Positions 1 through 64,000 of a stretch of DNA of 64,000 nucleotides are shown here, in pieces (position 1 is the first letter of the stretch; the number at the start of each line of letters is the position of its first letter). A program made the position numbers and the translations under genes. The notes beneath the pieces were generated by a model. It was given only the letters and a program-made list of their open reading frames with translations, searched no databases and was not told the origin of the DNA. This stretch comes from Lawsonia intracellularis PHE/MN1-00. Its GTDB lineage: Bacteria; Desulfobacterota; Desulfovibrionia; Desulfovibrionales; Desulfovibrionaceae. The stretch lies in the NCBI RefSeq assembly GCF_000055945.1, contig NC_008011.1, forward strand, positions 739,501-803,500. The letters run 5' to 3'.

Positions 1-156
1 TGTTATACTATAAATATAAGATAAGTTATATCTATAATGAATAATTTCAATCAGTAAGTGCCATATAAAAAAGTAGTCCTACGAATATTAATTAATATGT
101 AATAATAAAATAAAAAATACTGTTGTTATAACAAAATAATATATAACTAGTAGTAA

Positions 157-1638
157 TTACTCCTTTTCACCCCAAAATAACCAAAGGATTTCTTTTGATG
201 TAGGCTGTCCCTGATAGCTACCAATAATGAAAGCTATACCAGATAACAGTAAAGAAGGAACAATAGAATAAACATTTCCAAAAGAAAAATTAAAAATACT
301 TATACTCCAAAAAGTAATCATTCCTGTAATAATAGCACAAATTGCTCCTGTAGCATTTGCTTTTTTCCAATATATTCCAAAAAGAATTGGCCAAAGAAAT
401 ACAACTTCAAGGCCGCCAAAAGCAAAAAGATTAATCCATACCAATAGCATTGGAGGATCTAACGCTAGAACAAAAACAAGTAAACCTAATAACAATGTAC
501 ATCCAGTACTTATTTGCTTAATATGTTTTTGAGAAACAGACGAAATATCACCTTTCCATTTATAGTGAATGTAGACGTCTTTAACGATAACTGCTGATGC
601 TAACAAAAGCATTGTATCTACAGTTGACATAATAGCTGCTAATGGACCTGCTATGAATAATCCTGCCCAAAATTCTGGAAGTAATTTTACTATAAGAGAT
701 GGCATAACAAAATCTCCTATAGATAAATCAGGTATAATAACACGCCCGAATACTCCTGCTAAGTGTATATTTAATAGCATAAATCCAATAACAACTGTAC
801 CTATGATCATAGCTTTATGCATTGAATATGAATTCTTATAACCCATACATTTTTGAGCAGTTTGTGGGAGACCAAGAACACCAAAACCAATAAGTATCCA
901 AAAAGAAAACATAAGAGTAGGAGATAGAAGTCCATCTGGCCCTGTTGGAGTAATAAGTCCAGGATCTATATTCTTTAGGGTAAGAATACAGTTTTCTATC
1001 CCACCACCATTATAAATAACAACACATAAAATAAGTATAGAAGAAATAGCCATAACTATACCTTGTAACGCGTCTGTCGTTACTACCGCCCTGAACCCAC
1101 CAACAACAGTATAAAATGTCACTGTAAGAACAAAAATGACAAGACCATACTCATAAGAGAAACCAGTTATGGTTTGAAAAAGCCTAGCTCCACCAATAAA
1201 CTGTGCAAGCATTGCTGCCATAAAAAATGTAAGTAGCCCTATACAACAAAATACAACAAGAATATCACTTTGATAGCGAACACGAAGAAAATCTACTAAT
1301 GTTACTGCATTTACCTTTCGTGCCATAATAGCAAACCGCTTCCCAAGGATTCCAAGAGTTAAAAAAGCAACAGGAGCTTGAATCATTGCAAGTAAAACCC
1401 AACTTAATCCATACTCATAAGCAGCTCCAGGACCACCAATAAAACTACTTGCACTTGTATAACTTGCTATAATAGACATTGCTAAAATAAAACCACCCAT
1501 AGAGCGGCTTCCAATAAAGTACTCTTTAATAAATGTATCTGAATTTGTTATAGTAAGATGTTTATTTGTCAGTAGTGCAATAAAAAAAGTAAGTCCCAAA
1601 TATATGATAATGGGAATAAAAATAATATACTGCTGCAT
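157..1638 (-). CDS. panF: Sodium/pantothenate symporter
   Basis: Inner-membrane Na+/solute symporter (SSS family) that imports pantothenate, the coenzyme A precursor. The 493-residue protein is nearly all hydrophobic, with about 12-13 membrane segments. It matches E. coli PanF (about 483 aa) from memory along its whole length, including the N-terminal block EYFIGSRSMGG at about residues 39-49, SSFIGGPGAAYEYGL, QFIGGARLFQT and the late FGGLEVVFLWPI segment. It starts 2 nt after the stop of the yhdT-like gene, the same pairing as in E. coli, so the two are co-transcribed. For an intracellular bacterium this suggests reliance on host pantothenate, which is an inference. Confidence 0.93.
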   Translation of the reverse strand: MQQYIIFIPIIIYLGLTFFIALLTNKHLTITNSDTFIKEYFIGSRSMGGFILAMSIIASYTSASSFIGGPGAAYEYGLSWVLLAMIQAPVAFLTLGILGKRFAIMARKVNAVTLVDFLRVRYQSDILVVFCCIGLLTFFMAAMLAQFIGGARLFQTITGFSYEYGLVIFVLTVTFYTVVGGFRAVVTTDALQGIVMAISSILILCVVIYNGGGIENCILTLKNIDPGLITPTGPDGLLSPTLMFSFWILIGFGVLGLPQTAQKCMGYKNSYSMHKAMIIGTVVIGFMLLNIHLAGVFGRVIIPDLSIGDFVMPSLIVKLLPEFWAGLFIAGPLAAIMSTVDTMLLLASAVIVKDVYIHYKWKGDISSVSQKHIKQISTGCTLLLGLLVFVLALDPPMLLVWINLFAFGGLEVVFLWPILFGIYWKKANATGAICAIITGMITFWSISIFNFSFGNVYSIVPSLLLSGIAFIIGSYQGQPTSKEILWLFWGEKE

Positions 1639-1640
1639 AA

Positions 1641-2006
1641 TTATAATAATTCTGGATGATGTTCACTCTGTATTTGGGAGTTTATATCATTTGGGTCATA
1701 ATTTTGAATTGGTGTATCTAATGGAACTTCTTTAAAAAAGTAATGAATAATAAACCATAATATACAACAAAGTAGGGGAAACCCTATAAGACAACTGAAA
1801 AAAAACCAACAAGGGAATCCTAATATATAACTATACGTTAGGACATTCCCATTACAAATAACATAGGCAAAAAGCCACCACCATATACTATAAAAAATAT
1901 ATATACATGATGTTAACCATGCCTCATAATTTGATTGTTTATATTGTTTATATGTATGATTCTTATCATTTCTTGAAAAAATTTCTTTACTTAATCTATG
2001 CTGCAT
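1641..2006 (-). CDS. yhdT: YhdT/DUF997-family small membrane protein
   Basis: Small inner-membrane protein of 121 residues. It has a hydrophilic N-terminus of about 30 residues, then two membrane segments (about 31-52 and 68-92). The tail carries the family-typical KEVPLD motif after the second segment. YhdT proteins lie directly upstream of panF in many bacteria and are thought to accompany the symporter; their molecular role is unknown. The annotated ATG is immediately preceded by seven ATT triplets and no Shine-Dalgarno sequence can be seen. There is no other ATG before the first membrane segment, so the start is probable but weakly supported. The longer hydrophilic N-terminus is unusual compared with E. 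coli YhdT (about 80 aa). Confidence 0.8.
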   Translation of the reverse strand: MQHRLSKEIFSRNDKNHTYKQYKQSNYEAWLTSCIYIFYSIWWWLFAYVICNGNVLTYSYILGFPCWFFFSCLIGFPLLCCILWFIIHYFFKEVPLDTPIQNYDPNDINSQIQSEHHPELL

Positions 2007-2027
2007 AATAATAATAATAATAATAAT
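2007..2027. repeat. (AAT)7 trinucleotide tract abutting the yhdT start
   Basis: Seven perfect AAT units on the plus strand (ATT on the coding strand) directly upstream of the yhdT-like ATG at 2004-2006. The tract occupies the space where a ribosome binding site would lie. Slippage would change the distance from upstream signals to the start without changing the reading frame of the protein. Confidence 0.85.
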
Positions 2028-2151
2028 ATATACTTTTATTAGCTGAACTGTTAAAAGCCTATCAACATACTTTCTAATAACTAAAAAAAGTTATTTAGTC
2101 TAATACGATTTTCTTACTCAACAAAAACTCTCTTTTAATGTCATCTATTCA

Positions 2152-2487
2152 TTAAGGTTTGACATAAACAAAACCTTCTCTTTGTAACTGAACAATTTCA
2201 ACAACACCAGCAAGAGTAACTGTGCAAAAAGGAAATAAGTCTTTTGTTGTTATACCAAATTTTCATTGCATTGGCACACACGAAAAAGTACACATTTAGC
2301 CACAAAAGGTTAAAACTTTTCAAAGTATATATATTAGTTAAAAGTTGACCAACACCAATGCTTGCTAATAAAATAACTGAATATTTTTCATCTGGTAGTG
2401 CTAATAGTAGTTTATTATATTACTAAGAACTTATATCCAATTCTGAGCGTCATCTAAGTCTATATGAAGTAATAAGTCATAATACAT
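2152..2487 (-). pseudogene. Decayed DsrE/DsrF-like sulfur-relay family gene
   Basis: A broken reading frame of about 112 codons, too interrupted to appear as one ORF. From an ATG at 2487 it reads LHIDLDDAQNW, then an in-frame TAA at about codon 19 and VLSNII. It shifts frame near 2411 to LLLALPDEKYSVILLAS, continues through VYFFVCANAMK, shifts again near 2243 to DLFPFC, and ends GVVEIVQLQREGFVYVKP with a stop at 2152. The blocks DDAQ..., LPDEKYSVILLA, FxVCANAMK and VVEIVxLQREGxxYxKP appear in the order and spacing of intact DsrE-family proteins of about 110 aa, as recalled. One nonsense mutation plus two frameshifts make it non-functional. It stands upstream of yhdT-panF on the same strand, so it was possibly once part of that transcript. 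Confidence 0.82.
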
Positions 2488-2691
2488 ATAAATTCTTTTA
2501 TAAAATATTATAGTTAGATTATTAGAATAATATATTAATATTATACTAACATCATTAGCTATCTATTATAATTAGATTATTTATATAGTTATATACAACA
2601 TATAATAAATAATACATATTAAAAGAAGTATTACTTTATATATAAAACATATTTTTATCTAACCTTATTATTTTTCTATCTATAACTAATT

Positions 2692-4011
2692 ATGTTACAA
2701 CGCCATATTCTTGTTTCACCACTCTATAAAAATACTAAATTATCTTTTATTACATCTGTAACTCATGGATTAATTATTGGAGTCTGTGTTGGAAGTATCA
2801 TTTCTTTATATAGGTTAACACACACAGTATGTCTCAATTTTATACTACAGATATTACACCAATGGTTGAACTATGTATGGGTAATCCCATTATGGTTTTG
2901 TATACTTTTTATCATTTCCTGGATCATTGGTAAACTTGTAGCTTACGCACCACATATTGCCGGTAGTGGTGTCCCAGAAGTAGAGCTTACACTTACAGGA
3001 GATCTCCAATTACCATGGGGAAAAATTCTTATTTCTAAATTTATAGGAGGCTGGCTAGCTATTTTAGGAGGTCTTTCTCTTGGACAAGTAGGTCCTAGTA
3101 TCCAAATGGGAGGACTAATAGGAGATGGATTTAGTCGCTATTGGCTAAAACAACAATCTAACTTCCATATTATTGGAGGGATTGCTGCAGGAGTCTGTGC
3201 TGCATGCGATGCCCCAATTGCAGGCTTATTACTAGTTTTTGAACAAATAAAATATCCTATAACTATACGCTCTTTAATCATTACTATTTTTTCTGTGATT
3301 GGTGCACAACTTGTATTAACCTATGGATTTGGTATTAAAAGAATGTTTAACTTTGAGTCATTTCTTAGTCCTATATTAAATGAAACGCCACTACTTATAG
3401 CTACTGGCATTATAATAGGGATAGGAGGAGCATTATATAACACTATACTTTTATGGTTCAGAGAGAGGGAAAGTAAACAAAAAGTTGTTCCTAATCTTTT
3501 CAGAGCAGCTCCCCCTCTCTTTTGTGCTGGTGTATTAATTTTTTTTCTACCTGAAATTACAGAGGGCGGGGAAAACCTCATACGTCAACTTCCTAGCTTT
3601 TCATACTCATTATATTTTTTAGCGATTCTTCTTCTATTTAAAGTTATTTTCTCTGCATACAGCACTACAGGAAACATCCCTGGAGGTATCCTTATGCCTA
3701 TTCTTTCAATAGGTGCTACCTCTGGCCTCATACTTGGTAACATGTTTGCTCAACAAGAAGTTATTGGATATATGCAAGCAAAAAGTTATCTTATTTATGG
3801 TATGGCCGGGTTTTTTGCAGCAACTGTTAGAGCACCTCTAACAAGTATAATATTAGTAACAGAGATAACAGGAGCATTACAGTGTATTCCAGGAACATTT
3901 CTTGTAGGCTTTCTAAGTCATTTTACAGCTAACTTAGTACAATCTACACCTATCTATACATCTTTAAAAAAACTTGCTTATCTCAGACTTTATAATAACC
4001 GTAATTTATAG
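2692..4011 (+). CDS. CLC-family chloride channel/transporter with substituted gating glutamates
   Basis: Integral membrane CLC protein of 439 residues, the usual size of a bacterial CLC without CBS domains. The chloride-binding signature GSGVPE is at 91-96. The second signature GQVGPSIQMGG starts at 131, the third GGILMPILSIG is in the C-terminal half, and a Tyr lies in PIYTS near the C-terminus. In E. coli ClcA the second signature is GREGP, and its Glu148 is the external gate; here that position is Val133. The internal proton glutamate (E. coli Glu203, in IEEM) aligns with Gln185 in FEQI. Both proton-pathway acids are therefore missing. From the established biochemistry of the family I infer a chloride channel or uncoupled conductance rather than an H+/Cl- exchanger. 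The gene stands alone between AT-rich spacers. Confidence 0.88.
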   Translation: MLQRHILVSPLYKNTKLSFITSVTHGLIIGVCVGSIISLYRLTHTVCLNFILQILHQWLNYVWVIPLWFCILFIISWIIGKLVAYAPHIAGSGVPEVELTLTGDLQLPWGKILISKFIGGWLAILGGLSLGQVGPSIQMGGLIGDGFSRYWLKQQSNFHIIGGIAAGVCAACDAPIAGLLLVFEQIKYPITIRSLIITIFSVIGAQLVLTYGFGIKRMFNFESFLSPILNETPLLIATGIIIGIGGALYNTILLWFRERESKQKVVPNLFRAAPPLFCAGVLIFFLPEITEGGENLIRQLPSFSYSLYFLAILLLFKVIFSAYSTTGNIPGGILMPILSIGATSGLILGNMFAQQEVIGYMQAKSYLIYGMAGFFAATVRAPLTSIILVTEITGALQCIPGTFLVGFLSHFTANLVQSTPIYTSLKKLAYLRLYNNRNL

Positions 4012-4110
4012 TAATTATCCTGCTTTTATACTAAGCTACAAAACATAACTCACTCTACTCCCTTACTTATCTTAGCATAACTATAATTTATAAGCCCTTT
4101 AATTATTATC

Positions 4111-4857
4111 ATGAAAGAAACATTACATAATTATACATTTACGACAGGAGAAAAAATTACAGTCATAGTTAAAAAAGGTTCACCTAGACGTAAACATATT
4201 GCTATTTGTATAACAAGTAGAGGACAAGTTGTTATTACAATACCATATGGAGTAATGCAAAAAGATGCATTACAAATAATAAACAAAAAAGAAAATTGGA
4301 TTAAACATCACCTCATTAAAACTCTTAACAAACCTCAACCCTCTCCATTAACTTATACTACAGGAGAATCACATTTATACTTAGGAAAAAGATATTCTCT
4401 TATTGTTCTTAAAGAAAAAAAATCTCGACTATCCCTGCAACAACGTATCATACTTAACAAAAATGAAATCCAGGTAACTCCATTTTCCAACAACTCATTA
4501 ACAGTCAAAAGGCTTCTTTTTAAATGGTACTATGCTGAAGCTCAACAATATATTGCAAAGCAATTATATCTACTTTTACAACAAATCCCTTGGTTACAGA
4601 CAGTTCCTACATGGAAAATTAAAGCAATGCGGTGTTGTTGGGGAAGTTGTTCCCCACATGGCGTAATTACAATTAATACACACCTCATTAAAGCTCCAAC
4701 AATATGCATTAATTATGTGTTACTTCATGAAATAGCTCACCTTAAGGAGCACAACCATAGCCATAACTATTATAAATTATTAACAAAACTGATGCCAAAC
4801 TGGATAAACATAAAAACTCAACTAGAAAATATAGCACCATTTGTTTTAATGAGTTAG
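4111..4857 (+). CDS. YgjP/DUF45-family zinc metallohydrolase
   Basis: Predicted cytoplasmic metal-dependent hydrolase of 248 residues. The C-terminal half carries the zinc motif HEIAH at about residues 206-210, followed by HNHSHNYYKLL, which supplies the third histidine and matches the family pattern HExxH...HSxxFW. The N-terminal part contains the usual basic RRKHIAI segment and a GESHLYLGKRYSL block near residues 88-100. The segment CCWGSCSPHG before the zinc motif corresponds to the conserved RWGSC box. No signal peptide is present. The family's physiological substrate is not established. The gene sits 99 nt downstream of the CLC gene in the same direction and could share its transcript. 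Confidence 0.85.
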   Translation: MKETLHNYTFTTGEKITVIVKKGSPRRKHIAICITSRGQVVITIPYGVMQKDALQIINKKENWIKHHLIKTLNKPQPSPLTYTTGESHLYLGKRYSLIVLKEKKSRLSLQQRIILNKNEIQVTPFSNNSLTVKRLLFKWYYAEAQQYIAKQLYLLLQQIPWLQTVPTWKIKAMRCCWGSCSPHGVITINTHLIKAPTICINYVLLHEIAHLKEHNHSHNYYKLLTKLMPNWINIKTQLENIAPFVLMS

Positions 4858-5210
4858 TAATATTTTTTACAATATAATTAAAAAGTTAAATAATATAATA
4901 CCATATCAAAATATTTTTATTTACTCTAATTAATATATCTAGAAGTGATAAATAAATATCTTTGAAATATAGAATTGACTATATTGTATAATAAATATAG
5001 AATATACGTTATTTAATAATAAATATTTTAATATTACAGTACCTTTTTAATGAGAATAAAAAATATACAAAATAGAATATAAAAAACTCAATTAATCAAA
5101 CTAGACAACAAACTACTAGCTCTCTTTAACTGTATATTTTTATTTTAGGATTATTACATTGCGTTTTTTAGATAAATTTTATGACATGAATAGAACTTTA
5201 CAGGTAACAC
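4858..5210. other. AT-rich intergenic spacer
   Basis: About 350 nt without a recognisable gene. It is almost pure A/T, with several TATAAT-like strings that cannot be ranked by eye. It must contain the promoter of the LuxR-type gene at 5211. No hairpin terminator for the upstream metallohydrolase was found. Confidence 0.6.
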
Positions 5211-6785
5211 ATGGTAAAAGAACAGTCCCCTTCTACAGTTAGGACAAGATGTATTAAGCGTATAGTAGACCAATGTTCCCTATGGCATCACTGCATTCCT
5301 ATAGCATTTGCTTTTAGTCTTAGTAGTATAGGAAAAAGTTTTCTCTTTACCTTACCATTTTGGTCTAACCACTGGAAACCTAATTCAGAATCATTTTTTA
5401 TTAATAAACCTTATGGGCTTTGGATTACCTCGATAACTATTCTTCTACTTGGAATACTTCTTCACTATACTAATAAATTAAACAACGAAAATTCGTTAAT
5501 TCACAATTTTATAAAGTCATTCTCCCATATCATAAAACAAGTAGTACCTATAAAATCTCATAGGATTATATTATGGAAAAAGAGTCCCTTACAACCTCTC
5601 TTTGTTACTTATCTTATTGTAATACTCTTAAATATATTATTTGAACAGTTTCAACCCTACTTCTCAGACTTATTCAAAGAAACTATGTACTCTATTGAAC
5701 TAGGAGTCATAGTTTTTACAGGATTACTATGTATTTCTATTTTCCCACCTGTTTATGCATGTATTACTTATGCCTTAGCGATAGTATGTAATATTGCTTT
5801 TTATGAATGCACGCTGTATATTGATCCCAGCTATATACATATGTTTCAAGTAATAGCACCATTTTTAGCACTTCCACTTTTTATTATTGGTATTCCCCAT
5901 TTAGAACCACACTATAACATAACAAATCCTAAGAAAGTATCTAGACCTACTGTCAACATTTCAAATCACAGTTTACAGTATGTAGCCCTCTCCCTTATAG
6001 GTTTATTATCTACATTCCAATTCTTTCTTAATGCTGCAACAATAGATACATTTATTTTTATTAATGCTTATCTTTCAGAAAAATACTCTGCAACAATTTT
6101 TATGCTCAGCAGTCAGTTAATTGCAGCAATTTTTGCCATATGGATAATTAAATCTAAAGATAATGCACATCTTATGTTACTGCTTTTTATCCTGGGTCTC
6201 TTAGGAATCAGTACTATTCTTTATAGTATTCTTATCCAAAAAACTGTTCCAATAGCTATTCTCCAACTAGCTTCAGGCTTAATAACAATGTTTTGTATAA
6301 TAACATTTTCTATATTAGTGCATAGTCAAAAATGTATGTATAAAATACTTGCACTATCAATTTTTGTTATGAATATAGTTGGATATTTTTCTGGATATGC
6401 ATTATGGAATATAGCAATATTCTTAAAAAATTCCTCTAGCTCTATTATACATATACACATTCCTATATTAGGAATTGTTTCAGTTTTATCAATTCTATTA
6501 ATTCAATCTTTATATTACCATATTATGGATATATCCTATCTATGTTATATATTAAGTTCTCATGATAACAGTATGGATGTGTATGTTTACCAAGACAAAC
6601 TAAATACCCTTACACCTAGAGAAAAAGAAATATTGAGTCTTGTACAACAAGGGTTGAAGAATATTGAGATAAGTAATAGGTTAAGCATTACAGAGGGGAC
6701 GTTACGTGTTCATCTACGTAATACTTATCGTAAGTTAAATATTCAAGGACGACAAAGCTTAAAAAGCCTTCCTCATAATTTATAA
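5211..6785 (+). CDS. Membrane-anchored LuxR-type transcriptional regulator
   Basis: Protein of 524 residues with two parts. Residues about 20-455 form roughly 12 hydrophobic segments arranged like an MFS-type sensor or permease domain. Residues 464-524 form a classical LuxR/GerE helix-turn-helix (LTPREKEILSLVQQGLKNIE, then a recognition helix around EGTLRVHLRNTYRKL). Such membrane-LuxR fusions are one-component regulators that would read a signal in the membrane and bind DNA at its cytoplasmic face; the ligand is unknown. The ATG is preceded by a weak AGG, and an upstream in-frame start is not evident. A diguanylate cyclase follows 57 nt downstream on the same strand, so the two may be co-expressed. 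I do not recognise a named orthologue. Confidence 0.8.
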   Translation: MVKEQSPSTVRTRCIKRIVDQCSLWHHCIPIAFAFSLSSIGKSFLFTLPFWSNHWKPNSESFFINKPYGLWITSITILLLGILLHYTNKLNNENSLIHNFIKSFSHIIKQVVPIKSHRIILWKKSPLQPLFVTYLIVILLNILFEQFQPYFSDLFKETMYSIELGVIVFTGLLCISIFPPVYACITYALAIVCNIAFYECTLYIDPSYIHMFQVIAPFLALPLFIIGIPHLEPHYNITNPKKVSRPTVNISNHSLQYVALSLIGLLSTFQFFLNAATIDTFIFINAYLSEKYSATIFMLSSQLIAAIFAIWIIKSKDNAHLMLLLFILGLLGISTILYSILIQKTVPIAILQLASGLITMFCIITFSILVHSQKCMYKILALSIFVMNIVGYFSGYALWNIAIFLKNSSSSIIHIHIPILGIVSVLSILLIQSLYYHIMDISYLCYILSSHDNSMDVYVYQDKLNTLTPREKEILSLVQQGLKNIEISNRLSITEGTLRVHLRNTYRKLNIQGRQSLKSLPHNL

Positions 6786-6842
6786 GTATATAGAAAGTTT
6801 ATTTTACATTCACTCCAAAACCTATAACAGTAAAGGATTTGA

Positions 6843-7925
6843 ATGTTACATAATTCTAAAATAATCTTTCCTACCTTATCTATTCGGATATATTACTTTA
6901 TCTTCTGTATATTATCTATAGTGGTGGGCTGTACTGTTTTTCTACTAGTAAAGCAAAATGCTTCAGACTTATTCTTATATAATTTGTTAACTATCAATAC
7001 GACTATACTTAAAAATAAAACTTATCCTCAACATATCTTTCAATTAAATAAAAATAGTAACCAACTATTTTCTGAAAAAAATCTTTTTAGGAATAATCAA
7101 AACGTACCTAACCTACTATATAGTAATACTATTCACAAGTTTACTGAAAAAAATGATACTAAAGATACATTTAATTTATTGCTATTATGTTCTATCTTTT
7201 TTTTTGCTATACCATACATCATTTTTTATTTATTTGTAATATATCCATTTATCAACTTATGTCATACAATAGAATATTTATATAGCAAAAATAGTAATAA
7301 AAAAATATTTAAAACTACTATATTCGAATTCAAAAAAATTATTTCTATAGTCCAAAAAAATATTATTAAACAACAAGAATTATATCATAAACTACAAATT
7401 ACTAAAACAGAAAAAAAGTATATTCAACGTATTAATAGTATAGATTACACAACAGGGCTATTAGATAAAAAGTGTATTAATACGTATTTATCAAAATATC
7501 TTGGTTATAGTGTATTAACTATCTTAATGATAGATATTGATCATTTTAAAGCTTATAATGATACTTTTGGGCATGTTGCTGGAGATAAATGTCTTGCTGC
7601 TGTAGCAAGATGTATAAAAAATGCACTTAAAAGAAAAGAAGATATTGTATTTAGATATGGTGGAGAAGAATTTATTGCCTTACTCCCAAACACGGCAATA
7701 TCAGGTGCACATATTGTTGCTCAACGTATCCATAACTCTCTTACGCAAATGAAAATTCCAAACACTACTTCAACAGTATACCCGTTTCTTACAGTAAGTA
7801 TAGGTATTAATGAAGTCTTACCATACAAACATACTACACCAATAGACGCTGTCCATCATGCAGATATAGCACTTTATACAGCTAAACATAATGGTCGAAG
7901 TCAAACAGCTGTCCATTCTAATTAA
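6843..7925 (+). CDS. Membrane-bound diguanylate cyclase (GGDEF domain)
   Basis: Predicted to make cyclic di-GMP from two GTP at the inner membrane. The 360-residue protein has membrane segments at about 18-36 and 113-133, flanking an approximately 75-residue periplasmic stretch with no recognised sensor domain. A linker follows, then a GGDEF domain from about residue 200. The metal site is DIDHFKAYND (231-240), the active-site loop is GGEEF (273-277), and the inhibitory I-site RxxD is present as RKED (264-267). All catalytic residues are intact, so product-inhibited activity is expected. It lies 57 nt after the membrane LuxR gene and converges on the iron-transporter gene, leaving only 41 nt between stops. 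Confidence 0.9.
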   Translation: MLHNSKIIFPTLSIRIYYFIFCILSIVVGCTVFLLVKQNASDLFLYNLLTINTTILKNKTYPQHIFQLNKNSNQLFSEKNLFRNNQNVPNLLYSNTIHKFTEKNDTKDTFNLLLLCSIFFFAIPYIIFYLFVIYPFINLCHTIEYLYSKNSNKKIFKTTIFEFKKIISIVQKNIIKQQELYHKLQITKTEKKYIQRINSIDYTTGLLDKKCINTYLSKYLGYSVLTILMIDIDHFKAYNDTFGHVAGDKCLAAVARCIKNALKRKEDIVFRYGGEEFIALLPNTAISGAHIVAQRIHNSLTQMKIPNTTSTVYPFLTVSIGINEVLPYKHTTPIDAVHHADIALYTAKHNGRSQTAVHSN

Positions 7926-7966
7926 CTGGGATTAATATATGAAGAAATTCTTGAAGTTATAACATA

Positions 7967-8833
7967 CTAAAGAGCGACATCAAACCATACCCTTGCTAAC
8001 CAACCTATCACAAATGATACTCCTGCAACCCCAAAACTTATTATAATCATCTCTTGGAATGAAGGTAAAAATGGTTTTCTATGAATAACTGAGACTACAT
8101 ATGTAAAACATAAAATAATAAGACCAGCAGTAATAAGGCAAAAGATAAGTGCTATAATAGGTGAAGAACATATTATAAATGGAACTAAAAGTAGAGTTAC
8201 TGTTATGAGGTATGTTACACCAGTATATATAGCTGCTTTTAGTGGATGTTTATTTGTTTTCTCAGATCTTCGAGCAAGATATTCTGATGCAGCCATTGAA
8301 AGTGTTGCTGAAACCCCTGTAATAAACCCAGCCATACTGATTACTTTATTATCGTGGAGTGCAAATGTAAATCCAGCTAAAGCTCCTGTAAGCTCAACTA
8401 AAGCATCATTAAGTCCAAGAACCATTGAACTTATATAGGTTAAACCTTCAGACTCAATAAGAACAGCAAATTGTGATTCATGCTTCTCTTCATCTGCCAT
8501 TATATCTTTAGCCTCAGGAATTTCGTCACTAATACTTTGATATGCCTCAATTGCAGCAATCTCTCTAGATTCTAATAAATTGATAACAAAGACTAATCCA
8601 AAAATTTTTCCTAATAGTGTGAAAATCCATACTCTTATTGAACTTATTGATGGGCTACCCCCTATATACTTATTCCAAATTTTACTATGGTTATCCTCAT
8701 CTTGGGCCATTTGCTCTAAAATTTTTTTATTATGAAGTGAATTTGTTTGCTTAGATAACAATCTATATATTTGACTATCCGTGGCTTCATTATCACGCAT
8801 ACGACAAAGCATAGCTTGTGTTTCTGGACGCAT
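7967..8833 (-). CDS. Ferritin-like/VIT1-CCC1 fusion iron (manganese) transporter, MbfA-type
   Basis: Membrane protein of 288 residues combining two modules. Residues 1 to about 130 are a rubrerythrin/ferritin-like domain with two half-sites of diiron ligands: Glu16, Glu46 and His49 (DEDNH), then Glu91, Glu115 and His118 (DEEKH). Residues about 135-288 are a VIT1/CCC1 domain with about five membrane segments, starting at the typical GLNDALVELTGALAGFTFAL. Characterised relatives (MbfA) export iron and lower intracellular free iron and oxidative stress. That role, including direction of transport, is inferred here from family membership. There is a good ribosome site (AAGGAAG) 6 nt before the ATG. 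Confidence 0.88.
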   Translation of the reverse strand: MRPETQAMLCRMRDNEATDSQIYRLLSKQTNSLHNKKILEQMAQDEDNHSKIWNKYIGGSPSISSIRVWIFTLLGKIFGLVFVINLLESREIAAIEAYQSISDEIPEAKDIMADEEKHESQFAVLIESEGLTYISSMVLGLNDALVELTGALAGFTFALHDNKVISMAGFITGVSATLSMAASEYLARRSEKTNKHPLKAAIYTGVTYLITVTLLLVPFIICSSPIIALIFCLITAGLIILCFTYVVSVIHRKPFLPSFQEMIIISFGVAGVSFVIGWLARVWFDVAL

Positions 8834-8852
8834 TTACTCTTCCTTATCTTCT

Positions 8853-8896
8853 TTATAAAACAAGAAGACTACTATAGTAGTCTTCTTGTTTTATAA
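8853..8896 (-). terminator. Perfect 44-nt palindrome, probable terminator of the GntR gene
   Basis: A perfect self-complementary palindrome (22-nt arms, centre between 8874 and 8875) begins 60 nt past the stop of the leftward GntR gene and lies just upstream of the iron-transporter ATG. The outer part of each arm is A/T-only and supplies a short U run in either direction. A terminator is the simplest reading; a dimeric operator for the transporter gene is possible. Confidence 0.65.
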
Positions 8897-8956
8897 GAAA
8901 CTTGTTATAAATACTATTTGCTTTGTTATTATAAACTTGAACAACAGATAAATATA

Positions 8957-9658
8957 TTATACATAATAACGTTCAAGAAAATCTTTATGTTGGGCAAAAG
9001 ACCAATGCTCATTTTTTAAAATATTAATAGCATCATCTCTATTTTTATTTTTTATTGCAGCAATAAATCTTTCATGCTCACTTAAACGTTGATTTTCCCA
9101 ATCGTCAAAACAAGCAGATTGACAAAATAAATGTAGCCGATTTGCCACAGAAGTATGTAACCTACGTAATAATGCATTTTCAGTTAAATCTAAAAAAATA
9201 TCATGAAATCTCATATTTTCTTCATGATAAGCTGTTGCTTGATTTTGCTGTAAAAAAAGTTTTTGCTTTGAATTAGATTCTTCAAGTTCCTTAACATGGT
9301 CCATAGTTAAAAAATCAAAGACTTCATTAAGGCATTCAATTTCAAGAGTATTGATAACTTGATAGGCATTACGCAAAAAAGCTTCATTTACAGGTGTTAA
9401 ATATACACCTTTCCGAGCAACAATCGTTACCACACCTTCAGATTCAAGACGAATTAAAGCATCACGTAGTGGTGCACGGCTTACTTGCAACTCTTTACAA
9501 ATAAGATCTTGATTAATAGCTTGTCCATGCTGGACACCTCCCGTTGACATAACCCGTGTTAAATATTGATAAACACGTTCACGTAAGGGATCTTTTTGTT
9601 GACTTTTTATAAAAGCACTAGCCTCAATATTATCATTTCTTTCTGCTAACACCGTCAT
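8957..9658 (-). CDS. GntR-family transcriptional regulator, FCD subfamily
   Basis: DNA-binding regulator of 233 residues. The N-terminal winged helix-turn-helix spans about 25-90, with the recognition region KELQVSRAPLRDALIRLESE and a wing VTIVARKGVYLTPV. The rest is an all-helical FCD ligand domain whose metal/ligand-binding pattern includes HDIFLDLTENALL, a His in LHLF and the C-terminal EHERFIAAI. FadR-type FCD regulators usually respond to small carboxylic acids or amino acids; the ligand cannot be told here. The gene upstream on this strand is 600 nt away, so it is monocistronic. Its neighbour, the iron exporter, is downstream across a strong palindrome, so regulation of that gene is possible but unproven. 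Confidence 0.87.
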   Translation of the reverse strand: MTVLAERNDNIEASAFIKSQQKDPLRERVYQYLTRVMSTGGVQHGQAINQDLICKELQVSRAPLRDALIRLESEGVVTIVARKGVYLTPVNEAFLRNAYQVINTLEIECLNEVFDFLTMDHVKELEESNSKQKLFLQQNQATAYHEENMRFHDIFLDLTENALLRRLHTSVANRLHLFCQSACFDDWENQRLSEHERFIAAIKNKNRDDAINILKNEHWSFAQHKDFLERYYV

Positions 9659-10253
9659 GGCAACCTCATTAATAATCTAGAGCAAACTTGCTCCATACAG
9701 TTAAGTTAGTCATATTCTAAAGGAATACTCCTTTATCAAATGACAAAAATTTCAGAGAAAATAAAAAATAAAGTTAATGTTAATCTATTAATGTAAAATA
9801 ACTATATAGATTTGTACCTTCTTCATTTTATTCATAATTTACTCTGAAACAGCTCCTGTAATATATTAAAGAAGTTTGAATATTTTATACTTTATTAATA
9901 TCAAACTTCATTGTTTTGCCAAAGGTTAGTTAGTTATCAAATGAAAACATCTTATTGATTAGAAATAGAGTTAAATATCTAAAAATTTACTATATATTAT
10001 TTAGCTACTACTATTATATGTTAAAAAATAGATTTTGATATATAAGAACAGTTAGTAAAAATTATAATCTTAACAAAAATAAAATTTTTTAATTTAATTT
10101 TTAATAGTTAACTGCTTTACAAAAAAAAATTAGCCTAAAAAACTATCACAGTCAACCCCTAGTATTTAATTCTTAAACTACTTATTAATACAAAATATTT
10201 TCTACAACTATAATATATGGTAATATATAGTTTTTCATAATACAAAAAATATA
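9659..10253. other. AT-rich intergenic spacer
   Basis: Nearly 600 nt with no credible gene. Two small hairpins can be seen: AAAGGA/TCCTTT at about 9718-9735, just upstream of the GntR gene, and a 13-bp bulged stem GAAGTTTG...CAAACTTC at 9871-9909. Neither has a clear U run. The first could be a GntR-gene operator; the second may be a decayed terminator. Confidence 0.55.
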
Positions 10254-11750
10254 TTATTCCTGTGTTGTTATTTCTACACGTTCTTCATGAATTTTCATGA
10301 GACTTTTAAGTTGATTTTCTTGTTCTGATGTTTTTGCAAGACTACGAGCTTTCTCTGACCATAATGTAAATTTTTTTATATCATTTTGATATAATGCACT
10401 ATAAGCAAGATGAATATATGCTTCAAATACATTTCCAGACTGACCAAGTGAACGACCATAAATATAATGAACTTCTGCGTCTTCGGGTAATATTTTCAAC
10501 AACTGCTTATAATATGTCTGTGCTTCTGTACTATTACCAGCATCATCTAGAGCTCTGGCATAAAAAAACTGTGCAAGCACATCCTTAGAATCTAAAGATA
10601 AAGCTTTCTTCAAAAACTGGATAGACTGTGTACCATCACCCCTATTATAATAAAACATTCCTGTTTCCCTTAGTATAAGGGCATCATTAGGAGCACATAC
10701 AACTGCCTTATGAAAAGCATCTTCTGCAACCTTTATTTTATTTTTTCTTTCTGCAAGAATTCCTAAACCCATTAAAGCAAGACAGTCTTTTTCTCCAGAC
10801 TTTGTAAAAAGCCAATATGCTGTTTCTGGCTCACCATAACGAGCCCATATAAGAGTCCTAACTCTTTTAAATCGTTTATTATTTTCTACTCTAGCCTGTA
10901 TGCTTTGTGGCAAAGAAGCAACACGAGAATGAATTTCATTAATACGTTCCCCAATATCCGGGTGTGTTGATAAATATTCTGGAGTACTAGCACCTGATGC
11001 CCACTGTTTACGACGAATTTTTTCAAAAGCTTCTTCCATACCTTGTGGTTTAAAACCTGCTTTAACTAAATACTGTAATCCTATTTGATCAGCTTCTGTT
11101 TCATCAGAACGACTATAGTTCAACATTGCTGTTTGACCTGCAGCTAAACTTCCAGCAAAAACAGCGCCAGTGGTATTTCCTCCCCCTAAGAAAACACTTG
11201 CAAGAGCACCTAATATACTTGCAACATTTACAATTTGAGCACGCTCCATACGACGAGCTATGTGTCGTTGTGTCACATGAGCAAGTTCATGAGCAAGAGC
11301 ACCAACCAATTCAGACTCATTCTCCATATTCATGATAAGGCCTGTATTAACAAATACATAGCCACCAGGAATCGCAAACGCATTTACTGAGTTATTTAAA
11401 ACGACACTTGCTTTAAATTGAAAAGGTTGTGGAGGCATAGATGCTGCTAATTGATCTACAATTGACTGGATATAACCAACAATTTCAGGATCCTCTACAA
11501 CAGCCATCTGAGAACGAACAAGAAGATTAAATTTTTTCCCTAGCTCAAGCTCTTCCTTAAGCCCCATACTACTAAATAAACCAGATGCATAAATAGGAGT
11601 TAATATGAGAGAAGTAGAAAAAAGTACTATAGTACAACAAGAAAAAATAACAACTTTAATATAAGAAAAAGGTAGTAGTTTTTTATAAAAAATATTATGT
11701 AATAAAGTAAGAACAGTCCTTAACCAATCTATCAAAATGTGGCATTTCAT
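10254..11750 (-). CDS. BepA/YfgC-like periplasmic M48 metallopeptidase with TPR domain
   Basis: Envelope protease/chaperone of 498 residues. A hydrophobic segment at about 31-56 ending near PIYASG acts as signal peptide or anchor. The M48 peptidase domain follows, with the zinc motif HELAH at 154-158 and the third-ligand region SRSDETEADQIG near 213-224. Residues about 300-480 contain at least four TPR-like repeats (NDALILRETGMFYYNRGD, KDVLAQFFYARALDDAGN, EDAEVHYIYGRSLGQSGN). This architecture matches BepA, which degrades or promotes folding of LptD and other outer-membrane proteins. The N-terminal 30 residues before the hydrophobic segment are longer than in E. coli BepA, but no later ATG precedes the segment. 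Confidence 0.87.
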   Translation of the reverse strand: MKCHILIDWLRTVLTLLHNIFYKKLLPFSYIKVVIFSCCTIVLFSTSLILTPIYASGLFSSMGLKEELELGKKFNLLVRSQMAVVEDPEIVGYIQSIVDQLAASMPPQPFQFKASVVLNNSVNAFAIPGGYVFVNTGLIMNMENESELVGALAHELAHVTQRHIARRMERAQIVNVASILGALASVFLGGGNTTGAVFAGSLAAGQTAMLNYSRSDETEADQIGLQYLVKAGFKPQGMEEAFEKIRRKQWASGASTPEYLSTHPDIGERINEIHSRVASLPQSIQARVENNKRFKRVRTLIWARYGEPETAYWLFTKSGEKDCLALMGLGILAERKNKIKVAEDAFHKAVVCAPNDALILRETGMFYYNRGDGTQSIQFLKKALSLDSKDVLAQFFYARALDDAGNSTEAQTYYKQLLKILPEDAEVHYIYGRSLGQSGNVFEAYIHLAYSALYQNDIKKFTLWSEKARSLAKTSEQENQLKSLMKIHEERVEITTQE

Positions 11751-11816
11751 AATTTCTCATATGTGTTAAAATAAAAAATAAGCTGAAGCAGTTGCTAACT
11801 TACATTGTAATTATTA

Positions 11817-11854
11817 TTCTTTTTGTTCTAATATATAATATATTACAAAAAGAA
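11817..11854 (-). terminator. Bulged stem-loop downstream of cysS
   Basis: Ten-bp arm TTCTTTTTGT pairs with ACAAAAAGAA, and after a 3-nt bulge a further 6 bp (AATATA/TATATT) close a 3-nt loop. It starts 28 nt past the leftward cysS stop. There is no GC-rich core, so it would be a weak terminator or a 3'-end stabiliser. Confidence 0.4.
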
Positions 11855-11881
11855 CAAAGAGCATAATATAAGTATTATTTA

Positions 11882-13339
11882 TTATAAAATATCCCACACC
11901 TGACCTTCTGAAGTGTCACGTATTTCTATACCTAATGAAGCTAAGGTATTACGAACTTCATCTGCCTGAACAAAATTTTTTTCCTCTCTTGCTTGCCTTC
12001 TCTTACTAAGTAACTCTTCTACTTGATTAACATCAATTTTATTTCTAATAATGCGAATTGTTTTGAGATCTTGTAAAAAACTATTAGGTTTTTGACCAAA
12101 TACACCTAATAAAATATCTACTTTTCGTATAATCTCACGAAATTGTTCAAAAACCACCTTCCCATCAGTTGTGGAGTAAAGAGCTTTATCATCAAGAGCA
12201 CGTCTAACTATATGGATAATATTAAATAAATGACCTAATCCAGCAGCTGTATTGCAATCATCTTCTAGCGCAGACATAAATAGTGAAAATTGTTCATCTA
12301 ACTCAGCTAAAATAGAGCTAGATGAACCACCTGAGTCCCAAGATTTTCTTTCAAGTGCTTTATCTACCTCAGCAATACATTCATACACTCTTTTTTGACT
12401 TCGTTCTGTCTCATTCATTCCTTCAAAAGAAAAATCTATAGGGCTTCTATAATGCTTTTTTAAAAGGAAAAAACGTAATGTTTCTGGGAGATATGCTTCT
12501 AATATATCTCTAACAATCTTAAAATTTCCAAGAGATTTTGACATTTTTTCTGAATTTACTTGAACAAGCCCATTATGCATCCAAATTTTAGCCAACGGCT
12601 TATTTACAATTGATTCAGTCTGAGCAATCTCATTTTCATGGTGTGGAAAAATAAGATCAATTCCTCCCCCATGTATATCAAGAGGAAGTGGCCAACACTT
12701 TTCACTCATTGCTGAACATTCAATATGCCACCCAGGACGCCCTCTTCCCCAAGGACTTTCCCAAGAAGGCTCTCCAGGCTTAGCTGCTTTCCAAAGAACA
12801 AAATCTAAAGGATCTTCTTTCTCCTCACTAGGTACAATACGTACTCCTATACGTAACTCATCAGGAGTTCTACCAGAAAGTTTTCCATAATCAGGGAAAG
12901 AACGAACTCTAAAATAAACGTCACCTGAAGCTGTAATATATGCTTTATCAGCCTCTAGTAATTTTTGACAACACTCTATCATTTCAGGGATATAATCTGT
13001 AGCCTTAGGCTCAATATCTGCATTTAGCACACCAAGGCGATCCATATCTTCATGAAAAGCATTTATAAATTCTTCTGCAACCTCTTTACTACTACGGCCC
13101 TCTTTATTAGCACGATTAATAATTTTATCATCAATATCTGTAAAATTACGTATAAATGTTACATCATATCCTTGATATCGTAATAATCTCACCAAGATAT
13201 CAAAAACTATGGCAGATCGTGCATGTCCAATATGAGAAAAATCATACGCTGTAATTCCACAAACATATATACCTAACTTTCCTGAAATTATAGGTATAAG
13301 TGGCTCTTTTTTCTTTTCCATAGTATTATATAGATGCAT
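11882..13339 (-). CDS. cysS: Cysteinyl-tRNA synthetase
   Basis: Class I synthetase that charges tRNA-Cys; 485 residues from the chosen start. The HIGH signature appears as SHIGHAR within CGITAYDFSHIGHAR, and the KMSKS loop as EKMSKSLGNF. Zinc ligands are recognisable as the Cys of the N-terminal YVCG, the Cys in HIECSAMS and the His/Glu in HHENEIAQTE. I prefer the ATG at 13339 (MHLYNTMEKKKEP). It has GAGAGG about 4 nt upstream and matches the usual family N-terminus, whereas the longer reading begins with GTG and adds six atypical residues. It is the last gene of the leftward train that begins with the sigma factor at 17989. Confidence 0.96.
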   Translation of the reverse strand: MHLYNTMEKKKEPLIPIISGKLGIYVCGITAYDFSHIGHARSAIVFDILVRLLRYQGYDVTFIRNFTDIDDKIINRANKEGRSSKEVAEEFINAFHEDMDRLGVLNADIEPKATDYIPEMIECCQKLLEADKAYITASGDVYFRVRSFPDYGKLSGRTPDELRIGVRIVPSEEKEDPLDFVLWKAAKPGEPSWESPWGRGRPGWHIECSAMSEKCWPLPLDIHGGGIDLIFPHHENEIAQTESIVNKPLAKIWMHNGLVQVNSEKMSKSLGNFKIVRDILEAYLPETLRFFLLKKHYRSPIDFSFEGMNETERSQKRVYECIAEVDKALERKSWDSGGSSSSILAELDEQFSLFMSALEDDCNTAAGLGHLFNIIHIVRRALDDKALYSTTDGKVVFEQFREIIRKVDILLGVFGQKPNSFLQDLKTIRIIRNKIDVNQVEELLSKRRQAREEKNFVQADEVRNTLASLGIEIRDTSEGQVWDIL

Positions 13340-13439
13340 AAAACCTCTCCACATCACCCATAACTAATGTTTTAACTTTATACTATAGAAACAAAAAAGA
13401 TATGATTCTAAAAACATAACTTAATAATTATAACTTTGG

Positions 13440-13868
13440 TTAATCAAATGAAGCAATACGCTGAAGATGTCGTCCACCCTCAAATGGTGTTGTCAAAAAA
13501 ATATTAACAATCTCTATTGCAATGCTTTTACCTATTACACGTTCACCTAAACATAATATATTAGCATTATTATGTAGACGTGTTGCTCTTGCTTGGAACT
13601 CAGAAGTACATAGTGCTGCTCTAATACCTTTTATACGGTTAGCAGCCATACTCATACCTATACCTGTTCCACAAATTAAAATACCAAAACTGCCTATTTC
13701 ATCTAATACTTGTTCACAAACATATTGAGCATATAAAGGGTAATCACAAGGTTCAGATGTCATTGGACCTAAATCTCTTACTATATAATCGTTATCTTGC
13801 AATTGCTCTATAAGAGTATTTTTTAAAGAAAATCCTGCATGATCAGAAGCAATGTAAACTTTTAGCAC
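13440..13868 (-). CDS. rpiB: Ribose-5-phosphate isomerase B
   Basis: Interconverts ribose-5-phosphate and ribulose-5-phosphate in the pentose phosphate pathway (LacAB/RpiB family). The N-terminus YIASDHAGFSLK holds the phosphate/ring-opening residues, and CGTGIGMSMAANRIKGIRAA contains the catalytic-base Cys and the GTGxGxxxAANK-type loop. HNNANILCLGERVIG is the third family block. A TTG at 13880 is possible, but the GTG at 13868 gives LKVYIASDHAG, the expected family start, with GAGG 6-9 nt upstream, so I use it (142 residues). The upstream gene's TGA overlaps this ribosome site, which implies translational coupling. Confidence 0.93.
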   Translation of the reverse strand: MLKVYIASDHAGFSLKNTLIEQLQDNDYIVRDLGPMTSEPCDYPLYAQYVCEQVLDEIGSFGILICGTGIGMSMAANRIKGIRAALCTSEFQARATRLHNNANILCLGERVIGKSIAIEIVNIFLTTPFEGGRHLQRIASFD

Positions 13869-13876
13869 CCTAAACC

Positions 13877-14221
13877 TCAACTACTTACAAGGCAATAAGC
13901 TTTTAGCAATCGTCTTTGCAACACATCTGTACAATTTTTACTAAAAGCACTTTTTTTCTTACTTTCTAACTGAATGATATCTTTACTCACAAGATCAAGC
14001 TCAGCTTTTAATTTTTCCTGTTCAACTGGAGTTAATGTATTTACAAAATAACTCAATTGTATTTCAAGTTTATTTTTATGTTTTTTTAATCTAGCAATAC
14101 ATAATGAAAAGAAAATATCTAACCCAACAAACCAACGGACATATATTACTAACACCCATAAACCAGTATACATAACACAAAATAAATCTTGGACTTTACC
14201 CCATTCTATCTGAAATTCCAT
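13877..14221 (-). CDS. Hypothetical small membrane/coiled-coil protein
   Basis: Unrecognised protein of 114 residues. A hydrophobic segment spans about 12-44 (FCVMYTGLWVLVIYVRWFVG, then DIFFSLCIA), followed by a charged helix with heptad-like Leu/Ile spacing at about 45-95 (KKHKNKLEIQLSYFVNTL, KAELDLVSKDIIQLES). It has an excellent purine-rich ribosome site (GGAGGGGGGAG) about 9 nt before the ATG. Its TGA overlaps the Shine-Dalgarno of rpiB. These expression signals and its place within the train argue that it is a real gene. A function cannot be assigned; a small membrane-tethered scaffold is only a guess from shape. Confidence 0.7.
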   Translation of the reverse strand: MEFQIEWGKVQDLFCVMYTGLWVLVIYVRWFVGLDIFFSLCIARLKKHKNKLEIQLSYFVNTLTPVEQEKLKAELDLVSKDIIQLESKKKSAFSKNCTDVLQRRLLKAYCLVSS

Positions 14222-14297
14222 TATGTTCTCTCCCCCCTCCCTTAAAACTTAAAAAATTTAACACTAAGTAAAAGTTATTTTATCATTTTACCCTACT

Positions 14298-15083
14298 TCA
14301 TTCATAAGATATATACTGTACATCAACTCCTTCAGGAAGAATAAGTTGTAACTGAGAGTTAGTAAAATTTTGAAGAAACGTTTCTCTACCTTTAACAATA
14401 AAAACAATTTTATTGTTTTTGTTATCAAACAAAATTACCTTACTTGGTAGTTTTGTTTGATCATCATAAGTAATAGTTAATGACCATCCAACAGTAGAAT
14501 TTTCCCATTTCACTGGCAAACCACTTTGAGATAATTCTAAAGTTCCAGATAACTTTCCTCCTAGCAAAGTATATATAATGTTCCCATTAGACATAGATAA
14601 AGGAGATACTCCCTGAACCTGTTTTCCAAATACATTATAAAACTGACCACGTATAAGTGATACAAAGTCATAAAATCCAAATGGTAAAGGTTTTTCTAAC
14701 TCTAAAAATACCTTATCTGTATTAGAAAAAACTTTAGCTTCTTTATCTATAATAGAATATATAATAAATTTATCCTGTGTTGCGTGTAGCCTAACAACAG
14801 GAGTATTCATCCCAGCCATCCCATCTAAACAAATAGGAAAATTTCCATTACTCCATATAATAACAGAAAGCCTTTTTATTGCTTTATCAGCATGATATAA
14901 TAATGTTCCTTTTATTCTATATGGAGTACTTTTTTTCCCCTGCTGTTCTGCATACCTTTCATATGTGTACCATATCTCATGCACGTCCTTAGAGGCAATA
15001 GGAAATTTTGTTTGTACTGAACTACAACTTATTATTAATAGCCCTAATTCCAATAAGATAACATACCGTAATAAGATGATCAT
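14298..15083 (-). CDS. Predicted outer-membrane lipoprotein, LolB-like
   Basis: Secreted lipoprotein of 261 residues. It has a hydrophobic signal peptide at 6-19 and a lipobox LIISC with the lipidated Cys at 20, followed by SS rather than Asp, which favours outer-membrane sorting. The rest alternates beta-strand-like stretches (YRIKGTLLYH, RLSVIIWSNG, FIIYSIIDKEAKVF) and ends with GWSLTITYDDQTKLPSKVIL, consistent with the LolA/LolB-type half-barrel. LolB inserts lipoproteins into the outer membrane. Sequence identity to LolB is not obvious by eye, so the call rests on fold-like pattern, lipobox and position behind a TPR lipoprotein. It starts 7 nt after that gene's stop. Confidence 0.55.
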   Translation of the reverse strand: MIILLRYVILLELGLLIISCSSVQTKFPIASKDVHEIWYTYERYAEQQGKKSTPYRIKGTLLYHADKAIKRLSVIIWSNGNFPICLDGMAGMNTPVVRLHATQDKFIIYSIIDKEAKVFSNTDKVFLELEKPLPFGFYDFVSLIRGQFYNVFGKQVQGVSPLSMSNGNIIYTLLGGKLSGTLELSQSGLPVKWENSTVGWSLTITYDDQTKLPSKVILFDNKNNKIVFIVKGRETFLQNFTNSQLQLILPEGVDVQYISYE

Positions 15084-15090
15084 TATGATC

Positions 15091-16812
15091 TTACAGTCCT
15101 TGCAACTTCTTTTGTATTGCTTCTACATCTTGTGGCTGAAGTTTTATAGCTTTTTCCCAACCTATTTTAGCATCCTTCTTTTTTCCTATAGCTTGAGCAA
15201 TGTCTCCATAATGTTCCCAAATAGTGGGATCATTACTATCTTCAAGACTCACAGCTCTATTAATTTCTACCCAAGCTTTTTTTATCTCTCCTTTTGCAAA
15301 AAATGCCCAAGCAAGAGAATCTACAATATAAGCACGGTTTGGTATAAGACTATCAGCTCTTTTAATCAATGAAAGTGCACGATCTATATCACGTTTATCT
15401 TCAATTAAACAATATCCTACAAAGTTTAAAACTTCAGGATAATCAGGATAACGAGAAATAAGTTGTTCCATAAGCTCTAATGATTCAGACTTTTTTCCTA
15501 ATCCATTTATAGCTACACCTTTCAAAAAAAGAAGTGTTTTCTCCTCAGGAAACAATTCTAATCCTTTACTAATAACAATAAGGGCTTTATTATACTCTTT
15601 TTTATTAAGCAACAACTGAACTTCTGTTGTCCATAGCTCTTGTTCTAATGGAGCTGCTTCTTGCCCTTGATGTAGTAACTGCATTGCTTGATTTATTTTA
15701 TTCAAACTGTAAAAAATTTGTACACGCAATAATAATGTATTAATATAATACTTATCCTTACTACTAGCCTCTTCAAGCAATGTTAATGCTTTGTCATAAT
15801 TTTTATAACATTCATACTCAATAGCTCCAAGGATATAAAGTATAACATTTATGTCACCTGCTGCTTCTGGGCGCTCTTTTATTTGTTTAAGTAATAGCTC
15901 TGCTTGAGTATAAAATTTATTTTCAAGAAATAATGTAACAGCAGTCAAACAAAAGCTGTAATTCTCTGAACTTTCTGTTATATATTTTAAAGCCTGATCA
16001 GGCTTCTTTAGTGATAACATTGTACTAATAAGATGTAGCCGTACACTCTGGTTACCAGAGTCTTTATCTAGCAAGTCAAGATATACTTTAATTGCTTCAG
16101 AATAATTGCCTGTTTTTTCTAATAGCTTACCTGTTTCAAACCATGCTTCAAGAAATTCAGGGTTTTCTTGCACAGCTAACTTCAGCTGACTCATAGCTTC
16201 AGATGAACGACCTAATGCTGCTAAGGACTGAGCATAGCAATATCGAATAAACGCATTGTAATAATTCTTTGGCAAAGAAGAAAAAATATCTACTGCCTCT
16301 TTATAATTTTCTGTCTTAAGATAAAGTATTGCTAGTTCCTGTCTCACTAAATCTGACTTTGGATGACGTAATTGATATGCTTGAAGAGACTCCAAAGCTT
16401 TTACTGGATAACCTTCTTCAAGCCAGCAATCAGCAAGTAGTAGATAAAATCCAAACTCATCAGGAAATAACTGTATCCCCTGTTCTAAAATATTTCTTGC
16501 TGTAATAGGATCTTTCTCTAAAAGAAACCATGCGGCACTATCTGTAAAGAATTGTGGCGCTGGGCTATGTTTCACCAAAATACTCATTGCCTCAAGAACA
16601 CCGCTCTTATCTCCAATCCTAATCGATTGTTCAAGCAATAGAATGCCATATGTTACTTGGGCTTCTGGAGTAAGATTCCAATGAATAGTGTTATGTTGTG
16701 AATTTTTAGCAACACAAGCTTGTAGTGGGAATAGGATTAAACCTATACTCAAGAGCAATTGTACCAGTGGCCATTGCCTTAATACATTATGAACAAATTG
16801 TATCACGTTCAT
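15091..16812 (-). CDS. TPR-repeat protein, probable lipoprotein or exported
   Basis: Protein of 573 residues built almost wholly of tetratricopeptide repeats, about 12-14 units. Examples are PEFLEAWFETGKLLEKTGNY, PEEKTLLFLKGVAINGLGK, PDYPEVLNFVGYCLIEDK and DPTIWEHYGDIAQAIGKK. The N-terminus has a hydrophobic segment at about 15-30 ending LFPLQAC, a near-lipobox with Gln at -2, so it is exported and possibly lipidated at Cys33. TPR proteins of this kind act as protein-interaction scaffolds; the partner is unknown. It lies 19 nt downstream of the RpoH-like gene and 7 nt upstream of the LolB-like gene, so all three are probably on one mRNA. Confidence 0.85.
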   Translation of the reverse strand: MNVIQFVHNVLRQWPLVQLLLSIGLILFPLQACVAKNSQHNTIHWNLTPEAQVTYGILLLEQSIRIGDKSGVLEAMSILVKHSPAPQFFTDSAAWFLLEKDPITARNILEQGIQLFPDEFGFYLLLADCWLEEGYPVKALESLQAYQLRHPKSDLVRQELAILYLKTENYKEAVDIFSSLPKNYYNAFIRYCYAQSLAALGRSSEAMSQLKLAVQENPEFLEAWFETGKLLEKTGNYSEAIKVYLDLLDKDSGNQSVRLHLISTMLSLKKPDQALKYITESSENYSFCLTAVTLFLENKFYTQAELLLKQIKERPEAAGDINVILYILGAIEYECYKNYDKALTLLEEASSKDKYYINTLLLRVQIFYSLNKINQAMQLLHQGQEAAPLEQELWTTEVQLLLNKKEYNKALIVISKGLELFPEEKTLLFLKGVAINGLGKKSESLELMEQLISRYPDYPEVLNFVGYCLIEDKRDIDRALSLIKRADSLIPNRAYIVDSLAWAFFAKGEIKKAWVEINRAVSLEDSNDPTIWEHYGDIAQAIGKKKDAKIGWEKAIKLQPQDVEAIQKKLQGL

Positions 16813-16831
16813 ATATTACCTAAGTTAAAAA

Positions 16832-17989
16832 TTAATGGCCTATCCACTCTTCTGAAAAATCACCTATTTGACGAGATAAATGTGTACGTAGCTTTTGTAA
16901 TAAACGTGCTTCTAGTTGTCTCACTCTTTCACGGGTTACACTGTATTTTTCACCAATTTCTCGAAGTGTTACAGGATCATCTGTAAGTAATCTATTATGA
17001 AGAATATACACTTCTTTTTCTGAAAGTAAGGGTAATATATCTTTTATCCTATCTTGAAGAAGTATAGCTATTTCTTGACCAGCAAGACTCTCTTCGATCC
17101 CAGGGTTAATTGCTGGTAAAAAATCTATACGTGATGCATTTCCTGTCTCTTCACCAACAGTTACATCCAATGACATATCTGATGCATCTAGTCGTTGTTG
17201 CATCTCAATAATTTGTTCTTCACCAACACCTAAGCGTAATGCAAGTGAGGATGTATCTGGATCAAAACCTTCAGCAAGGAGTTTTTGTCTCTCACGATTA
17301 AGATTATAAAACAATTTTCGTTGTGCCTGTGTTGTTCCAATCTTTACCATTCTCCAATTATCCATAATAAACTTAAGAATATATGCACGAATCCAAAATG
17401 CTGCATAATAAGAAAACTTAATACCCTTATCAGGATCAAACTTATTCACAGCTCGCATAAGGCCAACATTACCTTCTTGAATAAGATCCAATACATTTTG
17501 CATCCAACGACGTTGAAAGTCCATTGCTATCTTAACCACAAGACGTAAATGTGAAGAAATCAAACGGAATGCAGCCTTACTACAACCTTTTTTCTGTACA
17601 TCCTGCGCTAACCTAAGTTCTTCTTCAGGTTTTAACATAGGAAAGCGACTGACCTCTCTTAAGTAAAGCTGTAAAGAATCTCTTGTAGCCGTTGTTGTAG
17701 ACAGTGTCACTTGAGAAGACACTACAGTTTCAAAACCCATTTCATCAAGCTCACTATCTTCTATAAGATCACAAAGAAGATCTTCACTACTACTTAATAA
17801 AGTATCATCCATTTCAGTATCTGGGTCTTCAATTTCACTTTCTTCTTTACTATTTCTTTTTATCTTTTCATATTCAACTTTGCTTGAGCTAGCTTTATAT
17901 GTGTCATCATTTTTCCTTTTTTTACTGCAAAAAGATTGCTCTGAAATACTTTTGTCAAGTAAAAAAGGAGATTGTATATCGTAATTCAT
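16832..17989 (-). CDS. rpoH: RNA polymerase heat-shock-type sigma factor (RpoH-like)
   Basis: Group 3 sigma-70 factor of 385 residues that would direct polymerase to stress promoters. Region 2 contains DLIQEGNVGLMRAVNKFDP and KFSYYAAFWIRAYILKFIMD. The segment NWRMVKIGTTQAQRKLFYNL is the RpoH-box-like part seen in sigma-32 proteins. Region 4 has LREIGEKYSVTRERVRQLEA, the -35-recognition helix-turn-helix. Sigma-32 proteins are about 285 aa; the extra 100 residues here are an N-terminal Ser/Asp/Glu-rich tail with basic KKRK and KIKR patches. It heads the leftward train. Natural targets in this window would be groESL, clpA and htpX, which is an inference. Confidence 0.88.
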   Translation of the reverse strand: MNYDIQSPFLLDKSISEQSFCSKKRKNDDTYKASSSKVEYEKIKRNSKEESEIEDPDTEMDDTLLSSSEDLLCDLIEDSELDEMGFETVVSSQVTLSTTTATRDSLQLYLREVSRFPMLKPEEELRLAQDVQKKGCSKAAFRLISSHLRLVVKIAMDFQRRWMQNVLDLIQEGNVGLMRAVNKFDPDKGIKFSYYAAFWIRAYILKFIMDNWRMVKIGTTQAQRKLFYNLNRERQKLLAEGFDPDTSSLALRLGVGEEQIIEMQQRLDASDMSLDVTVGEETGNASRIDFLPAINPGIEESLAGQEIAILLQDRIKDILPLLSEKEVYILHNRLLTDDPVTLREIGEKYSVTRERVRQLEARLLQKLRTHLSRQIGDFSEEWIGH

Positions 17990-19102
17990 AGTTCACTCTC
18001 ATTGTTAATTTTGATGAGAACGGATTTAAATATAGCTATATTCCTAGTAGGATATACTATAAATTCAATTTATTATTTTCAATAATTTTCCCTTTTAATA
18101 ACTTTAAAACATAAAATTTTAGGCTATACTAAAAAAAATAAATAAATTTTTTCTAGAGAGTTAAAGTATAACCTATTACTTCTCTAAACAAAACCATTAC
18201 CTCTTTTGATATAATATTCAATAGTTACTAAAAAATCATCATATAAATAAAACTATGAAGTTATATTCTCTCATTTTAATAAAATATAATATGTTATATT
18301 AAGTTATTATTCTACTTTTTTCAGCTCATTTAAAAAAAGGAAGTGATATTTTATAGTTATAAGATACTTAACTAACAATAAATCCCATTTAATCCAAAAA
18401 AAGATATTTTCAATTTTTATGATGCATTTCTGATGTAAACAATTAAAATTATCTATAGTTTGATGAATTAAAATAGATATTTTAATTTTATATAATTTAG
18501 TAGCTATACACATGTTATGTGATAAAAATATTTTTAGCTATTTTAACTATCGTTTTTTAAAAAATATAAAATTATATAAAGGATATAAAAATATAAAAAT
18601 TATATAAAATATAACATATGAATATAAAATAATAAATTTTATTAAATAAAAAAATAAAATAATAAAAAATTTACTTTAATAATAAAAAATTTATCTTTAT
18701 AAAATATAAATAAAACAAAATTGTTAGAAATTAAACTATAAATTTATAATTTATCTATTATAATTATATATAATTATATTATATAATAAATGTTACTTCT
18801 AAAATACAGCAATATAGTTTTCCCTTGATATTTTAATTCATATTATTTATTATATAAGTATATTTTATATATTATAATTGAATAAAAGCGAGTTATGCTG
18901 ATTAAGAAACTGGTTTTTATTATATATTTATATTATCATAATATAGTATATAGTTACTATCATGTAGATATATAATAAAAAATTGTGATAATATTAAATA
19001 ATAGTAATATTAACTTTGATAGTTTTGCTATTCTTTAACATCTGTATTACTACTTTAAATTTAACTTGATTAAATAAAAATAACAAAGTAATAGGAGATT
19101 TC
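17990..19102. other. Long gene-poor AT-rich region
   Basis: About 1.1 kb between the divergent sigma-factor and thioredoxin genes. It is extremely A/T-rich, especially 18550-18800, with many short AAAATAT-type near-repeats. It contains a 68-codon leftward frame at 18307-18513 that lacks a ribosome site and reads like random AT-rich translation, so I do not call it. The segment should hold the rpoH promoter. It looks like a decayed gene region; no family could be recognised in any frame. Confidence 0.6.
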
Positions 19103-19570
19103 ATGTATACTATTCGTACTATTTTTCTATATACATTATTTATTGCTTTAACCCATATTTCGTTAGCACATGCTGAAGAAATAAAGACTATCCAAGGGAA
19201 AGAACTAGCTTATTTCATTTCACAAAATAAAGGAAAACCTATTTTCATAACAGTTTTTGCAACATGGTGTCCTGCCTGTAGACAAGAAATGCCTGGGATT
19301 ATTGCTACACAACAAAAATATTCTAAAGAACAAGTAACATTTATTGGTATTTCACTTGATGATAATGTAGAAAACTTACAAAATTATATAAAACAATCAA
19401 AAATTACCTTTCCTGTATATATTGCTGGCTCAACAATTCCTTCAATGTTCTCCATCACAGCAATACCACACAATATTATTTATGATAAGAAAGGGACTCT
19501 TGTAATGAATAAGGCTGGGGCTCTTTCAGCGAATGAATTAAATACTATGCTAAATAAGTATATCAAATAA
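19103..19570 (+). CDS. Periplasmic TlpA/ResA-like thioredoxin
   Basis: Exported thiol-disulfide protein of 155 residues. A signal peptide covers about 1-24 (cleavage near AHA-EE). The thioredoxin fold carries the redox motif WCPAC with Cys56 and Cys59, and the cis-Pro region is SITAIPHNIIYD near residue 118. The block FIGISLDDNVENLQNYI is typical of the TlpA/ResA subfamily, which reduces cysteines, for example in apocytochrome c heme sites. A ribosome site AGGAG lies 7 nt before the ATG. It stands alone, with large empty spacers on both sides, so its partner is not shown by context. Confidence 0.9.
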   Translation: MYTIRTIFLYTLFIALTHISLAHAEEIKTIQGKELAYFISQNKGKPIFITVFATWCPACRQEMPGIIATQQKYSKEQVTFIGISLDDNVENLQNYIKQSKITFPVYIAGSTIPSMFSITAIPHNIIYDKKGTLVMNKAGALSANELNTMLNKYIK

Positions 19571-20259
19571 AACATCATGATAGGCTAGTAGTCAAATAAG
19601 AAAAAGAATAACTATAAATAATTATATTATATAAAATTTAATACTATATTTTTATAGTATATATATATATAATTAATTAAATTTTGTTTTCTATATCTAT
19701 TGGTGGGAGTGAAAGAAATAATAGGAATAAAGTATACTATATATCATATATATATATTAACCTTACTAGTTTTGTCTTATTTTTTTAAGATTTTCTTAGT
19801 TTTAATTAAAATAAATATCATATATAAAAAGTCAAGTAGTAATAATAATTTTTTCTTTGTAAGTAAGTATGAAAAATACTATTAACTCTACCTAGATAAT
19901 ATATATATATATTGAAAAATATTACTTTAACTATACATATCAAAATATATTCTCATAACTCTAAGGACTTATTATAAGGTAATACGGTTATGGTTGAACA
20001 TATTATGGATATGTACTATATAACTCTTCATATTAAAGAAAATATCTCTTTATATCTTGTAGTAAGGTTTAAACGAGTTATATCTTTGAACAAAGTTTTA
20101 TCTATAGTTACTACTTGATATTAAGATGATTCTTTCTAATTACTTCTTAATTAATTAGGAACAGAAAGTGGATAGCAACCTTCACCAAATTTTTACGATC
20201 AGTATACAAACAGTAATCCTTAACAACCTATTATGGTTATGTGGATTGGAGTCTTTTTC
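19571..20259. other. AT-rich intergenic region with a possible gene remnant
   Basis: About 690 nt. A TTG-started 61-codon frame at 19700-19885 has no ribosome site and low-complexity composition, so it is rejected. A 42-codon ATG frame at 19991-20119 (MVEHIMDMYYITLHIKENIS...) and the more GC-balanced stretch 20160-20230 look less random than the surroundings and may be remnants, but no family is recognisable. Confidence 0.45.
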
Positions 20260-20979
20260 ATGATTGTTACCTGTCCAAACTGCCTAACAAAATTCAATTT
20301 TCCTGATAGTCAAGGACGCCCTAACACAAAATTGCGCTGTTCTGTTTGTAAACATATTTTTCCTCTTATACAAGAAGAGCAAAAACTTAGCTTCAATACT
20401 GTTAACTCTTCCAAATCTTCAAGTGGAGGGGAAAAGAAAAAAAAATGGAGCTCCACAAAAAAATTACTTCTGCTTTTCATACTCCTAACTCTAACTGCAG
20501 GTATTTATGCCTGGTACACATACCCCCAACTAAAAGATGTTGTTCAACATTTTCTCTTTTCAGAAAAAAAAGAAGAACCTACTGACTTAATAAGCCTTAT
20601 TGCTCTTCGTGATGTTGTCCAATACAATATTAATAATGAAAAATTAGGAAATATTTCTGTTATAGAAGGAAAAGTTGTTAATGGATTTTCTGATCCTAGA
20701 GAATTAATTAGACTAGAAGCTTCTCTTTATGACAAAAATGGAAAACTCCTTGTATCAAAAGAACAACTTGCAGGGACTAGTGTATCACTTTTTCAATTAC
20801 AAGTCCTTGGCGAACAAGAACTTGAACGTGCCCTTACAAATAAAATTGATATCCTTGCTAACAATACGAATATCCCTCCAAAAGGTGAAGTTCCTTTTAT
20901 GATAGTTTTTTATAATCCCCCAGACAATGCTGCTGAATTTGGTGTTAAAGTTATTGACGCACGCTTACCTCCTAAATAA
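20260..20979 (+). CDS. Zinc-ribbon (MJ0042-type) membrane protein with DUF3426-like C-terminus
   Basis: Protein of 239 residues from the chosen ATG. It begins MIVTCPNCLTKFNFPDS and continues KLRCSVCKHIF, giving two CxxC pairs of the MJ0042 finger. A Lys/Ser-rich linker follows, then one membrane helix at about 70-88 (LLLLFILLTLTAGIYAWYTY) and a periplasmic domain with IEGKVVNGFSDPRELIRLEA, which resembles the DUF3426 beta-sandwich. An in-frame ATG at 20233 adds nine residues (MVMWIGVFF). I choose 20260 because the finger family starts exactly here and GGAG lies 8 nt upstream. Its role is unknown. It is followed 26 nt later by radA. Confidence 0.8.
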   Translation: MIVTCPNCLTKFNFPDSQGRPNTKLRCSVCKHIFPLIQEEQKLSFNTVNSSKSSSGGEKKKKWSSTKKLLLLFILLTLTAGIYAWYTYPQLKDVVQHFLFSEKKEEPTDLISLIALRDVVQYNINNEKLGNISVIEGKVVNGFSDPRELIRLEASLYDKNGKLLVSKEQLAGTSVSLFQLQVLGEQELERALTNKIDILANNTNIPPKGEVPFMIVFYNPPDNAAEFGVKVIDARLPPK

Positions 20980-21005
20980 AAATTGACTAATCTCTATTAC
21001 TATTC

Positions 21006-22337
21006 ATGGCTAAACCTCGAGAAGTCTATATCTGCATTGAATGTGGAGCACAATTCCCCCAATGGCATGGGCAATGTCTTACTTGTAAAACTTGGAATAC
21101 ACTAAAAATACACAATGCACCTTCTACAACCGCTCAAAAAATATATAAAAAACTAAAACCTATACCAATTGGTCGTGTTGAAACCTCTACCTATCAACCA
21201 TTCAGTACTGGGATTAAAGTATTAGATCATATTCTTGGGAAAGGACTTGTGCCTAGTAGCGCTCTACTTATTGGTGGAGAACCTGGGATAGGCAAATCTA
21301 CACTATTACTTCAACTTGCTGGAGCTACAGCAACATTAGGGAAAATCGTTCTTTATGTTAGTGGTGAAGAATCACTACCACAAATAAAAGCTCGTGCTGA
21401 AAGATTAACTGTCCTTCATGATAATCTTTTATCTATGGCAACATCTCAAGTTGAAGATATCCTTCCTCTACTTAATACATCTGAAGCTCCAGACTTACTT
21501 CTTATAGATTCCGTACAAACACTTACTTCAAGTAATGCAGAAGGATTACCTGGCAATGTTAGCCAAGTAAGAGCAGTAGCAACTGAACTTGTTGAAGCAT
21601 GTAAACAAGGAAAAACAACAGTTATCTTTATAGGTCATGTAACTAAAGACGGTACCCTAGCAGGTCCACGTCTACTAGAACACCTTGTTGATACAGTTAT
21701 CTCTCTTGAAGGAGATCGAAGACATATATTTCGACTATTACGAGTTATAAAAAATCGATTTGGACCTAACCAAGAACTTTTAATTTTTCAAATGGCTCAA
21801 CATGGTCTTGAACCTGTTGCTGACCCTTCCACTTATTTTTTAGGTGCAAGAGATCCTAGTTTAAGTGGAACAGCTGTTGTTATGACTATTGATAGCCAAA
21901 GACCATTAGCCGTAGAGGTACAAGCACTTGTTACAAAAAGCTATCTTGCTATCCCACGCCGAACAGGCTTAGGCTTTGATGTTAATCGACTACATTTAAT
22001 TCTTGCTGTTTTAGAAAAACGTCTTCGATTAAATTTTAGTAATGTTGATATTTATGTAAAAATAGGAGGTGGAATAAAACTCCAAGAACCAGGAATAGAC
22101 TTAGCCCTTGTTGCTGCTATTCTCTCTTCCTTCTATGATGTTCCTTTACCTGAACGTTCTGTATTCTGGGGAGAAGTAGATCTAAATGGTCAAATACGAC
22201 CTGTTGGCTCTCATTCTATCCGGCTTTCACAAGCTTCTAAACTAGGATATAATCCTATTTTTTACCCTAAGCATGAACAAAGTGGATTAGCAACTGTCAT
22301 GGAACTTCAACAATCATTATTAAAAAAAAAAAATTAA
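21006..22337 (+). CDS. radA: DNA repair protein RadA
   Basis: RecA-like branch-migration helicase that processes recombination intermediates; 443 residues. The N-terminal C4 zinc finger is formed by Cys10, Cys13, Cys24 and Cys27. The ATPase core has Walker A GGEPGIGKST, Walker B LLLIDSVQTL and the RadA-specific KNRFG motif (in IKNRFGPNQEL). The C-terminal Lon-protease-like domain includes KIGGGIKLQEPGIDLALVAA and GEVDLNGQIRPV. All diagnostic motifs are intact and the length is typical. It is probably co-transcribed with the zinc-ribbon gene 26 nt upstream. Confidence 0.96.
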   Translation: MAKPREVYICIECGAQFPQWHGQCLTCKTWNTLKIHNAPSTTAQKIYKKLKPIPIGRVETSTYQPFSTGIKVLDHILGKGLVPSSALLIGGEPGIGKSTLLLQLAGATATLGKIVLYVSGEESLPQIKARAERLTVLHDNLLSMATSQVEDILPLLNTSEAPDLLLIDSVQTLTSSNAEGLPGNVSQVRAVATELVEACKQGKTTVIFIGHVTKDGTLAGPRLLEHLVDTVISLEGDRRHIFRLLRVIKNRFGPNQELLIFQMAQHGLEPVADPSTYFLGARDPSLSGTAVVMTIDSQRPLAVEVQALVTKSYLAIPRRTGLGFDVNRLHLILAVLEKRLRLNFSNVDIYVKIGGGIKLQEPGIDLALVAAILSSFYDVPLPERSVFWGEVDLNGQIRPVGSHSIRLSQASKLGYNPIFYPKHEQSGLATVMELQQSLLKKKN

Positions 22338-22461
22338 AAATTATTTTAAAATATTAGATGTATAATCAATAAGATCTTTAAATCCATATAGAACTTATAG
22401 TAAAGTCCTATTGCCTTTCTTTTAAATCAGACCTATCCATATTATAACAAGTGAAAATTAC

Positions 22462-22791
22462 ATGACTCAATCATCTTATAATCCGATAGAACAAGAAGGT
22501 AGCCCTGAATTACTACTTCAGGAAAAGATAAGGCGTCCTAAGATGTACCAAGTTTTGCTACATAACGATAATTATACCACAATGGAATTTGTTGTTTCTA
22601 TTCTAATGAAAATATTTCGCAAAACAATGGAACAAGCTACTTCTATTATGCTCTCAGTTCATAGGAAAGGTATTGGTGTTGCTGGTGTTTATACACGTGA
22701 ACTAGCTGAAACTAAAGTTAATACAACACATATGTTAGCAAGAGAGGCAGGATTTCCCCTCCGTTGCACGCTTCAGGAGGTAGACGAATGA
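22462..22791 (+). CDS. clpS: ClpS adaptor for the ClpAP protease
   Basis: Adaptor of 109 residues that binds proteins with N-terminal Leu, Phe, Tyr or Trp and delivers them to ClpA. The core YQVLLHNDNYTTMEFVVSIL contains the substrate-pocket Asn-Asp pair. MLSVHRKGIGVAGVYTRELAETK carries the pocket His and the ClpA-contacting surface. The unstructured N-terminus of about 25 residues is needed to slow ClpA and is present. The gene overlaps clpA by the ATGA arrangement (stop 22789-22791, clpA start 22788), implying translational coupling and matched amounts. Confidence 0.95.
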   Translation: MTQSSYNPIEQEGSPELLLQEKIRRPKMYQVLLHNDNYTTMEFVVSILMKIFRKTMEQATSIMLSVHRKGIGVAGVYTRELAETKVNTTHMLAREAGFPLRCTLQEVDE

Positions 22792-25034
22792 TTGGGAAAG
22801 AAATGCAAGATGTTATCAATATTGCTATTACTGAGGTTAATAAACGCCATCATGAATATCTAACCCTAGAACATCTTTTATATGGCATTGTATCCGAAAC
22901 AACAGGCCAAAAAATTATTGAAAGTTGCGGTGGCAATACTGAATCTATTCGTGCACAACTTGAACAATTTTTTTCTACTTACTTAGATACACTTGATGAA
23001 GCAATACCAGAAAGCGAAATTCCACAAACATTAGCCATACAACGTGTTCTTGAAAATACCATAGCTCATATCCACTCTTCAGGACGTACACAAATAGAAG
23101 TTGGAGATGTACTTGCTGCCTTATTAGAGGAAGAAGAATCATGGGCTGCTTACTGTCTAAAAAAACAAGGAGTCACCCGTATTGCTGTGTTAGAATTTAT
23201 TTCTTATGGACTTCCACACAGTGAACTTGGCAATGATGACTTTGTCAAAAAAGCAGAAGAAAGCTCTGAAGAAAAAAATCCATTAACAAAATATACAATT
23301 GAACTCACACAAAAAGCTCGAAATGGTGAAATTGATCCTCTTGTAGGTCGAGATATGGAAATCTCTCGTACAATTGAAGTCCTTGCCCGTCGGAAAAAAA
23401 ATAATCCTCTATATGTGGGAGATCCTGGCACAGGAAAAACAGCTATTGCAGAAGGACTTGCGTTACGCATTATCTCTGGAAATGTTCCTGAAGAATTTAC
23501 ATCGTCACTTATCTTTTCTTTAGATATGGGAGCACTGCTTGCTGGAGCTCGTTACCGTGGAGACTTTGAAGGACGTATTAAATCTGTTCTTTCTGAGCTA
23601 TCAAAACAACCAAAAGCTATATTATTTATAGATGAGATACATACCATTATAGGTGCAGGCTCGACAAATGGAAGTGCTGTGGATGCTGCTAACTTACTAA
23701 AACCAATATTAACAAGTGGTAAGTTACGCTGTATTGGCTCAACTACACATGAAGAGTTTCGTAACCACTTTGTCAAAGATCGAGCTCTTGCTCGAAGGTT
23801 TCAACGAATTGATATTCATGAACCATCTCAAGATGACTGTATTGCTATACTTAAAGGATTACAATCACGTTATGAAAAGCATCATAAAGTGAAATATACA
23901 CCAGCAGCGTTACATACAGCTGTAAAACTATCCGCCAGACATATTACAGATCGGATGCTACCAGACAAAGCTATTGATGTCCTTGATGAAGCAGGTGCAG
24001 CCGTACACTTACGAGCAGGCAATAAATCAAAAGTATTAGTTACTAGACAAGATATAGAGAAAGTTATTTCTCGTATGACGGGTATTCCTATAAAAACAGT
24101 CTCTGGAAAAGAAAAAGATAGATTAAAAAATCTTAAAAAAGATTTATCTTCACATATTTATGGTCAAAATGAAGCTATCGATAAAGTAACTAAAGCTATA
24201 TTCCGCTCAAGAGCAGGACTCAATAGAGGAAACCGTCCTTCAGGATCCTTTTTATTTTATGGACCTACAGGTGTAGGAAAAACAGAATTAGCTAAACAAA
24301 TTGCAGAAAAACTTAATATTGCTTTTCTTAGATTTGATATGAGTGAGTACATGGAAAAACATTCTGTTGCTCGACTCATTGGTTCTCCTCCAGGTTATGT
24401 AGGTTTTGAACAAGGGGGACTTTTAACAGAGGCTGTGAAAAAAACACCTTATTGTGTAGTTTTACTTGATGAAATAGAAAAGGCACATCCAGATATTTAT
24501 AATATTTTATTACAAGTTATGGATTATGGAACACTAACAGATAATACTGGTCGTAAAACAGACTTCCATAATGTTATATTAATCATGACTTCAAATGCTG
24601 GCGCAAGGGAAATGGGAATAACAAATATGGGATTTGTATCAGATGATACAAATACAATATCTCATAAAGGACGCAAAGCAGTAGAAAGTGTTTTTAGTCC
24701 TGAATTTCGTAACAGATTAGATGCAATAGTACCCTTTAATAACCTTTCTCCTGAATTAATGAACCATATTGTTGAAAAAAATATAAAAGAACTTACAAAA
24801 GGTCTTGCAGAAAAACGTGTTTCTGTCATGTTATCTTCTGAAGCAAAAAAATGGCTTGCCCAAAAAGGTTATGACAAAAAATTGGGAGCAAGGCCATTAC
24901 AACGGCTATTAAGGGAATCTCTTGAAGATCAACTTGCAGAAGAAATTCTTTTTGGAAAATTAGTCAAAGGTGGACGTGTTACTGTAAAACCACCACTTGA
25001 AGAAGACAGTAAGCTTGTTGTTATGCTTGAATAA
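22788..25034 (+). CDS. clpA: ATP-dependent Clp protease ATP-binding subunit ClpA
   Basis: Hexameric AAA+ unfoldase that feeds substrates into ClpP; 748 residues from the ATG at 22788. The N domain (about 1-140) begins MIGKEMQDVINIAI and contains HEYLTLEHLLYGI. The first ATPase module has GDPGTGKTA and FIDEIHTIIGAG. The second has GPTGVGKTE and VVLLDEIEKAHPDI, and the C-terminus has KLGARPLQRLLRE. A longer frame starting at a TTG (22764) is rejected because AGGAGG lies 7 nt before the ATG and the homologues begin there. clpP is not nearby. With clpS upstream and aat downstream it forms an N-end-rule cluster. Confidence 0.96.
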   Translation: MIGKEMQDVINIAITEVNKRHHEYLTLEHLLYGIVSETTGQKIIESCGGNTESIRAQLEQFFSTYLDTLDEAIPESEIPQTLAIQRVLENTIAHIHSSGRTQIEVGDVLAALLEEEESWAAYCLKKQGVTRIAVLEFISYGLPHSELGNDDFVKKAEESSEEKNPLTKYTIELTQKARNGEIDPLVGRDMEISRTIEVLARRKKNNPLYVGDPGTGKTAIAEGLALRIISGNVPEEFTSSLIFSLDMGALLAGARYRGDFEGRIKSVLSELSKQPKAILFIDEIHTIIGAGSTNGSAVDAANLLKPILTSGKLRCIGSTTHEEFRNHFVKDRALARRFQRIDIHEPSQDDCIAILKGLQSRYEKHHKVKYTPAALHTAVKLSARHITDRMLPDKAIDVLDEAGAAVHLRAGNKSKVLVTRQDIEKVISRMTGIPIKTVSGKEKDRLKNLKKDLSSHIYGQNEAIDKVTKAIFRSRAGLNRGNRPSGSFLFYGPTGVGKTELAKQIAEKLNIAFLRFDMSEYMEKHSVARLIGSPPGYVGFEQGGLLTEAVKKTPYCVVLLDEIEKAHPDIYNILLQVMDYGTLTDNTGRKTDFHNVILIMTSNAGAREMGITNMGFVSDDTNTISHKGRKAVESVFSPEFRNRLDAIVPFNNLSPELMNHIVEKNIKELTKGLAEKRVSVMLSSEAKKWLAQKGYDKKLGARPLQRLLRESLEDQLAEEILFGKLVKGGRVTVKPPLEEDSKLVVMLE

Positions 25035-25128
25035 CTTTTTATAAAACATATTTATTTTGTAGTAATTGATTCTTATATAAGGAGTTTTTACTATAATATT
25101 TCTTAAGATCTATTAGGAAAAACATCTT

Positions 25129-25815
25129 ATGCTCTCTGCTCTTTCCAATGATCCTATGTATTTTCCTCCTCTTGAAACAGCCTTTGACAATGGACTACTG
25201 GCTTATGGAGGTGATCTTTCCCCTCAACGGTTATTATCTGCATATACAAAAGGAATTTTCCCCTGGTATGACAATAACTCACCTATTCTCTGGTGGTCTC
25301 CTGATCCTCGATGTATTTTACTACCTGAAAACTTTCGAATTCCTAAGACTATACAGCGTGAACTTAAAAAATGTACTTTTTCTGTTACAATAAATAACGC
25401 CTTCACAGAAGTCATTACAGCTTGTGCAACTCTACCTAGAACAAAACAAAAAGGCACATGGATTACACAAGATATGAAGATGGCATATATCCAACTACAT
25501 AAACTAGGATTTTCTCATTCTATAGAAGTTTGGGATAATTCTACTCTTGTAGGAGGATTATATGGTGTAGCATTAGGGAAAGCATTTTTTGGTGAATCAA
25601 TGTTTCACATTGCTCCACATGCCTCAAAACTTGCGTTAGTATGGCTTGCACAATACCTGTGGTCATATAATTTTGATTTTATCGACTGTCAAATGCCTAC
25701 TACACATATAATGAGATATGGCGCAACACTCATTTCTCGTAATGAATTTCTTACTCGACTGACAATTGCTGTTACTACTGGAACAAGTCAGGCTTCCACA
25801 AAAGAAGCCCTATAA
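25129..25815 (+). CDS. aat: Leucyl/phenylalanyl-tRNA-protein transferase
   Basis: Transfers Leu or Phe from aminoacyl-tRNA to proteins with N-terminal Arg or Lys, creating N-degrons read by ClpS; 228 residues. Family blocks are FPPLETAFDNGLLAYGGDLS, YTKGIFPWYD (the GIFPWY signature), WWSPDPRCIL, TWIT and the acetyltransferase-like core LVGGLYGVALGKAFFGESMF. The C-terminus contains FIDCQMPTTH. It lies 94 nt after clpA with the same orientation, and all three N-end-rule components are thus contiguous. Its last 41 nt overlap, antisense, the end of the small gene at 25775-25930. Confidence 0.95.
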   Translation: MLSALSNDPMYFPPLETAFDNGLLAYGGDLSPQRLLSAYTKGIFPWYDNNSPILWWSPDPRCILLPENFRIPKTIQRELKKCTFSVTINNAFTEVITACATLPRTKQKGTWITQDMKMAYIQLHKLGFSHSIEVWDNSTLVGGLYGVALGKAFFGESMFHIAPHASKLALVWLAQYLWSYNFDFIDCQMPTTHIMRYGATLISRNEFLTRLTIAVTTGTSQASTKEAL

Positions 25816-25930
25816 TGACTACTAATAAAAGGTAAACAATCGTCCTTCCCCATTTAAAAGAAACTATTTTTACCTCATCTTTAACACTTTCTTCAAAGTC
25901 TTCTGTAGATGTTTTTCTATTAAGTTCCAT
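25775..25930 (-). CDS. Small single-pass membrane protein (51 aa), unannotated-type short gene
   Basis: A 51-codon frame with ATG at 25930 and TAG at 25777-25775. It reads MELNRKTSTEDFEESVKDE, then a short amphipathic stretch, a clean membrane helix at about 31-45 (TIVYLLLVVIIGLLLW) and the tail KPDLFQ. GAGGGG lies 3 nt before the start, a strong though closely spaced ribosome site. The acidic N-terminus, single helix and short tail resemble real small bacterial membrane proteins rather than chance AT-rich translation. It overlaps the aat 3' end antisense by 41 nt. No family is recognised. Confidence 0.62.
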   Translation of the reverse strand: MELNRKTSTEDFEESVKDEVKIVSFKWGRTIVYLLLVVIIGLLLWKPDLFQ

Positions 25931-26028
25931 AATCCCCTCAGTCAGTTAATAACATCTCATTTTGATACATTATAGACAACATACCTATTGTTATTATCAC
26001 TCACTATATATGTAATAAAAATTATTTA

Positions 26029-27327
26029 TTAGCTTTTATTTGGATTAATCTCTAGTATGTTAGAGTTTCTTGTTTGAACCCACTGCCTCTTCAAAGACTC
26101 AGCCTCACTACAACAACTTGAGCATGCTCCTCTAGGAAACAAAAGACAAAGAGCTTCATCTAGACAGGTAGATTTTGTTTCTATTGCTGTCAAACCATTA
26201 CAAGTTTTACATAAACGTATACGTTCATATTGAGTATCATGTATCATATCTGTGTCATAATATATAGTCCTATTTCGAACCCACCAACAACCATCTTGTT
26301 GGCCATCATAAGGTTTTACTGGTGGATAAAAATACTGACTCAGAGCTTGTTCACACACCTTTTTTATTGTTTCTGTAACTCTTTTAGGTTGACAAATATC
26401 TACTTTATCAAGATCAGGTTCTTGTAAATAAGAAAAAGGTAACCCTGCCAATGCAAGACAAATACCTAAATTCACATAAGGCAAAGCACCCTGTATGGAA
26501 TAACCACCTTCTAATACAGCAATATCTGGTTTCAACATTTGGGTCATACATGCATACCCTTCAGCTGTAAGATACATATTTGTCAAAGGATCTGTATAGT
26601 GGTTATCCTGACCAGCTGAGTTAATAATAATATCAGGCTGAAATTCATCTAAAATAGGTAACACAACATGCTCCATAGCATATAAATACCCCTCATTCCC
26701 TGTTCCTGGAGGAAGAGGGATGTTCACGGTTTTTCCCAGTGCTGCAGGTCCTCCTACCTCTTCTAAAAACCCTGTCCCTGGATAAGTTGTACGACCATCT
26801 TGATGTAATGAAATAAAAAGGACATTAGGATCATTCCAATAAATATCTTGTGTCCCATCTCCATGGTGGCAATCAGTGTCTACAATAGCAATTTTTTGTT
26901 TCTTATATGTCTGCCGTATATGTTCAACCATTACTGCTTCAATATTAATATTACAGAAACCTCTATTACCATATGTTACCCTCATAGCATGATGACCTGG
27001 AGGACGTATAATAGCAAAAGCTCGTTCAACCTCTCCTGTCAGTACCAATTTACTAGCATGAATAGCTCCTCCAGCTGAAGCTAAGTGAGAATTTGAACAA
27101 ACTGCTCCTACATTTGGCAAACAAAAATGAACACTTTCTATATCACAATATGTTGAGAGACTAGGTTGATATTCTTGTATACCAGGAATATCAAATATTC
27201 CCTCTTCATAGAGTTGATCTTGTGTATACAACAATCGCTCTTCACGCTCAGGATGAGTTGGACTAATAGCCCAATCAAAAGCAGGGAAAAAAACAACGCC
27301 AAGTTTATGTTGAACATTTGGAAACAT
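26029..27327 (-). CDS. Histone-deacetylase-family zinc amidohydrolase with Cys-rich C-terminus
   Basis: Class II HDAC/acetylpolyamine amidohydrolase-like deacylase of 432 residues. The active-site charge relay is RPPGHHA, the zinc site has DTDCHHGDGTQ, and the third ligand is the Asp in SAGQDNHYTDPL; LEGGYSIQGA is the late glycine loop. All catalytic residues are present, so it should be active on an acetylated small molecule or protein; the substrate is unknown. After about residue 350 comes an unusual tail with CKTCNG, KSTC and CSSCC, a possible metal-binding site. I use the ATG at 27327 (GGAG 5 nt upstream) rather than the TTG at 27351. Confidence 0.88.
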   Translation of the reverse strand: MFPNVQHKLGVVFFPAFDWAISPTHPEREERLLYTQDQLYEEGIFDIPGIQEYQPSLSTYCDIESVHFCLPNVGAVCSNSHLASAGGAIHASKLVLTGEVERAFAIIRPPGHHAMRVTYGNRGFCNINIEAVMVEHIRQTYKKQKIAIVDTDCHHGDGTQDIYWNDPNVLFISLHQDGRTTYPGTGFLEEVGGPAALGKTVNIPLPPGTGNEGYLYAMEHVVLPILDEFQPDIIINSAGQDNHYTDPLTNMYLTAEGYACMTQMLKPDIAVLEGGYSIQGALPYVNLGICLALAGLPFSYLQEPDLDKVDICQPKRVTETIKKVCEQALSQYFYPPVKPYDGQQDGCWWVRNRTIYYDTDMIHDTQYERIRLCKTCNGLTAIETKSTCLDEALCLLFPRGACSSCCSEAESLKRQWVQTRNSNILEINPNKS

Positions 27328-27501
27328 ATAGCTCCTATCAAGTCCAACCAATAGTATAAAATATTCTATAAAAAATTATGAATACAATCCAAAAGACAAC
27401 TTATTATTCTTATACTGTAATCTATATATTTTCACTATTATTATGTAACGATATCTAAAATAACGCTTATAACTAGTGTATCTCATACTATACCTTATCA
27501 T

Positions 27502-28473
27502 TTATAAATAACGATCTTCAGCCATTAAATAATGTTGGACATAATCCATAATCCCTTCTTCAAGACTATGGAAGGACACATCACACCCAACTTTCTGGAG
27601 CCAATTCATATCTGCCTGAGTAAAATATTGGTATTTCCCTTTCAGTTGATCAGGCATATCGACATAACGAATATCAGGCTTTTTATTCATAGCGATAAAT
27701 ACAGCATTGAGAAGATCATTCCATGTTCGTGCAGTCCCAGAACCAACATTAAAAATACCATTTACTTCATGATGTTCAAACAACCAATACATTACCTTTA
27801 CGCAATCTTTAACATAAACAAAATCTCTCATTTGTCCACCATCGGCATAATCTGGATGATCTGACTTAAACAGGCTGAAAAAAGAAGAGGTTGTTATTTG
27901 CTCATAAGACTTACAAACAACACTTCTCATATCACCCTTATGATATTCATTTGGACCATAAACGTTAAAAAATTTAAGGTTTACAATCTGATTAAGTAAG
28001 CCCTCACGATATGCCCAAAGATCAAATAGCTGTTTTGAATAGCCATACATGTTAAGTGGTTTAAGCGCCAAAGTAGTAAGCAAATTATCAGAAAAACCTT
28101 TAGAACCATCCCCATATGTAGCAGCACTACTAGCATTAATAAACCTTGCTCCATTCTCCAGTGCATAACGACAAACCATTTGAGTATAATGAAAATTATT
28201 TTCCATCAAAAAATCAGCATTTCGTTCTGTTGTTGAAGAGCAGGCACCCATATGAAATATTGCTCTAATATCTTCTGGAGCTTTACCTTTCTGAATCAAA
28301 TGACGGAACTCATCTCTATGTATGTAGTCTTTAAATCGACGGTTAACAAGATTATGCCACTTATCACTTATTGCTAGATTATCAACAACAAGAATATCAT
28401 CTATACCAACTTCATTAAGAAGCCAAATCATAGCACTACCTATAAAACCAGAACCACCTGTAACTATATACAT
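27502..28473 (-). CDS. hldD: ADP-L-glycero-D-manno-heptose-6-epimerase
   Basis: Epimerase that completes ADP-L,D-heptose for the inner core of lipopolysaccharide; 323 residues. The NAD(P)-binding Rossmann motif is GGSGFIGS at the N-terminus. The extended SDR catalytic set is Ser in NASSAATYGDG and YGYSKQLFD (YxxxK). FFNVYGPNEYHKGDMRSVV and DFVYVKDCVKVMYW are typical HldD blocks. Length and motif order agree with E. coli HldD/RfaD. Gene neighbours are not LPS genes, so the rest of heptose synthesis lies elsewhere. Together with lpxC in this window it shows the cell makes lipopolysaccharide with a heptose core. Confidence 0.95.
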   Translation of the reverse strand: MYIVTGGSGFIGSAMIWLLNEVGIDDILVVDNLAISDKWHNLVNRRFKDYIHRDEFRHLIQKGKAPEDIRAIFHMGACSSTTERNADFLMENNFHYTQMVCRYALENGARFINASSAATYGDGSKGFSDNLLTTLALKPLNMYGYSKQLFDLWAYREGLLNQIVNLKFFNVYGPNEYHKGDMRSVVCKSYEQITTSSFFSLFKSDHPDYADGGQMRDFVYVKDCVKVMYWLFEHHEVNGIFNVGSGTARTWNDLLNAVFIAMNKKPDIRYVDMPDQLKGKYQYFTQADMNWLQKVGCDVSFHSLEEGIMDYVQHYLMAEDRYL

Positions 28474-28628
28474 GAAAAGTCCTCCATCAATAATTGAATA
28501 TATTATTTGATAATATCAAAAAATCTCCTGACCTTACTATATTACTAAGTAATATCATCCATTAGTTTATATAATAAAATATTACTAATATAATATTTAC
28601 TCTACCCTTAGTGATTAACTAACAAAAC

Positions 28629-29723
28629 TTACTCTTTAGTATAAGCTACCTCAATAGCAAATTCTTCATCACTTTTATGTTCAATTGGCTTTAAGTGAAT
28701 AAAAGGTGCGTTTAATCTATAAGATTGTAACTTCCATATTGCATCCACAAGGAGCTCTATACCTTCACCTGTTTCTGCTGAAATAAAATATATTATCTTT
28801 CCACTAGATTCTGCAACTTGTTTTATGTGTGATAATTTTTCAGGTTGTAATACATCAATTTTATTAACAACCAATAATTGGGTACGTTGCATTAAAGTAT
28901 GATCAAATTCTTTTAACTCTTCATTTACGATGTCGAATCCTAACCATGGGTTATCCTCATCAATATCTTCACTACTTAAAACATGAATTAAAAAACGTGT
29001 TCTCTCAATATGTTTAAGAAATTGATGACCAAGGCCTTGTCCCTTACATGCACCCTCAATTAATCCTGGGATATCAGCAAGGACAAGCCTTTTATCTGGA
29101 TCAAGATTATCGATCATTACTCCAAGATTAGGGTTAAGTGTTGTAAAAGGATAAGCAGCTATTTTAGGTTGTGCAGCAGAAAGTTTTGATATTAATGTAG
29201 ATTTACCTGCATTAGGTAGCCCTATAATTCCTGCATCAGCTAAAATTTTCAACTCTAACCTGAGATACTTCTCCTCCCCCATTTCGCCCTTTTGTGCAAA
29301 TCGAGGTGTTCGCATTGTTGATGATTTAAAATGCTCATTTCCTTTTCCTCCTCGACCACCTCTTGCAATTAAGAATTCAACTCCTGGTCTATCAAGATCA
29401 ACTAAAAAATATTCTTTATCTAATAGTTGCTCAAAAATAATTGTACCTACAGGTAAATGAAGAATCAAATCTTCCCCTTTTTTACCATGACGCTGGCTCC
29501 CTTTACCACCTTCTCCATTTTGAGCTCTATAGTGACGTTGCACACGAAAATCATAAAGGGTTAACAAACGTGAATCAGCTTTAAAAATTATATTACCTCC
29601 ATCTCCTCCATCCCCTCCATTAGGTCCACCTTTAGGTATAAACTTTTCGCGTCTAAATGAAACACATCCATTTCCACCTTTTCCTGCGCTCACGCTAATA
29701 GTTACTTCATCAACAAAACGCAT
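28629..29723 (-). CDS. obgE: GTPase Obg/CgtA
   Basis: Ribosome-associated GTPase involved in 50S assembly and stress control; 364 residues. The glycine-rich Obg fold occupies 1 to about 158 (GKGGNGCVSFRREKFIPKGG, GGRGGKGNEHFKSS). The G domain has G1 GLPNAGKST, G3 DIPG and G4 NKID, plus SAETGEG as G5. It lacks the optional C-terminal OCT domain of Gram-positive Obg, as most proteobacterial forms do. AAAGGA lies 5 nt before the ATG. It follows rplU-rpmA, the conserved order in bacteria, but here a terminator separates it from rpmA. Confidence 0.96.
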   Translation of the reverse strand: MRFVDEVTISVSAGKGGNGCVSFRREKFIPKGGPNGGDGGDGGNIIFKADSRLLTLYDFRVQRHYRAQNGEGGKGSQRHGKKGEDLILHLPVGTIIFEQLLDKEYFLVDLDRPGVEFLIARGGRGGKGNEHFKSSTMRTPRFAQKGEMGEEKYLRLELKILADAGIIGLPNAGKSTLISKLSAAQPKIAAYPFTTLNPNLGVMIDNLDPDKRLVLADIPGLIEGACKGQGLGHQFLKHIERTRFLIHVLSSEDIDEDNPWLGFDIVNEELKEFDHTLMQRTQLLVVNKIDVLQPEKLSHIKQVAESSGKIIYFISAETGEGIELLVDAIWKLQSYRLNAPFIHLKPIEHKSDEEFAIEVAYTKE

Positions 29724-29833
29724 GATTATCCTTTCAATAACAAATATCTATTCAATACTGTTACTAACTTGTTTACTGTTTTTTCTAAAAAATTACCTGG
29801 CTAATTATTATAGTTATATCTAGATTAATAAAA

Positions 29834-29861
29834 AAGGAAGAAGTCATTACACTCCTTCCTT
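29834..29861 (-). terminator. Intrinsic terminator after rplU-rpmA
   Basis: Seven-bp stem (AAGGAAG pairing with CTTCCTT) plus three more pairs (AGT/ACT) around a 6-nt loop. On the minus strand it is followed by a run of six U residues. It lies 25 nt past the rpmA stop and upstream of obgE, so it can partly separate obgE expression from the ribosomal genes. Confidence 0.8.
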
Positions 29862-29885
29862 ATTAATAAAATCCTGGAATAATTA

Positions 29886-30152
29886 TTATACGGTGGGTTG
29901 TATATGCACTCTACTATATCTTTTACATTTACGAAAATATGTTTCATAAGTTACTATACCATTAACTTTTGCAAATAAAGTATAGTCTCTTCCCATTCCA
30001 ACATTTTCTCCAGGATGAATTTTTGTACCTAGTTGACGAACAAGGATATTGCCTGCCAAGACTTTTTGGCCGCCAAAACGCTTTATACCACGACGTTGTC
30101 CTGGACTATCTCTACCATTGCGAGAACTTCCACCAGCTTTCTTATGGGCCAT
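29886..30152 (-). CDS. rpmA: 50S ribosomal protein L27
   Basis: Ribosomal protein of 88 residues whose N-terminus reaches the peptidyl-transferase centre. It begins [20 protein letters not shown], the canonical L27 start, and contains [19 protein letters not shown] and [12 protein letters not shown]. The mature-type start without a cleavable leader is the common Gram-negative form. It is 12 nt downstream of rplU with AAGGAG before the ATG. Confidence 0.97.
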
Positions 30153-30164
30153 TTTAATATCTCC

Positions 30165-30473
30165 TTAAAGCTGAATACCTGTTACTTTTAGAGCTGTATA
30201 GTCTTGACGATGACCTTGGAGTTTACGTGAGTCATTTCTTCTCCACTTTTTAAAAACAAGAATTTTTTTATCACGACCATGCTCAAGAACTTTAGCTATA
30301 ACTTTAGCATTATTAATATATGGTGTTCCAATTTGAGGAGATGAACCACCAATCATAAAAATTTTATCAAAAAAAATTTCTGTTCCAACTTCAGCGTCTA
30401 TTTTAGAAACAAAAATTTTAGAACCCTCTTCAACACAGAATTGTTTTCCACCAGCTTCAATAATTGCGTACAT
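30165..30473 (-). CDS. rplU: 50S ribosomal protein L21
   Basis: Ribosomal protein that binds 23S rRNA; 102 residues from MYAIIEAGGKQFCVEEGSKI. The C-terminal RNA-binding blocks KILVFKKWRRNDSRKLQGHR and the final KVTGIQL are typical. A longer frame begins with TTG at 30500, but GGGAGG lies 10 nt before the ATG at 30473 and L21 proteins start MYA, so the shorter form is chosen. It is the first gene of rplU-rpmA. Confidence 0.96.
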   Translation of the reverse strand: MYAIIEAGGKQFCVEEGSKIFVSKIDAEVGTEIFFDKIFMIGGSSPQIGTPYINNAKVIAKVLEHGRDKKILVFKKWRRNDSRKLQGHRQDYTALKVTGIQL

Positions 30474-30971
30474 AAATAATGTGCCTCCCAAAAAAGACAA
30501 GAAATACTAATTTGATATTTTCAATATTGTCAAGTAGGAACTTTATCTTTAGAATGTTAGATGTAACAATTTTTTTAGAAAAAAAATATTTTCAATACAA
30601 TAGGAAAAGAGGAAAAAAAAAAGATTTTTAGAAAAAATTTTTATTTCTCCAAAAAATGCAAAAATATAAAAAATTCTAATAGGATAGAAGTTATTACTGT
30701 ATTGATTTTCAAGACTTACTTAAAAATTTTTATAAAAAAATTTGCATTCCCCTCTTCCCAATTCCCATAGAGAAGATTATTTATCCTAACGATTGGTGGA
30801 CGCTAAGTCCCTGCTGTTTTGATTATATATCAAATGTTGAAACAAATTTTGTTTAGTTTCTTTTTGTACTCTAAAAAGAAGACAAAAAATTCTTTATAAA
30901 CTGTACACTCTAAACAAAATAGTTCACAATAAACAGCAATACATTATAATTAATTGGAGGATACTATTGTC
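30474..30971. promoter_or_regulatory. Divergent control region between rplU and groES
   Basis: Nearly 500 nt that must contain the promoters of rplU (leftward) and groES (rightward). No CIRCE element (TTAGCACTC-N9-GAGTGCTAA) is present. The groES-proximal part holds an exact 11-bp inverted repeat, ATTTTGTTTAG at 30846-30856 and CTAAACAAAAT at 30910-30920, which would loop out about 50 nt just before the start. A CCCC/CCCAT-like patch at 30750-30772 faintly resembles a sigma-32 -10 element, but no matching -35 could be confirmed. The groES ribosome site GGAGG is at 30956-30960. Confidence 0.5.
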
Positions 30972-31277
30972 ATGAACCTGAAACCTTTGAATGACCGTGT
31001 TTTAGTAAAACGTCTTGAATCTGAAGAAAAAACAGCTGGTGGACTCTATATCCCTGATACTGCTAAAGAAAAACCATCTCGTGGTGAAGTTGTTGCTGTT
31101 GGACCTGGTAAACATACAGATGATGGTAAATTAATACCTATGGCTGTAAAAGCAGGAGATACAGTTCTTTTTAATAAGTATGCAGGAACAGAAGTAAAGC
31201 TTGATGGTGTAGAGCATCTAGTTATGCGTGAAGATGACATCCTAGCTGTTATTACTGGAGAAACTGGCCGCAAGTGA
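30972..31277 (+). CDS. groES: Co-chaperonin GroES
   Basis: Heptameric lid of the GroEL folding chamber; 101 residues from [20 protein letters not shown]. The mobile loop [20 protein letters not shown] and the roof region are intact. The ATG at 30972 has GGAGG 11 nt upstream; a TTG frame start at 30954 is unlikely. It is followed by groEL after 147 nt containing two hairpins. Confidence 0.97.
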
Positions 31278-31292
31278 AAAAGGCGTAAATAA

Positions 31293-31309
31293 AAAGATCG
31301 GTGATCTTT
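31293..31309 (+). promoter_or_regulatory. Intercistronic hairpin 1 (groES-groEL)
   Basis: Perfect 7-bp stem AAAGATC/GATCTTT with a 3-nt GGT loop, 16 nt after the groES stop, followed by the A/T-rich AATAATTTT. It could act as an attenuator or an RNA-processing or stabilising element that tunes GroES:GroEL ratio. Confidence 0.55.
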
Positions 31310-31354
31310 AATAATTTTATTCAGTTATAATGAAAACACTAATTACACGCACTC

Positions 31355-31372
31355 TCTGAGAATTTTCTCAGA
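31355..31372 (+). promoter_or_regulatory. Intercistronic hairpin 2 (groES-groEL)
   Basis: Perfect 8-bp stem TCTGAGAA/TTCTCAGA with a 2-nt loop, or a smaller loop-opened form, about 40 nt before the groEL ribosome site AGGAGG. It is followed by AAAACTATATTTAA, not a U run, so it is more likely an RNA-stability element than a terminator. Confidence 0.5.
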
Positions 31373-31424
31373 AAACTATATTTAACAATTCTAAAATCGA
31401 TATGTTTTTAGGAGGAAAACCCTA

Positions 31425-33071
31425 ATGGCTTCTAAAGAAATCCTTTTTGATGCTAAAGCCCGTGAAAAACTTTCACGAGGTGTAGATAAACTTGCAAATG
31501 CTGTTAAAGTAACACTTGGACCTAAAGGCCGTAATGTCGTTATTGAAAAGTCTTTTGGTTCCCCAGTTATTACAAAAGATGGTGTATCTGTTGCAAAAGA
31601 AATTGAACTTGAAGATAAGTTTGAAAATATGGGCGCTCAAATGGTTAAAGAAGTAGCTTCCAAAACTAGCGATATTGCTGGTGATGGAACTACAACAGCA
31701 ACAGTCCTTGCACAAGCTATTTATCGTGAAGGTGTAAAACTTGTAGCAGCTGGTCGTAATCCTATGGCCATTAAACGTGGCATAGATAAAGCTGTTGTTG
31801 CTGTTACTAAAGAACTAAGCGACATTACAAAGCCTACTCGTGACCAAAAAGAAATAGCTCAAGTTGGAACCATTTCTGCAAACTCTGATACAACAATAGG
31901 TAATATCATAGCTGAAGCTATGGCTAAAGTTGGAAAAGAAGGTGTTATCACAGTTGAGGAAGCTAAAGGTCTTGAAACTACATTAGATGTGGTTGAAGGA
32001 ATGAAGTTTGACCGTGGCTACCTCTCTCCATACTTTGTAACTAATCCTGAGAAAATGGTTTGTGAACTTGATAACCCTTATATCCTTTGTAATGAGAAAA
32101 AGATTACTAGCATGAAAGACATGCTACCAATCTTAGAACAAGTTGCTAAAGTAAACCGTCCACTCCTTATTATTGCTGAAGACGTAGAAGGTGAAGCACT
32201 TGCAACACTTGTAGTCAATAAGCTCCGTGGAGCACTCCAAGTTGTAGCCGTAAAAGCTCCTGGTTTTGGTGAACGCCGTAAAGCTATGCTTGAAGATATT
32301 GCTATCCTTACTGGAGGAGAAGCAATATTTGAAGATCGTGGTATAAAGCTTGAAAATGTAAGCTTGTCTTCTTTAGGAACAGCTAAACGTGTAGTTATTG
32401 ACAAAGAAAATACTACTATCGTTGATGGTGCTGGAAAATCAGAAGATATTAAAGCTCGAGTTAAACAAATTCGTGCACAAATTGAAGAAACAAGCTCAGA
32501 TTATGATCGTGAAAAACTTCAAGAACGTCTTGCAAAACTTGTTGGTGGAGTAGCTGTTATCCATGTTGGAGCTGCTACTGAAACTGAAATGAAAGAGAAG
32601 AAGGATCGTGTAGAAGATGCTCTAAATGCAACAAGAGCTGCGGTTGAAGAAGGTATTGTCCCTGGTGGTGGTACTGCTTTTGTCCGCTCCATTAAAGTCC
32701 TTGATGATATTAAACCTGCTGATGATGATGAACTTGCTGGACTTAATATCATCCGTCGTTCTCTTGAAGAGCCTTTACGTCAAATTGCTGCAAATGCTGG
32801 CTATGAAGGTTCTATTGTTGTAGAAAAAGTTCGTGAAGCAAAAGATGGTTTTGGATTTAATGCTGCATCAGGAGAATATGAAGACCTTATTAAAGCTGGT
32901 GTCATTGATCCTAAAAAAGTTACACGTATTGCATTACAAAATGCAGCATCAGTAGCCTCCTTACTTCTAACTACAGAATGCGCTATTGCTGAAAAACCAG
33001 AACCTAAAAAAGATATGCCTATGCCTGGCGGTGGTATGGGTGGTATGGGTGGTATGGACGGTATGTACTAG
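31425..33071 (+). CDS. groEL: Chaperonin GroEL (Hsp60)
   Basis: ATP-driven protein-folding chamber; 548 residues, the normal length. ATP-binding and catalytic blocks are [25 protein letters not shown] (catalytic Asp) and, near the end, [12 protein letters not shown]. The C-terminus ends with the usual GGM repeats ([16 protein letters not shown]). AGGAGG is 8 nt upstream. Codon use in this gene is the least AT-biased of the neighbourhood, which fits high expression. The protein sequence is the strongest single clue to the organism, agreeing with my memory of Lawsonia GroEL. Confidence 0.98.
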
Positions 33072-33100
33072 TCCTATCTTCAGTACAACTTAGATGTATA

Positions 33101-33131
33101 AAAACCCCAGAAGCAATGCTTCCGGGGTTTT
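33101..33131 (+). terminator. Strong intrinsic terminator of groESL
   Basis: Stem AAAACCCC-A-GAAGC, loop AAT, then GCTTC-C-GGGGTTTT, followed by more T. It lies 30 nt after the groEL stop. The stem has a GC-rich core and a U tract, one of the few classical terminators in this window. Confidence 0.93.
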
Positions 33132-33197
33132 ATACTTTCAGCATAAAAAATTAATATTTAATATACAGACACATTATTTTGGTATTTATTATTTATT

Positions 33198-34079
33198 ATG
33201 ATCAAATATATAGACTGGATACAAAAAACAACAATGATGTTTAAAAAGGCAGGGATAGATTCACCAAAACTCTCTGCAGAACTTATATTAAGTCATGTTT
33301 TAAATATTACACGATTACAAATAATAATGACTCCTTTTGAACCTATTCCAACTAATAGCTACTCAACGCTTAATGATATCATGTTAAGAAGACTCCATGG
33401 AGAACCAATTGCATATCTCACAGGGAAAAAAGAATTTTTTTCACGAGAATTTAAAGTCACTCAAGCCACACTTATCCCTCGCCCAGAGACAGAGTTACTT
33501 ATAGAATTTGTATTAAACCATATTAACCCAACACAACAAATATACTTTGCAGACTTAGGTACAGGTAGTGGGTGTATTGCAATTACACTAGCTGCTGAAA
33601 GAAAAAATTGGTTAGGTATTGCTACTGATATCTCTAGTGAAGCATTAAAAATAGCTAAACTTAATAGTTTAAAAAATAACACTCATAGTCAACTACAGTT
33701 TCTTCAATCAGATTTTACACAACCACTCTGTCTACCCTCTTCATTAGACTTATATATCAGTAATCCTCCATATATAAGTGAAAATGAACTGACCTCTCTT
33801 CCGCATGAAGTAATATCTTTTGAACCTAAAATAGCTCTTACACCACATAAATGTATTCATCTTGATGAAATAAATACCGTTTTACACTGCTATAAAAAAA
33901 TTATTACCCAAGCAGAGATATCCCTTAAGCCTGGAGGAATAATAATTTTAGAACATGGAGCAACACAAGCAGAAGCTATCTTATTGTTGTTAAAAAACAA
34001 CATATGGACAAATGTAATAAGTCATACTGATCTTACAAATAAAAATCGTTTTATTACAGCATATAAGTATAAAATATAA
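33198..34079 (+). CDS. prmC: Release-factor glutamine N5-methyltransferase
   Basis: Methylates the Gln of the GGQ motif in release factors RF1 and RF2 using S-adenosylmethionine; 293 residues. The SAM-binding motif is FADLGTGSGCIAITLA, and the catalytic NPPY motif is SNPPYISENEL, followed by HEVISFEPKIAL. The N-terminal helical RF-binding domain (about 1-85) ends at the conserved GEPIAYLTGKKEFF block. It starts 67 nt after the groESL terminator and so has its own promoter. prfA, often adjacent, is not here. Confidence 0.95.
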   Translation: MIKYIDWIQKTTMMFKKAGIDSPKLSAELILSHVLNITRLQIIMTPFEPIPTNSYSTLNDIMLRRLHGEPIAYLTGKKEFFSREFKVTQATLIPRPETELLIEFVLNHINPTQQIYFADLGTGSGCIAITLAAERKNWLGIATDISSEALKIAKLNSLKNNTHSQLQFLQSDFTQPLCLPSSLDLYISNPPYISENELTSLPHEVISFEPKIALTPHKCIHLDEINTVLHCYKKIITQAEISLKPGGIIILEHGATQAEAILLLLKNNIWTNVISHTDLTNKNRFITAYKYKI

Positions 34080-34204
34080 CTTAATTATGTTGTAAAAAAA
34101 CAAAAAATAAAAATAAGATATAAATATTTTTTTTAATAAAATTAAGCAATTACTAATATCTTTTTTTGGATCGTTTATTGCATAAGAAACTTTGGAGGAT
34201 AACT

Positions 34205-35119
34205 ATGCAACAAACAACCATTCAACGTTCAATTACATTTTCAGGTATAGGTGTACATAGTGGCCAATGTCTTAATGTCACGTTACACCCTGCATCTGAA
34301 AATACTGGTATTGTTTTTGAAGTGATAACTGGAGATACTCGCCATACTCTTATCCCCTCTCCTTCTGCTGTGATAGCTACTAAATTAGCAACCACTATTG
34401 GTAATAAAAATATAACAATATCAACAGTTGAACATCTTCTTGCTTCCATTAGAGGCCTTGAAATTGATAACATCCGCATTTGTGTTGAAGGTGCAGAAAT
34501 ACCTATTATGGATGGTTCTGCTAAGATATTCACTAATGAATTACTCCAAGCAGGGATTAAATATCTTCCAGCAACAAAAAAAATTTTACAAGTGATTAAA
34601 CCCGTCGAATTCATTAAGGGAGAGAAACGTATTCGTGCATTACCGTATAATGGATTCAAACTAGATTATACTATTAATTACATACATCCAATTATTGGCC
34701 ACCAACGACTTGTATTAGATGTTACACCAACGACCTTTCTTTCAATAGCTAATGCCAGAACTTATGGCTTTCTTAAAGATGTTGAACAAATGCTAAAAAA
34801 TGGCTTAGCTCAAGGTGGCTCTCTTGAGAATGCTATTGTACTTGATTCTACAAAAGTTATTAATCCTGAAGGATTACGTTATCCTGATGAATTTGTTCGC
34901 CATAAAGCCCTTGATTTCATTGGTGATATGGCTATGATGCATCTACCTCTTCAAGGATATTTTGAAATATATTGCTCAGGTCATCAACATAACAACCAAT
35001 TCCTTCATAAACTACAGGATGAAAATGCATTAGCCCTTGTAACACTTGAAGGAGAAAAAACACAAAATCTCTACCAAAATATTACACCACTATATAATGA
35101 TGTATTAGCTCTACTTTAA
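34205..35119 (+). CDS. lpxC: UDP-3-O-acyl-N-acetylglucosamine deacetylase
   Basis: Zinc enzyme for the committed step of lipid A synthesis; 304 residues from MQQTTIQRSITFSGIGVHSG. Zinc and catalytic residues sit in VEHLLAS (His), IMDGSA, and RHKALDFIGDM (His and Asp). The general acid is the His in GHQHNNQFL. A longer frame from 34166 is rejected because GGAGG lies 6 nt before this ATG. Length is typical. Presence of LpxC shows the organism makes lipid A. Confidence 0.96.
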   Translation: MQQTTIQRSITFSGIGVHSGQCLNVTLHPASENTGIVFEVITGDTRHTLIPSPSAVIATKLATTIGNKNITISTVEHLLASIRGLEIDNIRICVEGAEIPIMDGSAKIFTNELLQAGIKYLPATKKILQVIKPVEFIKGEKRIRALPYNGFKLDYTINYIHPIIGHQRLVLDVTPTTFLSIANARTYGFLKDVEQMLKNGLAQGGSLENAIVLDSTKVINPEGLRYPDEFVRHKALDFIGDMAMMHLPLQGYFEIYCSGHQHNNQFLHKLQDENALALVTLEGEKTQNLYQNITPLYNDVLALL

Positions 35120-35193
35120 TAAAAGGAAAATGTGTAATCTCCATCCTACTACATAATATTTAGTATCTGTTAAGTTACATAATTCAATATCAT

Positions 35194-37140
35194 ATGAATG
35201 CATCACGCTCTCCTATTATACTTCTTCCAGAGGCACTACAAAACCAAATTGCTGCAGGTGAAGTTGTAGAACGTCCTGCTAGTATTATTAAAGAATTAGT
35301 AGAAAACAGCCTTGATGCAAAAGCAACAGATATTGAAGTAATAATGGAAAATGGTGGACATACATTTATCCAAGTCCGTGACAATGGTTTTGGTATTCCC
35401 CCAGCAGAATTAAGATTAGCCCTTACTCGCCATGCTACTAACAAAATAAAAGATTTAGGAGACATATGGAAAATCCATTCGTTTGGATTTCGTGGTGAAG
35501 CCCTTCCTAGTATTGCATCTGTATCTTCTTTTAAAATAGAATCTGCCTATACAAAAGAATCTAACAATACTGAAGCTGCATTTCTGCAAATCAAGCATGG
35601 GAAAATAGAAAAAGAGGGTCCTAGCTCTCTTTACAAAGGGACGATTATTACTGTTCAAGATCTATTTGCTACTGTCCCTGCTCGCCTTAAATTTCTTAAA
35701 AGTCCTGTCACAGAGCAAAAACGTGCTCAAGAAATTTTTTCCCGTTTAGCATTAACTACTAATACAACTATGACCCTTTTTTCAGGAGCAAGAGAGCTTT
35801 TAAAATTTCCTGCAGCACATTCTTTACATCAACGCCTTAAAATCATTTGGCCAGAAGAATTGACATCTAACCTTATACCTGTTGATAAAACAACACATGA
35901 CATTAGAATACATGGGCTAACTTCACCACCAACTCAAACACAACTCCGTTCAGACAGGGTTCTTCTCTATGTAAATGGTCGGACACTCAACGATAAACTT
36001 ATATTGCGTGCTATTTTTGAAGCTTATAAAGGTCGGCTTATCTCTAAAGAATATCCTCAAGCAGTACTTTTCATTGAAATTTCTCCTGAATTAATAGATG
36101 TAAACGTTCATCCTGCAAAAACTGAAGTTCGATTTAGAGATGAAAAAAGTATATTCTCTGCTATTAGCACTGCACTAAAAGAAGCTATTAACAAAACTAT
36201 ACCAAGCTTTTCTTTACAGCAAACTGATACAGACATACATCCAAAAGGATTTTGGGGTGAAGCAGATCAAGAATATATCTTTCCTATAAAGAAAAATTCT
36301 AACATCCACCCTACACAAACTGAAGTTTGTACTACACAATCAACAACAACTGACTCTCATGGTTTCTCATTACAACATATGTTACAAAATACGTTTGTCC
36401 TTGAGCCAGATTGTCAACAATCTTTATCTGCTAAAGAATCTACTTATACCTTAGCATCATCTTATTCATCTCATCCTTCAGATAACTCTTCTTTACTACC
36501 TAACCTTACATCAAACAGTACAGATTCCAACAAAGAAAATGAGATCTCAATTAAATATATAGATAAAAAAATGTGTATTGGGCCCTATCACTACTTAGGA
36601 CAAATAGGGGATACCTATCTTATTCTTGAAGATATAAGGAAAAAAAATGAACAAGCTGAGCTTATTATCCTTGATCAGCATGCTGTCCATGAACGTATTT
36701 TAGCAGAAAAATTTCGTAATGGAAGTTTAATTAACCAGTCTCAACAGCTTGTTTTACCTATTCAATTAAAACTGCACTACTCAGAACAAGAAGAGCTCCA
36801 AGAAATCGCTAACTCCCTAACTTCCCTTGGATTTATATTCTCTCTTAAAGGAGATATTCTTCATGTTGAGTCTATCCCTCCACTACTTGATCGTAGTCAA
36901 GCAACAATAATTCTTCGAAAAGCCCTCTCAAGGCAACAAGAAAATATAGAAAAGCTTTGGATCTCAATGGCATGTAAAGCTGCTATTAAAGCTGGCTTAC
37001 CTCTACCTCCAGATGAAGCTGCATTACTTATTACTCAATGGATTTCTATAGAAAAACGTGAAAACTGCCCTCATGGACGACCCTGTGTACTTGTTTGGAC
37101 AATCCAAGATTTAGATAAACTATTTAAGCGTAGAAGCTAA
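35194..37140 (+). CDS. mutL: DNA mismatch repair protein MutL (endonuclease-type)
   Basis: Mismatch-repair coordinator of 648 residues. The N-terminal GHKL ATPase has IAAGEVVERPASIIKELVEN, RDNGFGI and TRHATNKI followed by GFRGEALPSIASV. A Ser/Thr-rich linker covers about 340-450. The C-terminal dimerisation domain carries DQHAVHERILAE at about residues 494-505, the metal-dependent nicking endonuclease signature, with the accessory ACKAAIKAG and CPHGRPCVL motifs. This is the endonuclease-type MutL of bacteria that lack MutH, not the E. coli type. It lies 74 nt after lpxC. Confidence 0.95.
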   Translation: MNASRSPIILLPEALQNQIAAGEVVERPASIIKELVENSLDAKATDIEVIMENGGHTFIQVRDNGFGIPPAELRLALTRHATNKIKDLGDIWKIHSFGFRGEALPSIASVSSFKIESAYTKESNNTEAAFLQIKHGKIEKEGPSSLYKGTIITVQDLFATVPARLKFLKSPVTEQKRAQEIFSRLALTTNTTMTLFSGARELLKFPAAHSLHQRLKIIWPEELTSNLIPVDKTTHDIRIHGLTSPPTQTQLRSDRVLLYVNGRTLNDKLILRAIFEAYKGRLISKEYPQAVLFIEISPELIDVNVHPAKTEVRFRDEKSIFSAISTALKEAINKTIPSFSLQQTDTDIHPKGFWGEADQEYIFPIKKNSNIHPTQTEVCTTQSTTTDSHGFSLQHMLQNTFVLEPDCQQSLSAKESTYTLASSYSSHPSDNSSLLPNLTSNSTDSNKENEISIKYIDKKMCIGPYHYLGQIGDTYLILEDIRKKNEQAELIILDQHAVHERILAEKFRNGSLINQSQQLVLPIQLKLHYSEQEELQEIANSLTSLGFIFSLKGDILHVESIPPLLDRSQATIILRKALSRQQENIEKLWISMACKAAIKAGLPLPPDEAALLITQWISIEKRENCPHGRPCVLVWTIQDLDKLFKRRS

Positions 37141-37168
37141 TTTTACTTTCAATAATATCTATAAATTA

Positions 37169-38713
37169 TTATCGACGTCCTTCAATAATTCTCATATCTC
37201 CTGGTGCTGTCATCAATACTGAATGCTGAATATCTATTTCCCCTTCTGCAGGAAGAGTCATTTTCCATAAATACATATGATCTTCTATTATTGGCTTAGG
37301 ATTAGACTGTGTAGTGATAATAATACCAATATCTCCTGACTGAGGTTCTGGTTCTTCAACAACCACTTTAACAGGTACTGTATGATCATTACAAACTTTA
37401 ATATTCCAGCTCCAACTATGACTTTGCTTTTTATCTAAAAATCCATCACGTCCACTCTGACTTTTATCCAAGATCATTTGGGCTGTGACTCTAGGATCGA
37501 CACCAAAATAAATATGATTTTCTTCACTACGTAAAGTAAAGTAACCATTCCCCACCACTTTTCCATCAACCATAAATTGAGCAGAGCCAGGAATTAAATC
37601 TACAGAGCTAGGAATATCAATATTTGCGACAAGATATGAATGAGGTTGTACTGATGGTCTTAACAATCTAAAAAATTTTGCATCCCAATCATTTTTATAT
37701 AACATAAAACGCATCACCATTCCTGCAGGAACTGTAACTTTACCAAGAGACCAAGTTGTAAATGTAGGCTCTTCTTGGGCGTGAACTATAGGCACAGATG
37801 ATTTTGCCAAATACATTGCATTATCTGCTATAGGAGACACTTCTTGTCCTTGACGATATGTTTGTATAGGGGCAGGTAGTATCTTCCAGTCAGGTAAATT
37901 AGGAGGCACTAACGCACTCCCAATATTTACTGACGCCAAAGTTATATCTGCATTTCTCCAGTCTTGCCCAGAAGCCTGGCGAATTTCTGCTTCTTGAACA
38001 ACTTGGACAATACCTTTCTCTGGTAATGCATCAAAACGATAAATAGGATTCCACCCACAATCAGAAAGCATATATCCATATTGAACTATCACTTGCTTAT
38101 TAGGTTTTTTGTTTGTTTTATCTGGTCTAATAACTGCTGTAATAGCTGTAGCATATGTATTTTTCCCACCAGCATCCACAATGGCTTTTTCTAATAACTC
38201 TAATTCATACAAAGCTTTCTTTAAAGCTGGCTCTATAGTTGACTCTGCAACATAAAGTTCCTCAATTTTTGATCCCATCATTGAATCAAATTTTTTAATT
38301 TCTTCAATAGAACGACTAGGACATTCAGGATTACTCCAAAGAGCAATTTTTGCTTTTACTGCTGCAAGTTTCCCACGAATCAAAGCAACTTCTTGTACTG
38401 CCTTTGTATAACGTTCTCGAATTTTAGCAACTACAGGACTATCAATACTAGCAATGGGGGTTGTTTCAATACTTCCTATAAATTGTCCCTCAATACTTAA
38501 AAGTAAAGAGCCAAGTTGTGCTCCTGCAGGAAGTTCAAAATACACTTTATCATCTTGAACAGGTAACTCTTCAACAACCTGGATCCACCCACCAGTAGGA
38601 TATAAAGTGATAGCCACAGGGTTAGTTGGAGCAGCCATAGCAATAATAGTTCTACTAAGTACATTTATCCCTATTAAAAAAAGAAAAAATTGTATCTTCA
38701 AACTAGATTGCAT
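37169..38713 (-). CDS. Exported DUF4139/mucoidy-inhibitor-like protein
   Basis: Secreted or periplasmic protein of 514 residues. A signal peptide covers about 1-28 (cleavage near AMA-AP). An N-terminal beta domain includes the family-like start AITLYPTGGWIQVVEELPV. A helical coiled-coil insert spans about 95-175 (VAKIRERYTKAVQEVALI, ALKKALYELELLEKAI). The C-terminal DUF4139 domain includes YGYMLSDCGWNPIYRFDALP and WRNADITLASVNIGSALVPP. The family name comes from a mucoidy-inhibitor phenotype in other bacteria; biochemical function is not known. GGAGG lies 6 nt before the ATG. It converges with mutL, with only 28 nt between stops. Confidence 0.82.
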   Translation of the reverse strand: MQSSLKIQFFLFLIGINVLSRTIIAMAAPTNPVAITLYPTGGWIQVVEELPVQDDKVYFELPAGAQLGSLLLSIEGQFIGSIETTPIASIDSPVVAKIRERYTKAVQEVALIRGKLAAVKAKIALWSNPECPSRSIEEIKKFDSMMGSKIEELYVAESTIEPALKKALYELELLEKAIVDAGGKNTYATAITAVIRPDKTNKKPNKQVIVQYGYMLSDCGWNPIYRFDALPEKGIVQVVQEAEIRQASGQDWRNADITLASVNIGSALVPPNLPDWKILPAPIQTYRQGQEVSPIADNAMYLAKSSVPIVHAQEEPTFTTWSLGKVTVPAGMVMRFMLYKNDWDAKFFRLLRPSVQPHSYLVANIDIPSSVDLIPGSAQFMVDGKVVGNGYFTLRSEENHIYFGVDPRVTAQMILDKSQSGRDGFLDKKQSHSWSWNIKVCNDHTVPVKVVVEEPEPQSGDIGIIITTQSNPKPIIEDHMYLWKMTLPAEGEIDIQHSVLMTAPGDMRIIEGRR

Positions 38714-38806
38714 GACTTCCTCCTTAATTATATAAATAGAGTAATTTTTAGGCCACTAAAAAATAATTATTCTTATTCTTTAAACTATGTTATACGTAGC
38801 CATGAC

Positions 38807-41302
38807 CTAATGTACTCCACAACATTTTTTATACTTTTTACCACTTCCACAAGGACATAAATCATTCCGTCCAACACGATCAGTTTTTTTCACTTGAAAC
38901 TTTGTTTCTTTCTCATGACTAGCTGGATACCATAAGTCATTAATTGGCTCATGTTGAAAAAAATTATCTTCTTTTTTTTCTAAATGTAACCTTGTAAAAG
39001 TACGAAAGACTCCTTCTCTAATATTAGCAAGCAATTCCTGGAAAAGTACAAAGCCTTCTTTTTTATACTCTAATTTTGGATCTCTCTGACCATAACCACG
39101 CAGTCCTATACCTTCTCGAAGAAAATCCATATTCCTTAAATGATCTTTCCAACAACGATCAAGTTCTTCAAGAAGCACATAACGTAGCAAATCATTATAT
39201 GCCTCTCCAGCCTTAGACTTCAACTTTTCAAACATAGAAAGAATTAATGTCTTTGCTTGTTCCTTTGTTGGAAGGGTGTTATCTATAGACATTACCTGTG
39301 AAAGATTCATAATATCATATAACTGGGTATGAATGCTTTTATTTAATTCATTATTATCATTATCTTCTAACTCTATATAAATATCACTTAATAATTCATC
39401 TAAATACTCTAAAATAATATCCATTGGCTCTGGATCATTCATGATATTGTGACGTAATGTATAAATTACTGTCCGCTGCTGATTCATAACATTATCATAA
39501 TCTAATAGACTTTTACGAATTTCAAAGTGATGTCCTTCAACACGTTTTTGTGCACTTTCAATCGCCCGAGATACCATAATATTTTCAATAGGTTCACCTT
39601 CTTCCATACCTAATCTTTGCATTAGCCCTGAAAGCTTATCAGAACCAAAAAGTCTCATTAAATCATCTTCAAGAGAAAGATAAAAACGTGATGATCCAGG
39701 ATCACCTTGACGCCCTGCTCGACCACGTAACTGATTATCAATCCTTCTACTTTCATGACGTTCTGTTCCTAAAATATGTAATCCCCCAAGCTCAACAACA
39801 CTATCTCCAAGAACGATATCTGTTCCACGGCCAGCCATGTTTGTAGCAATAGTTACTTTACCTACTTGTCCAGCTTGAGCAATAATTTCAGCCTCTTGCG
39901 CATGATGCTTTGCATTAAGGACATTATGAGATATATTTTTTTTACGGAGCATAGAAGAAATAAGCTCAGAGGTTTCTATAGATATAGTCCCTACTAATAC
40001 AGGTTGCCCTTTTTTATGAAGCTCAATGATAGCTTTTACAATAGCATCAAATTTTTCCTTACGTGTACGATAAATTACATCAGAATGATCTTTGCGAATC
40101 ATAGGTTTATTAGAAGGAATAACAACTACTTCTAATCCATAAATTTGTGCAAACTCTACAGCCTCTGTATCTGCTGTACCAGTCATCCCTGCAAGCTTAT
40201 TGTACATACGAAAGTAGTTTTGGAAAGTGATACTAGCCAAAGTCTGGTTTTCAGCAGCAACAGTAACCATCTCTTTTGCTTCAAGTGCTTGGTGAAGCCC
40301 ATCACTAAAACGTCGACCTGGCATAAGCCGTCCTGTAAACTCATCAACAATGACAACTTGATCGTCTTTAACAATATAGTCAACGTCACGACGAAAAATA
40401 TAATGTGCTTTCAAAGCCTGTAGCACATGATGCTGTATAGCTATGTTACTAGGATCATACATATTATCTATACCAAGGGCTTTTTCTACTTGCACAGCAC
40501 CTTCATCGCTAAGAATGACTACTTTTCCTTTTTCATCAATAGAAAAATCCTGTTGTGGCTTAAGATTACGTATAATTTTATCTATCTGAGTATACATAGT
40601 TGTAGATTGTTCTGACCCACCAGAGATTATAAGCGGTGTACGAGCTTCATCTATAAGGATAGAATCTACTTCATCTATAATAGCAAAAAAGTGTCCACGT
40701 TGTACAAGCTGATTAGGATAAAACTTCATATTATCACGTAAAAAATCAAATCCAAATTCATTATTAGTACCATAAGTAATATCAGCAGCATATGCTTCCT
40801 TACGAGCATCATCAGAAAGCCCTGATGTCAACACACCTGTTGTTAAACCTAGAGCACTATATAATGCACCCATCCATTCAGCATCTCTCTGTGCAAGATA
40901 GTCATTTACTGTGACAACATGTACCCCTTTACCTTCAAGAGCATTTAAAACAACAGGAAGTGTTGCCATTAAAGTTTTCCCTTCCCCTGTTTTCATTTCT
41001 GCTATCTTACCTCTATGTAATGAAATACCACCAATGAGTTGTACATCAAAATGTCTCATTCCTAACACCCTAAAGCTTGTTTCTCTTACAAGAGCAAAAA
41101 CTTCTGGTAATAACTCATCAATAGTACGCTTACCTTCTTGTAATTGTTGCTTAAATGTAGCTAGTTGTACTGGGATCTCTTTATCAGATAAAGCTTTCAT
41201 TGTGGATTCAAGTGCATTAATCTGATCTAATATAGGTGAAAGACTTTTTAAATAACGATCATTTTTAGAGCCAAAAATCTTACGAATAAAAAAACTGAAC
41301 AT
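38807..41302 (-). CDS. secA: Preprotein translocase ATPase SecA
   Basis: Motor that drives proteins through SecYEG; 831 residues. Walker A is MKTGEGKTL, the DEAD-type Walker B is IDEVDSILIDEARTPLIISG, and the helicase motif is TNMAGRGTDIVLG with QLRGRAGRQGDPGSS. The preprotein-binding, scaffold (QRTVIYTLRHNIM) and wing domains follow. The C-terminal SEC-C zinc finger CPCGSGKKYKKCC is present, so SecB or ribosome interaction is expected. It is unusually short in the linker before the zinc tail compared with E. coli SecA (901 aa). It is monocistronic by spacing. Confidence 0.97.
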   Translation of the reverse strand: MFSFFIRKIFGSKNDRYLKSLSPILDQINALESTMKALSDKEIPVQLATFKQQLQEGKRTIDELLPEVFALVRETSFRVLGMRHFDVQLIGGISLHRGKIAEMKTGEGKTLMATLPVVLNALEGKGVHVVTVNDYLAQRDAEWMGALYSALGLTTGVLTSGLSDDARKEAYAADITYGTNNEFGFDFLRDNMKFYPNQLVQRGHFFAIIDEVDSILIDEARTPLIISGGSEQSTTMYTQIDKIIRNLKPQQDFSIDEKGKVVILSDEGAVQVEKALGIDNMYDPSNIAIQHHVLQALKAHYIFRRDVDYIVKDDQVVIVDEFTGRLMPGRRFSDGLHQALEAKEMVTVAAENQTLASITFQNYFRMYNKLAGMTGTADTEAVEFAQIYGLEVVVIPSNKPMIRKDHSDVIYRTRKEKFDAIVKAIIELHKKGQPVLVGTISIETSELISSMLRKKNISHNVLNAKHHAQEAEIIAQAGQVGKVTIATNMAGRGTDIVLGDSVVELGGLHILGTERHESRRIDNQLRGRAGRQGDPGSSRFYLSLEDDLMRLFGSDKLSGLMQRLGMEEGEPIENIMVSRAIESAQKRVEGHHFEIRKSLLDYDNVMNQQRTVIYTLRHNIMNDPEPMDIILEYLDELLSDIYIELEDNDNNELNKSIHTQLYDIMNLSQVMSIDNTLPTKEQAKTLILSMFEKLKSKAGEAYNDLLRYVLLEELDRCWKDHLRNMDFLREGIGLRGYGQRDPKLEYKKEGFVLFQELLANIREGVFRTFTRLHLEKKEDNFFQHEPINDLWYPASHEKETKFQVKKTDRVGRNDLCPCGSGKKYKKCCGVH

Positions 41303-41447
41303 GAAAACTCCATGAGGTATAACTCTGTCACTTTATTTGATTATTATAATAGCAACAGATAACGACTAGCTAGTGTCCTAAAAACAACAATAACACACTA
41401 TATCTTTAATCCATTTTTTTGATGAATATAATTCTTTCTAATTAGAC

Positions 41448-42464
41448 TTAACAAATACGTGGAAGCTGATCTCCTTCCAACATATTTAACAATCGATATC
41501 CACCAATCACAGTGTGCAAAATTACTTGACCAGGCCTTGTTGTTTTCCCAGCATCTGAGACAAAACCTATCTTTCTTGCTTCACTACCCTGTGGGAATGA
41601 TCTCATAACATCTAGTGCTAACTCCTCCTTTTCTGATGGTAAAATACAAAGTAACTTCCCTTCATTTGCAAGATATAAAGGGTCAAGCCCTAAAATATCA
41701 CATCCAGATCTTACAACGTCATGAATAGGCATCAGTGACTCTTCAATATAACAAACAACGCTAGACTGTGAAGCAATTTCATTAAGTGTAGTAGCAAGAC
41801 CTCCACGTGTTGGATCTCGTAATACGTGAATGTCTCTAACTTCTTGAATAAGTTGCTCAACCATCACATTTAATGGTGCACTATCACTTTCAACTTGACT
41901 TAAAAAGTCTATCCCTTCTCGTTGGCCAAATACAGTTAGTCCATGATCACCAATAGAACCACTTACAATAATTACATCTCCTGGCTCTGCTCGACTGCCT
42001 GATGGAGCAGGATCAACCAAAACTTCTCCAATACCAGTTGTATTGATAAAAATTTTATCACAACATCCTCTAGGAACAACTTTTGTATCACCTGTAATAA
42101 CTTTAATTGACGCTGTATGAGCAGCTTCTGCCATAGATGCTACTATGCGCTCAAGAATATCAAGCTCCAACCCTTCTTCCAAAATAAATGCACATGTTAT
42201 ATATAATGGTTTAGCACCCAACATAGATACATCGTTAATTGTCCCATGAATAGCAAGAGAACCAATATTGCCTCCAGGGAAAAATAATGGTGTAATAGTA
42301 TAACTATCTGTACTTATAGCTACAGGTGACGAAAGAGAGACTATGGCAGCATCATTAAGGGTCCTTAGTATATCATTATCAAAATATTTAAGGAATAGAC
42401 CTGTAATTAATCGCTGTGAAGCTCGACCACCACTACCACAATCTAAAAGTAAACTATTTGTCAT
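41448..42464 (-). CDS. hypE: Hydrogenase maturation factor HypE
   Basis: Dehydrates the carbamoyl group received from HypF on its C-terminal Cys to a thiocyanate, the source of CN ligands for [NiFe] hydrogenase; 338 residues. The PurM-like ATP-binding blocks are SLAIHGTINDVSMLGAKPLY and DTKVVPRGCCDKIFINTTGIG, followed by GDVIIVSGSIGDHG and RDPTRGGLATTLNEIA. The terminal motif is PRIC with the essential Cys as the last residue. No other hyp or hydrogenase genes are in the window, so it is an isolated member of the pathway here. Confidence 0.95.
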   Translation of the reverse strand: MTNSLLLDCGSGGRASQRLITGLFLKYFDNDILRTLNDAAIVSLSSPVAISTDSYTITPLFFPGGNIGSLAIHGTINDVSMLGAKPLYITCAFILEEGLELDILERIVASMAEAAHTASIKVITGDTKVVPRGCCDKIFINTTGIGEVLVDPAPSGSRAEPGDVIIVSGSIGDHGLTVFGQREGIDFLSQVESDSAPLNVMVEQLIQEVRDIHVLRDPTRGGLATTLNEIASQSSVVCYIEESLMPIHDVVRSGCDILGLDPLYLANEGKLLCILPSEKEELALDVMRSFPQGSEARKIGFVSDAGKTTRPGQVILHTVIGGYRLLNMLEGDQLPRIC

Positions 42465-42617
42465 AACTTTCTTCTACTATTTTAAGATGTAATAATAGTA
42501 AGATACACTATTGTAGTGTACAATATAAAATACTGCAATCACTTTTACTCGATAATTCTATATGAATTATCATAGCTATAGATATACTGAGCATATATTA
42601 ATTATACCTATTACAGT

Positions 42618-44015
42618 TTAGATACTGATTTTTCTTTTTACTTTTAAAGTCATAATAGAGAAAATAATAGCCACAATATTTAATAGACTGAAAATCCAAA
42701 AATTCATATCCATTGCTGCTGTAAATTTATCCATACTTTTTGCCGTAAGTATTTCTCCTCCAAAGTAAATATTCATTGTTATAGAAATAATAAGCATACT
42801 AAGCAGTAATCCAAACGTTCTCATTGTTCCAATAAGACCAGCAGCTTGACTCATATGTTTACTATCTACTGCACTCATAATAGCTGTCATATTGGGAGAG
42901 GCAAAAAGACCAGCACCTAACCCCAAGATCATTTGTATATATGCAATTTCAAATATATTAGAGTGAATTTCAAGAATTATAGCTAAAAATAGTCCAACCC
43001 CACACATAATCATACCAACAATAGCAATCTTAATAGCTCCAAAAGCATCTGCAAGACGACCTGCAATCGGAGAAATAATAACTTGTACAAATGGTTGCAA
43101 CGAAAGGATTAAACCTGTCGTTAATACACTAAGGCCATAGCCTAACTGTAAATATAAACTAAAGTAAAAAGCTAAACCAAATATAGAACTATAGTTTATT
43201 AGTAATGCAAAAATACTATATAAAAAAGCATGATTATGAATAAGAAATTTGATGTCAAGGATAGGATGATCTTCAGTTAGCTCAACCTTTAAAAAACTAC
43301 CAAAAAAGATAATTCCTATACTCAAAAAAACTATTGGCCATATTCCATTTAATATCCATATCATTCCTATAGATAATGTACTAATACTAATTGCGTATAA
43401 GATAGAACCAGTCCAATCAAAAGGGTACTCTGCATCAATATACCATTCTTCCTTTACTGTGTATTTCATAAGCAACCAAGCAATAAGACCAATAGGAATC
43501 ATTAAGTAAAATAAATATGACCAACCAAAGAATTTAGCCATAATGCCTGCAAGACAAGGACTAAGGGATAGTCCTAGGTAAATTCCTATAGAAGCAATAC
43601 CTAGTGTTTGTCCTAGTCGATCTTTTGGAGAACAATTAGTTAATATAGATAGTCCACTAGTGTTCATAAGCGCAGCACCAATAGCTTGAATAAACCTTAA
43701 TATAAAAAAAAATGTAATGTTAGGGGAAAATGGAAGAATCCCTGAAGTACAAGTAAAAAGTCCAAGGCCTATAAGAAAAACCCGACGGAGTCCTAAAATA
43801 TCACTAATACGGCCAGCAATTAAGTGAAAGATAGTTAAAGATAAAGCATAAACAGCATTGATAAGACTTAACTCTACAGCAGTTGCATTAAAATGCATAC
43901 CAATAACAGGTAAAAGTGGTCCAACACCAGCTAACATATAAGGCATTATAAACTGAGCTGTTGCTACTGCTATAATAACTGACTTCAATGAGTATGTTTT
44001 TCTAGGATTTATCAT
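42618..44015 (-). CDS. MFS drug/solute exporter (DHA-type)
   Basis: Inner-membrane transporter of 465 residues with about 12-14 hydrophobic segments. The MFS signature between TM2 and TM3 is LIAGRISDILGLRRVFLIG, and the second-half counterpart is ISPIAGRLADAFGAIKIAIV. GFMTNTSGLS-like motif C appears as ALMNTSGLSIL-TNCSPKDRLGQ and GIASIGIYLGLSLSPCLAG. This pattern is closest to the DHA2/EmrB drug:H+ antiporters; substrate unknown. There is no clear ribosome site before the ATG. It lies alone between hypE and the flgM operon, all leftward. Confidence 0.85.
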   Translation of the reverse strand: MINPRKTYSLKSVIIAVATAQFIMPYMLAGVGPLLPVIGMHFNATAVELSLINAVYALSLTIFHLIAGRISDILGLRRVFLIGLGLFTCTSGILPFSPNITFFFILRFIQAIGAALMNTSGLSILTNCSPKDRLGQTLGIASIGIYLGLSLSPCLAGIMAKFFGWSYLFYLMIPIGLIAWLLMKYTVKEEWYIDAEYPFDWTGSILYAISISTLSIGMIWILNGIWPIVFLSIGIIFFGSFLKVELTEDHPILDIKFLIHNHAFLYSIFALLINYSSIFGLAFYFSLYLQLGYGLSVLTTGLILSLQPFVQVIISPIAGRLADAFGAIKIAIVGMIMCGVGLFLAIILEIHSNIFEIAYIQMILGLGAGLFASPNMTAIMSAVDSKHMSQAAGLIGTMRTFGLLLSMLIISITMNIYFGGEILTAKSMDKFTAAMDMNFWIFSLLNIVAIIFSIMTLKVKRKISI

Positions 44016-44171
44016 AATAATTATATAAAAAAATAAAATAAGATAACAATCTATTGGTAAAGGAATAACTACAGGTAGTAATATATATTATATCTTTTTA
44101 TAGAATATTAAAAAATAGTAACAATACCTATAATAATTATATTAGCATGTATAAAATTACATATAGTTATT

Positions 44172-44228
44172 GAAAAAACGTAACTATATAAATCTATACT
44201 AAACTAATATAGATTTATATAGTTACGT
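44172..44228 (-). terminator. Long intrinsic terminator of the flgM operon
   Basis: Two perfect 21-nt arms (44178-44198 and 44208-44228) separated by 9 nt. On the minus strand the stem is followed by CGUUUUUUC. It lies 45 nt past the flgM stop. The long uninterrupted stem with U run makes this an efficient terminator despite its low GC content. Confidence 0.88.
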
Positions 44229-44272
44229 AAACAAGGTTAAGTGACTGCCTATTAAAAAATAAACTATACTTA

Positions 44273-44590
44273 TTAACCAAAAATTTCTGACTCTAAACCT
44301 AACATGTTTTGGGCAATATCCTTACTGTTTATCTTATAATTACCTGACTCTATAGCAGCCCTAATTGAAGCTACCTTTTCTTCTCTTATATCTATAGAGT
44401 GCATAGCTTCTCTATACACTTCTACATATAGTTTGCCTTTAGGGGAAAGAATTACTTTATCTTCTTGAGGATAAGGTTCCCCTGACGTAGCATCTGTTTT
44501 CCCTCTAGCTACTTTATTTGATTTAGTTATCAAGTCACCCTGACTCGTAACCATTCCATATGGATTATTATTTACATCTTTGATATCCAT
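44273..44590 (-). CDS. flgM: Anti-sigma-28 factor FlgM
   Basis: Small regulator of 105 residues that binds FliA (sigma-28) until it is exported through the completed flagellar hook. The first 40 residues are polar and disordered, as needed for export. The C-terminal sigma-binding half contains DKVILSPKGKLYVEV and the conserved helix REEKVASIRAAIESGNYKIN followed by SKDIAQNMLG, matching the FlgM pattern Rxxkvxxlkxai..GxYxvds..iA..mL. AGAGG precedes the ATG. It is the second gene after a protein of unknown function, downstream of a FliA-type promoter, giving the expected negative-feedback loop. Confidence 0.9.
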   Translation of the reverse strand: MDIKDVNNNPYGMVTSQGDLITKSNKVARGKTDATSGEPYPQEDKVILSPKGKLYVEVYREAMHSIDIREEKVASIRAAIESGNYKINSKDIAQNMLGLESEIFG

Positions 44591-44617
44591 ATTTTTCCTC
44601 TTAGGAAAACATTAGTG

Positions 44618-45028
44618 CTACAACATAGTAGTATTTACTTTATCCAAGATCATTGTCCAAGCAAGACATAATATCTCAGTTTGTAATTTTGAGCCTACTT
44701 TTTCCCATTCATTATTAACTTTCACCAATATAACAACTTCAGGACTCTCTGGGGGATATTGAAAACAAATTTTATTATTAAACTTCTCTATTAATTCTTT
44801 TTGCACATCTTGTACCACAGATGAATTATAACCAGTGATAAGAAAATTTTTAAAAAACTCTTTAGCTACTAGTCTAACTAATATTTTCCTTTTTATTATC
44901 TTAGATAAACTAAGCGGCTCTTCTATTAAGCTAATTGCTTGACGATAACGTTCTAACCTTCGTGCTGTTACTAGTTGTTGTTCATACTTTTTTAACATAT
45001 TACGTGTCTGAAAAGAAATTATTTTCAT
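44618..45028 (-). CDS. Unknown cytoplasmic protein, first gene of the flgM operon
   Basis: Protein of 136 residues without signal peptide or membrane segment. It begins MKIISFQTRNMLKKYEQQLV and is mostly helical and basic in the first half. It has a short alpha/beta-like C-terminal part (KICFQYPPESPEVVILVKVN, then a Trp-containing helix). I recall similar proteins, with the patterns KYEQQLVTARRL, SSVVQDVQKEL and YPP, next to flgM in Desulfovibrio; no function is established. AAGGAG lies 7 nt before the ATG. Position suggests a regulatory or chaperone role in flagellar assembly (an FlgN-like job is a guess). Confidence 0.75.
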   Translation of the reverse strand: MKIISFQTRNMLKKYEQQLVTARRLERYRQAISLIEEPLSLSKIIKRKILVRLVAKEFFKNFLITGYNSSVVQDVQKELIEKFNNKICFQYPPESPEVVILVKVNNEWEKVGSKLQTEILCLAWTMILDKVNTTML

Positions 45029-45049
45029 AACAATTCTCCTTCATTCACT

Positions 45050-45076
45050 CCATCGGTAAAATAAGAAGAAACTTTA
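45050..45076 (-). promoter_or_regulatory. FliA (sigma-28) promoter of the flgM operon
   Basis: On the minus strand TAAAGTTT (45076-45069), an 11-nt spacer, and ACCGATGG (45057-45050). The consensus for sigma-28 is TAAAGTTT-N11-GCCGATAA, so the -35 is perfect, the spacing exact and the -10 matches 5 of 8, including the CCGAT core. The predicted start is near 45043, leaving a very short leader before AAGGAG. Confidence 0.85.
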
Positions 45077-45342
45077 TGTTAAACTATAAAAGTGTTATAA
45101 TCACTTTAATAACTATTTGAACTCATTAAATTAAAGAAACATCATTTTGGTATAACTCAACTAACAAAGAACTATAGTATAATTATTAAATATATATTAT
45201 AATACCTCTTGGCTATTAAAAATAGCATACATAACTCTTTAAAATTATAATGCTTAATAGACTAGATATACTATTTTACTTTAAAAAAATATAGGGGAAT
45301 TTATAGCTTTTTATATTTATTGTAATTTTTAATAATAACTAC

Positions 45343-45372
45343 TTGCTTTTCCAGGGCGCTAATGTTTACTAT
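45343..45372 (+). promoter_or_regulatory. Possible sigma-70 promoter of the CoA-ligase gene
   Basis: TTGCTT (45343-45348), 18-nt spacer, TACTAT (45367-45372), about 39 nt before the ATG. The spacer contains an unusually GC-rich CCAGGGCGC patch, which could be an operator. The match is moderate. Confidence 0.4.
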
Positions 45373-45410
45373 AGCAACATTAACTATTTTATTTAATTGG
45401 AGTTTTTACT

Positions 45411-46676
45411 ATGACTCGTAAGGATAGAACAGAAGGTATATATAGTCGACGAGAGGTACTTGATGAAAGTGAACGTCGTCAATATTATCTTATTCAACTA
45501 AAAGAATTACTTTCATACGCCTATCGCTATTCTGAAGACGTCAAAAAACGCTTTGATCGAGCCCAATTTAATGTTGAAAAATTTAAAACACTTTCTGATT
45601 TAAAACATATCCCTATCCTTAAAAAAAAGGAACTTATTTTTCTTCAATCCATTGGCCCTAGGTTAGGAGGATTACTTACAAAAGATATTGGTGATTTAAA
45701 ACGTATTTTTCTTTCTCCAGGTCCAATTTTTGATCCAGAAGATCGTACTGAAGACTACTGGGGGTATACAGAAGCTTTCTACTCTGTTGGATTTCGACCT
45801 GGAGATGTAGTACAAGTAACTTTTAATTATCACTTATCCCCAGCTGGACTTATGTTTGAAGAACCTCTCCGTATATTAGGGTGTGCTTCTATACCTGCAG
45901 GACCCTCAGACGCAGGAACACAACTGGATATCATGCAAAAATTACGAGTATCTGGATATGTTGGTACTGCAAGTTACCTTATGCATTTAACCCAAAAAGC
46001 AGAAGAAAAAGGTATTAACCTCCGTAAAGATCTTTTTCAAGAAGTAGCCTTTGTTACTGGAGAACGTCTGTCAGAAAAAATGCGTTCACAACTTGAGAAA
46101 AAATTTGATATTATACTACGTCAAGGATATGGCACTGCTGATGTAGGATGTATTGGATATGAATGCTTCCATAAAACTGGATTACATATTTCTAATCGTT
46201 GTTATATAGAAATTTGCCATCCTGACACAGGAATTACCCTTAAAGATGGTGAGGTTGGTGAAATTGTAGTTACAGCTTTTAATAAAACATACCCACTTAT
46301 TCGACTTGCAACTGGTGATCTTTCCTATATTGATCGCTCTCCCTGTATTTGTGGACGAAGTAGTCCACGGCTTGGTAGTATTGTTGGACGGGTAGATACA
46401 ACAGCTCGAATTAAAGGAATGTTTGTATATCCTCATCAAGTAGAGCAAGTCATGGCTCGATTTGAAGATATTAAACGTTGGCAGATTGAAGTTATTAATC
46501 CTGATGGAATCGATGAAATGATTCTTTATATTGAAGCAAATAATTTTCATCAGGAAGAAGAACTTCTTCATCTCTTTAGAGAACGCATCAAATTACGCCC
46601 AGAACTAAGAATACTAGTTCCTGGGACATTACCTCCACATATTAAACCAATTGAAGATAAACGAGAGTGGGATTAA
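45411..46676 (+). CDS. Phenylacetate-CoA ligase-like AMP-forming synthetase
   Basis: Adenylate-forming enzyme of 421 residues in the PaaK family. Typical blocks are YAYRYSEDVKKRF, TDIGDLKRIFLSPGP in place of the usual glycine/serine-rich loop, RQGYGTADVGCIGYEC (ATP/acyl site), GEVGEIVVTAFNKTYPLIRLATGD and GRVDTTARIKGMFVYPHQVE. In sulfate-reducing bacteria such genes are usually annotated PaaK, but the acid activated is unknown and may be another aryl or carboxylic acid. GGAG is 10 nt upstream. It is flanked by a candidate promoter and a strong palindromic terminator, so it is a single-gene unit. Confidence 0.85.
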   Translation: MTRKDRTEGIYSRREVLDESERRQYYLIQLKELLSYAYRYSEDVKKRFDRAQFNVEKFKTLSDLKHIPILKKKELIFLQSIGPRLGGLLTKDIGDLKRIFLSPGPIFDPEDRTEDYWGYTEAFYSVGFRPGDVVQVTFNYHLSPAGLMFEEPLRILGCASIPAGPSDAGTQLDIMQKLRVSGYVGTASYLMHLTQKAEEKGINLRKDLFQEVAFVTGERLSEKMRSQLEKKFDIILRQGYGTADVGCIGYECFHKTGLHISNRCYIEICHPDTGITLKDGEVGEIVVTAFNKTYPLIRLATGDLSYIDRSPCICGRSSPRLGSIVGRVDTTARIKGMFVYPHQVEQVMARFEDIKRWQIEVINPDGIDEMILYIEANNFHQEEELLHLFRERIKLRPELRILVPGTLPPHIKPIEDKREWD

Positions 46677-46723
46677 TATAGTAAGTCTTCCATTACAACT
46701 AGAGGAAATTACCCACCCATATA

Positions 46724-46776
46724 TACTAAATAATAAAGAGTTTTAACTTTAAGTTAAAACTCTTTATTATTTAGTA
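46724..46776 (+). terminator. Perfect 53-nt palindromic terminator
   Basis: Two perfect 26-nt arms around a single central T at 46750. It lies 48 nt after the CoA-ligase stop. The inner arm contains AAAGAGTTTTAACTT, and the outer arm gives an A/T-rich tail. It is symmetric and so could work on both strands. Confidence 0.8.
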
Positions 46777-47205
46777 ATATTTTTATACCTTTTAAATAAA
46801 TATTGTAGCTATACGTTATTTTTACTATTATATTTAATTTTAATATTAAATATATTTTTTTACTGTATTTACTAATGAAACATATTGTGTATACTTAATG
46901 TTAGTATTATTTACTTATAAATATATAGTTTTATTACTACAAAATAATATAAAATTTGTTATTAATAATAGTTATAATACAATATATTTATGATAATAGA
47001 TAAGATATAGTACTATCGCTATAGTAAATATATAAAGTAATCTATTTAAGTTATATATAATTTATCTATTAGTACTGATAGCTGTTTTTAGTATTTATAT
47101 TATAAAAAATGTTAATGTAACATGAGATAGGTAAGATAAAGATACTTCTGCAAGGTCTATTATAAGACACATTTACTGCTACAAAACCTTTTAGGAGAAG
47201 CTAAC
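46777..47205. other. AT-rich spacer before the IHF/HU gene
   Basis: About 430 nt with no gene recognised. The ribosome site AGGAG for the following gene is at 47192-47196. The rest is low-complexity A/T sequence that should include its promoter. Confidence 0.55.
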
Positions 47206-47499
47206 ATGGCTATGACATTGACAAAAGCTGCTATCGCCAAAAAGATTTGTTCTAAGTCAAACATTAGTCAGCAGAGTGCAAAAAGGAGCTTAGATATTAT
47301 GCTTTCAATTATGAAAAAAGCACTCAAGACCGAACATGAAGTATTATTAAGTGGTTTTGGTAAATTTGAAACTTTCAAGAAAAAAACAAGAAAAGGTCGT
47401 AATCCTCAAACAGGCGAAGAAATAACTTTAAAAGAACATGATACCCTTACATTTCGTATTTCTCGAAAATTTAAAGAACATATGAAAAAATTACATTAA
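47206..47499 (+). CDS. HU/IHF-family nucleoid DNA-binding protein (IHF alpha-like)
   Basis: Architectural DNA-binding protein of 97 residues that bends DNA as a dimer. It begins MTLTKAAIAKKICSKSNISQ and has the dimer-core block EVLLSGFGKFETFKKKTRKG. The flexible arm carries the intercalating proline in RKGRNPQTGEEI. The C-terminus FRISRKFKEHMKKL matches IHF rather than HU. I infer IHF alpha, but HU or IHF beta cannot be excluded. It is monocistronic. Confidence 0.88.
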   Translation: MAMTLTKAAIAKKICSKSNISQQSAKRSLDIMLSIMKKALKTEHEVLLSGFGKFETFKKKTRKGRNPQTGEEITLKEHDTLTFRISRKFKEHMKKLH

Positions 47500-47517
47500 A
47501 AAAAAATCAATATTTAT

Positions 47518-47554
47518 ATCCATGAAGGCCAAGTAGAGTATGGCTTTCATGGAT
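47518..47554. terminator. Hairpin between convergent IHF-like and ZIP genes
   Basis: Fourteen-bp stem ATCCATGAAGGCCA/TGGCTTTCATGGAT with a single G-T pair and a 9-nt loop, 19 nt after the IHF-like stop and 28 nt past the ZIP-gene stop. No immediate U run on the plus strand. On the minus strand a T9 run follows about 12 nt away. It probably terminates or stabilises one or both transcripts. Confidence 0.6.
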
Positions 47555-47581
47555 TATAATGCATAGTAATAATATCCTGAC

Positions 47582-48388
47582 CTACCCTAATAAAACATCA
47601 AAACACATCATTACCACAAATCCTAAGATAATTGCCATACTGGAAGAATCTCCATTACCAGAAGCATAAGACTCTGGAACAACTTCTTCTACTACAACAA
47701 AAATCATAGCGCCTGCTGCAAAAGCCAATGCAAATGGTAGCAAAGTTGTTACAGTAGTGACAGCAAGCGCACCAATAATAACAGCAATAGGTTCAACAAT
47801 ACCGGAAAATAAACCAAAAAGAAAAGCTTTTTTACGTGAATAGCCTTCTCTTAATAATGGTCCAGAGACTGCAAGACCTTCAGGAATATTTTGTAATCCA
47901 ATACCTAACATTAAAGAAATCGCACTAGATAACGTAGCTTCTGGTGTTCCTAACCCTGCAGCACCAAAAACAACACCTACAGCTAACCCTTCAGGAATAT
48001 TATGTAATGTAATAGCAAGAACAAGCAATGTACTACGTGGTAACTTACTTTTTCTGCCATCTAGAACACCTTCTACAATATGAATGTGTGGGAGAATATA
48101 ATCAAGTAATCGAAGGAAAGCAGCACCTAAAATTACTCCTGAACCAACAGGCACTAATGACCATTTCCCAAGATACTCAGACATTTCTAGTGCAGGTTCT
48201 AAAAGTGACCAATAAGAGGCAGCAATCATAATGCCTCCAGCAAAGCCAAGCATTAAGTCAAGAGTACGTCTAGAAAACTCTTTAGATATAAAGACAACTG
48301 CAGCACCAACTGTAGTAAATCCCCAAATCACTATCCCTGCAAGGAGAGCCATTCCTATAGGAGTATTAAAAAATTGTTCTATTATCAT
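47582..48388 (-). CDS. ZIP-family divalent metal transporter (ZupT-like)
   Basis: Inner-membrane importer of zinc, iron or manganese; 268 residues with about eight membrane segments. The metal-site motifs are HNIPEGLAVGVVFG in TM4 and QNIPEGLAVSGPL in TM5, the paired xNxPEG pattern of the GufA/ZupT group. A histidine-containing loop DYILPHIHIVEG lies before TM4. The second motif has Gln in place of the first His, which is normal for GufA-type members. Metal preference cannot be set from sequence. It lies 67 nt downstream of mutM on the same strand. Confidence 0.88.
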   Translation of the reverse strand: MIIEQFFNTPIGMALLAGIVIWGFTTVGAAVVFISKEFSRRTLDLMLGFAGGIMIAASYWSLLEPALEMSEYLGKWSLVPVGSGVILGAAFLRLLDYILPHIHIVEGVLDGRKSKLPRSTLLVLAITLHNIPEGLAVGVVFGAAGLGTPEATLSSAISLMLGIGLQNIPEGLAVSGPLLREGYSRKKAFLFGLFSGIVEPIAVIIGALAVTTVTTLLPFALAFAAGAMIFVVVEEVVPESYASGNGDSSSMAIILGFVVMMCFDVLLG

Positions 48389-48455
48389 AGTAAATAACTA
48401 CGTTACCTATTTAGTTAAATAACACATATATTACCACAAAATAAAAAAATAAATT

Positions 48456-49295
48456 TCATTCATGTGATCCATTAATAGGCTGACAAGAAGAGCACCAGAC
48501 TGTCATCCTTCCCCCTATACGTGTTCCTTCCAAATCTTTTTTACAAACTACACAAGGCTTCCCAAAACGTCCATATACATTAAGTGAATTTTGAAAAGCA
48601 CCAACATTGCCATCAGCTGCCCTGTAATCTTTAATAGAACTACCACAACTTGCAATAGCTTCTAATAAAACTTCTTGCAATGCATGATAAAGTGTAGCTA
48701 TTGACTCCATAGATAACTGTGAAACAGTAGCCATAGGTGAAATTTGTGCACGAAAAAGACTTTCATCTGCATAAATATTTCCACATCCAGCAATTACTCT
48801 TTGATTCAGTAATAATGATTTAATATTACCTCTCCTACCCCGAAAACGTTCTATAAACGTTGAAACATCTATCTCTAACGGTTCTGGACCTAACGTATTC
48901 CAAAATGGCCATACTGGTTCTTCAGTTGTCGATAAGATACGGACATATCCAAATTTTCTTATATCTTCAAAAAAAATAGTATTACCATCATCAAGGGAAA
49001 AACTAACTCGTGTATGTGTGGTTGGACATCTATCTTGAGGATACACAAGAATACGTCCTGTCATCTTTAAATGAATACATAACGTATAAACATGACTATC
49101 TTTAATAACTAAAGGAATAAGAAGGAGCTTTCCTCTCCTAAAAGGTTTTCCAAATATAGCCCCAATAAGTACATCCAGAGATATATCTCCTTGTACAGAA
49201 TCTTGGTTATATACAGTATAGTTCAGACACATTCTGCCATTAATTATTGGTTCCAATGTTCGAACAATAGTTTCAACTTCTGGAAGTTCTGGCAT
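48456..49295 (-). CDS. mutM: Formamidopyrimidine-DNA glycosylase
   Basis: Base-excision-repair enzyme that removes 8-oxoguanine and nicks the abasic site; 279 residues. The N-terminus MPELPEVETIVRTLEP supplies the catalytic Pro1 and Glu2, and HLKMTGR holds the conserved Lys. The H2TH region contains GCGNIYADESLFRAQISP. The C-terminal zinc finger is CVVCKKDLEGTRIGGR...CSSC. All catalytic residues are present. Neighbours are a ZIP transporter downstream and a cupin upstream, with terminator-separated transcription. Confidence 0.96.
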   Translation of the reverse strand: MPELPEVETIVRTLEPIINGRMCLNYTVYNQDSVQGDISLDVLIGAIFGKPFRRGKLLLIPLVIKDSHVYTLCIHLKMTGRILVYPQDRCPTTHTRVSFSLDDGNTIFFEDIRKFGYVRILSTTEEPVWPFWNTLGPEPLEIDVSTFIERFRGRRGNIKSLLLNQRVIAGCGNIYADESLFRAQISPMATVSQLSMESIATLYHALQEVLLEAIASCGSSIKDYRAADGNVGAFQNSLNVYGRFGKPCVVCKKDLEGTRIGGRMTVWCSSCQPINGSHE

Positions 49296-49311
49296 ATCGA
49301 TATACTAATAA

Positions 49312-49344
49312 TTAAAAACCTTCTAAATAAAACTTTAGAAGGTT
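49312..49344 (-). terminator. Intrinsic terminator of the cupin gene
   Basis: Perfect 11-bp stem AACCTTCTAAA/TTTAGAAGGTT with a 6-nt loop. On the minus strand it is followed by UUUUU. It lies 26 nt past the cupin stop and just upstream of mutM. Confidence 0.88.
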
Positions 49345-49369
49345 CAAATGACTTTTAGTAAAAAATTAA

Positions 49370-49681
49370 CTAATGAGGGGTAACAGCTGCAATAGCAATC
49401 ATATCTGTATGTGCTCTTAACCCATGTGGTTCCCTAATATTACCAATCAAAATTTCACCTTTTTTAGCAGGGAATGTTCCATCTTCTTTAAGAAAAACAC
49501 CTTCTCCCTCAATAATATATATAGCAAGTTCACCATCTATATCACGATGATGAAGAGGTAATTCTTGCCCTTTTTTCAAATTAAAATTTAAAATATAAAA
49601 GCTTGAACCTTTATTAACCATTTGTTTTTTCATGCTGATATCATTAAATTCAGCATTTTCAATAATATTTAATGTGCGCAT
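49370..49681 (-). CDS. Small cupin-domain protein
   Basis: Single-domain cupin of 103 residues. The metal-binding motif 1 is FNLKKGQELPLHHRDIDGELAIYIIEGEG (two His and a Glu), and motif 2 includes GEILIGNIREPHGLRAH. Such stand-alone cupins bind a divalent metal and a small ligand or act as isomerases or dioxygenases. No substrate can be inferred from the neighbours. It begins MRTLNIIENAEFN; the ribosome site is a weak AGGGG. It is monocistronic, with its own terminator. Confidence 0.82.
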   Translation of the reverse strand: MRTLNIIENAEFNDISMKKQMVNKGSSFYILNFNLKKGQELPLHHRDIDGELAIYIIEGEGVFLKEDGTFPAKKGEILIGNIREPHGLRAHTDMIAIAAVTPH

Positions 49682-49833
49682 CTTATTACCCCTAAGCCTA
49701 TCTAAGGCTTATCATTATATTATAACTCTAGCTAGGAATTCTCCCCAAATGAACCATAATGTAAAAACATATTTTACTTTTTTACTTCATCAGTAAAAAT
49801 AAAAAATACCCTACAAATTAATAAAACTAGTAT

Positions 49834-49919
49834 TGGTACCGGGAGCGAGACTTGAACTCGCAAGGGGTTGCCCCCGGCGGATTTTGAGTCCGCTGCGTCT
49901 ACCATTCCACCATCCCGGC
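49834..49919 (-). tRNA. tRNA-Leu (anticodon CAA)
   Basis: Class II tRNA of 86 nt including an encoded CCA (49834-49836). The acceptor stem GCCGGGA pairs with TCCCGGT through a terminal G-U. The anticodon stem GCGGA/TCCGC carries loop CTCAAAA, giving anticodon CAA for UUG codons. The long variable arm is GGGGGCAACCCC and the T-arm is GCGAGTTCAAGTCTCGC. It is an island of high GC in AT-rich DNA. Confidence 0.95.
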
Positions 49920-49930
49920 TTTATTTAGTT

Positions 49931-49958
49931 TTTATGGTATAAATATCTCTTTGGTCAA
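49931..49958 (-). promoter_or_regulatory. Probable tRNA-Leu promoter
   Basis: On the minus strand TTGACC (49958-49953), a 16-nt spacer and CATAAA (49936-49931), with a start expected about 5 nt before the tRNA 5' end. The -35 is near-perfect and the -10 matches 4 of 6. Confidence 0.5.
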
Positions 49959-50020
49959 GTTTATAAATGCTAAAAAGAAAATGTTAACTAATTGCTATTA
50001 CAATTTTTAACTTTATATTA

Positions 50021-50290
50021 CTAACGGATATAATCTGGAATATTCAATATAAGGTTGCGTGTAAATGTAACCATTTTGTCTAGCATCCAAGGAAATGCTA
50101 CAAGAAGTGCAACAAAAATAGACACAACTTTAGGAATAAATGTTAATGTCATTTCTTGAATTTGTGTTGCAGTTTGAATAACACTCACAACTATGCCAAC
50201 AAAAAGTCCAATCCCCAACATTGGCATAGCCATTAACAAAGCCAACTCAATAGATTGTCTTGCAAAACCAATGACAAACTCTGGGGTCAT
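50021..50290 (-). CDS. fliQ: Flagellar export apparatus protein FliQ
   Basis: Small inner-membrane component of the flagellar type III export gate; 89 residues with two membrane helices (about 15-37 and 50-75). It contains ALLMAMPMLGIGLFVGIVVS and the typical VIQTATQIQEMTLTFIPK block. AAGGAG precedes the ATG. It is the last gene of the fliL-N-O-P-Q run. fliR, which usually follows fliQ, is absent here; the tRNA-Leu gene follows instead. Confidence 0.95.
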   Translation of the reverse strand: MTPEFVIGFARQSIELALLMAMPMLGIGLFVGIVVSVIQTATQIQEMTLTFIPKVVSIFVALLVAFPWMLDKMVTFTRNLILNIPDYIR

Positions 50291-50326
50291 AATTTTCTCC
50301 TTATAATAAAACTATTCCACAGTAGA

Positions 50327-51130
50327 TTATAATAAAAAGCTATTTACTAATGAGCCAATAAGTAAGTTCCAACCATCAATCATTACAAAAAGCAGTAGCT
50401 TAAAAGGCATAGAAACCATCATAGGAGGTAACATCATCATACCCATAGCAAGTAATACACTTGAGACAACCATATCTACTATAAGAAATGGTATATAAAT
50501 AAGAAACCCAATGATAAACCCTGTTTTTAATTCACTAATAACATAAGCAGCAGAAAGTAAAATTGTTGGGACATCATCTTTATTTTTGGGTTGTTCCATC
50601 CTAGCAATAGAGTAAAAAATAGATAGATCTTTCTCACGTGTATGTTTAAATAAAAACGTCCGTAATGGAGCTTGTGCACGTGTTAATGCTTCTGAAAAAC
50701 CTAAACGTTCATCCAAATACGGCTGTAGTGCTGTATCATTAATTTGTTTCCCAACAGGAAACATTATGATAACAGTCATAAAAATAGCTAAACTTGCAAG
50801 AATTTGGGTAGGCGGAATCTGCTGAATACCCATAGCTTGTCTAAGAAAATGAAATACTATAATAATTCTTGTAAAACTTGTAACAGTAAGCATAATGGCT
50901 GGTGCTAATGAAAGCACCGTTAACATAAACAAGATTTCTAATAATAAAGAAACTTTCTCAGGTTCTGTCTGTCCACCAGACAGTGTAAGTTGTAAATTAG
51001 GTATAGCTATGTCTTCTGCAGCTTGTATACTTAATGGAAAAAACAAGTTAACAGAAAGAAAGATAATAACACATATTATACAAATGGAATATTTTTCAGG
51101 AACTTTCAGAATCATGTTGCTCGGCCCCAT
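50327..51130 (-). CDS. fliP: Flagellar export apparatus protein FliP
   Basis: Export-gate core subunit of 267 residues. A cleavable hydrophobic leader near 14-36 is followed by TM blocks containing LSLAPAIMLTVTSFTRIIIV and FHFLRQAMGIQQIPPTQIL. The conserved central loop is FPVGKQINDTALQPYLD, and the C-terminal half has TGFIIGFLIYIPFLIVDMVV and MMMLPPMMVSMPFKLLLFVM. The start is uncertain: the ATG at 51130 overlaps fliO by 35 nt, and an ATG five codons later (51115) has a GAG nearby. Either is compatible. Confidence 0.94.
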   Translation of the reverse strand: MGPSNMILKVPEKYSICIICVIIFLSVNLFFPLSIQAAEDIAIPNLQLTLSGGQTEPEKVSLLLEILFMLTVLSLAPAIMLTVTSFTRIIIVFHFLRQAMGIQQIPPTQILASLAIFMTVIIMFPVGKQINDTALQPYLDERLGFSEALTRAQAPLRTFLFKHTREKDLSIFYSIARMEQPKNKDDVPTILLSAAYVISELKTGFIIGFLIYIPFLIVDMVVSSVLLAMGMMMLPPMMVSMPFKLLLFVMIDGWNLLIGSLVNSFLL

Positions 51131-51590
51131 TCAACAAGTGTTCAAAACCCTGAGCATCACGTTCATTATATAGTATAGTATCTTTTAATAAAATAATATT
51201 TTTCTCTGTAATACCAATCAAAAGGCGTCTATCTAAAAATTTTATAACAGCAAGACCCTTTTTTGCTCCAAGTGGTAACTGAGCTTCCATCCTTAGTGCA
51301 TCTCGAGGAAGAGCTGTAGGAGAAGGAATAAAATTAAATTTTCCATAACGGCGAACCAGCCAAACTGCTCCCCATAGACCAGCAAGTAATAAACACATAA
51401 AGCCTATTGCTTGAAAATAATTTCCCCATGAAAAAGTGGCATCTGCATGTGTTGCTACTTCATTTGCTGTATGGATCGCCTGATCTACGACTGTATCAAC
51501 CTTAGAAAACTTGTCTACATTACTTCCTTTATTTTCTTGGACAACAGCTATAGTAGAAAAAAGGGAAGAAATAAGATATAACCATGCCAT
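51096..51590 (-). CDS. fliO: Flagellar biosynthesis protein FliO
   Basis: Assembly factor for the FliP ring of the export gate; 164 residues. It has an N-terminal hydrophobic signal-like segment (1-18), a second membrane helix at about 55-76 (GFMCLLLAGLWGAVWLVRRY) and a basic cytoplasmic domain with LPLGAKKGLAVIKFLDRRLLIGITEKN, the FliO/FliZ pattern. FliO is poorly conserved, so position between fliN and fliP carries much of the weight. Its 3' end overlaps fliP by 35 nt. Confidence 0.85.
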   Translation of the reverse strand: MAWLYLISSLFSTIAVVQENKGSNVDKFSKVDTVVDQAIHTANEVATHADATFSWGNYFQAIGFMCLLLAGLWGAVWLVRRYGKFNFIPSPTALPRDALRMEAQLPLGAKKGLAVIKFLDRRLLIGITEKNIILLKDTILYNERDAQGFEHLLNGAEQHDSESS

Positions 51591-51615
51591 TGAATATAAT
51601 CCCCTTTTATCCCTT

Positions 51616-52110
51616 CTATGCTAACTGTTTTACACGTTCAATAGGACTAATAATATCTGTAAGCCTTACGCCAAACTTTTCATTTATAACAACAGCTTCA
51701 CCTCGTGCTACAAGTTTCCCATTAACAAAAACTTCTAGAGGCTCTCCTGCTAGCTTATTTAACTCAACAACAGAACCTTGTCCAAGCTGAAGAAGCTCAT
51801 TAATAAGAAGACGAGTACGCCCAAGCTCTGCAGAAACATCTAAGGGTATATCTAAAATAAAATCTAACTCTCGACGACTTCCCTCAGGTCTAGGAGTTCT
51901 TGCAATGTCTGTCATATCTTTAAACGTTGCTTCTATTGCATGTGAACCAAAACCTTTTTCCTTTTCTTCCTGAACAGCTTGTTGTTCTGTTTCTGCCAAA
52001 GCAGAAGCCCATGCATCAGCAAGCTCTTCTTCCTCAACTTTTGCAGATTCTTCCTCTGTTTTTTCAAGAGAGGCAGCCCATTCTGCTGCAAGCTCTTCTT
52101 CTGTAGCCAT
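51616..52110 (-). CDS. fliN: Flagellar motor switch protein FliN
   Basis: C-ring component that sets rotation direction and docks export substrates; 164 residues. The SpoA domain is C-terminal, with LDFILDIPLDVSAELGRTRL and VVELNKLAGEPLEVFVNGKL, then GVRLTDIISPIERVKQL. The N-terminal 75 residues are acidic and contain two copies of a Trp-containing motif (ELAAEWAASLEKTEEE at 6-21, ELADAWASALAETEQQ at 29-44), an apparent internal duplication. GAGG precedes the ATG. E. coli FliN is shorter (137 aa). Confidence 0.93.
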   Translation of the reverse strand: MATEEELAAEWAASLEKTEEESAKVEEEELADAWASALAETEQQAVQEEKEKGFGSHAIEATFKDMTDIARTPRPEGSRRELDFILDIPLDVSAELGRTRLLINELLQLGQGSVVELNKLAGEPLEVFVNGKLVARGEAVVINEKFGVRLTDIISPIERVKQLA

Positions 52111-52122
52111 AACTACCTCATA

Positions 52123-52692
52123 TTACTGAATAACAAAGTCTGTAAAGTATATCCGTACAACTCTTGGTTCTCCTAATATTTGATTAAGCCTAGATGCAAC
52201 TTCATTTTTTAATAAAACTTTTCCTTCTGCAGAAACAAGCTCATCTGAAGTTTTACTTGATAATAGTAAAATAATAGCATCTCTTACTCGTGCACTCTGT
52301 GTTAAAAGATTTGTTATAGCTTCTTCAGAACTTAATTCAACATCCATCCCTATTCTCAAATATTTACTCCCTGAAGGATCAGCAAGATTTACTGTAACAG
52401 AAGGAAGAGAGACAGGTTTTAAGAGTGGTTTTGGATCTGTAGGTGATGATCCTTTTCCTCCTTCTTTTTTATTAGCATTATCAGATTGCTCCTGCGATGT
52501 TCCAGGGTTACCCCCTCCCTCTAATAAATGCTTAAATGTTGCATCAGATCGTAAAAATAGCCACCAAGAAGCACCTGTAATCACACCTAGTAGTAATAAT
52601 AACACAAGTAAAATAATAAAAATTTTTAATCCAGAGCGCTTTTTTGGTTTTCCTCCTGTGTCATTATTTTCAGGTAATTCATCTACTGGCAT
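52123..52692 (-). CDS. fliL: Flagellar basal body protein FliL
   Basis: Inner-membrane protein supporting stator function; 189 residues. It has a cytoplasmic N-terminus rich in Lys and Arg, one membrane helix at about 24-46 (IFIILLVLLLLLGVITGASW), then a Gly/Ser/Asn-rich linker and the conserved periplasmic domain VTVNLADPSGSKYLRIGMDV. The end is RVVRIYFTDFVIQ, the expected terminus. AAGGAG lies 8 nt before the ATG and overlaps a 12-bp tandem repeat. It heads fliL-fliN-fliO-fliP-fliQ. Confidence 0.93.
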   Translation of the reverse strand: MPVDELPENNDTGGKPKKRSGLKIFIILLVLLLLLGVITGASWWLFLRSDATFKHLLEGGGNPGTSQEQSDNANKKEGGKGSSPTDPKPLLKPVSLPSVTVNLADPSGSKYLRIGMDVELSSEEAITNLLTQSARVRDAIILLLSSKTSDELVSAEGKVLLKNEVASRLNQILGEPRVVRIYFTDFVIQ

Positions 52693-52704
52693 TGAAATAC
52701 TCCT

Positions 52705-52728
52705 TCAAAGTCAATTTCAAAGTCAATT
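52705..52728. repeat. Exact 12-bp tandem duplication upstream of fliL
   Basis: Two adjacent exact copies of TCAAAGTCAATT (plus strand), lying 13-36 nt before the fliL ATG. The copy next to the gene runs into the AAGGAG ribosome site. Copy-number change would alter the leader length. Confidence 0.85.
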
Positions 52729-52833
52729 TACATCCCAATAGTAAAAATGATACCTATAAATAATACTCTACACTGTAGATAAATCAAGTAATAACTCTTT
52801 GATATTACAGTCGTAATAAAGAAAAAATTTCCT

Positions 52834-53535
52834 CTAATTGTTTAATCGATGCCCAAAAATACTTGTACCTATTCGAATAAGTGTTGCTCCCTCTTTTATA
52901 GCTTGGATATAATCATTTGACATTCCCATAGATAATTCTGGTAAAGTAATATCTAATAACACTTCTAATCTATCACGCAGCTCACGGAGCTTAGTAAAAT
53001 AACAAGAAACAACTTTTCCTTTATGAGTAATAGGAGGAAGACACATAAGACCACACAACTTAAGTTTAGGTAATGATAAAATAGTTTCTGCAAGAAAAGG
53101 TAACTCAGCTACTGTTATACCTGCTTTCTGTGGTTCATCTCCTATATTTACTTGAAGTAAAATTTTTTGACTTGGTCCATCCTCTGGAAGACGGGAAGAT
53201 AATAGTTTTGCTAACTTTATAGAATCAATAGTATGAATATACTCAAATTGACCAACAACATTCTTTATTTTATTTGTTTGAAGTCTTCCTGTGAAATGCC
53301 ACTCTATAGGCAGTCCAGAAAGTTCTGATTGTTTATATATAGCTTCCTGAACATAGTTTTCTCCAAAAGCTTTTTGTCCATAATTAAATACATTCACTAT
53401 TGTTTTTACAGGATGGAATTTTGAAATAGCAATAAGTTTTACTGATTTTTTATCACGTCCAGAGCTTACAACGGCTTGCTGAATTTGATCATGTAAAAAT
53501 TCTAATCGCTCTTTTAAAAATTCTTCAGATATCAT
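52834..53535 (-). CDS. yggS: YggS/PLPBP pyridoxal-phosphate homeostasis protein
   Basis: Cytoplasmic PLP-binding TIM-barrel protein of 233 residues that buffers pyridoxal phosphate and affects amino-acid pools. The PLP lysine lies in [13 protein letters not shown], with the conserved FGENYVQEA. Later blocks are [26 protein letters not shown], and [20 protein letters not shown]. These occur at family spacing and full length. Its ATGA start overlaps the era stop by 4 nt, so the two are translationally coupled. Confidence 0.93.
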
Positions 53536-54506
53536 CCTATTTCCTCTGTACCAAAACCAAGTTCATACAAAAACTGATTATCATTAATCCAACTTTCACG
53601 GACCTTTACCCATAACTCTAAATGTACTTTCTTCCCTAACAAAGCCTTAATTTCTTTACGTGCCATTGTTCCTATAGATTTAATCCTTTCGCCTGCTTGG
53701 CCAATGACCATAGCTTTATGTGAGGCTCTAGCTACATAAATGACAGCATATATCACCACTTGGTTCTTTCTAGATTCTTCATCCCATTTTTCTACTTCAA
53801 CAGCTACAGCATAGGGAACTTCTTGATATAACTGCTCAAATAACTTTTCCCGTATTATTTCTGCTACCATGAAACGCACTGGAACTGTAGAAAGTTGATC
53901 CTCAGGGAATATTGCCTCACCTTCAGGCAACTTCAAACAAATTGTATCTAATAATTTATCTGTACCATTTTTATAACGTGCTGAAATAGGAAAGATTTCT
54001 GCCGTTGGGAAATACTCTCCAAGTTTAGCTAACATTGGTAACATACGAGACTTATCATGAAATACATCAATTTTATTTACTACAATAACTATAGGACGTA
54101 CTTCTTGTCTCAAAACTTCAACAAAAGGCTCAATATCCCTATCCATAAGGTCAGGTTTTTTTAGATATAATCCACCATCTAAAACACAAACTATACTATC
54201 AGCAATAGCAAGACCTTGCCATGCAGATTGCAACATAAGCTTTCCAAGCTGACCCTGTACATGATTCTTTTCGGAACAAATTCCAGGTGTATCTAAAAAA
54301 ATAACTTGCATATCATCTTGTGTAAGAATTCCACCTATCTTATTTCTAGTTGTTTGAGGCTTTGAGGTTACAATAGCAACCTTTTGACCTACAAAGGTAT
54401 TTGTTAAGGTGGACTTCCCTGCATTTGGTGGACCTATAAGTGCTACCCAACCACAACGATATGTTTTTAATTTATCTCCAATATTACTGGATGACTGTGT
54501 ATTCAT
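53532..54506 (-). CDS. era: GTPase Era
   Basis: Ribosome-assembly GTPase binding the 3' end of 16S rRNA; 324 residues. G1 is [10 protein letters not shown]2 is [12 protein letters not shown]3 is DTPG, G4 is NKID and G5 is ISARYKNG. The C-terminal KH domain contains [20 protein letters not shown]. The length is slightly more than E. coli Era (301 aa) because of an N-terminal extension of about 10 residues. It ends in an ATGA overlap with yggS. Confidence 0.95.
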
Positions 54507-54732
54507 ATTAGTTACTTCATCACTCCTATAATTACTCTAAATACGTTAATAATATTGAGTAAGTAATGTTAACGTGACATAGTTATTCCATATATCTATA
54601 TATAGTTAATTATTTTATTCTATTCATTCCACTTGGGACGACATAAACGTTAAACAAGCTAACAACTATTAATCACCTTAAAAGTTAAGATGATCCTTCA
54701 ATTCTAAAACATGATTACATATATAAGACAAG

Positions 54733-55593
54733 TTAATTATGATTTTGGACCATAGCTCGTAATCGTATGACTCTATCATGAATATCGGGGTGGGTACTAA
54801 ATAAAGTAGCCATATTCCCACTAAACAATGGTGCAACAATAAATAATTCTGAAGTTGATGGATTACCTTGTTGCATTGGAATCTGTTGGTTCCAATTAAA
54901 AAGTTTTTCCAAAGCCCCTGCAAGAACAAGAGGTTTACCTGTAAGCTTTGCACCTGTTGCATCTGCTAAGTACTCTCGTGAACGAGAAATAGCAAATTGA
55001 ATGATTGTTGCAGCAATTGGTGCAAGTAATGCCATAGCTAATACTACAAGAGGATTTGAGTTTTCACCATCTTCATTGTGTTGTCCAAAACCAAAAATAG
55101 CTGTAAACTGTAATAAATTGGCAATAGAAACTATCGCCGAACCTATAACACTTGCTACTGTTTGAATAAGGATATCTCGGTTTGCAATATGTGCAACTTC
55201 GTGTGCTAAAACGCCTTTCAATTCTTCTGGAGATAAAATACGTATAATCCCTTCCGTAACAGCTACAACACTATGTTCTGGATCTCTACCTGTAGCAAAA
55301 GCATTTGGTGCATCTTCAGGAATAACCACAATCCGTGGCTTAGGTATACCTGCACTTTGTGCAAGCTCTTCTATCATAGTATGAATCATAGGTGCTTCAT
55401 CAAATGATAAAGGTTCTGCATTATACATACGTATAACAAAGCTATCAGAATACCAATAACTCCAAATATTCATAAGTAAAGCTAAACCAAAGGCAATAAT
55501 AAGGCCTGTCCTCCCACCTAACACCCCACCAATAACAATAAGTAAGCCAGAAAGGACTGCAAGTAGAATAAAAGTTTTTATTTGACTTGTCAC
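54733..55593 (-). CDS. htpX: Membrane zinc protease HtpX
   Basis: Stress-induced M48B endopeptidase of the inner membrane; 286 residues from a GTG start. Two N-terminal membrane helices (about 5-40) precede the zinc motif HEVAHIANRD, and two more hydrophobic segments follow. The third ligand lies in SRSREYLADATGAKL. The ATG at 55644 adds 17 residues (MDYMDCNTK...). I choose the GTG at 55593 because AAGGAG lies 10 nt upstream and HtpX proteins begin MTSQIKT. The adjacent era gene is unrelated. Confidence 0.93.
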   Translation of the reverse strand: MTSQIKTFILLAVLSGLLIVIGGVLGGRTGLIIAFGLALLMNIWSYWYSDSFVIRMYNAEPLSFDEAPMIHTMIEELAQSAGIPKPRIVVIPEDAPNAFATGRDPEHSVVAVTEGIIRILSPEELKGVLAHEVAHIANRDILIQTVASVIGSAIVSIANLLQFTAIFGFGQHNEDGENSNPLVVLAMALLAPIAATIIQFAISRSREYLADATGAKLTGKPLVLAGALEKLFNWNQQIPMQQGNPSTSELFIVAPLFSGNMATLFSTHPDIHDRVIRLRAMVQNHN

Positions 55594-55874
55594 AACTCTA
55601 ATACTCCTTAACAACAATTTTGTATTGCAATCCATATAATCCAAATTATCTTACTATAGTAAGAACAGGAATACATTTTGACAAGAATTAATAAGCTAAA
55701 CTTGATTCTTTAAGCATATTAGTTACCATTCAATCCTAGCCTAAAAGCTTTATTAATTATACTATACAAAGTAATTAGTTATATTGCTATGCATTAATTT
55801 ACCATATGTTATAGGATAACTTTGACAATGACTTATCCACCTATAATGATTATTGCCTTACTAAGGAGCTAGTT

Positions 55875-57569
55875 ATGTATATTGGACTTGATATGGGTGG
55901 AACTCATACTGATGCAGTTATCATTAATAATAAAACCGTTGTTGCTGAAGCAAAAGTACCTACAAATCATAAAAATTTTTCATCCTCAATAGAACAAGCT
56001 CTAACACAACTTTTTTTTACATCAAAAATTTCTTCCTCACTAGTTACACGTATAACCTTTGGAAGTACTCTTGCTATCAATGCTATTGTTCAGAACAAAC
56101 AATCACCAGTAGGACTTCTCTTAGGTTCTGGCCCAGGGATTAATCCTAATTGGTTTACTATTGGCGAGCATAGCTTTCTTACATCTGCTAAGCTTGATCA
56201 TAGAGGTATAGAGATTAATCCTTTACAAAGAGGTCCACTACAAACATGTATCAATGAATGGAAAAAAAATGGTATTAATACATTTGCGTGTGTATCTAAA
56301 TTTTCTATTCGTAACCCTAAACATGAAAATGACATGGAATTAGTTATACAAAAAATATTTGAACACTATACAACACCAGTTATCTCAAAAGGCCATATGC
56401 TATCAGGCAGTTTAAATTTCCCACGTCGTATTACAACAGCATACTGGAATGCTGCTGTATGGAATATCCATAATAAATTTATAACTTCGATTGAACTTGT
56501 ACTTAAAAAATTTTCTATTAATGCTCCAACTTTTTTACTGAAAGCAGATGGTGGATCCATTCCTTTAGCACTATCACGTTCTATCCCTATAGAGGCTATT
56601 CACTCTGGCCCTTCTGCAAGCATCATGGGACTCATCGCATTATATCCTACTTCTGAAACATGTCTCCTTTTAGATATAGGTGGAACAACAACAGATATTT
56701 CTATCATAGTAAAAGGTAAACCAATATTATCAACATCAGGGCTAATTATCCAAAAAAAACCTACATTGATAAGAGCATTAGCATCTTACTCTATACCTCT
56801 TGGAGGAGATTCTTTAGTAAATATTCAACTAATGGATGGAATCCCCCATATAAAAGTAGGACCACTACGTGAAGGACCTGCAATGGCTTTTGATGGGGAA
56901 CACCCCACATTTCTTGATTGTCTTAATATCTTAGGCTATGCACAAGTAGGGAATATTACTAAATCTTATGATGGTATTTCCTTACTTTCTAAAAAATATA
57001 ATATAATTCCACAAGATATTGCACAATCTGTTGTATACTCAGCACAACAACAACTACAAGAAGGAATTAGCCATCTTCTCAATGAAATAAACAGTAAGCC
57101 TATACATACAATTGAAGCACTTCTTGAAAACCATAATGTACAACCAACACTATGCATAGTTACAGGAGGACCTGCTAGTAGTATTAAACCATTATTAAAT
57201 ACTATACTAAATCTACCTATAATAACACCAACTAAGTATACTTTAGTCACAAATGCTATTGGAGCAGCACTGACAAAACCAACAGCTGTATTAGAACTTT
57301 ATGCAAATACAGAAAGACAAGTTTGTTTAGTACCATCCCTCAACACCCAATATCCTATTCCTAATTCTTACTCACTCAAAGAAGCTTGTCATGACGCATC
57401 TAACATTCTGAAAAAATACCTTCAAGATATTACAAATACAACAACTTCCCCAATAATAGATATTATTGAAGCACAAGAATTTTCAACACTAGATATGGTT
57501 GGTAAAAAAGGAAAAGATATCAGAGTAGTCTGCCAAGTAAGACCTGAACTTGAATTCTCTTTGAATTAA
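55875..57569 (+). CDS. Hydantoinase A/oxoprolinase-like ASKHA protein
   Basis: Protein of 564 residues in the hydantoinase/oxoprolinase ATPase group. The N-terminal phosphate motif is GLDMGGTHTDAVI, and the second ATP-binding block is LLLDIGGTTTDISIIVKGKP. The region SGPSASIMGLIALYPT sits between them. Late blocks include SIPLGGDSLVNIQL and CIVTGGPASSIKP. N-methylhydantoinase/HyuA and 5-oxoprolinase share this fold; the true substrate is unknown. It is shorter than most HyuA (about 650-700 aa) and no HyuB is beside it. AAGGAG lies 7 nt before the ATG. It overlaps the convergent CofD-like gene by 4 nt. Confidence 0.8.
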   Translation: MYIGLDMGGTHTDAVIINNKTVVAEAKVPTNHKNFSSSIEQALTQLFFTSKISSSLVTRITFGSTLAINAIVQNKQSPVGLLLGSGPGINPNWFTIGEHSFLTSAKLDHRGIEINPLQRGPLQTCINEWKKNGINTFACVSKFSIRNPKHENDMELVIQKIFEHYTTPVISKGHMLSGSLNFPRRITTAYWNAAVWNIHNKFITSIELVLKKFSINAPTFLLKADGGSIPLALSRSIPIEAIHSGPSASIMGLIALYPTSETCLLLDIGGTTTDISIIVKGKPILSTSGLIIQKKPTLIRALASYSIPLGGDSLVNIQLMDGIPHIKVGPLREGPAMAFDGEHPTFLDCLNILGYAQVGNITKSYDGISLLSKKYNIIPQDIAQSVVYSAQQQLQEGISHLLNEINSKPIHTIEALLENHNVQPTLCIVTGGPASSIKPLLNTILNLPIITPTKYTLVTNAIGAALTKPTAVLELYANTERQVCLVPSLNTQYPIPNSYSLKEACHDASNILKKYLQDITNTTTSPIIDIIEAQEFSTLDMVGKKGKDIRVVCQVRPELEFSLN

Positions 57570-58795
57570 CAATAACTGTTATTCATAGTAGATTGAGTTA
57601 TGTTATAAACGTTTCTATTCAGAATCTGTATTAAAGTTTGGCAAATTTTTTGTGGGTCAAAATAAGGAGCATAAGTTTTAGTTATCAACTCTGTAGAAAT
57701 CAATTCTATACCATTTCTTATAAGCCATTTATAAGGAATACCTCCTGGATAGTTATTTGTATTTCTATCTACAAGTATTATATCTGGATAAATATTCTGT
57801 TTTGCTTCACCGCTTCTTAAGATATATCCTAGATATTGTATTTGTTCTTTTAAAGAAAGACCAAATAACTCTGGATCATTATTAAGATTAGGAATAAAAA
57901 CTTTTGGACAACAGGTATTACATATTGCTTCAGCAATCCCCACAGGCAGTAAGTTTGCAACCACAGAAGAAAAAAAACTTCCCATAGGAAAACAAATCAA
58001 GTCAGCAGAATGAATATATTCACAAATAAACGTATCTGCCTTAAGAACAGCTAATTCTACTTTGTCCAGTGATTTTGAAAACCATATTTTACGTATTGGT
58101 GAAGAAACTTGGCTATCTTTCTTTCCTGTAAAACGATGTTGACCTATATAAATTTCACCGTTTTCTAACTGTACACATAAATGTATATTAGCATCTATAA
58201 GAGGTCTAACAACACCTTTACTCCCTAACCAGTGAGAAAAAAATGTCACTGCTGCAAAAAGATCTCTGTTTTCTTGTAAATACCTTGATGTCAAAAGAAT
58301 GTTACCTATACTTGCTCCAGATAAATCAAAACCTTCTGGTAATTGTGTAAGAAAAAAACGAATTTCTTCCTTTACAAATTGTAAAGTGACATTTGAAAAA
58401 TGATACATCATTGGATGGTTACCATCCCTCAGTTGACACATTTCATCTAATAATGCCTTTGATGATGCTTGTTTTGGTAACCTGTATTCAAATAAAAAAA
58501 TCTTTTCTTTATATTCTGGAGAAGTTCTATCTGCTAGAGATATCAATCTTGAACGTAAATCCCCCACAGCAGGCATAGAAAAAGCTTGACGTAATACTGC
58601 AGAACTCCCACCAGAATCAAATGGTGTAATAAGATATGTAGCATTCTTTGTGTACTGTGTAAGACACGATGCTACTTCTCTAAGAGCTGTCCCACCACTA
58701 AAAAATACAATCTTAGGATCAACAACTAATCCCTGCTGTATACTTAAACCATAAGTAAGTGTTTGATATTTCATTAACGGTGACAACTTAGTCAT
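57566..58795 (-). CDS. CofD/YvcK-family phosphotransferase-like protein
   Basis: Protein of 409 residues. The Rossmann-like start is PKIVFFSGGTALREVASCL, followed by YLITPFDSGGSSAVLRQAF and MPAVGDLRSRLISLAD, which are the nucleotide and substrate blocks of the CofD/YvcK superfamily. DLSGASIGNILLTSRYL is the third conserved block, and LICFPMGSFFSSVVANLLPV the late one. CofD makes coenzyme F420 precursors; YvcK homologues affect cell shape and carbon use. The closest annotation I recall is the CofD-related protein of the so-called GAK system of sulfate reducers. The start is ATG 58795, with GAGGG upstream; a TTG at 58813 is less likely. Confidence 0.8.
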   Translation of the reverse strand: MTKLSPLMKYQTLTYGLSIQQGLVVDPKIVFFSGGTALREVASCLTQYTKNATYLITPFDSGGSSAVLRQAFSMPAVGDLRSRLISLADRTSPEYKEKIFLFEYRLPKQASSKALLDEMCQLRDGNHPMMYHFSNVTLQFVKEEIRFFLTQLPEGFDLSGASIGNILLTSRYLQENRDLFAAVTFFSHWLGSKGVVRPLIDANIHLCVQLENGEIYIGQHRFTGKKDSQVSSPIRKIWFSKSLDKVELAVLKADTFICEYIHSADLICFPMGSFFSSVVANLLPVGIAEAICNTCCPKVFIPNLNNDPELFGLSLKEQIQYLGYILRSGEAKQNIYPDIILVDRNTNNYPGGIPYKWLIRNGIELISTELITKTYAPYFDPQKICQTLIQILNRNVYNITQSTMNNSYC

Positions 58796-59556
58796 TGATA
58801 TACCCTCTTCCAAACTACCTATAATATAACTTAGCTATAATATCTAATAGTTTCTCTCTACATTAACTTAATAGATCTCTAAATAACCTTTGAAAATACT
58901 ATATGTAACATATACCTAACTGTAATTTACTACTCTATCTATATTGACCATGAAAATAGCTAGTTACATCTGCATGCAATTATATATCAAGTTATAAAAA
59001 CTTCAATTTATCTAATTTTGTATTAAATTTAATTGTGATAGATAAGTCCTATTACAACTAGCGAGCTCTCTATTTTTAACATCTAGCTATATTATAATTG
59101 TTAATAACAAACTTATTGAAAAGTTAAATTATTCAATTTTAACAAATCTAATATTTGTTGTACTACTTACTACTAAAGTTATTCTTCATCATAAGAATAG
59201 CGTATATAAAAGTACACTAACAATACATTAATATAATATTATTGCTAGCTAACCTAATTAGTTATCTACTAAGGCCTAATTATCACTACTCCTTATCCTT
59301 GATAATAAAAACTAATACATCTCTGTGTTTTTATTCTTTCTTTATAGATTTCATATAGACAAATAAATCTTGATGTCTTGTCAGATTAGATTATGTAAGC
59401 TATTTTTTATATACTACATTAGTAAGTAACAAAAAATCTGGCTCTATCTAAATATATCTTACTTAGAGATCAAACTAGATTAAATGACTTTATTCTTTTT
59501 AATCAAAAAACTATATATGATAATAGGACAAAACAATTTGTCTGCTGGAGATATTC
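58796..59556. other. Gene-poor spacer between divergent CofD-like gene and valS
   Basis: About 760 nt of AT-rich DNA without a convincing gene. It must contain both promoters. GGAGATATTC upstream of valS at 59544-59553 is its ribosome site. No T-box specifier/antiterminator structure is evident before valS. Confidence 0.6.
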
Positions 59557-62205
59557 ATGACTGATGTAACACTCCCTAAAGCGTATGAGCCTAAAGACAT
59601 AGAAACATATTGGCGTGACCATTGGGAACGTAACAATACCTTTACTCCTAACCTGAATGAAAAAGGGGAGCCATTTTGTATAGTCATTCCTCCCCCAAAT
59701 GTGACTGGAATTTTACATATAGGTCATGCATTAAACATTACGCTTCAAGATATTCTTTGTCGTCATGCTCGACAACAAGGTAAAAAAGTTCTCTGGATAC
59801 CAGGAACTGATCATGCAGGCATAGCAACACAACATGTTGTAGAACGTATGCTTGCTAAAGAAAATGTATCTCGTGAACAACTTGGTAGGGAAGCGTTTAT
59901 CCAAAAAGTTTGGCAGTGGCGTGAAAAGTATGGTACACATATCCTTGAACAACTTCGTAGAATTGGGGCATCTGTTGATTGGACACGTGAAAGATTTACC
60001 ATGGATGACGGCCTCTCTCAAGCTGTTCGAAAAGTATTTGTTGAGCTTTATAAACAAGGGTATATCTATAAAGGAAAATATATTGTTAACTGGTGTACGT
60101 ATTGTCATACAGCCCTCTCTGATGATGAGGTCGAACATCGTACAGAGAAAGGGAATCTTTACTATGTCCGTTATAAACTTGAAGATGGTTCTGACGATCT
60201 AATAATAGCAACAACACGTCCAGAAACCATTGTAGCCGACACAGGGATCTGTATAAACCCTAAAGACAAACGATATACTAATTTCATCGGGAAAAAAGCT
60301 GTTGTTCCTATTATAAATAGAATTGTTCCAATCATTACCGATAGCTATGTAGATCAAAATTTTGGAACTGGAGTTTTAAAAGTTACACCTTGCCATGATG
60401 TTAATGATTGGATGCTTGGTCATCGACATAACCTTGCTTTTATCCAAGCCATTAATGATAAAGGTATCATGACTGATGAGGCAGGACCTTATACTGGACT
60501 CTCTAAAGAAGCATGTCGTAAGCAAATTGTAGAAGACCTTCAAAAACACAATCACCTTATCAAGATTGAAGATATTGAGCATACAGTAGGATACTGTTAT
60601 CGATCTCATACAGTAATAGAACCGTATGTTTCTGAACAGTGGTTTGTTGCTGCAACCAAAATGGCTCCTCAGGCACGTGCTGCTGTTCCAGAACAAACAA
60701 AACTTTTTCCTAAAAGCTGGTTAAAAACTTATTACAACTGGCTAGATAACATCCGAGATTGGTGTATAAGCAGACAAATATGGTGGGGGCACCGTATCCC
60801 TGCATGGACTTGTACTTCTTGTAATAAACTTTTTGTAGAAGAAACTGAACCATCATCATGTCCATGTGGCTCTCATAATCTTATCCAAGAAACAGATGTA
60901 CTTGATACATGGTTTTCCTCTGCAATCTGGCCATTTAGTACTCTTGGTTGGCCAAATAAAACTCCAGAACTGGCTATGTTTTACCCAACCTCAATCCTTG
61001 TAACTGGCTTTGACATATTATTTTTCTGGGTTGCCAGAATGATGATGTTTGGCCTTCATTTTATGAAAGATGTACCATTCCGTCATGTATATATTCATGC
61101 TCTTATCCGTGATTCAGAAGGACGTAAGATGTCTAAATCATTAGGTAATAGCATAGATCCAATCCAAATGATAGAAAAATATGGAACAGATGCTTTACGA
61201 TTTACCCTTACTGCATTTGCAGCTATGGGAAGGGATATTCGCCTTTCAGAAGAACGAATTGAAGGCTATAGACATTTCATGAATAAGCTCTGGAATGCTT
61301 CTCGCTTTGCATTGATGAATCTTCCCACAGATTCTGTTCAATTAGTATCAATAGAAGAGATTACAGCTCTCCATCATAAATGGTTTTTACACCGCCTTGA
61401 AGAAGTAAAAATAGATGTAAACGACTCTATAAAAAATTATCGCTTTAATGATATGGCCCAAACACTTTACAAATTCTTTTGGAATGAATTCTGTGATTGG
61501 TATCTAGAAATCATAAAAATAGATTTCAAAGAAGAAGGATTACACAAAACTCAAGCACAATATGTTCTTTGGCTTGGATTAAAAGAACTACTTATTCTCC
61601 TACATCCTATTATTCCCTTTATCACAAGTGAAATTTGGAAGGCGCTTCCTGGTCATACACAAGAACTTGCTTGTGAACCCTTTCCTTCAACTCGTTCTCA
61701 CTGTCTTTCTCCTAACGAAGCTAACCAGATGATCTTTTTACAAGAGGTAATAAGTGCTATTCGGACTATCAGAGCTGAACTAAATATTTCACCATCTTAT
61801 AAACTCTCTGTACTATTACGTCCTATCGACTCTATCCAATTATCTCTTCTACAAAAAAATTCTAACCTTATTATAACACTTGCTAAATTAGAAACTCTTA
61901 CTATTGATTCTAACCAAAAAGCTCCTGGTCCTTCAGCAAACCATATCATCCAACATTGTGAAATCATAGTTTTTCTATCTGGTGCTATTGACTTTAATGC
62001 AGAATACAAACGACTAACTAAAGAATTAAATAAAATTGATACTGAGCTTCAAAAAATAACAGAAAGGTTAAAAAATAAAAATTTTATACAAAATGCTCCT
62101 AAAGAAATTGTTCAAAAAGAACAGGCTAGAAAAGATGAACTTTTATCTTCTCATCAAAAAATATATGTATTAATGAACCAATATCTTAATAATATTGATA
62201 AATAA
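59557..62205 (+). CDS. valS: Valyl-tRNA synthetase
   Basis: Class I synthetase charging tRNA-Val; 882 residues, a normal length. The HIGH motif is HIGHALN near residue 57, in IPPPNVTGILHIGHALN, and KMSKS is at 524-528 (GRKMSKSLGNS). The CP1 editing domain contains the conserved TTRPETIVADTGICIN. The zinc-like CTSCNKLF...CPCGSHN segment lies near 424-447. A C-terminal coiled coil (about 815-880, ending in the YKRLTKELNKIDTELQKITE region) contacts the tRNA. GGAG is 8 nt upstream. It is monocistronic. Confidence 0.97.
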   Translation: MTDVTLPKAYEPKDIETYWRDHWERNNTFTPNLNEKGEPFCIVIPPPNVTGILHIGHALNITLQDILCRHARQQGKKVLWIPGTDHAGIATQHVVERMLAKENVSREQLGREAFIQKVWQWREKYGTHILEQLRRIGASVDWTRERFTMDDGLSQAVRKVFVELYKQGYIYKGKYIVNWCTYCHTALSDDEVEHRTEKGNLYYVRYKLEDGSDDLIIATTRPETIVADTGICINPKDKRYTNFIGKKAVVPIINRIVPIITDSYVDQNFGTGVLKVTPCHDVNDWMLGHRHNLAFIQAINDKGIMTDEAGPYTGLSKEACRKQIVEDLQKHNHLIKIEDIEHTVGYCYRSHTVIEPYVSEQWFVAATKMAPQARAAVPEQTKLFPKSWLKTYYNWLDNIRDWCISRQIWWGHRIPAWTCTSCNKLFVEETEPSSCPCGSHNLIQETDVLDTWFSSAIWPFSTLGWPNKTPELAMFYPTSILVTGFDILFFWVARMMMFGLHFMKDVPFRHVYIHALIRDSEGRKMSKSLGNSIDPIQMIEKYGTDALRFTLTAFAAMGRDIRLSEERIEGYRHFMNKLWNASRFALMNLPTDSVQLVSIEEITALHHKWFLHRLEEVKIDVNDSIKNYRFNDMAQTLYKFFWNEFCDWYLEIIKIDFKEEGLHKTQAQYVLWLGLKELLILLHPIIPFITSEIWKALPGHTQELACEPFPSTRSHCLSPNEANQMIFLQEVISAIRTIRAELNISPSYKLSVLLRPIDSIQLSLLQKNSNLIITLAKLETLTIDSNQKAPGPSANHIIQHCEIIVFLSGAIDFNAEYKRLTKELNKIDTELQKITERLKNKNFIQNAPKEIVQKEQARKDELLSSHQKIYVLMNQYLNNIDK

Positions 62206-63138
62206 CTACATTAATAGTATGTATAAATAATTTTATTACTTTTATAATAAAAAAATAAAAATGAGTATAAATAATACAAAATAAATATATAAATAGTATA
62301 ATAATAAAAATTTATGTATATACATTAGTATAATTAATTATAAATTTATATTATAAAAATTTTAAGTTTTACTAAATAACTAAAAAAATTTTTATGTATA
62401 AAAATATGTTATATATTATTATATTTTTTATGTATTAAATCTAAATTATAAAATATATAGTACTAACTACTTAAAACTGTATAATTACCATAAAGATAGT
62501 AATACTACTTTTATATTTTTTCTTTTTTTTTTTGAAAAATATTTAAAAAAATGCTTGAATAACAACTTGTTATAGACTAATCTTATATCTAGTTAGTTGA
62601 GAATATTATATTGAATATATCTCTTTTAAAAATGGAAAAAAATTTTAAAGAGATATAATAATAAAATTAAGTAAAATTTCTAATAGTCATAATTATAGAA
62701 ATACAAAAAAATTACATTAGAGTTATTTTTTAGTAAAAATATGACTGTGGAAGATAGAATAATAAATTTCTACAAAATAATAAATTCCTACAAATATTTT
62801 TAATTCAATAACTATAATAAATATATAGTCATATATTGTTTTACTACTAATAAAATATTGAGAATGACAAAAGAAGTAATGTAGTATTTATAGCTAGGTT
62901 TGTATACAAATTTAACCTTACTACTAATTATTACTATTAATAACTTTTAAGTTTAGCTTTATACTAGGACCTTTTATACATATTCTTTGAAAGAATTTAG
63001 TTATAAAAGTAAATTATAGGAAGTCATCAATGTAATAAATTTTAAATTTTTTAATTATGTAATTTAAGTTAGTTTTGGCATTAGTTAAATTTAGATGTAG
63101 TAATTTATTAATTTTAATATTTTTTACAGGAAGAGGTT
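62206..63138. other. Extremely AT-rich region before the autotransporter gene
   Basis: About 930 nt, nearly all A/T, with a 9-T run at about 62523 and many TATA strings. A GTTTGTATACAAA palindrome lies near 62901-62913. The autotransporter's ribosome site GGAAGAGG is at 63129-63136. No gene or gene remnant is recognised. Confidence 0.6.
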
Positions 63139-64000
63139 ATGGCATACCTATCTATTTCAAAAAATCAATGTAAGTCTTTTTTAATAACTCTAGTAACTAT
63201 ATTTATAATGACATCAATACCACAACTAGCTGAGGCTGTTGAACACTTTGCTAATGGTGTCCCCACAGTAGTACAAGATGTTAATGTCCCAGCTGACTCA
63301 TACTTTGGTGGTGCTGACTCAGCTGTAGGTCCAAACCCAATAGCTTCTACTCACCTTACAATTTCTACAACTCAAGGGTTTGGACAAAATGCACTAGAAT
63401 TTGTTGTGGGTGGTAGCCTTGCAAATGGTAATGGAAATCCAGCCAACATAAATGGAGATATAGTCCTTATTGTTGAAAATACAAATACTCAGAATAGTAT
63501 TATTGGTGGTAGTATGGCAAATGCTGCCCCTGTAACTATTGGTGGCTCTATTTTTATGACTCTTAGAAATGTTACTGCAGTAGATCCAATTTTTGGTGGC
63601 TCTGTAGATGTACGCTTTTTCGCCCAACAGCAACCTAATGAGGATCAACTTGTAGGTGGAGATATTAATATAAATCTAGAGAATGTAACAACTCCAGAGT
63701 TTTATGGTCTAGGCTACGCAAATGGTGTAATACCTGTTAACGTCCTCAATAGAAATTTTTTGGTAGCTGTTCAGGGAAATATAACTACAAATATTTCTAA
63801 TTCTAACATTGCAACCGTTATGTTAGGTTCACACTATGATACAACTATGGCTGTAGGAGGTAATGGAACAATAAATGTTGATAATTCAACAATTGGTTAT
63901 CTTTCAGCTAGCAATAGTAGCGACTTTGTTAACCCTGACTTAACAAACACTGTTACTTTTAATATTGGTCCCAACAACAGAATAGCAAATATTTTTGCAA
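63139..64000 (+). CDS. Large exported autotransporter-like protein, 5' part, cut by window edge
   Basis: Open frame from ATG 63139 through the end of the window without a stop (at least 287 residues). A signal peptide spans about 1-32 (hydrophobic FLITLVTIFIMTSIPQ, then LAEA-VEHF). The mature part is Gly/Asn/Ser/Thr-rich with beta-helix-like repeats: short blocks such as VGGSLANGNG, IIGGSMANAA, TIGGSIFMTL, IFGGSVDVRF and LVGGDINI recur every 20-40 residues. This is the passenger style of type V autotransporters. From memory it agrees with the Lawsonia surface autotransporter LatA, so a C-terminal beta-barrel is expected beyond the window. Not verified. Confidence 0.75.
   Translation, partial: MAYLSISKNQCKSFLITLVTIFIMTSIPQLAEAVEHFANGVPTVVQDVNVPADSYFGGADSAVGPNPIASTHLTISTTQGFGQNALEFVVGGSLANGNGNPANINGDIVLIVENTNTQNSIIGGSMANAAPVTIGGSIFMTLRNVTAVDPIFGGSVDVRFFAQQQPNEDQLVGGDININLENVTTPEFYGLGYANGVIPVNVLNRNFLVAVQGNITTNISNSNIATVMLGSHYDTTMAVGGNGTINVDNSTIGYLSASNSSDFVNPDLTNTVTFNIGPNNRIANIFA

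What the first reader, a model, noticed from the sequence alone, without database searches (positions are those of the whole stretch)
44273..45076. Near-consensus sigma-28 promoter driving an unknown gene and flgM
TAAAGTTT-N11-ACCGATGG lies just upstream of the two-gene operon. FlgM would be made under FliA control, a feedback loop, with a co-regulated protein of unknown function. The -10 lies so close that the leader is almost absent.
Basis: partly seen in the sequence, partly recalled or inferred. Interest (0 to 1): 0.6.

Follow-up and report, generated by a model that had tools for sequence, protein, structure and literature searches.

The report
FliA-driven flagellar anti-sigma operon, Lawsonia
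A pig gut pathogen (Lawsonia intracellularis) switches on the brake of its late flagellar genes (FlgM) from a promoter read by the very factor that the brake inhibits, together with a small flagellar partner protein; the arrangement is an ordinary feedback loop, conserved in nearly all flagellated relatives, and only the partner protein's job is really unknown.

Summary
Confirmed, and largely ordinary. The window lies in Lawsonia intracellularis. TAAAGTTT-N11-ACCGATGG is at 45076-45050 (minus strand). On its own it is not 'near-consensus': the -35 matches E. coli 8/8, the -10 only 5/8, and such sites are at chance level genome-wide. Footprinting settles it: 70 of 71 relatives' DVU0524-flgM operons carry TAAAG-N14-16-[CAT]CGA close upstream (shuffles: mean 0.5), and flgM follows in 71/71. 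Relatives' matrix ranks the site first in the window. fliA is present. The 'unknown gene' is a named family (NF041863, DVU0524 family FlgM-associated protein); the operon ends at a strong terminator. The short leader (about 15 nt, complete Shine-Dalgarno) is family-wide. So: a FliA-FlgM negative feedback operon, as E. coli flgMN, with DVU0524 instead of FlgN. DVU0524 and FlgM are lost together, with FlhA, in non-flagellated relatives. New here: the DVU0524 C-terminal domain resembles FlaG, the filament-length limiter that binds FlhA: distant homologues hit Pfam FlaG just below cut-off, profile comparison 90%, solved FlaG ranks second by fold with insignificant E. I therefore guess that DVU0524 acts at the export gate (35-40%).

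The parts
45069..45076 (-). -35 element of the sigma-28 promoter, TAAAGTTT
   Evidence: TAAAG at this place in relatives
45050..45057 (-). -10 element of the sigma-28 promoter, ACCGATGG
   Evidence: CCGATG variants also in relatives L104, L117, L128
45029..45043 (-). predicted leader, about 15 nt, with Shine-Dalgarno AAGGAG at 45041-45036 (start site inferred)
   Evidence: sequence; spacing conserved in relatives
44618..45028 (-). DVU0524 family FlgM-associated protein, 136 aa; helical N-terminal half, alpha-beta-beta-beta-alpha C-terminal half (residues 66-136)
   Evidence: NF041863 59.8 bits, cut-off 40; AlphaFold models
44273..44590 (-). flgM, anti-sigma-28 factor, 105 aa
   Evidence: PF04316 59.9 bits, cut-off 25; TIGR03824 54.2 bits, cut-off 40.75
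44172..44228 (-). intrinsic terminator after flgM: 24-bp stem, 3-nt loop, then a run of T
   Evidence: (z-score -6.55)

Best explanation
45076-44172 (minus strand) is a two-gene transcription unit of L. intracellularis read by RNA polymerase with FliA (sigma-28). Free FliA makes more FlgM, FlgM binds FliA and holds it back, and export of FlgM through the finished hook-basal body releases FliA: a negative feedback on late flagellar genes. The co-transcribed DVU0524 protein is a dedicated partner of this step. My best guess for it, much less certain (35-40%), is a cytoplasmic FlaG-like factor that acts at the flagellar export gate (FlhA). Shown: promoter conservation, gene order, terminator, presence of fliA, joint loss with FlgM and FlhA. 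Inferred: the actual start site, FliA dependence, FlgM activity, everything about what DVU0524 does.
For: fliA intact in the genome. Sigma-28 element in 70/71 upstream regions against mean 0.5 (maximum 3) in shuffles, 0 on the other strand and 0 inside the gene; 34/34 named loci (these overlap with the first set); also in distant phylum members L150-L152. A matrix from relatives without Lawsonia ranks the site first in the window, 14.9 bits against 9.7 for the next. flgM follows in 71/71. Where DVU0524 is not upstream of flgM (genus g39: L235, L238), the sigma-28 promoter sits directly before flgM. Other Lawsonia sites of this kind lie before fliD and a SprA-related gene. Terminator after flgM. 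No sigma-70-like site on the minus strand between 45029 and 45420. E. coli flgMN has the same kind of FliA site, TAAAGATTACCCGTCCCTTGCCGATAAA (PMC4183435). Co-loss: 17 of 20 DVU0524-less genomes also lack FlgM, and the seven examined for the export gate keep only an injectisome-type copy or none. FlaG-like C-terminal domain.
Against: The -10 box is weak in Lawsonia (GATGG for GATAA), and single-genome statistics do not single it out. One of 10 shuffled windows scored above the real site with the relatives' matrix. The matrix was built from sites picked by pattern, so its TAAAG and CGA columns are conserved by construction. FlaG likeness: no gathering-level hit, the Desulfovibrionaceae alignment alone shows nothing (probability 1.3%), and fold E-values are 0.28-0.52.
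Confidence: 0.88

Rival explanations
1. The site is a chance match, or a decayed relic in a host-restricted genome, and the operon is read from a sigma-70 or sigma-54 promoter.
For: Weak -10 box; counts with the E. coli motif are at chance.
Against: Position, spacing and orientation match the conserved element in relatives; no good sigma-70 match and no GG-N10-GC site within 300 nt upstream.
Confidence: 0.06
2. DVU0524 is an export chaperone, standing in for FlgN (which shares an operon with flgM in enterobacteria), and binds FlgM or hook-filament junction proteins.
For: Same operon partner position; long N-terminal helices in the model; strict co-occurrence with flgM.
Against: No Pfam match to FlgN; mixed alpha/beta C-terminal domain rather than all-helical; gene order is partner-flgM, not flgM-partner.
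Confidence: 0.25
3. DVU0524 is a cytoplasmic regulator that modulates the FliA-FlgM complex or binds nucleic acid through its very basic, conserved N-terminal helix (MLRTYGKQL..ARRLAR).
For: Arg/Lys-rich conserved N-terminal segment; fixed pairing with the anti-sigma gene.
Against: No DNA-binding family found; N-terminal helix is low-confidence in the model.
Confidence: 0.2

Closest known systems
E. coli flgMN operon with its FliA (class 3) promoter
   Same: flgM is under the sigma factor it inhibits, giving negative feedback; FliA site TAAAGATTACCCGTCCCTTGCCGATAAA (PMC4183435)
   Different: Partner is DVU0524, encoded before flgM, not FlgN after it. I found no second (class 2) promoter in Lawsonia, whereas E. 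coli also reads flgM from flgAMN.
DVU0524 family FlgM-associated protein, NCBIfam NF041863
   Same: Member by score (59.8 bits, cut-off 40) and by position next to flgM
   Different: Lawsonia's copy is divergent (about 26-35% identity to relatives) and the operon has left the csrA-fliW-flgL neighbourhood that relatives keep.
FlaG (PF03646), filament-length limiter that binds FlhA and antagonises FliS in Campylobacter jejuni (PMC12445086)
   Same: C-terminal alpha-beta-beta-beta-alpha domain; distant homologues align to FlaG profile positions 41-95
   Different: Below Pfam's cut-off; extra N-terminal helical half; several relatives encode a separate true FlaG as well.

Membership tests
sigma-28 (FliA) promoter | TAAAG-type -35 and CCGAT-type -10 at the right spacing | tested here: met
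   -35 8/8, -10 5/8 of the E. coli octamers; TAAAG-N15-CCGA spacing as in 31 of 70 relatives
sigma-28 (FliA) promoter | conserved upstream of orthologous operons | tested here: met
   70/71, 34/34 named loci
sigma-28 (FliA) promoter | cognate sigma factor in the genome | tested here: met
   G000:C1:644498-645139, 237.5 bits over cut-off 189.6
sigma-28 (FliA) promoter | transcription start at the site and FliA dependence | not testable with these tools
   needs 5' end mapping or a fliA mutant
FlgM anti-sigma-28 factor | PF04316 / TIGR03824 above curated cut-off | tested here: met
   59.9 and 54.2 bits
FlgM anti-sigma-28 factor | binds FliA and is exported | not testable with these tools
   biochemistry needed
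DVU0524 family (NF041863) | score above cut-off | tested here: met
   59.8 bits, cut-off 40
DVU0524 family (NF041863) | gene next to flgM | tested here: met
   27 nt upstream of flgM; flgM downstream in 71/71
FlaG (PF03646) | score above Pfam gathering cut-off | tested here: not met
   best distant homologue 21.1 bits, cut-off 23.8; window protein no hit
FlaG (PF03646) | same fold | tested here: inconclusive
   HpFlaG 6jsx rank 2 with the C-terminal domain, but E 0.28 and TM-score 0.37
FlaG (PF03646) | homology by profile-profile comparison | tested here: inconclusive
   five phylum-level homologues against FlaG: probability 89.9%; mixed alignment 32.9% (column-shuffled FlaG against this one at most 0.4%); family alignment alone 1.3%
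FlgN chaperone (flgMN operon) | FlgN family match | tested here: not met
   no Pfam family at E up to 1

The most novel reading that the evidence does not exclude
DVU0524 is a FlaG-derived protein with an added N-terminal helical module that acts at the export gate FlhA, so that one sigma-28 operon makes both the brake on late-gene transcription (FlgM) and a brake on, or adaptor for, late-substrate export, coupling the two across Desulfobacterota.
Probability: 0.25. Interest if true: 0.55.

Novelty: new member of a known kind. Interest (0 to 1): 0.35.

Why it matters
FlgM feedback on FliA is textbook in enterobacteria but, as far as my searches of the paper library went, not described for Desulfobacterota. 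The conserved promoter shows that the loop is old there and is kept in an obligate intracellular pathogen whose sampled sister species have lost the flagellum. It also gives a partner protein, found in 40 of 44 sampled genera, its first testable functional hypothesis.

Tried and rejected
The E. coli consensus scan of the whole genome was at chance and could not decide. A single-protein search of named genomes with the Lawsonia sequence found nothing, and the broad alignment had no conserved stretch; a close sub-alignment worked. The solved-structure sequence search gave only chance hits. No Rfam match in the region. No paper in the library holds 'DVU0524'. I rejected a FlgN identity (no Pfam match, wrong fold type). 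My first labelling of the downstream gene at L088 as a chemoreceptor was wrong on reading further: it has RsbU-like phosphatase sequence.

Full report
WHERE IT IS. The window is G000:C1:739501-803500 of a genome of 1,719,014 bases in four contigs with a chromosome of 1,457,619. That size and layout, and an AT-rich desulfovibrioid gene content, are those of Lawsonia intracellularis PHE/MN1-00; the species name is from my own knowledge of that genome, the tool names no organism.

THE OBSERVATION. The motif is present exactly as written, minus strand 45076-45050, upstream of two same-strand frames. The second frame is FlgM by two curated models. The first is not wholly unknown: it is NF041863, 'DVU0524 family FlgM-associated protein', 59.8 bits against a cut-off of 40. 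fliA is present and uninterrupted.

IS IT CHANCE? Judged from this genome alone it could be: 1.26 such sites are expected in the window, and genome-wide counts (31) do not exceed the reversed control (38). Comparative evidence decides. The family occurs in 165 of 199 genomes and 40 of 44 genera sampled. I took 70 relatives and Lawsonia: TAAAG-N14-16-[CAT]CGA occurs within 150 nt upstream in 70 of 71, against a mean of 0.5 and a maximum of 3 in 100 rounds of dinucleotide shuffling, none on the opposite strand and none in the first 150 nt of the gene. The exception (L119) has CCGT in place of CCGA. A matrix built without Lawsonia puts this site first in the window at 14.9 bits, next 9.7, though 1 of 10 shuffled windows beat it and the core columns are conserved by the way the sites were chosen. 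Relatives with the same GATG variant exist (L104, L117, L128), and E. coli FliA sites include it too (trg, GCCGATGAC; PMC4183435).

OPERON ANATOMY. flgM starts 27 nt after DVU0524 and follows it in all 71 cases. A 24-bp hairpin with a T-run lies after flgM (z -6.55). The start codon is 21 nt beyond the -10 octamer, so the leader is about 15 nt and holds a full Shine-Dalgarno; the -10-to-start distance in relatives is similar, mostly 24-28 nt from the CGA (24 in Lawsonia). The short leader is thus a family trait. Relatives keep the pair convergent with fliW, csrA and flgL (31, 30 and 27 of 34 loci); none of these three was found in the Lawsonia window.

REGULON. The best Lawsonia site of this type is before a SprA-related gene; others are before fliD, a 133-aa protein and further small genes. 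Flagellin genes in the family split into sigma-54 and sigma-28 types, and one Lawsonia flagellin has a sigma-54-like site, TGGTATATCCATTGCA.

CO-OCCURRENCE. Of 20 genomes without a detectable DVU0524, 17 lack FlgM. Of the other three, one has a diverged DVU0524 before flgM that the model missed (L239), one has flgM near a contig edge (L232), and one (L235, genus g39) has the sigma-28 promoter directly before flgM; L238 of the same genus shows the same arrangement. Of seven such genomes searched for the export gate (FHIPEP family), six carry a single match each, 71-78% identical to Lawsonia's second copy (taken to be the injectisome SctV) and only about 36% to the copy near fliA (taken to be FlhA); the seventh, G006, has none. 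So DVU0524, FlgM and FlhA are lost together. The three other genus members sampled are among these non-flagellated genomes.

WHAT DVU0524 MAY DO. Homologues reach across the phylum (25 of 148 genomes); all five distant loci I read have flgM next, and three of them (L150-L152) have a clear sigma-28 promoter. The AlphaFold model has two N-terminal helices (the first low-confidence) and a confident alpha-beta-beta-beta-alpha C-terminal domain. Distant homologues L150 and L151 hit Pfam FlaG at E 9e-4 and 3.6e-4, just below the gathering cut-off, in exactly that domain. Profile comparison of the five distant homologues with ten FlaG proteins gives 89.9% probability; a mixed alignment gives 32.9%, against at most 0.4% for 20 column-shuffled FlaG alignments; the Desulfovibrionaceae alignment alone gives nothing. 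Helicobacter FlaG (6jsx) is rank 16 with the whole model and rank 2 with the C-terminal domain, but with E 0.52 and 0.28. I treat this as a good lead, not membership. FlaG in Campylobacter binds FlhA, competes with FliS and limits filament length (PMC12445086), hence the guess that DVU0524 acts at the export gate.

VERDICT. The promoter and the feedback loop are real by comparative evidence and of a known kind. The open question is the function of DVU0524.

Noticed in passing
G000:C1:701970-702380 (L141) and G000:C1:894211-894621 (L140): Two Lawsonia flagellin genes: one has a sigma-54-like site (TGGTATATCCATTGCA) 66 nt upstream of the match, the other neither a clear sigma-54 nor sigma-28 site. 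Flagellin may escape the FliA-FlgM checkpoint.
   Followed up: partly
G006, G047, G073 (same genus as the window's genome): All three sampled sister genomes lack FlgM; two keep the injectisome-type export gate and one lacks any, so L. intracellularis is the flagellated one of those sampled.
   Followed up: partly
L004, G000:C1:1323749-1323775: The best sigma-28-like site found in the genome (TAAAGTTTCATAACACTCTCCCGATAA) precedes a SprA-related (PF12118) putative metalloprotease gene.
   Followed up: partly
L070 (G000:C1:123530), L081 (G000:C1:1043410), L030 (G000:C1:1291852): Sigma-28-like intergenic sites before a 133-aa protein, a 168-aa frame whose N-terminus looks like a signal peptide and a short open frame (62 aa read), none assigned above a Pfam cut-off: candidate new late flagellar genes.
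   Followed up: no
L088, G000:C1:1411041-1411067: A weaker site (CTAATATATTTTGCACTCCTGTCGATA) precedes a 490-aa protein whose sequence reads like a membrane sensor with an RsbU-like phosphatase end.
   Followed up: no
L235 and L238 (genus g39): flgM has its sigma-28 promoter directly upstream with no DVU0524 in between, so the promoter goes with flgM even where the partner is not there.
   Followed up: partly
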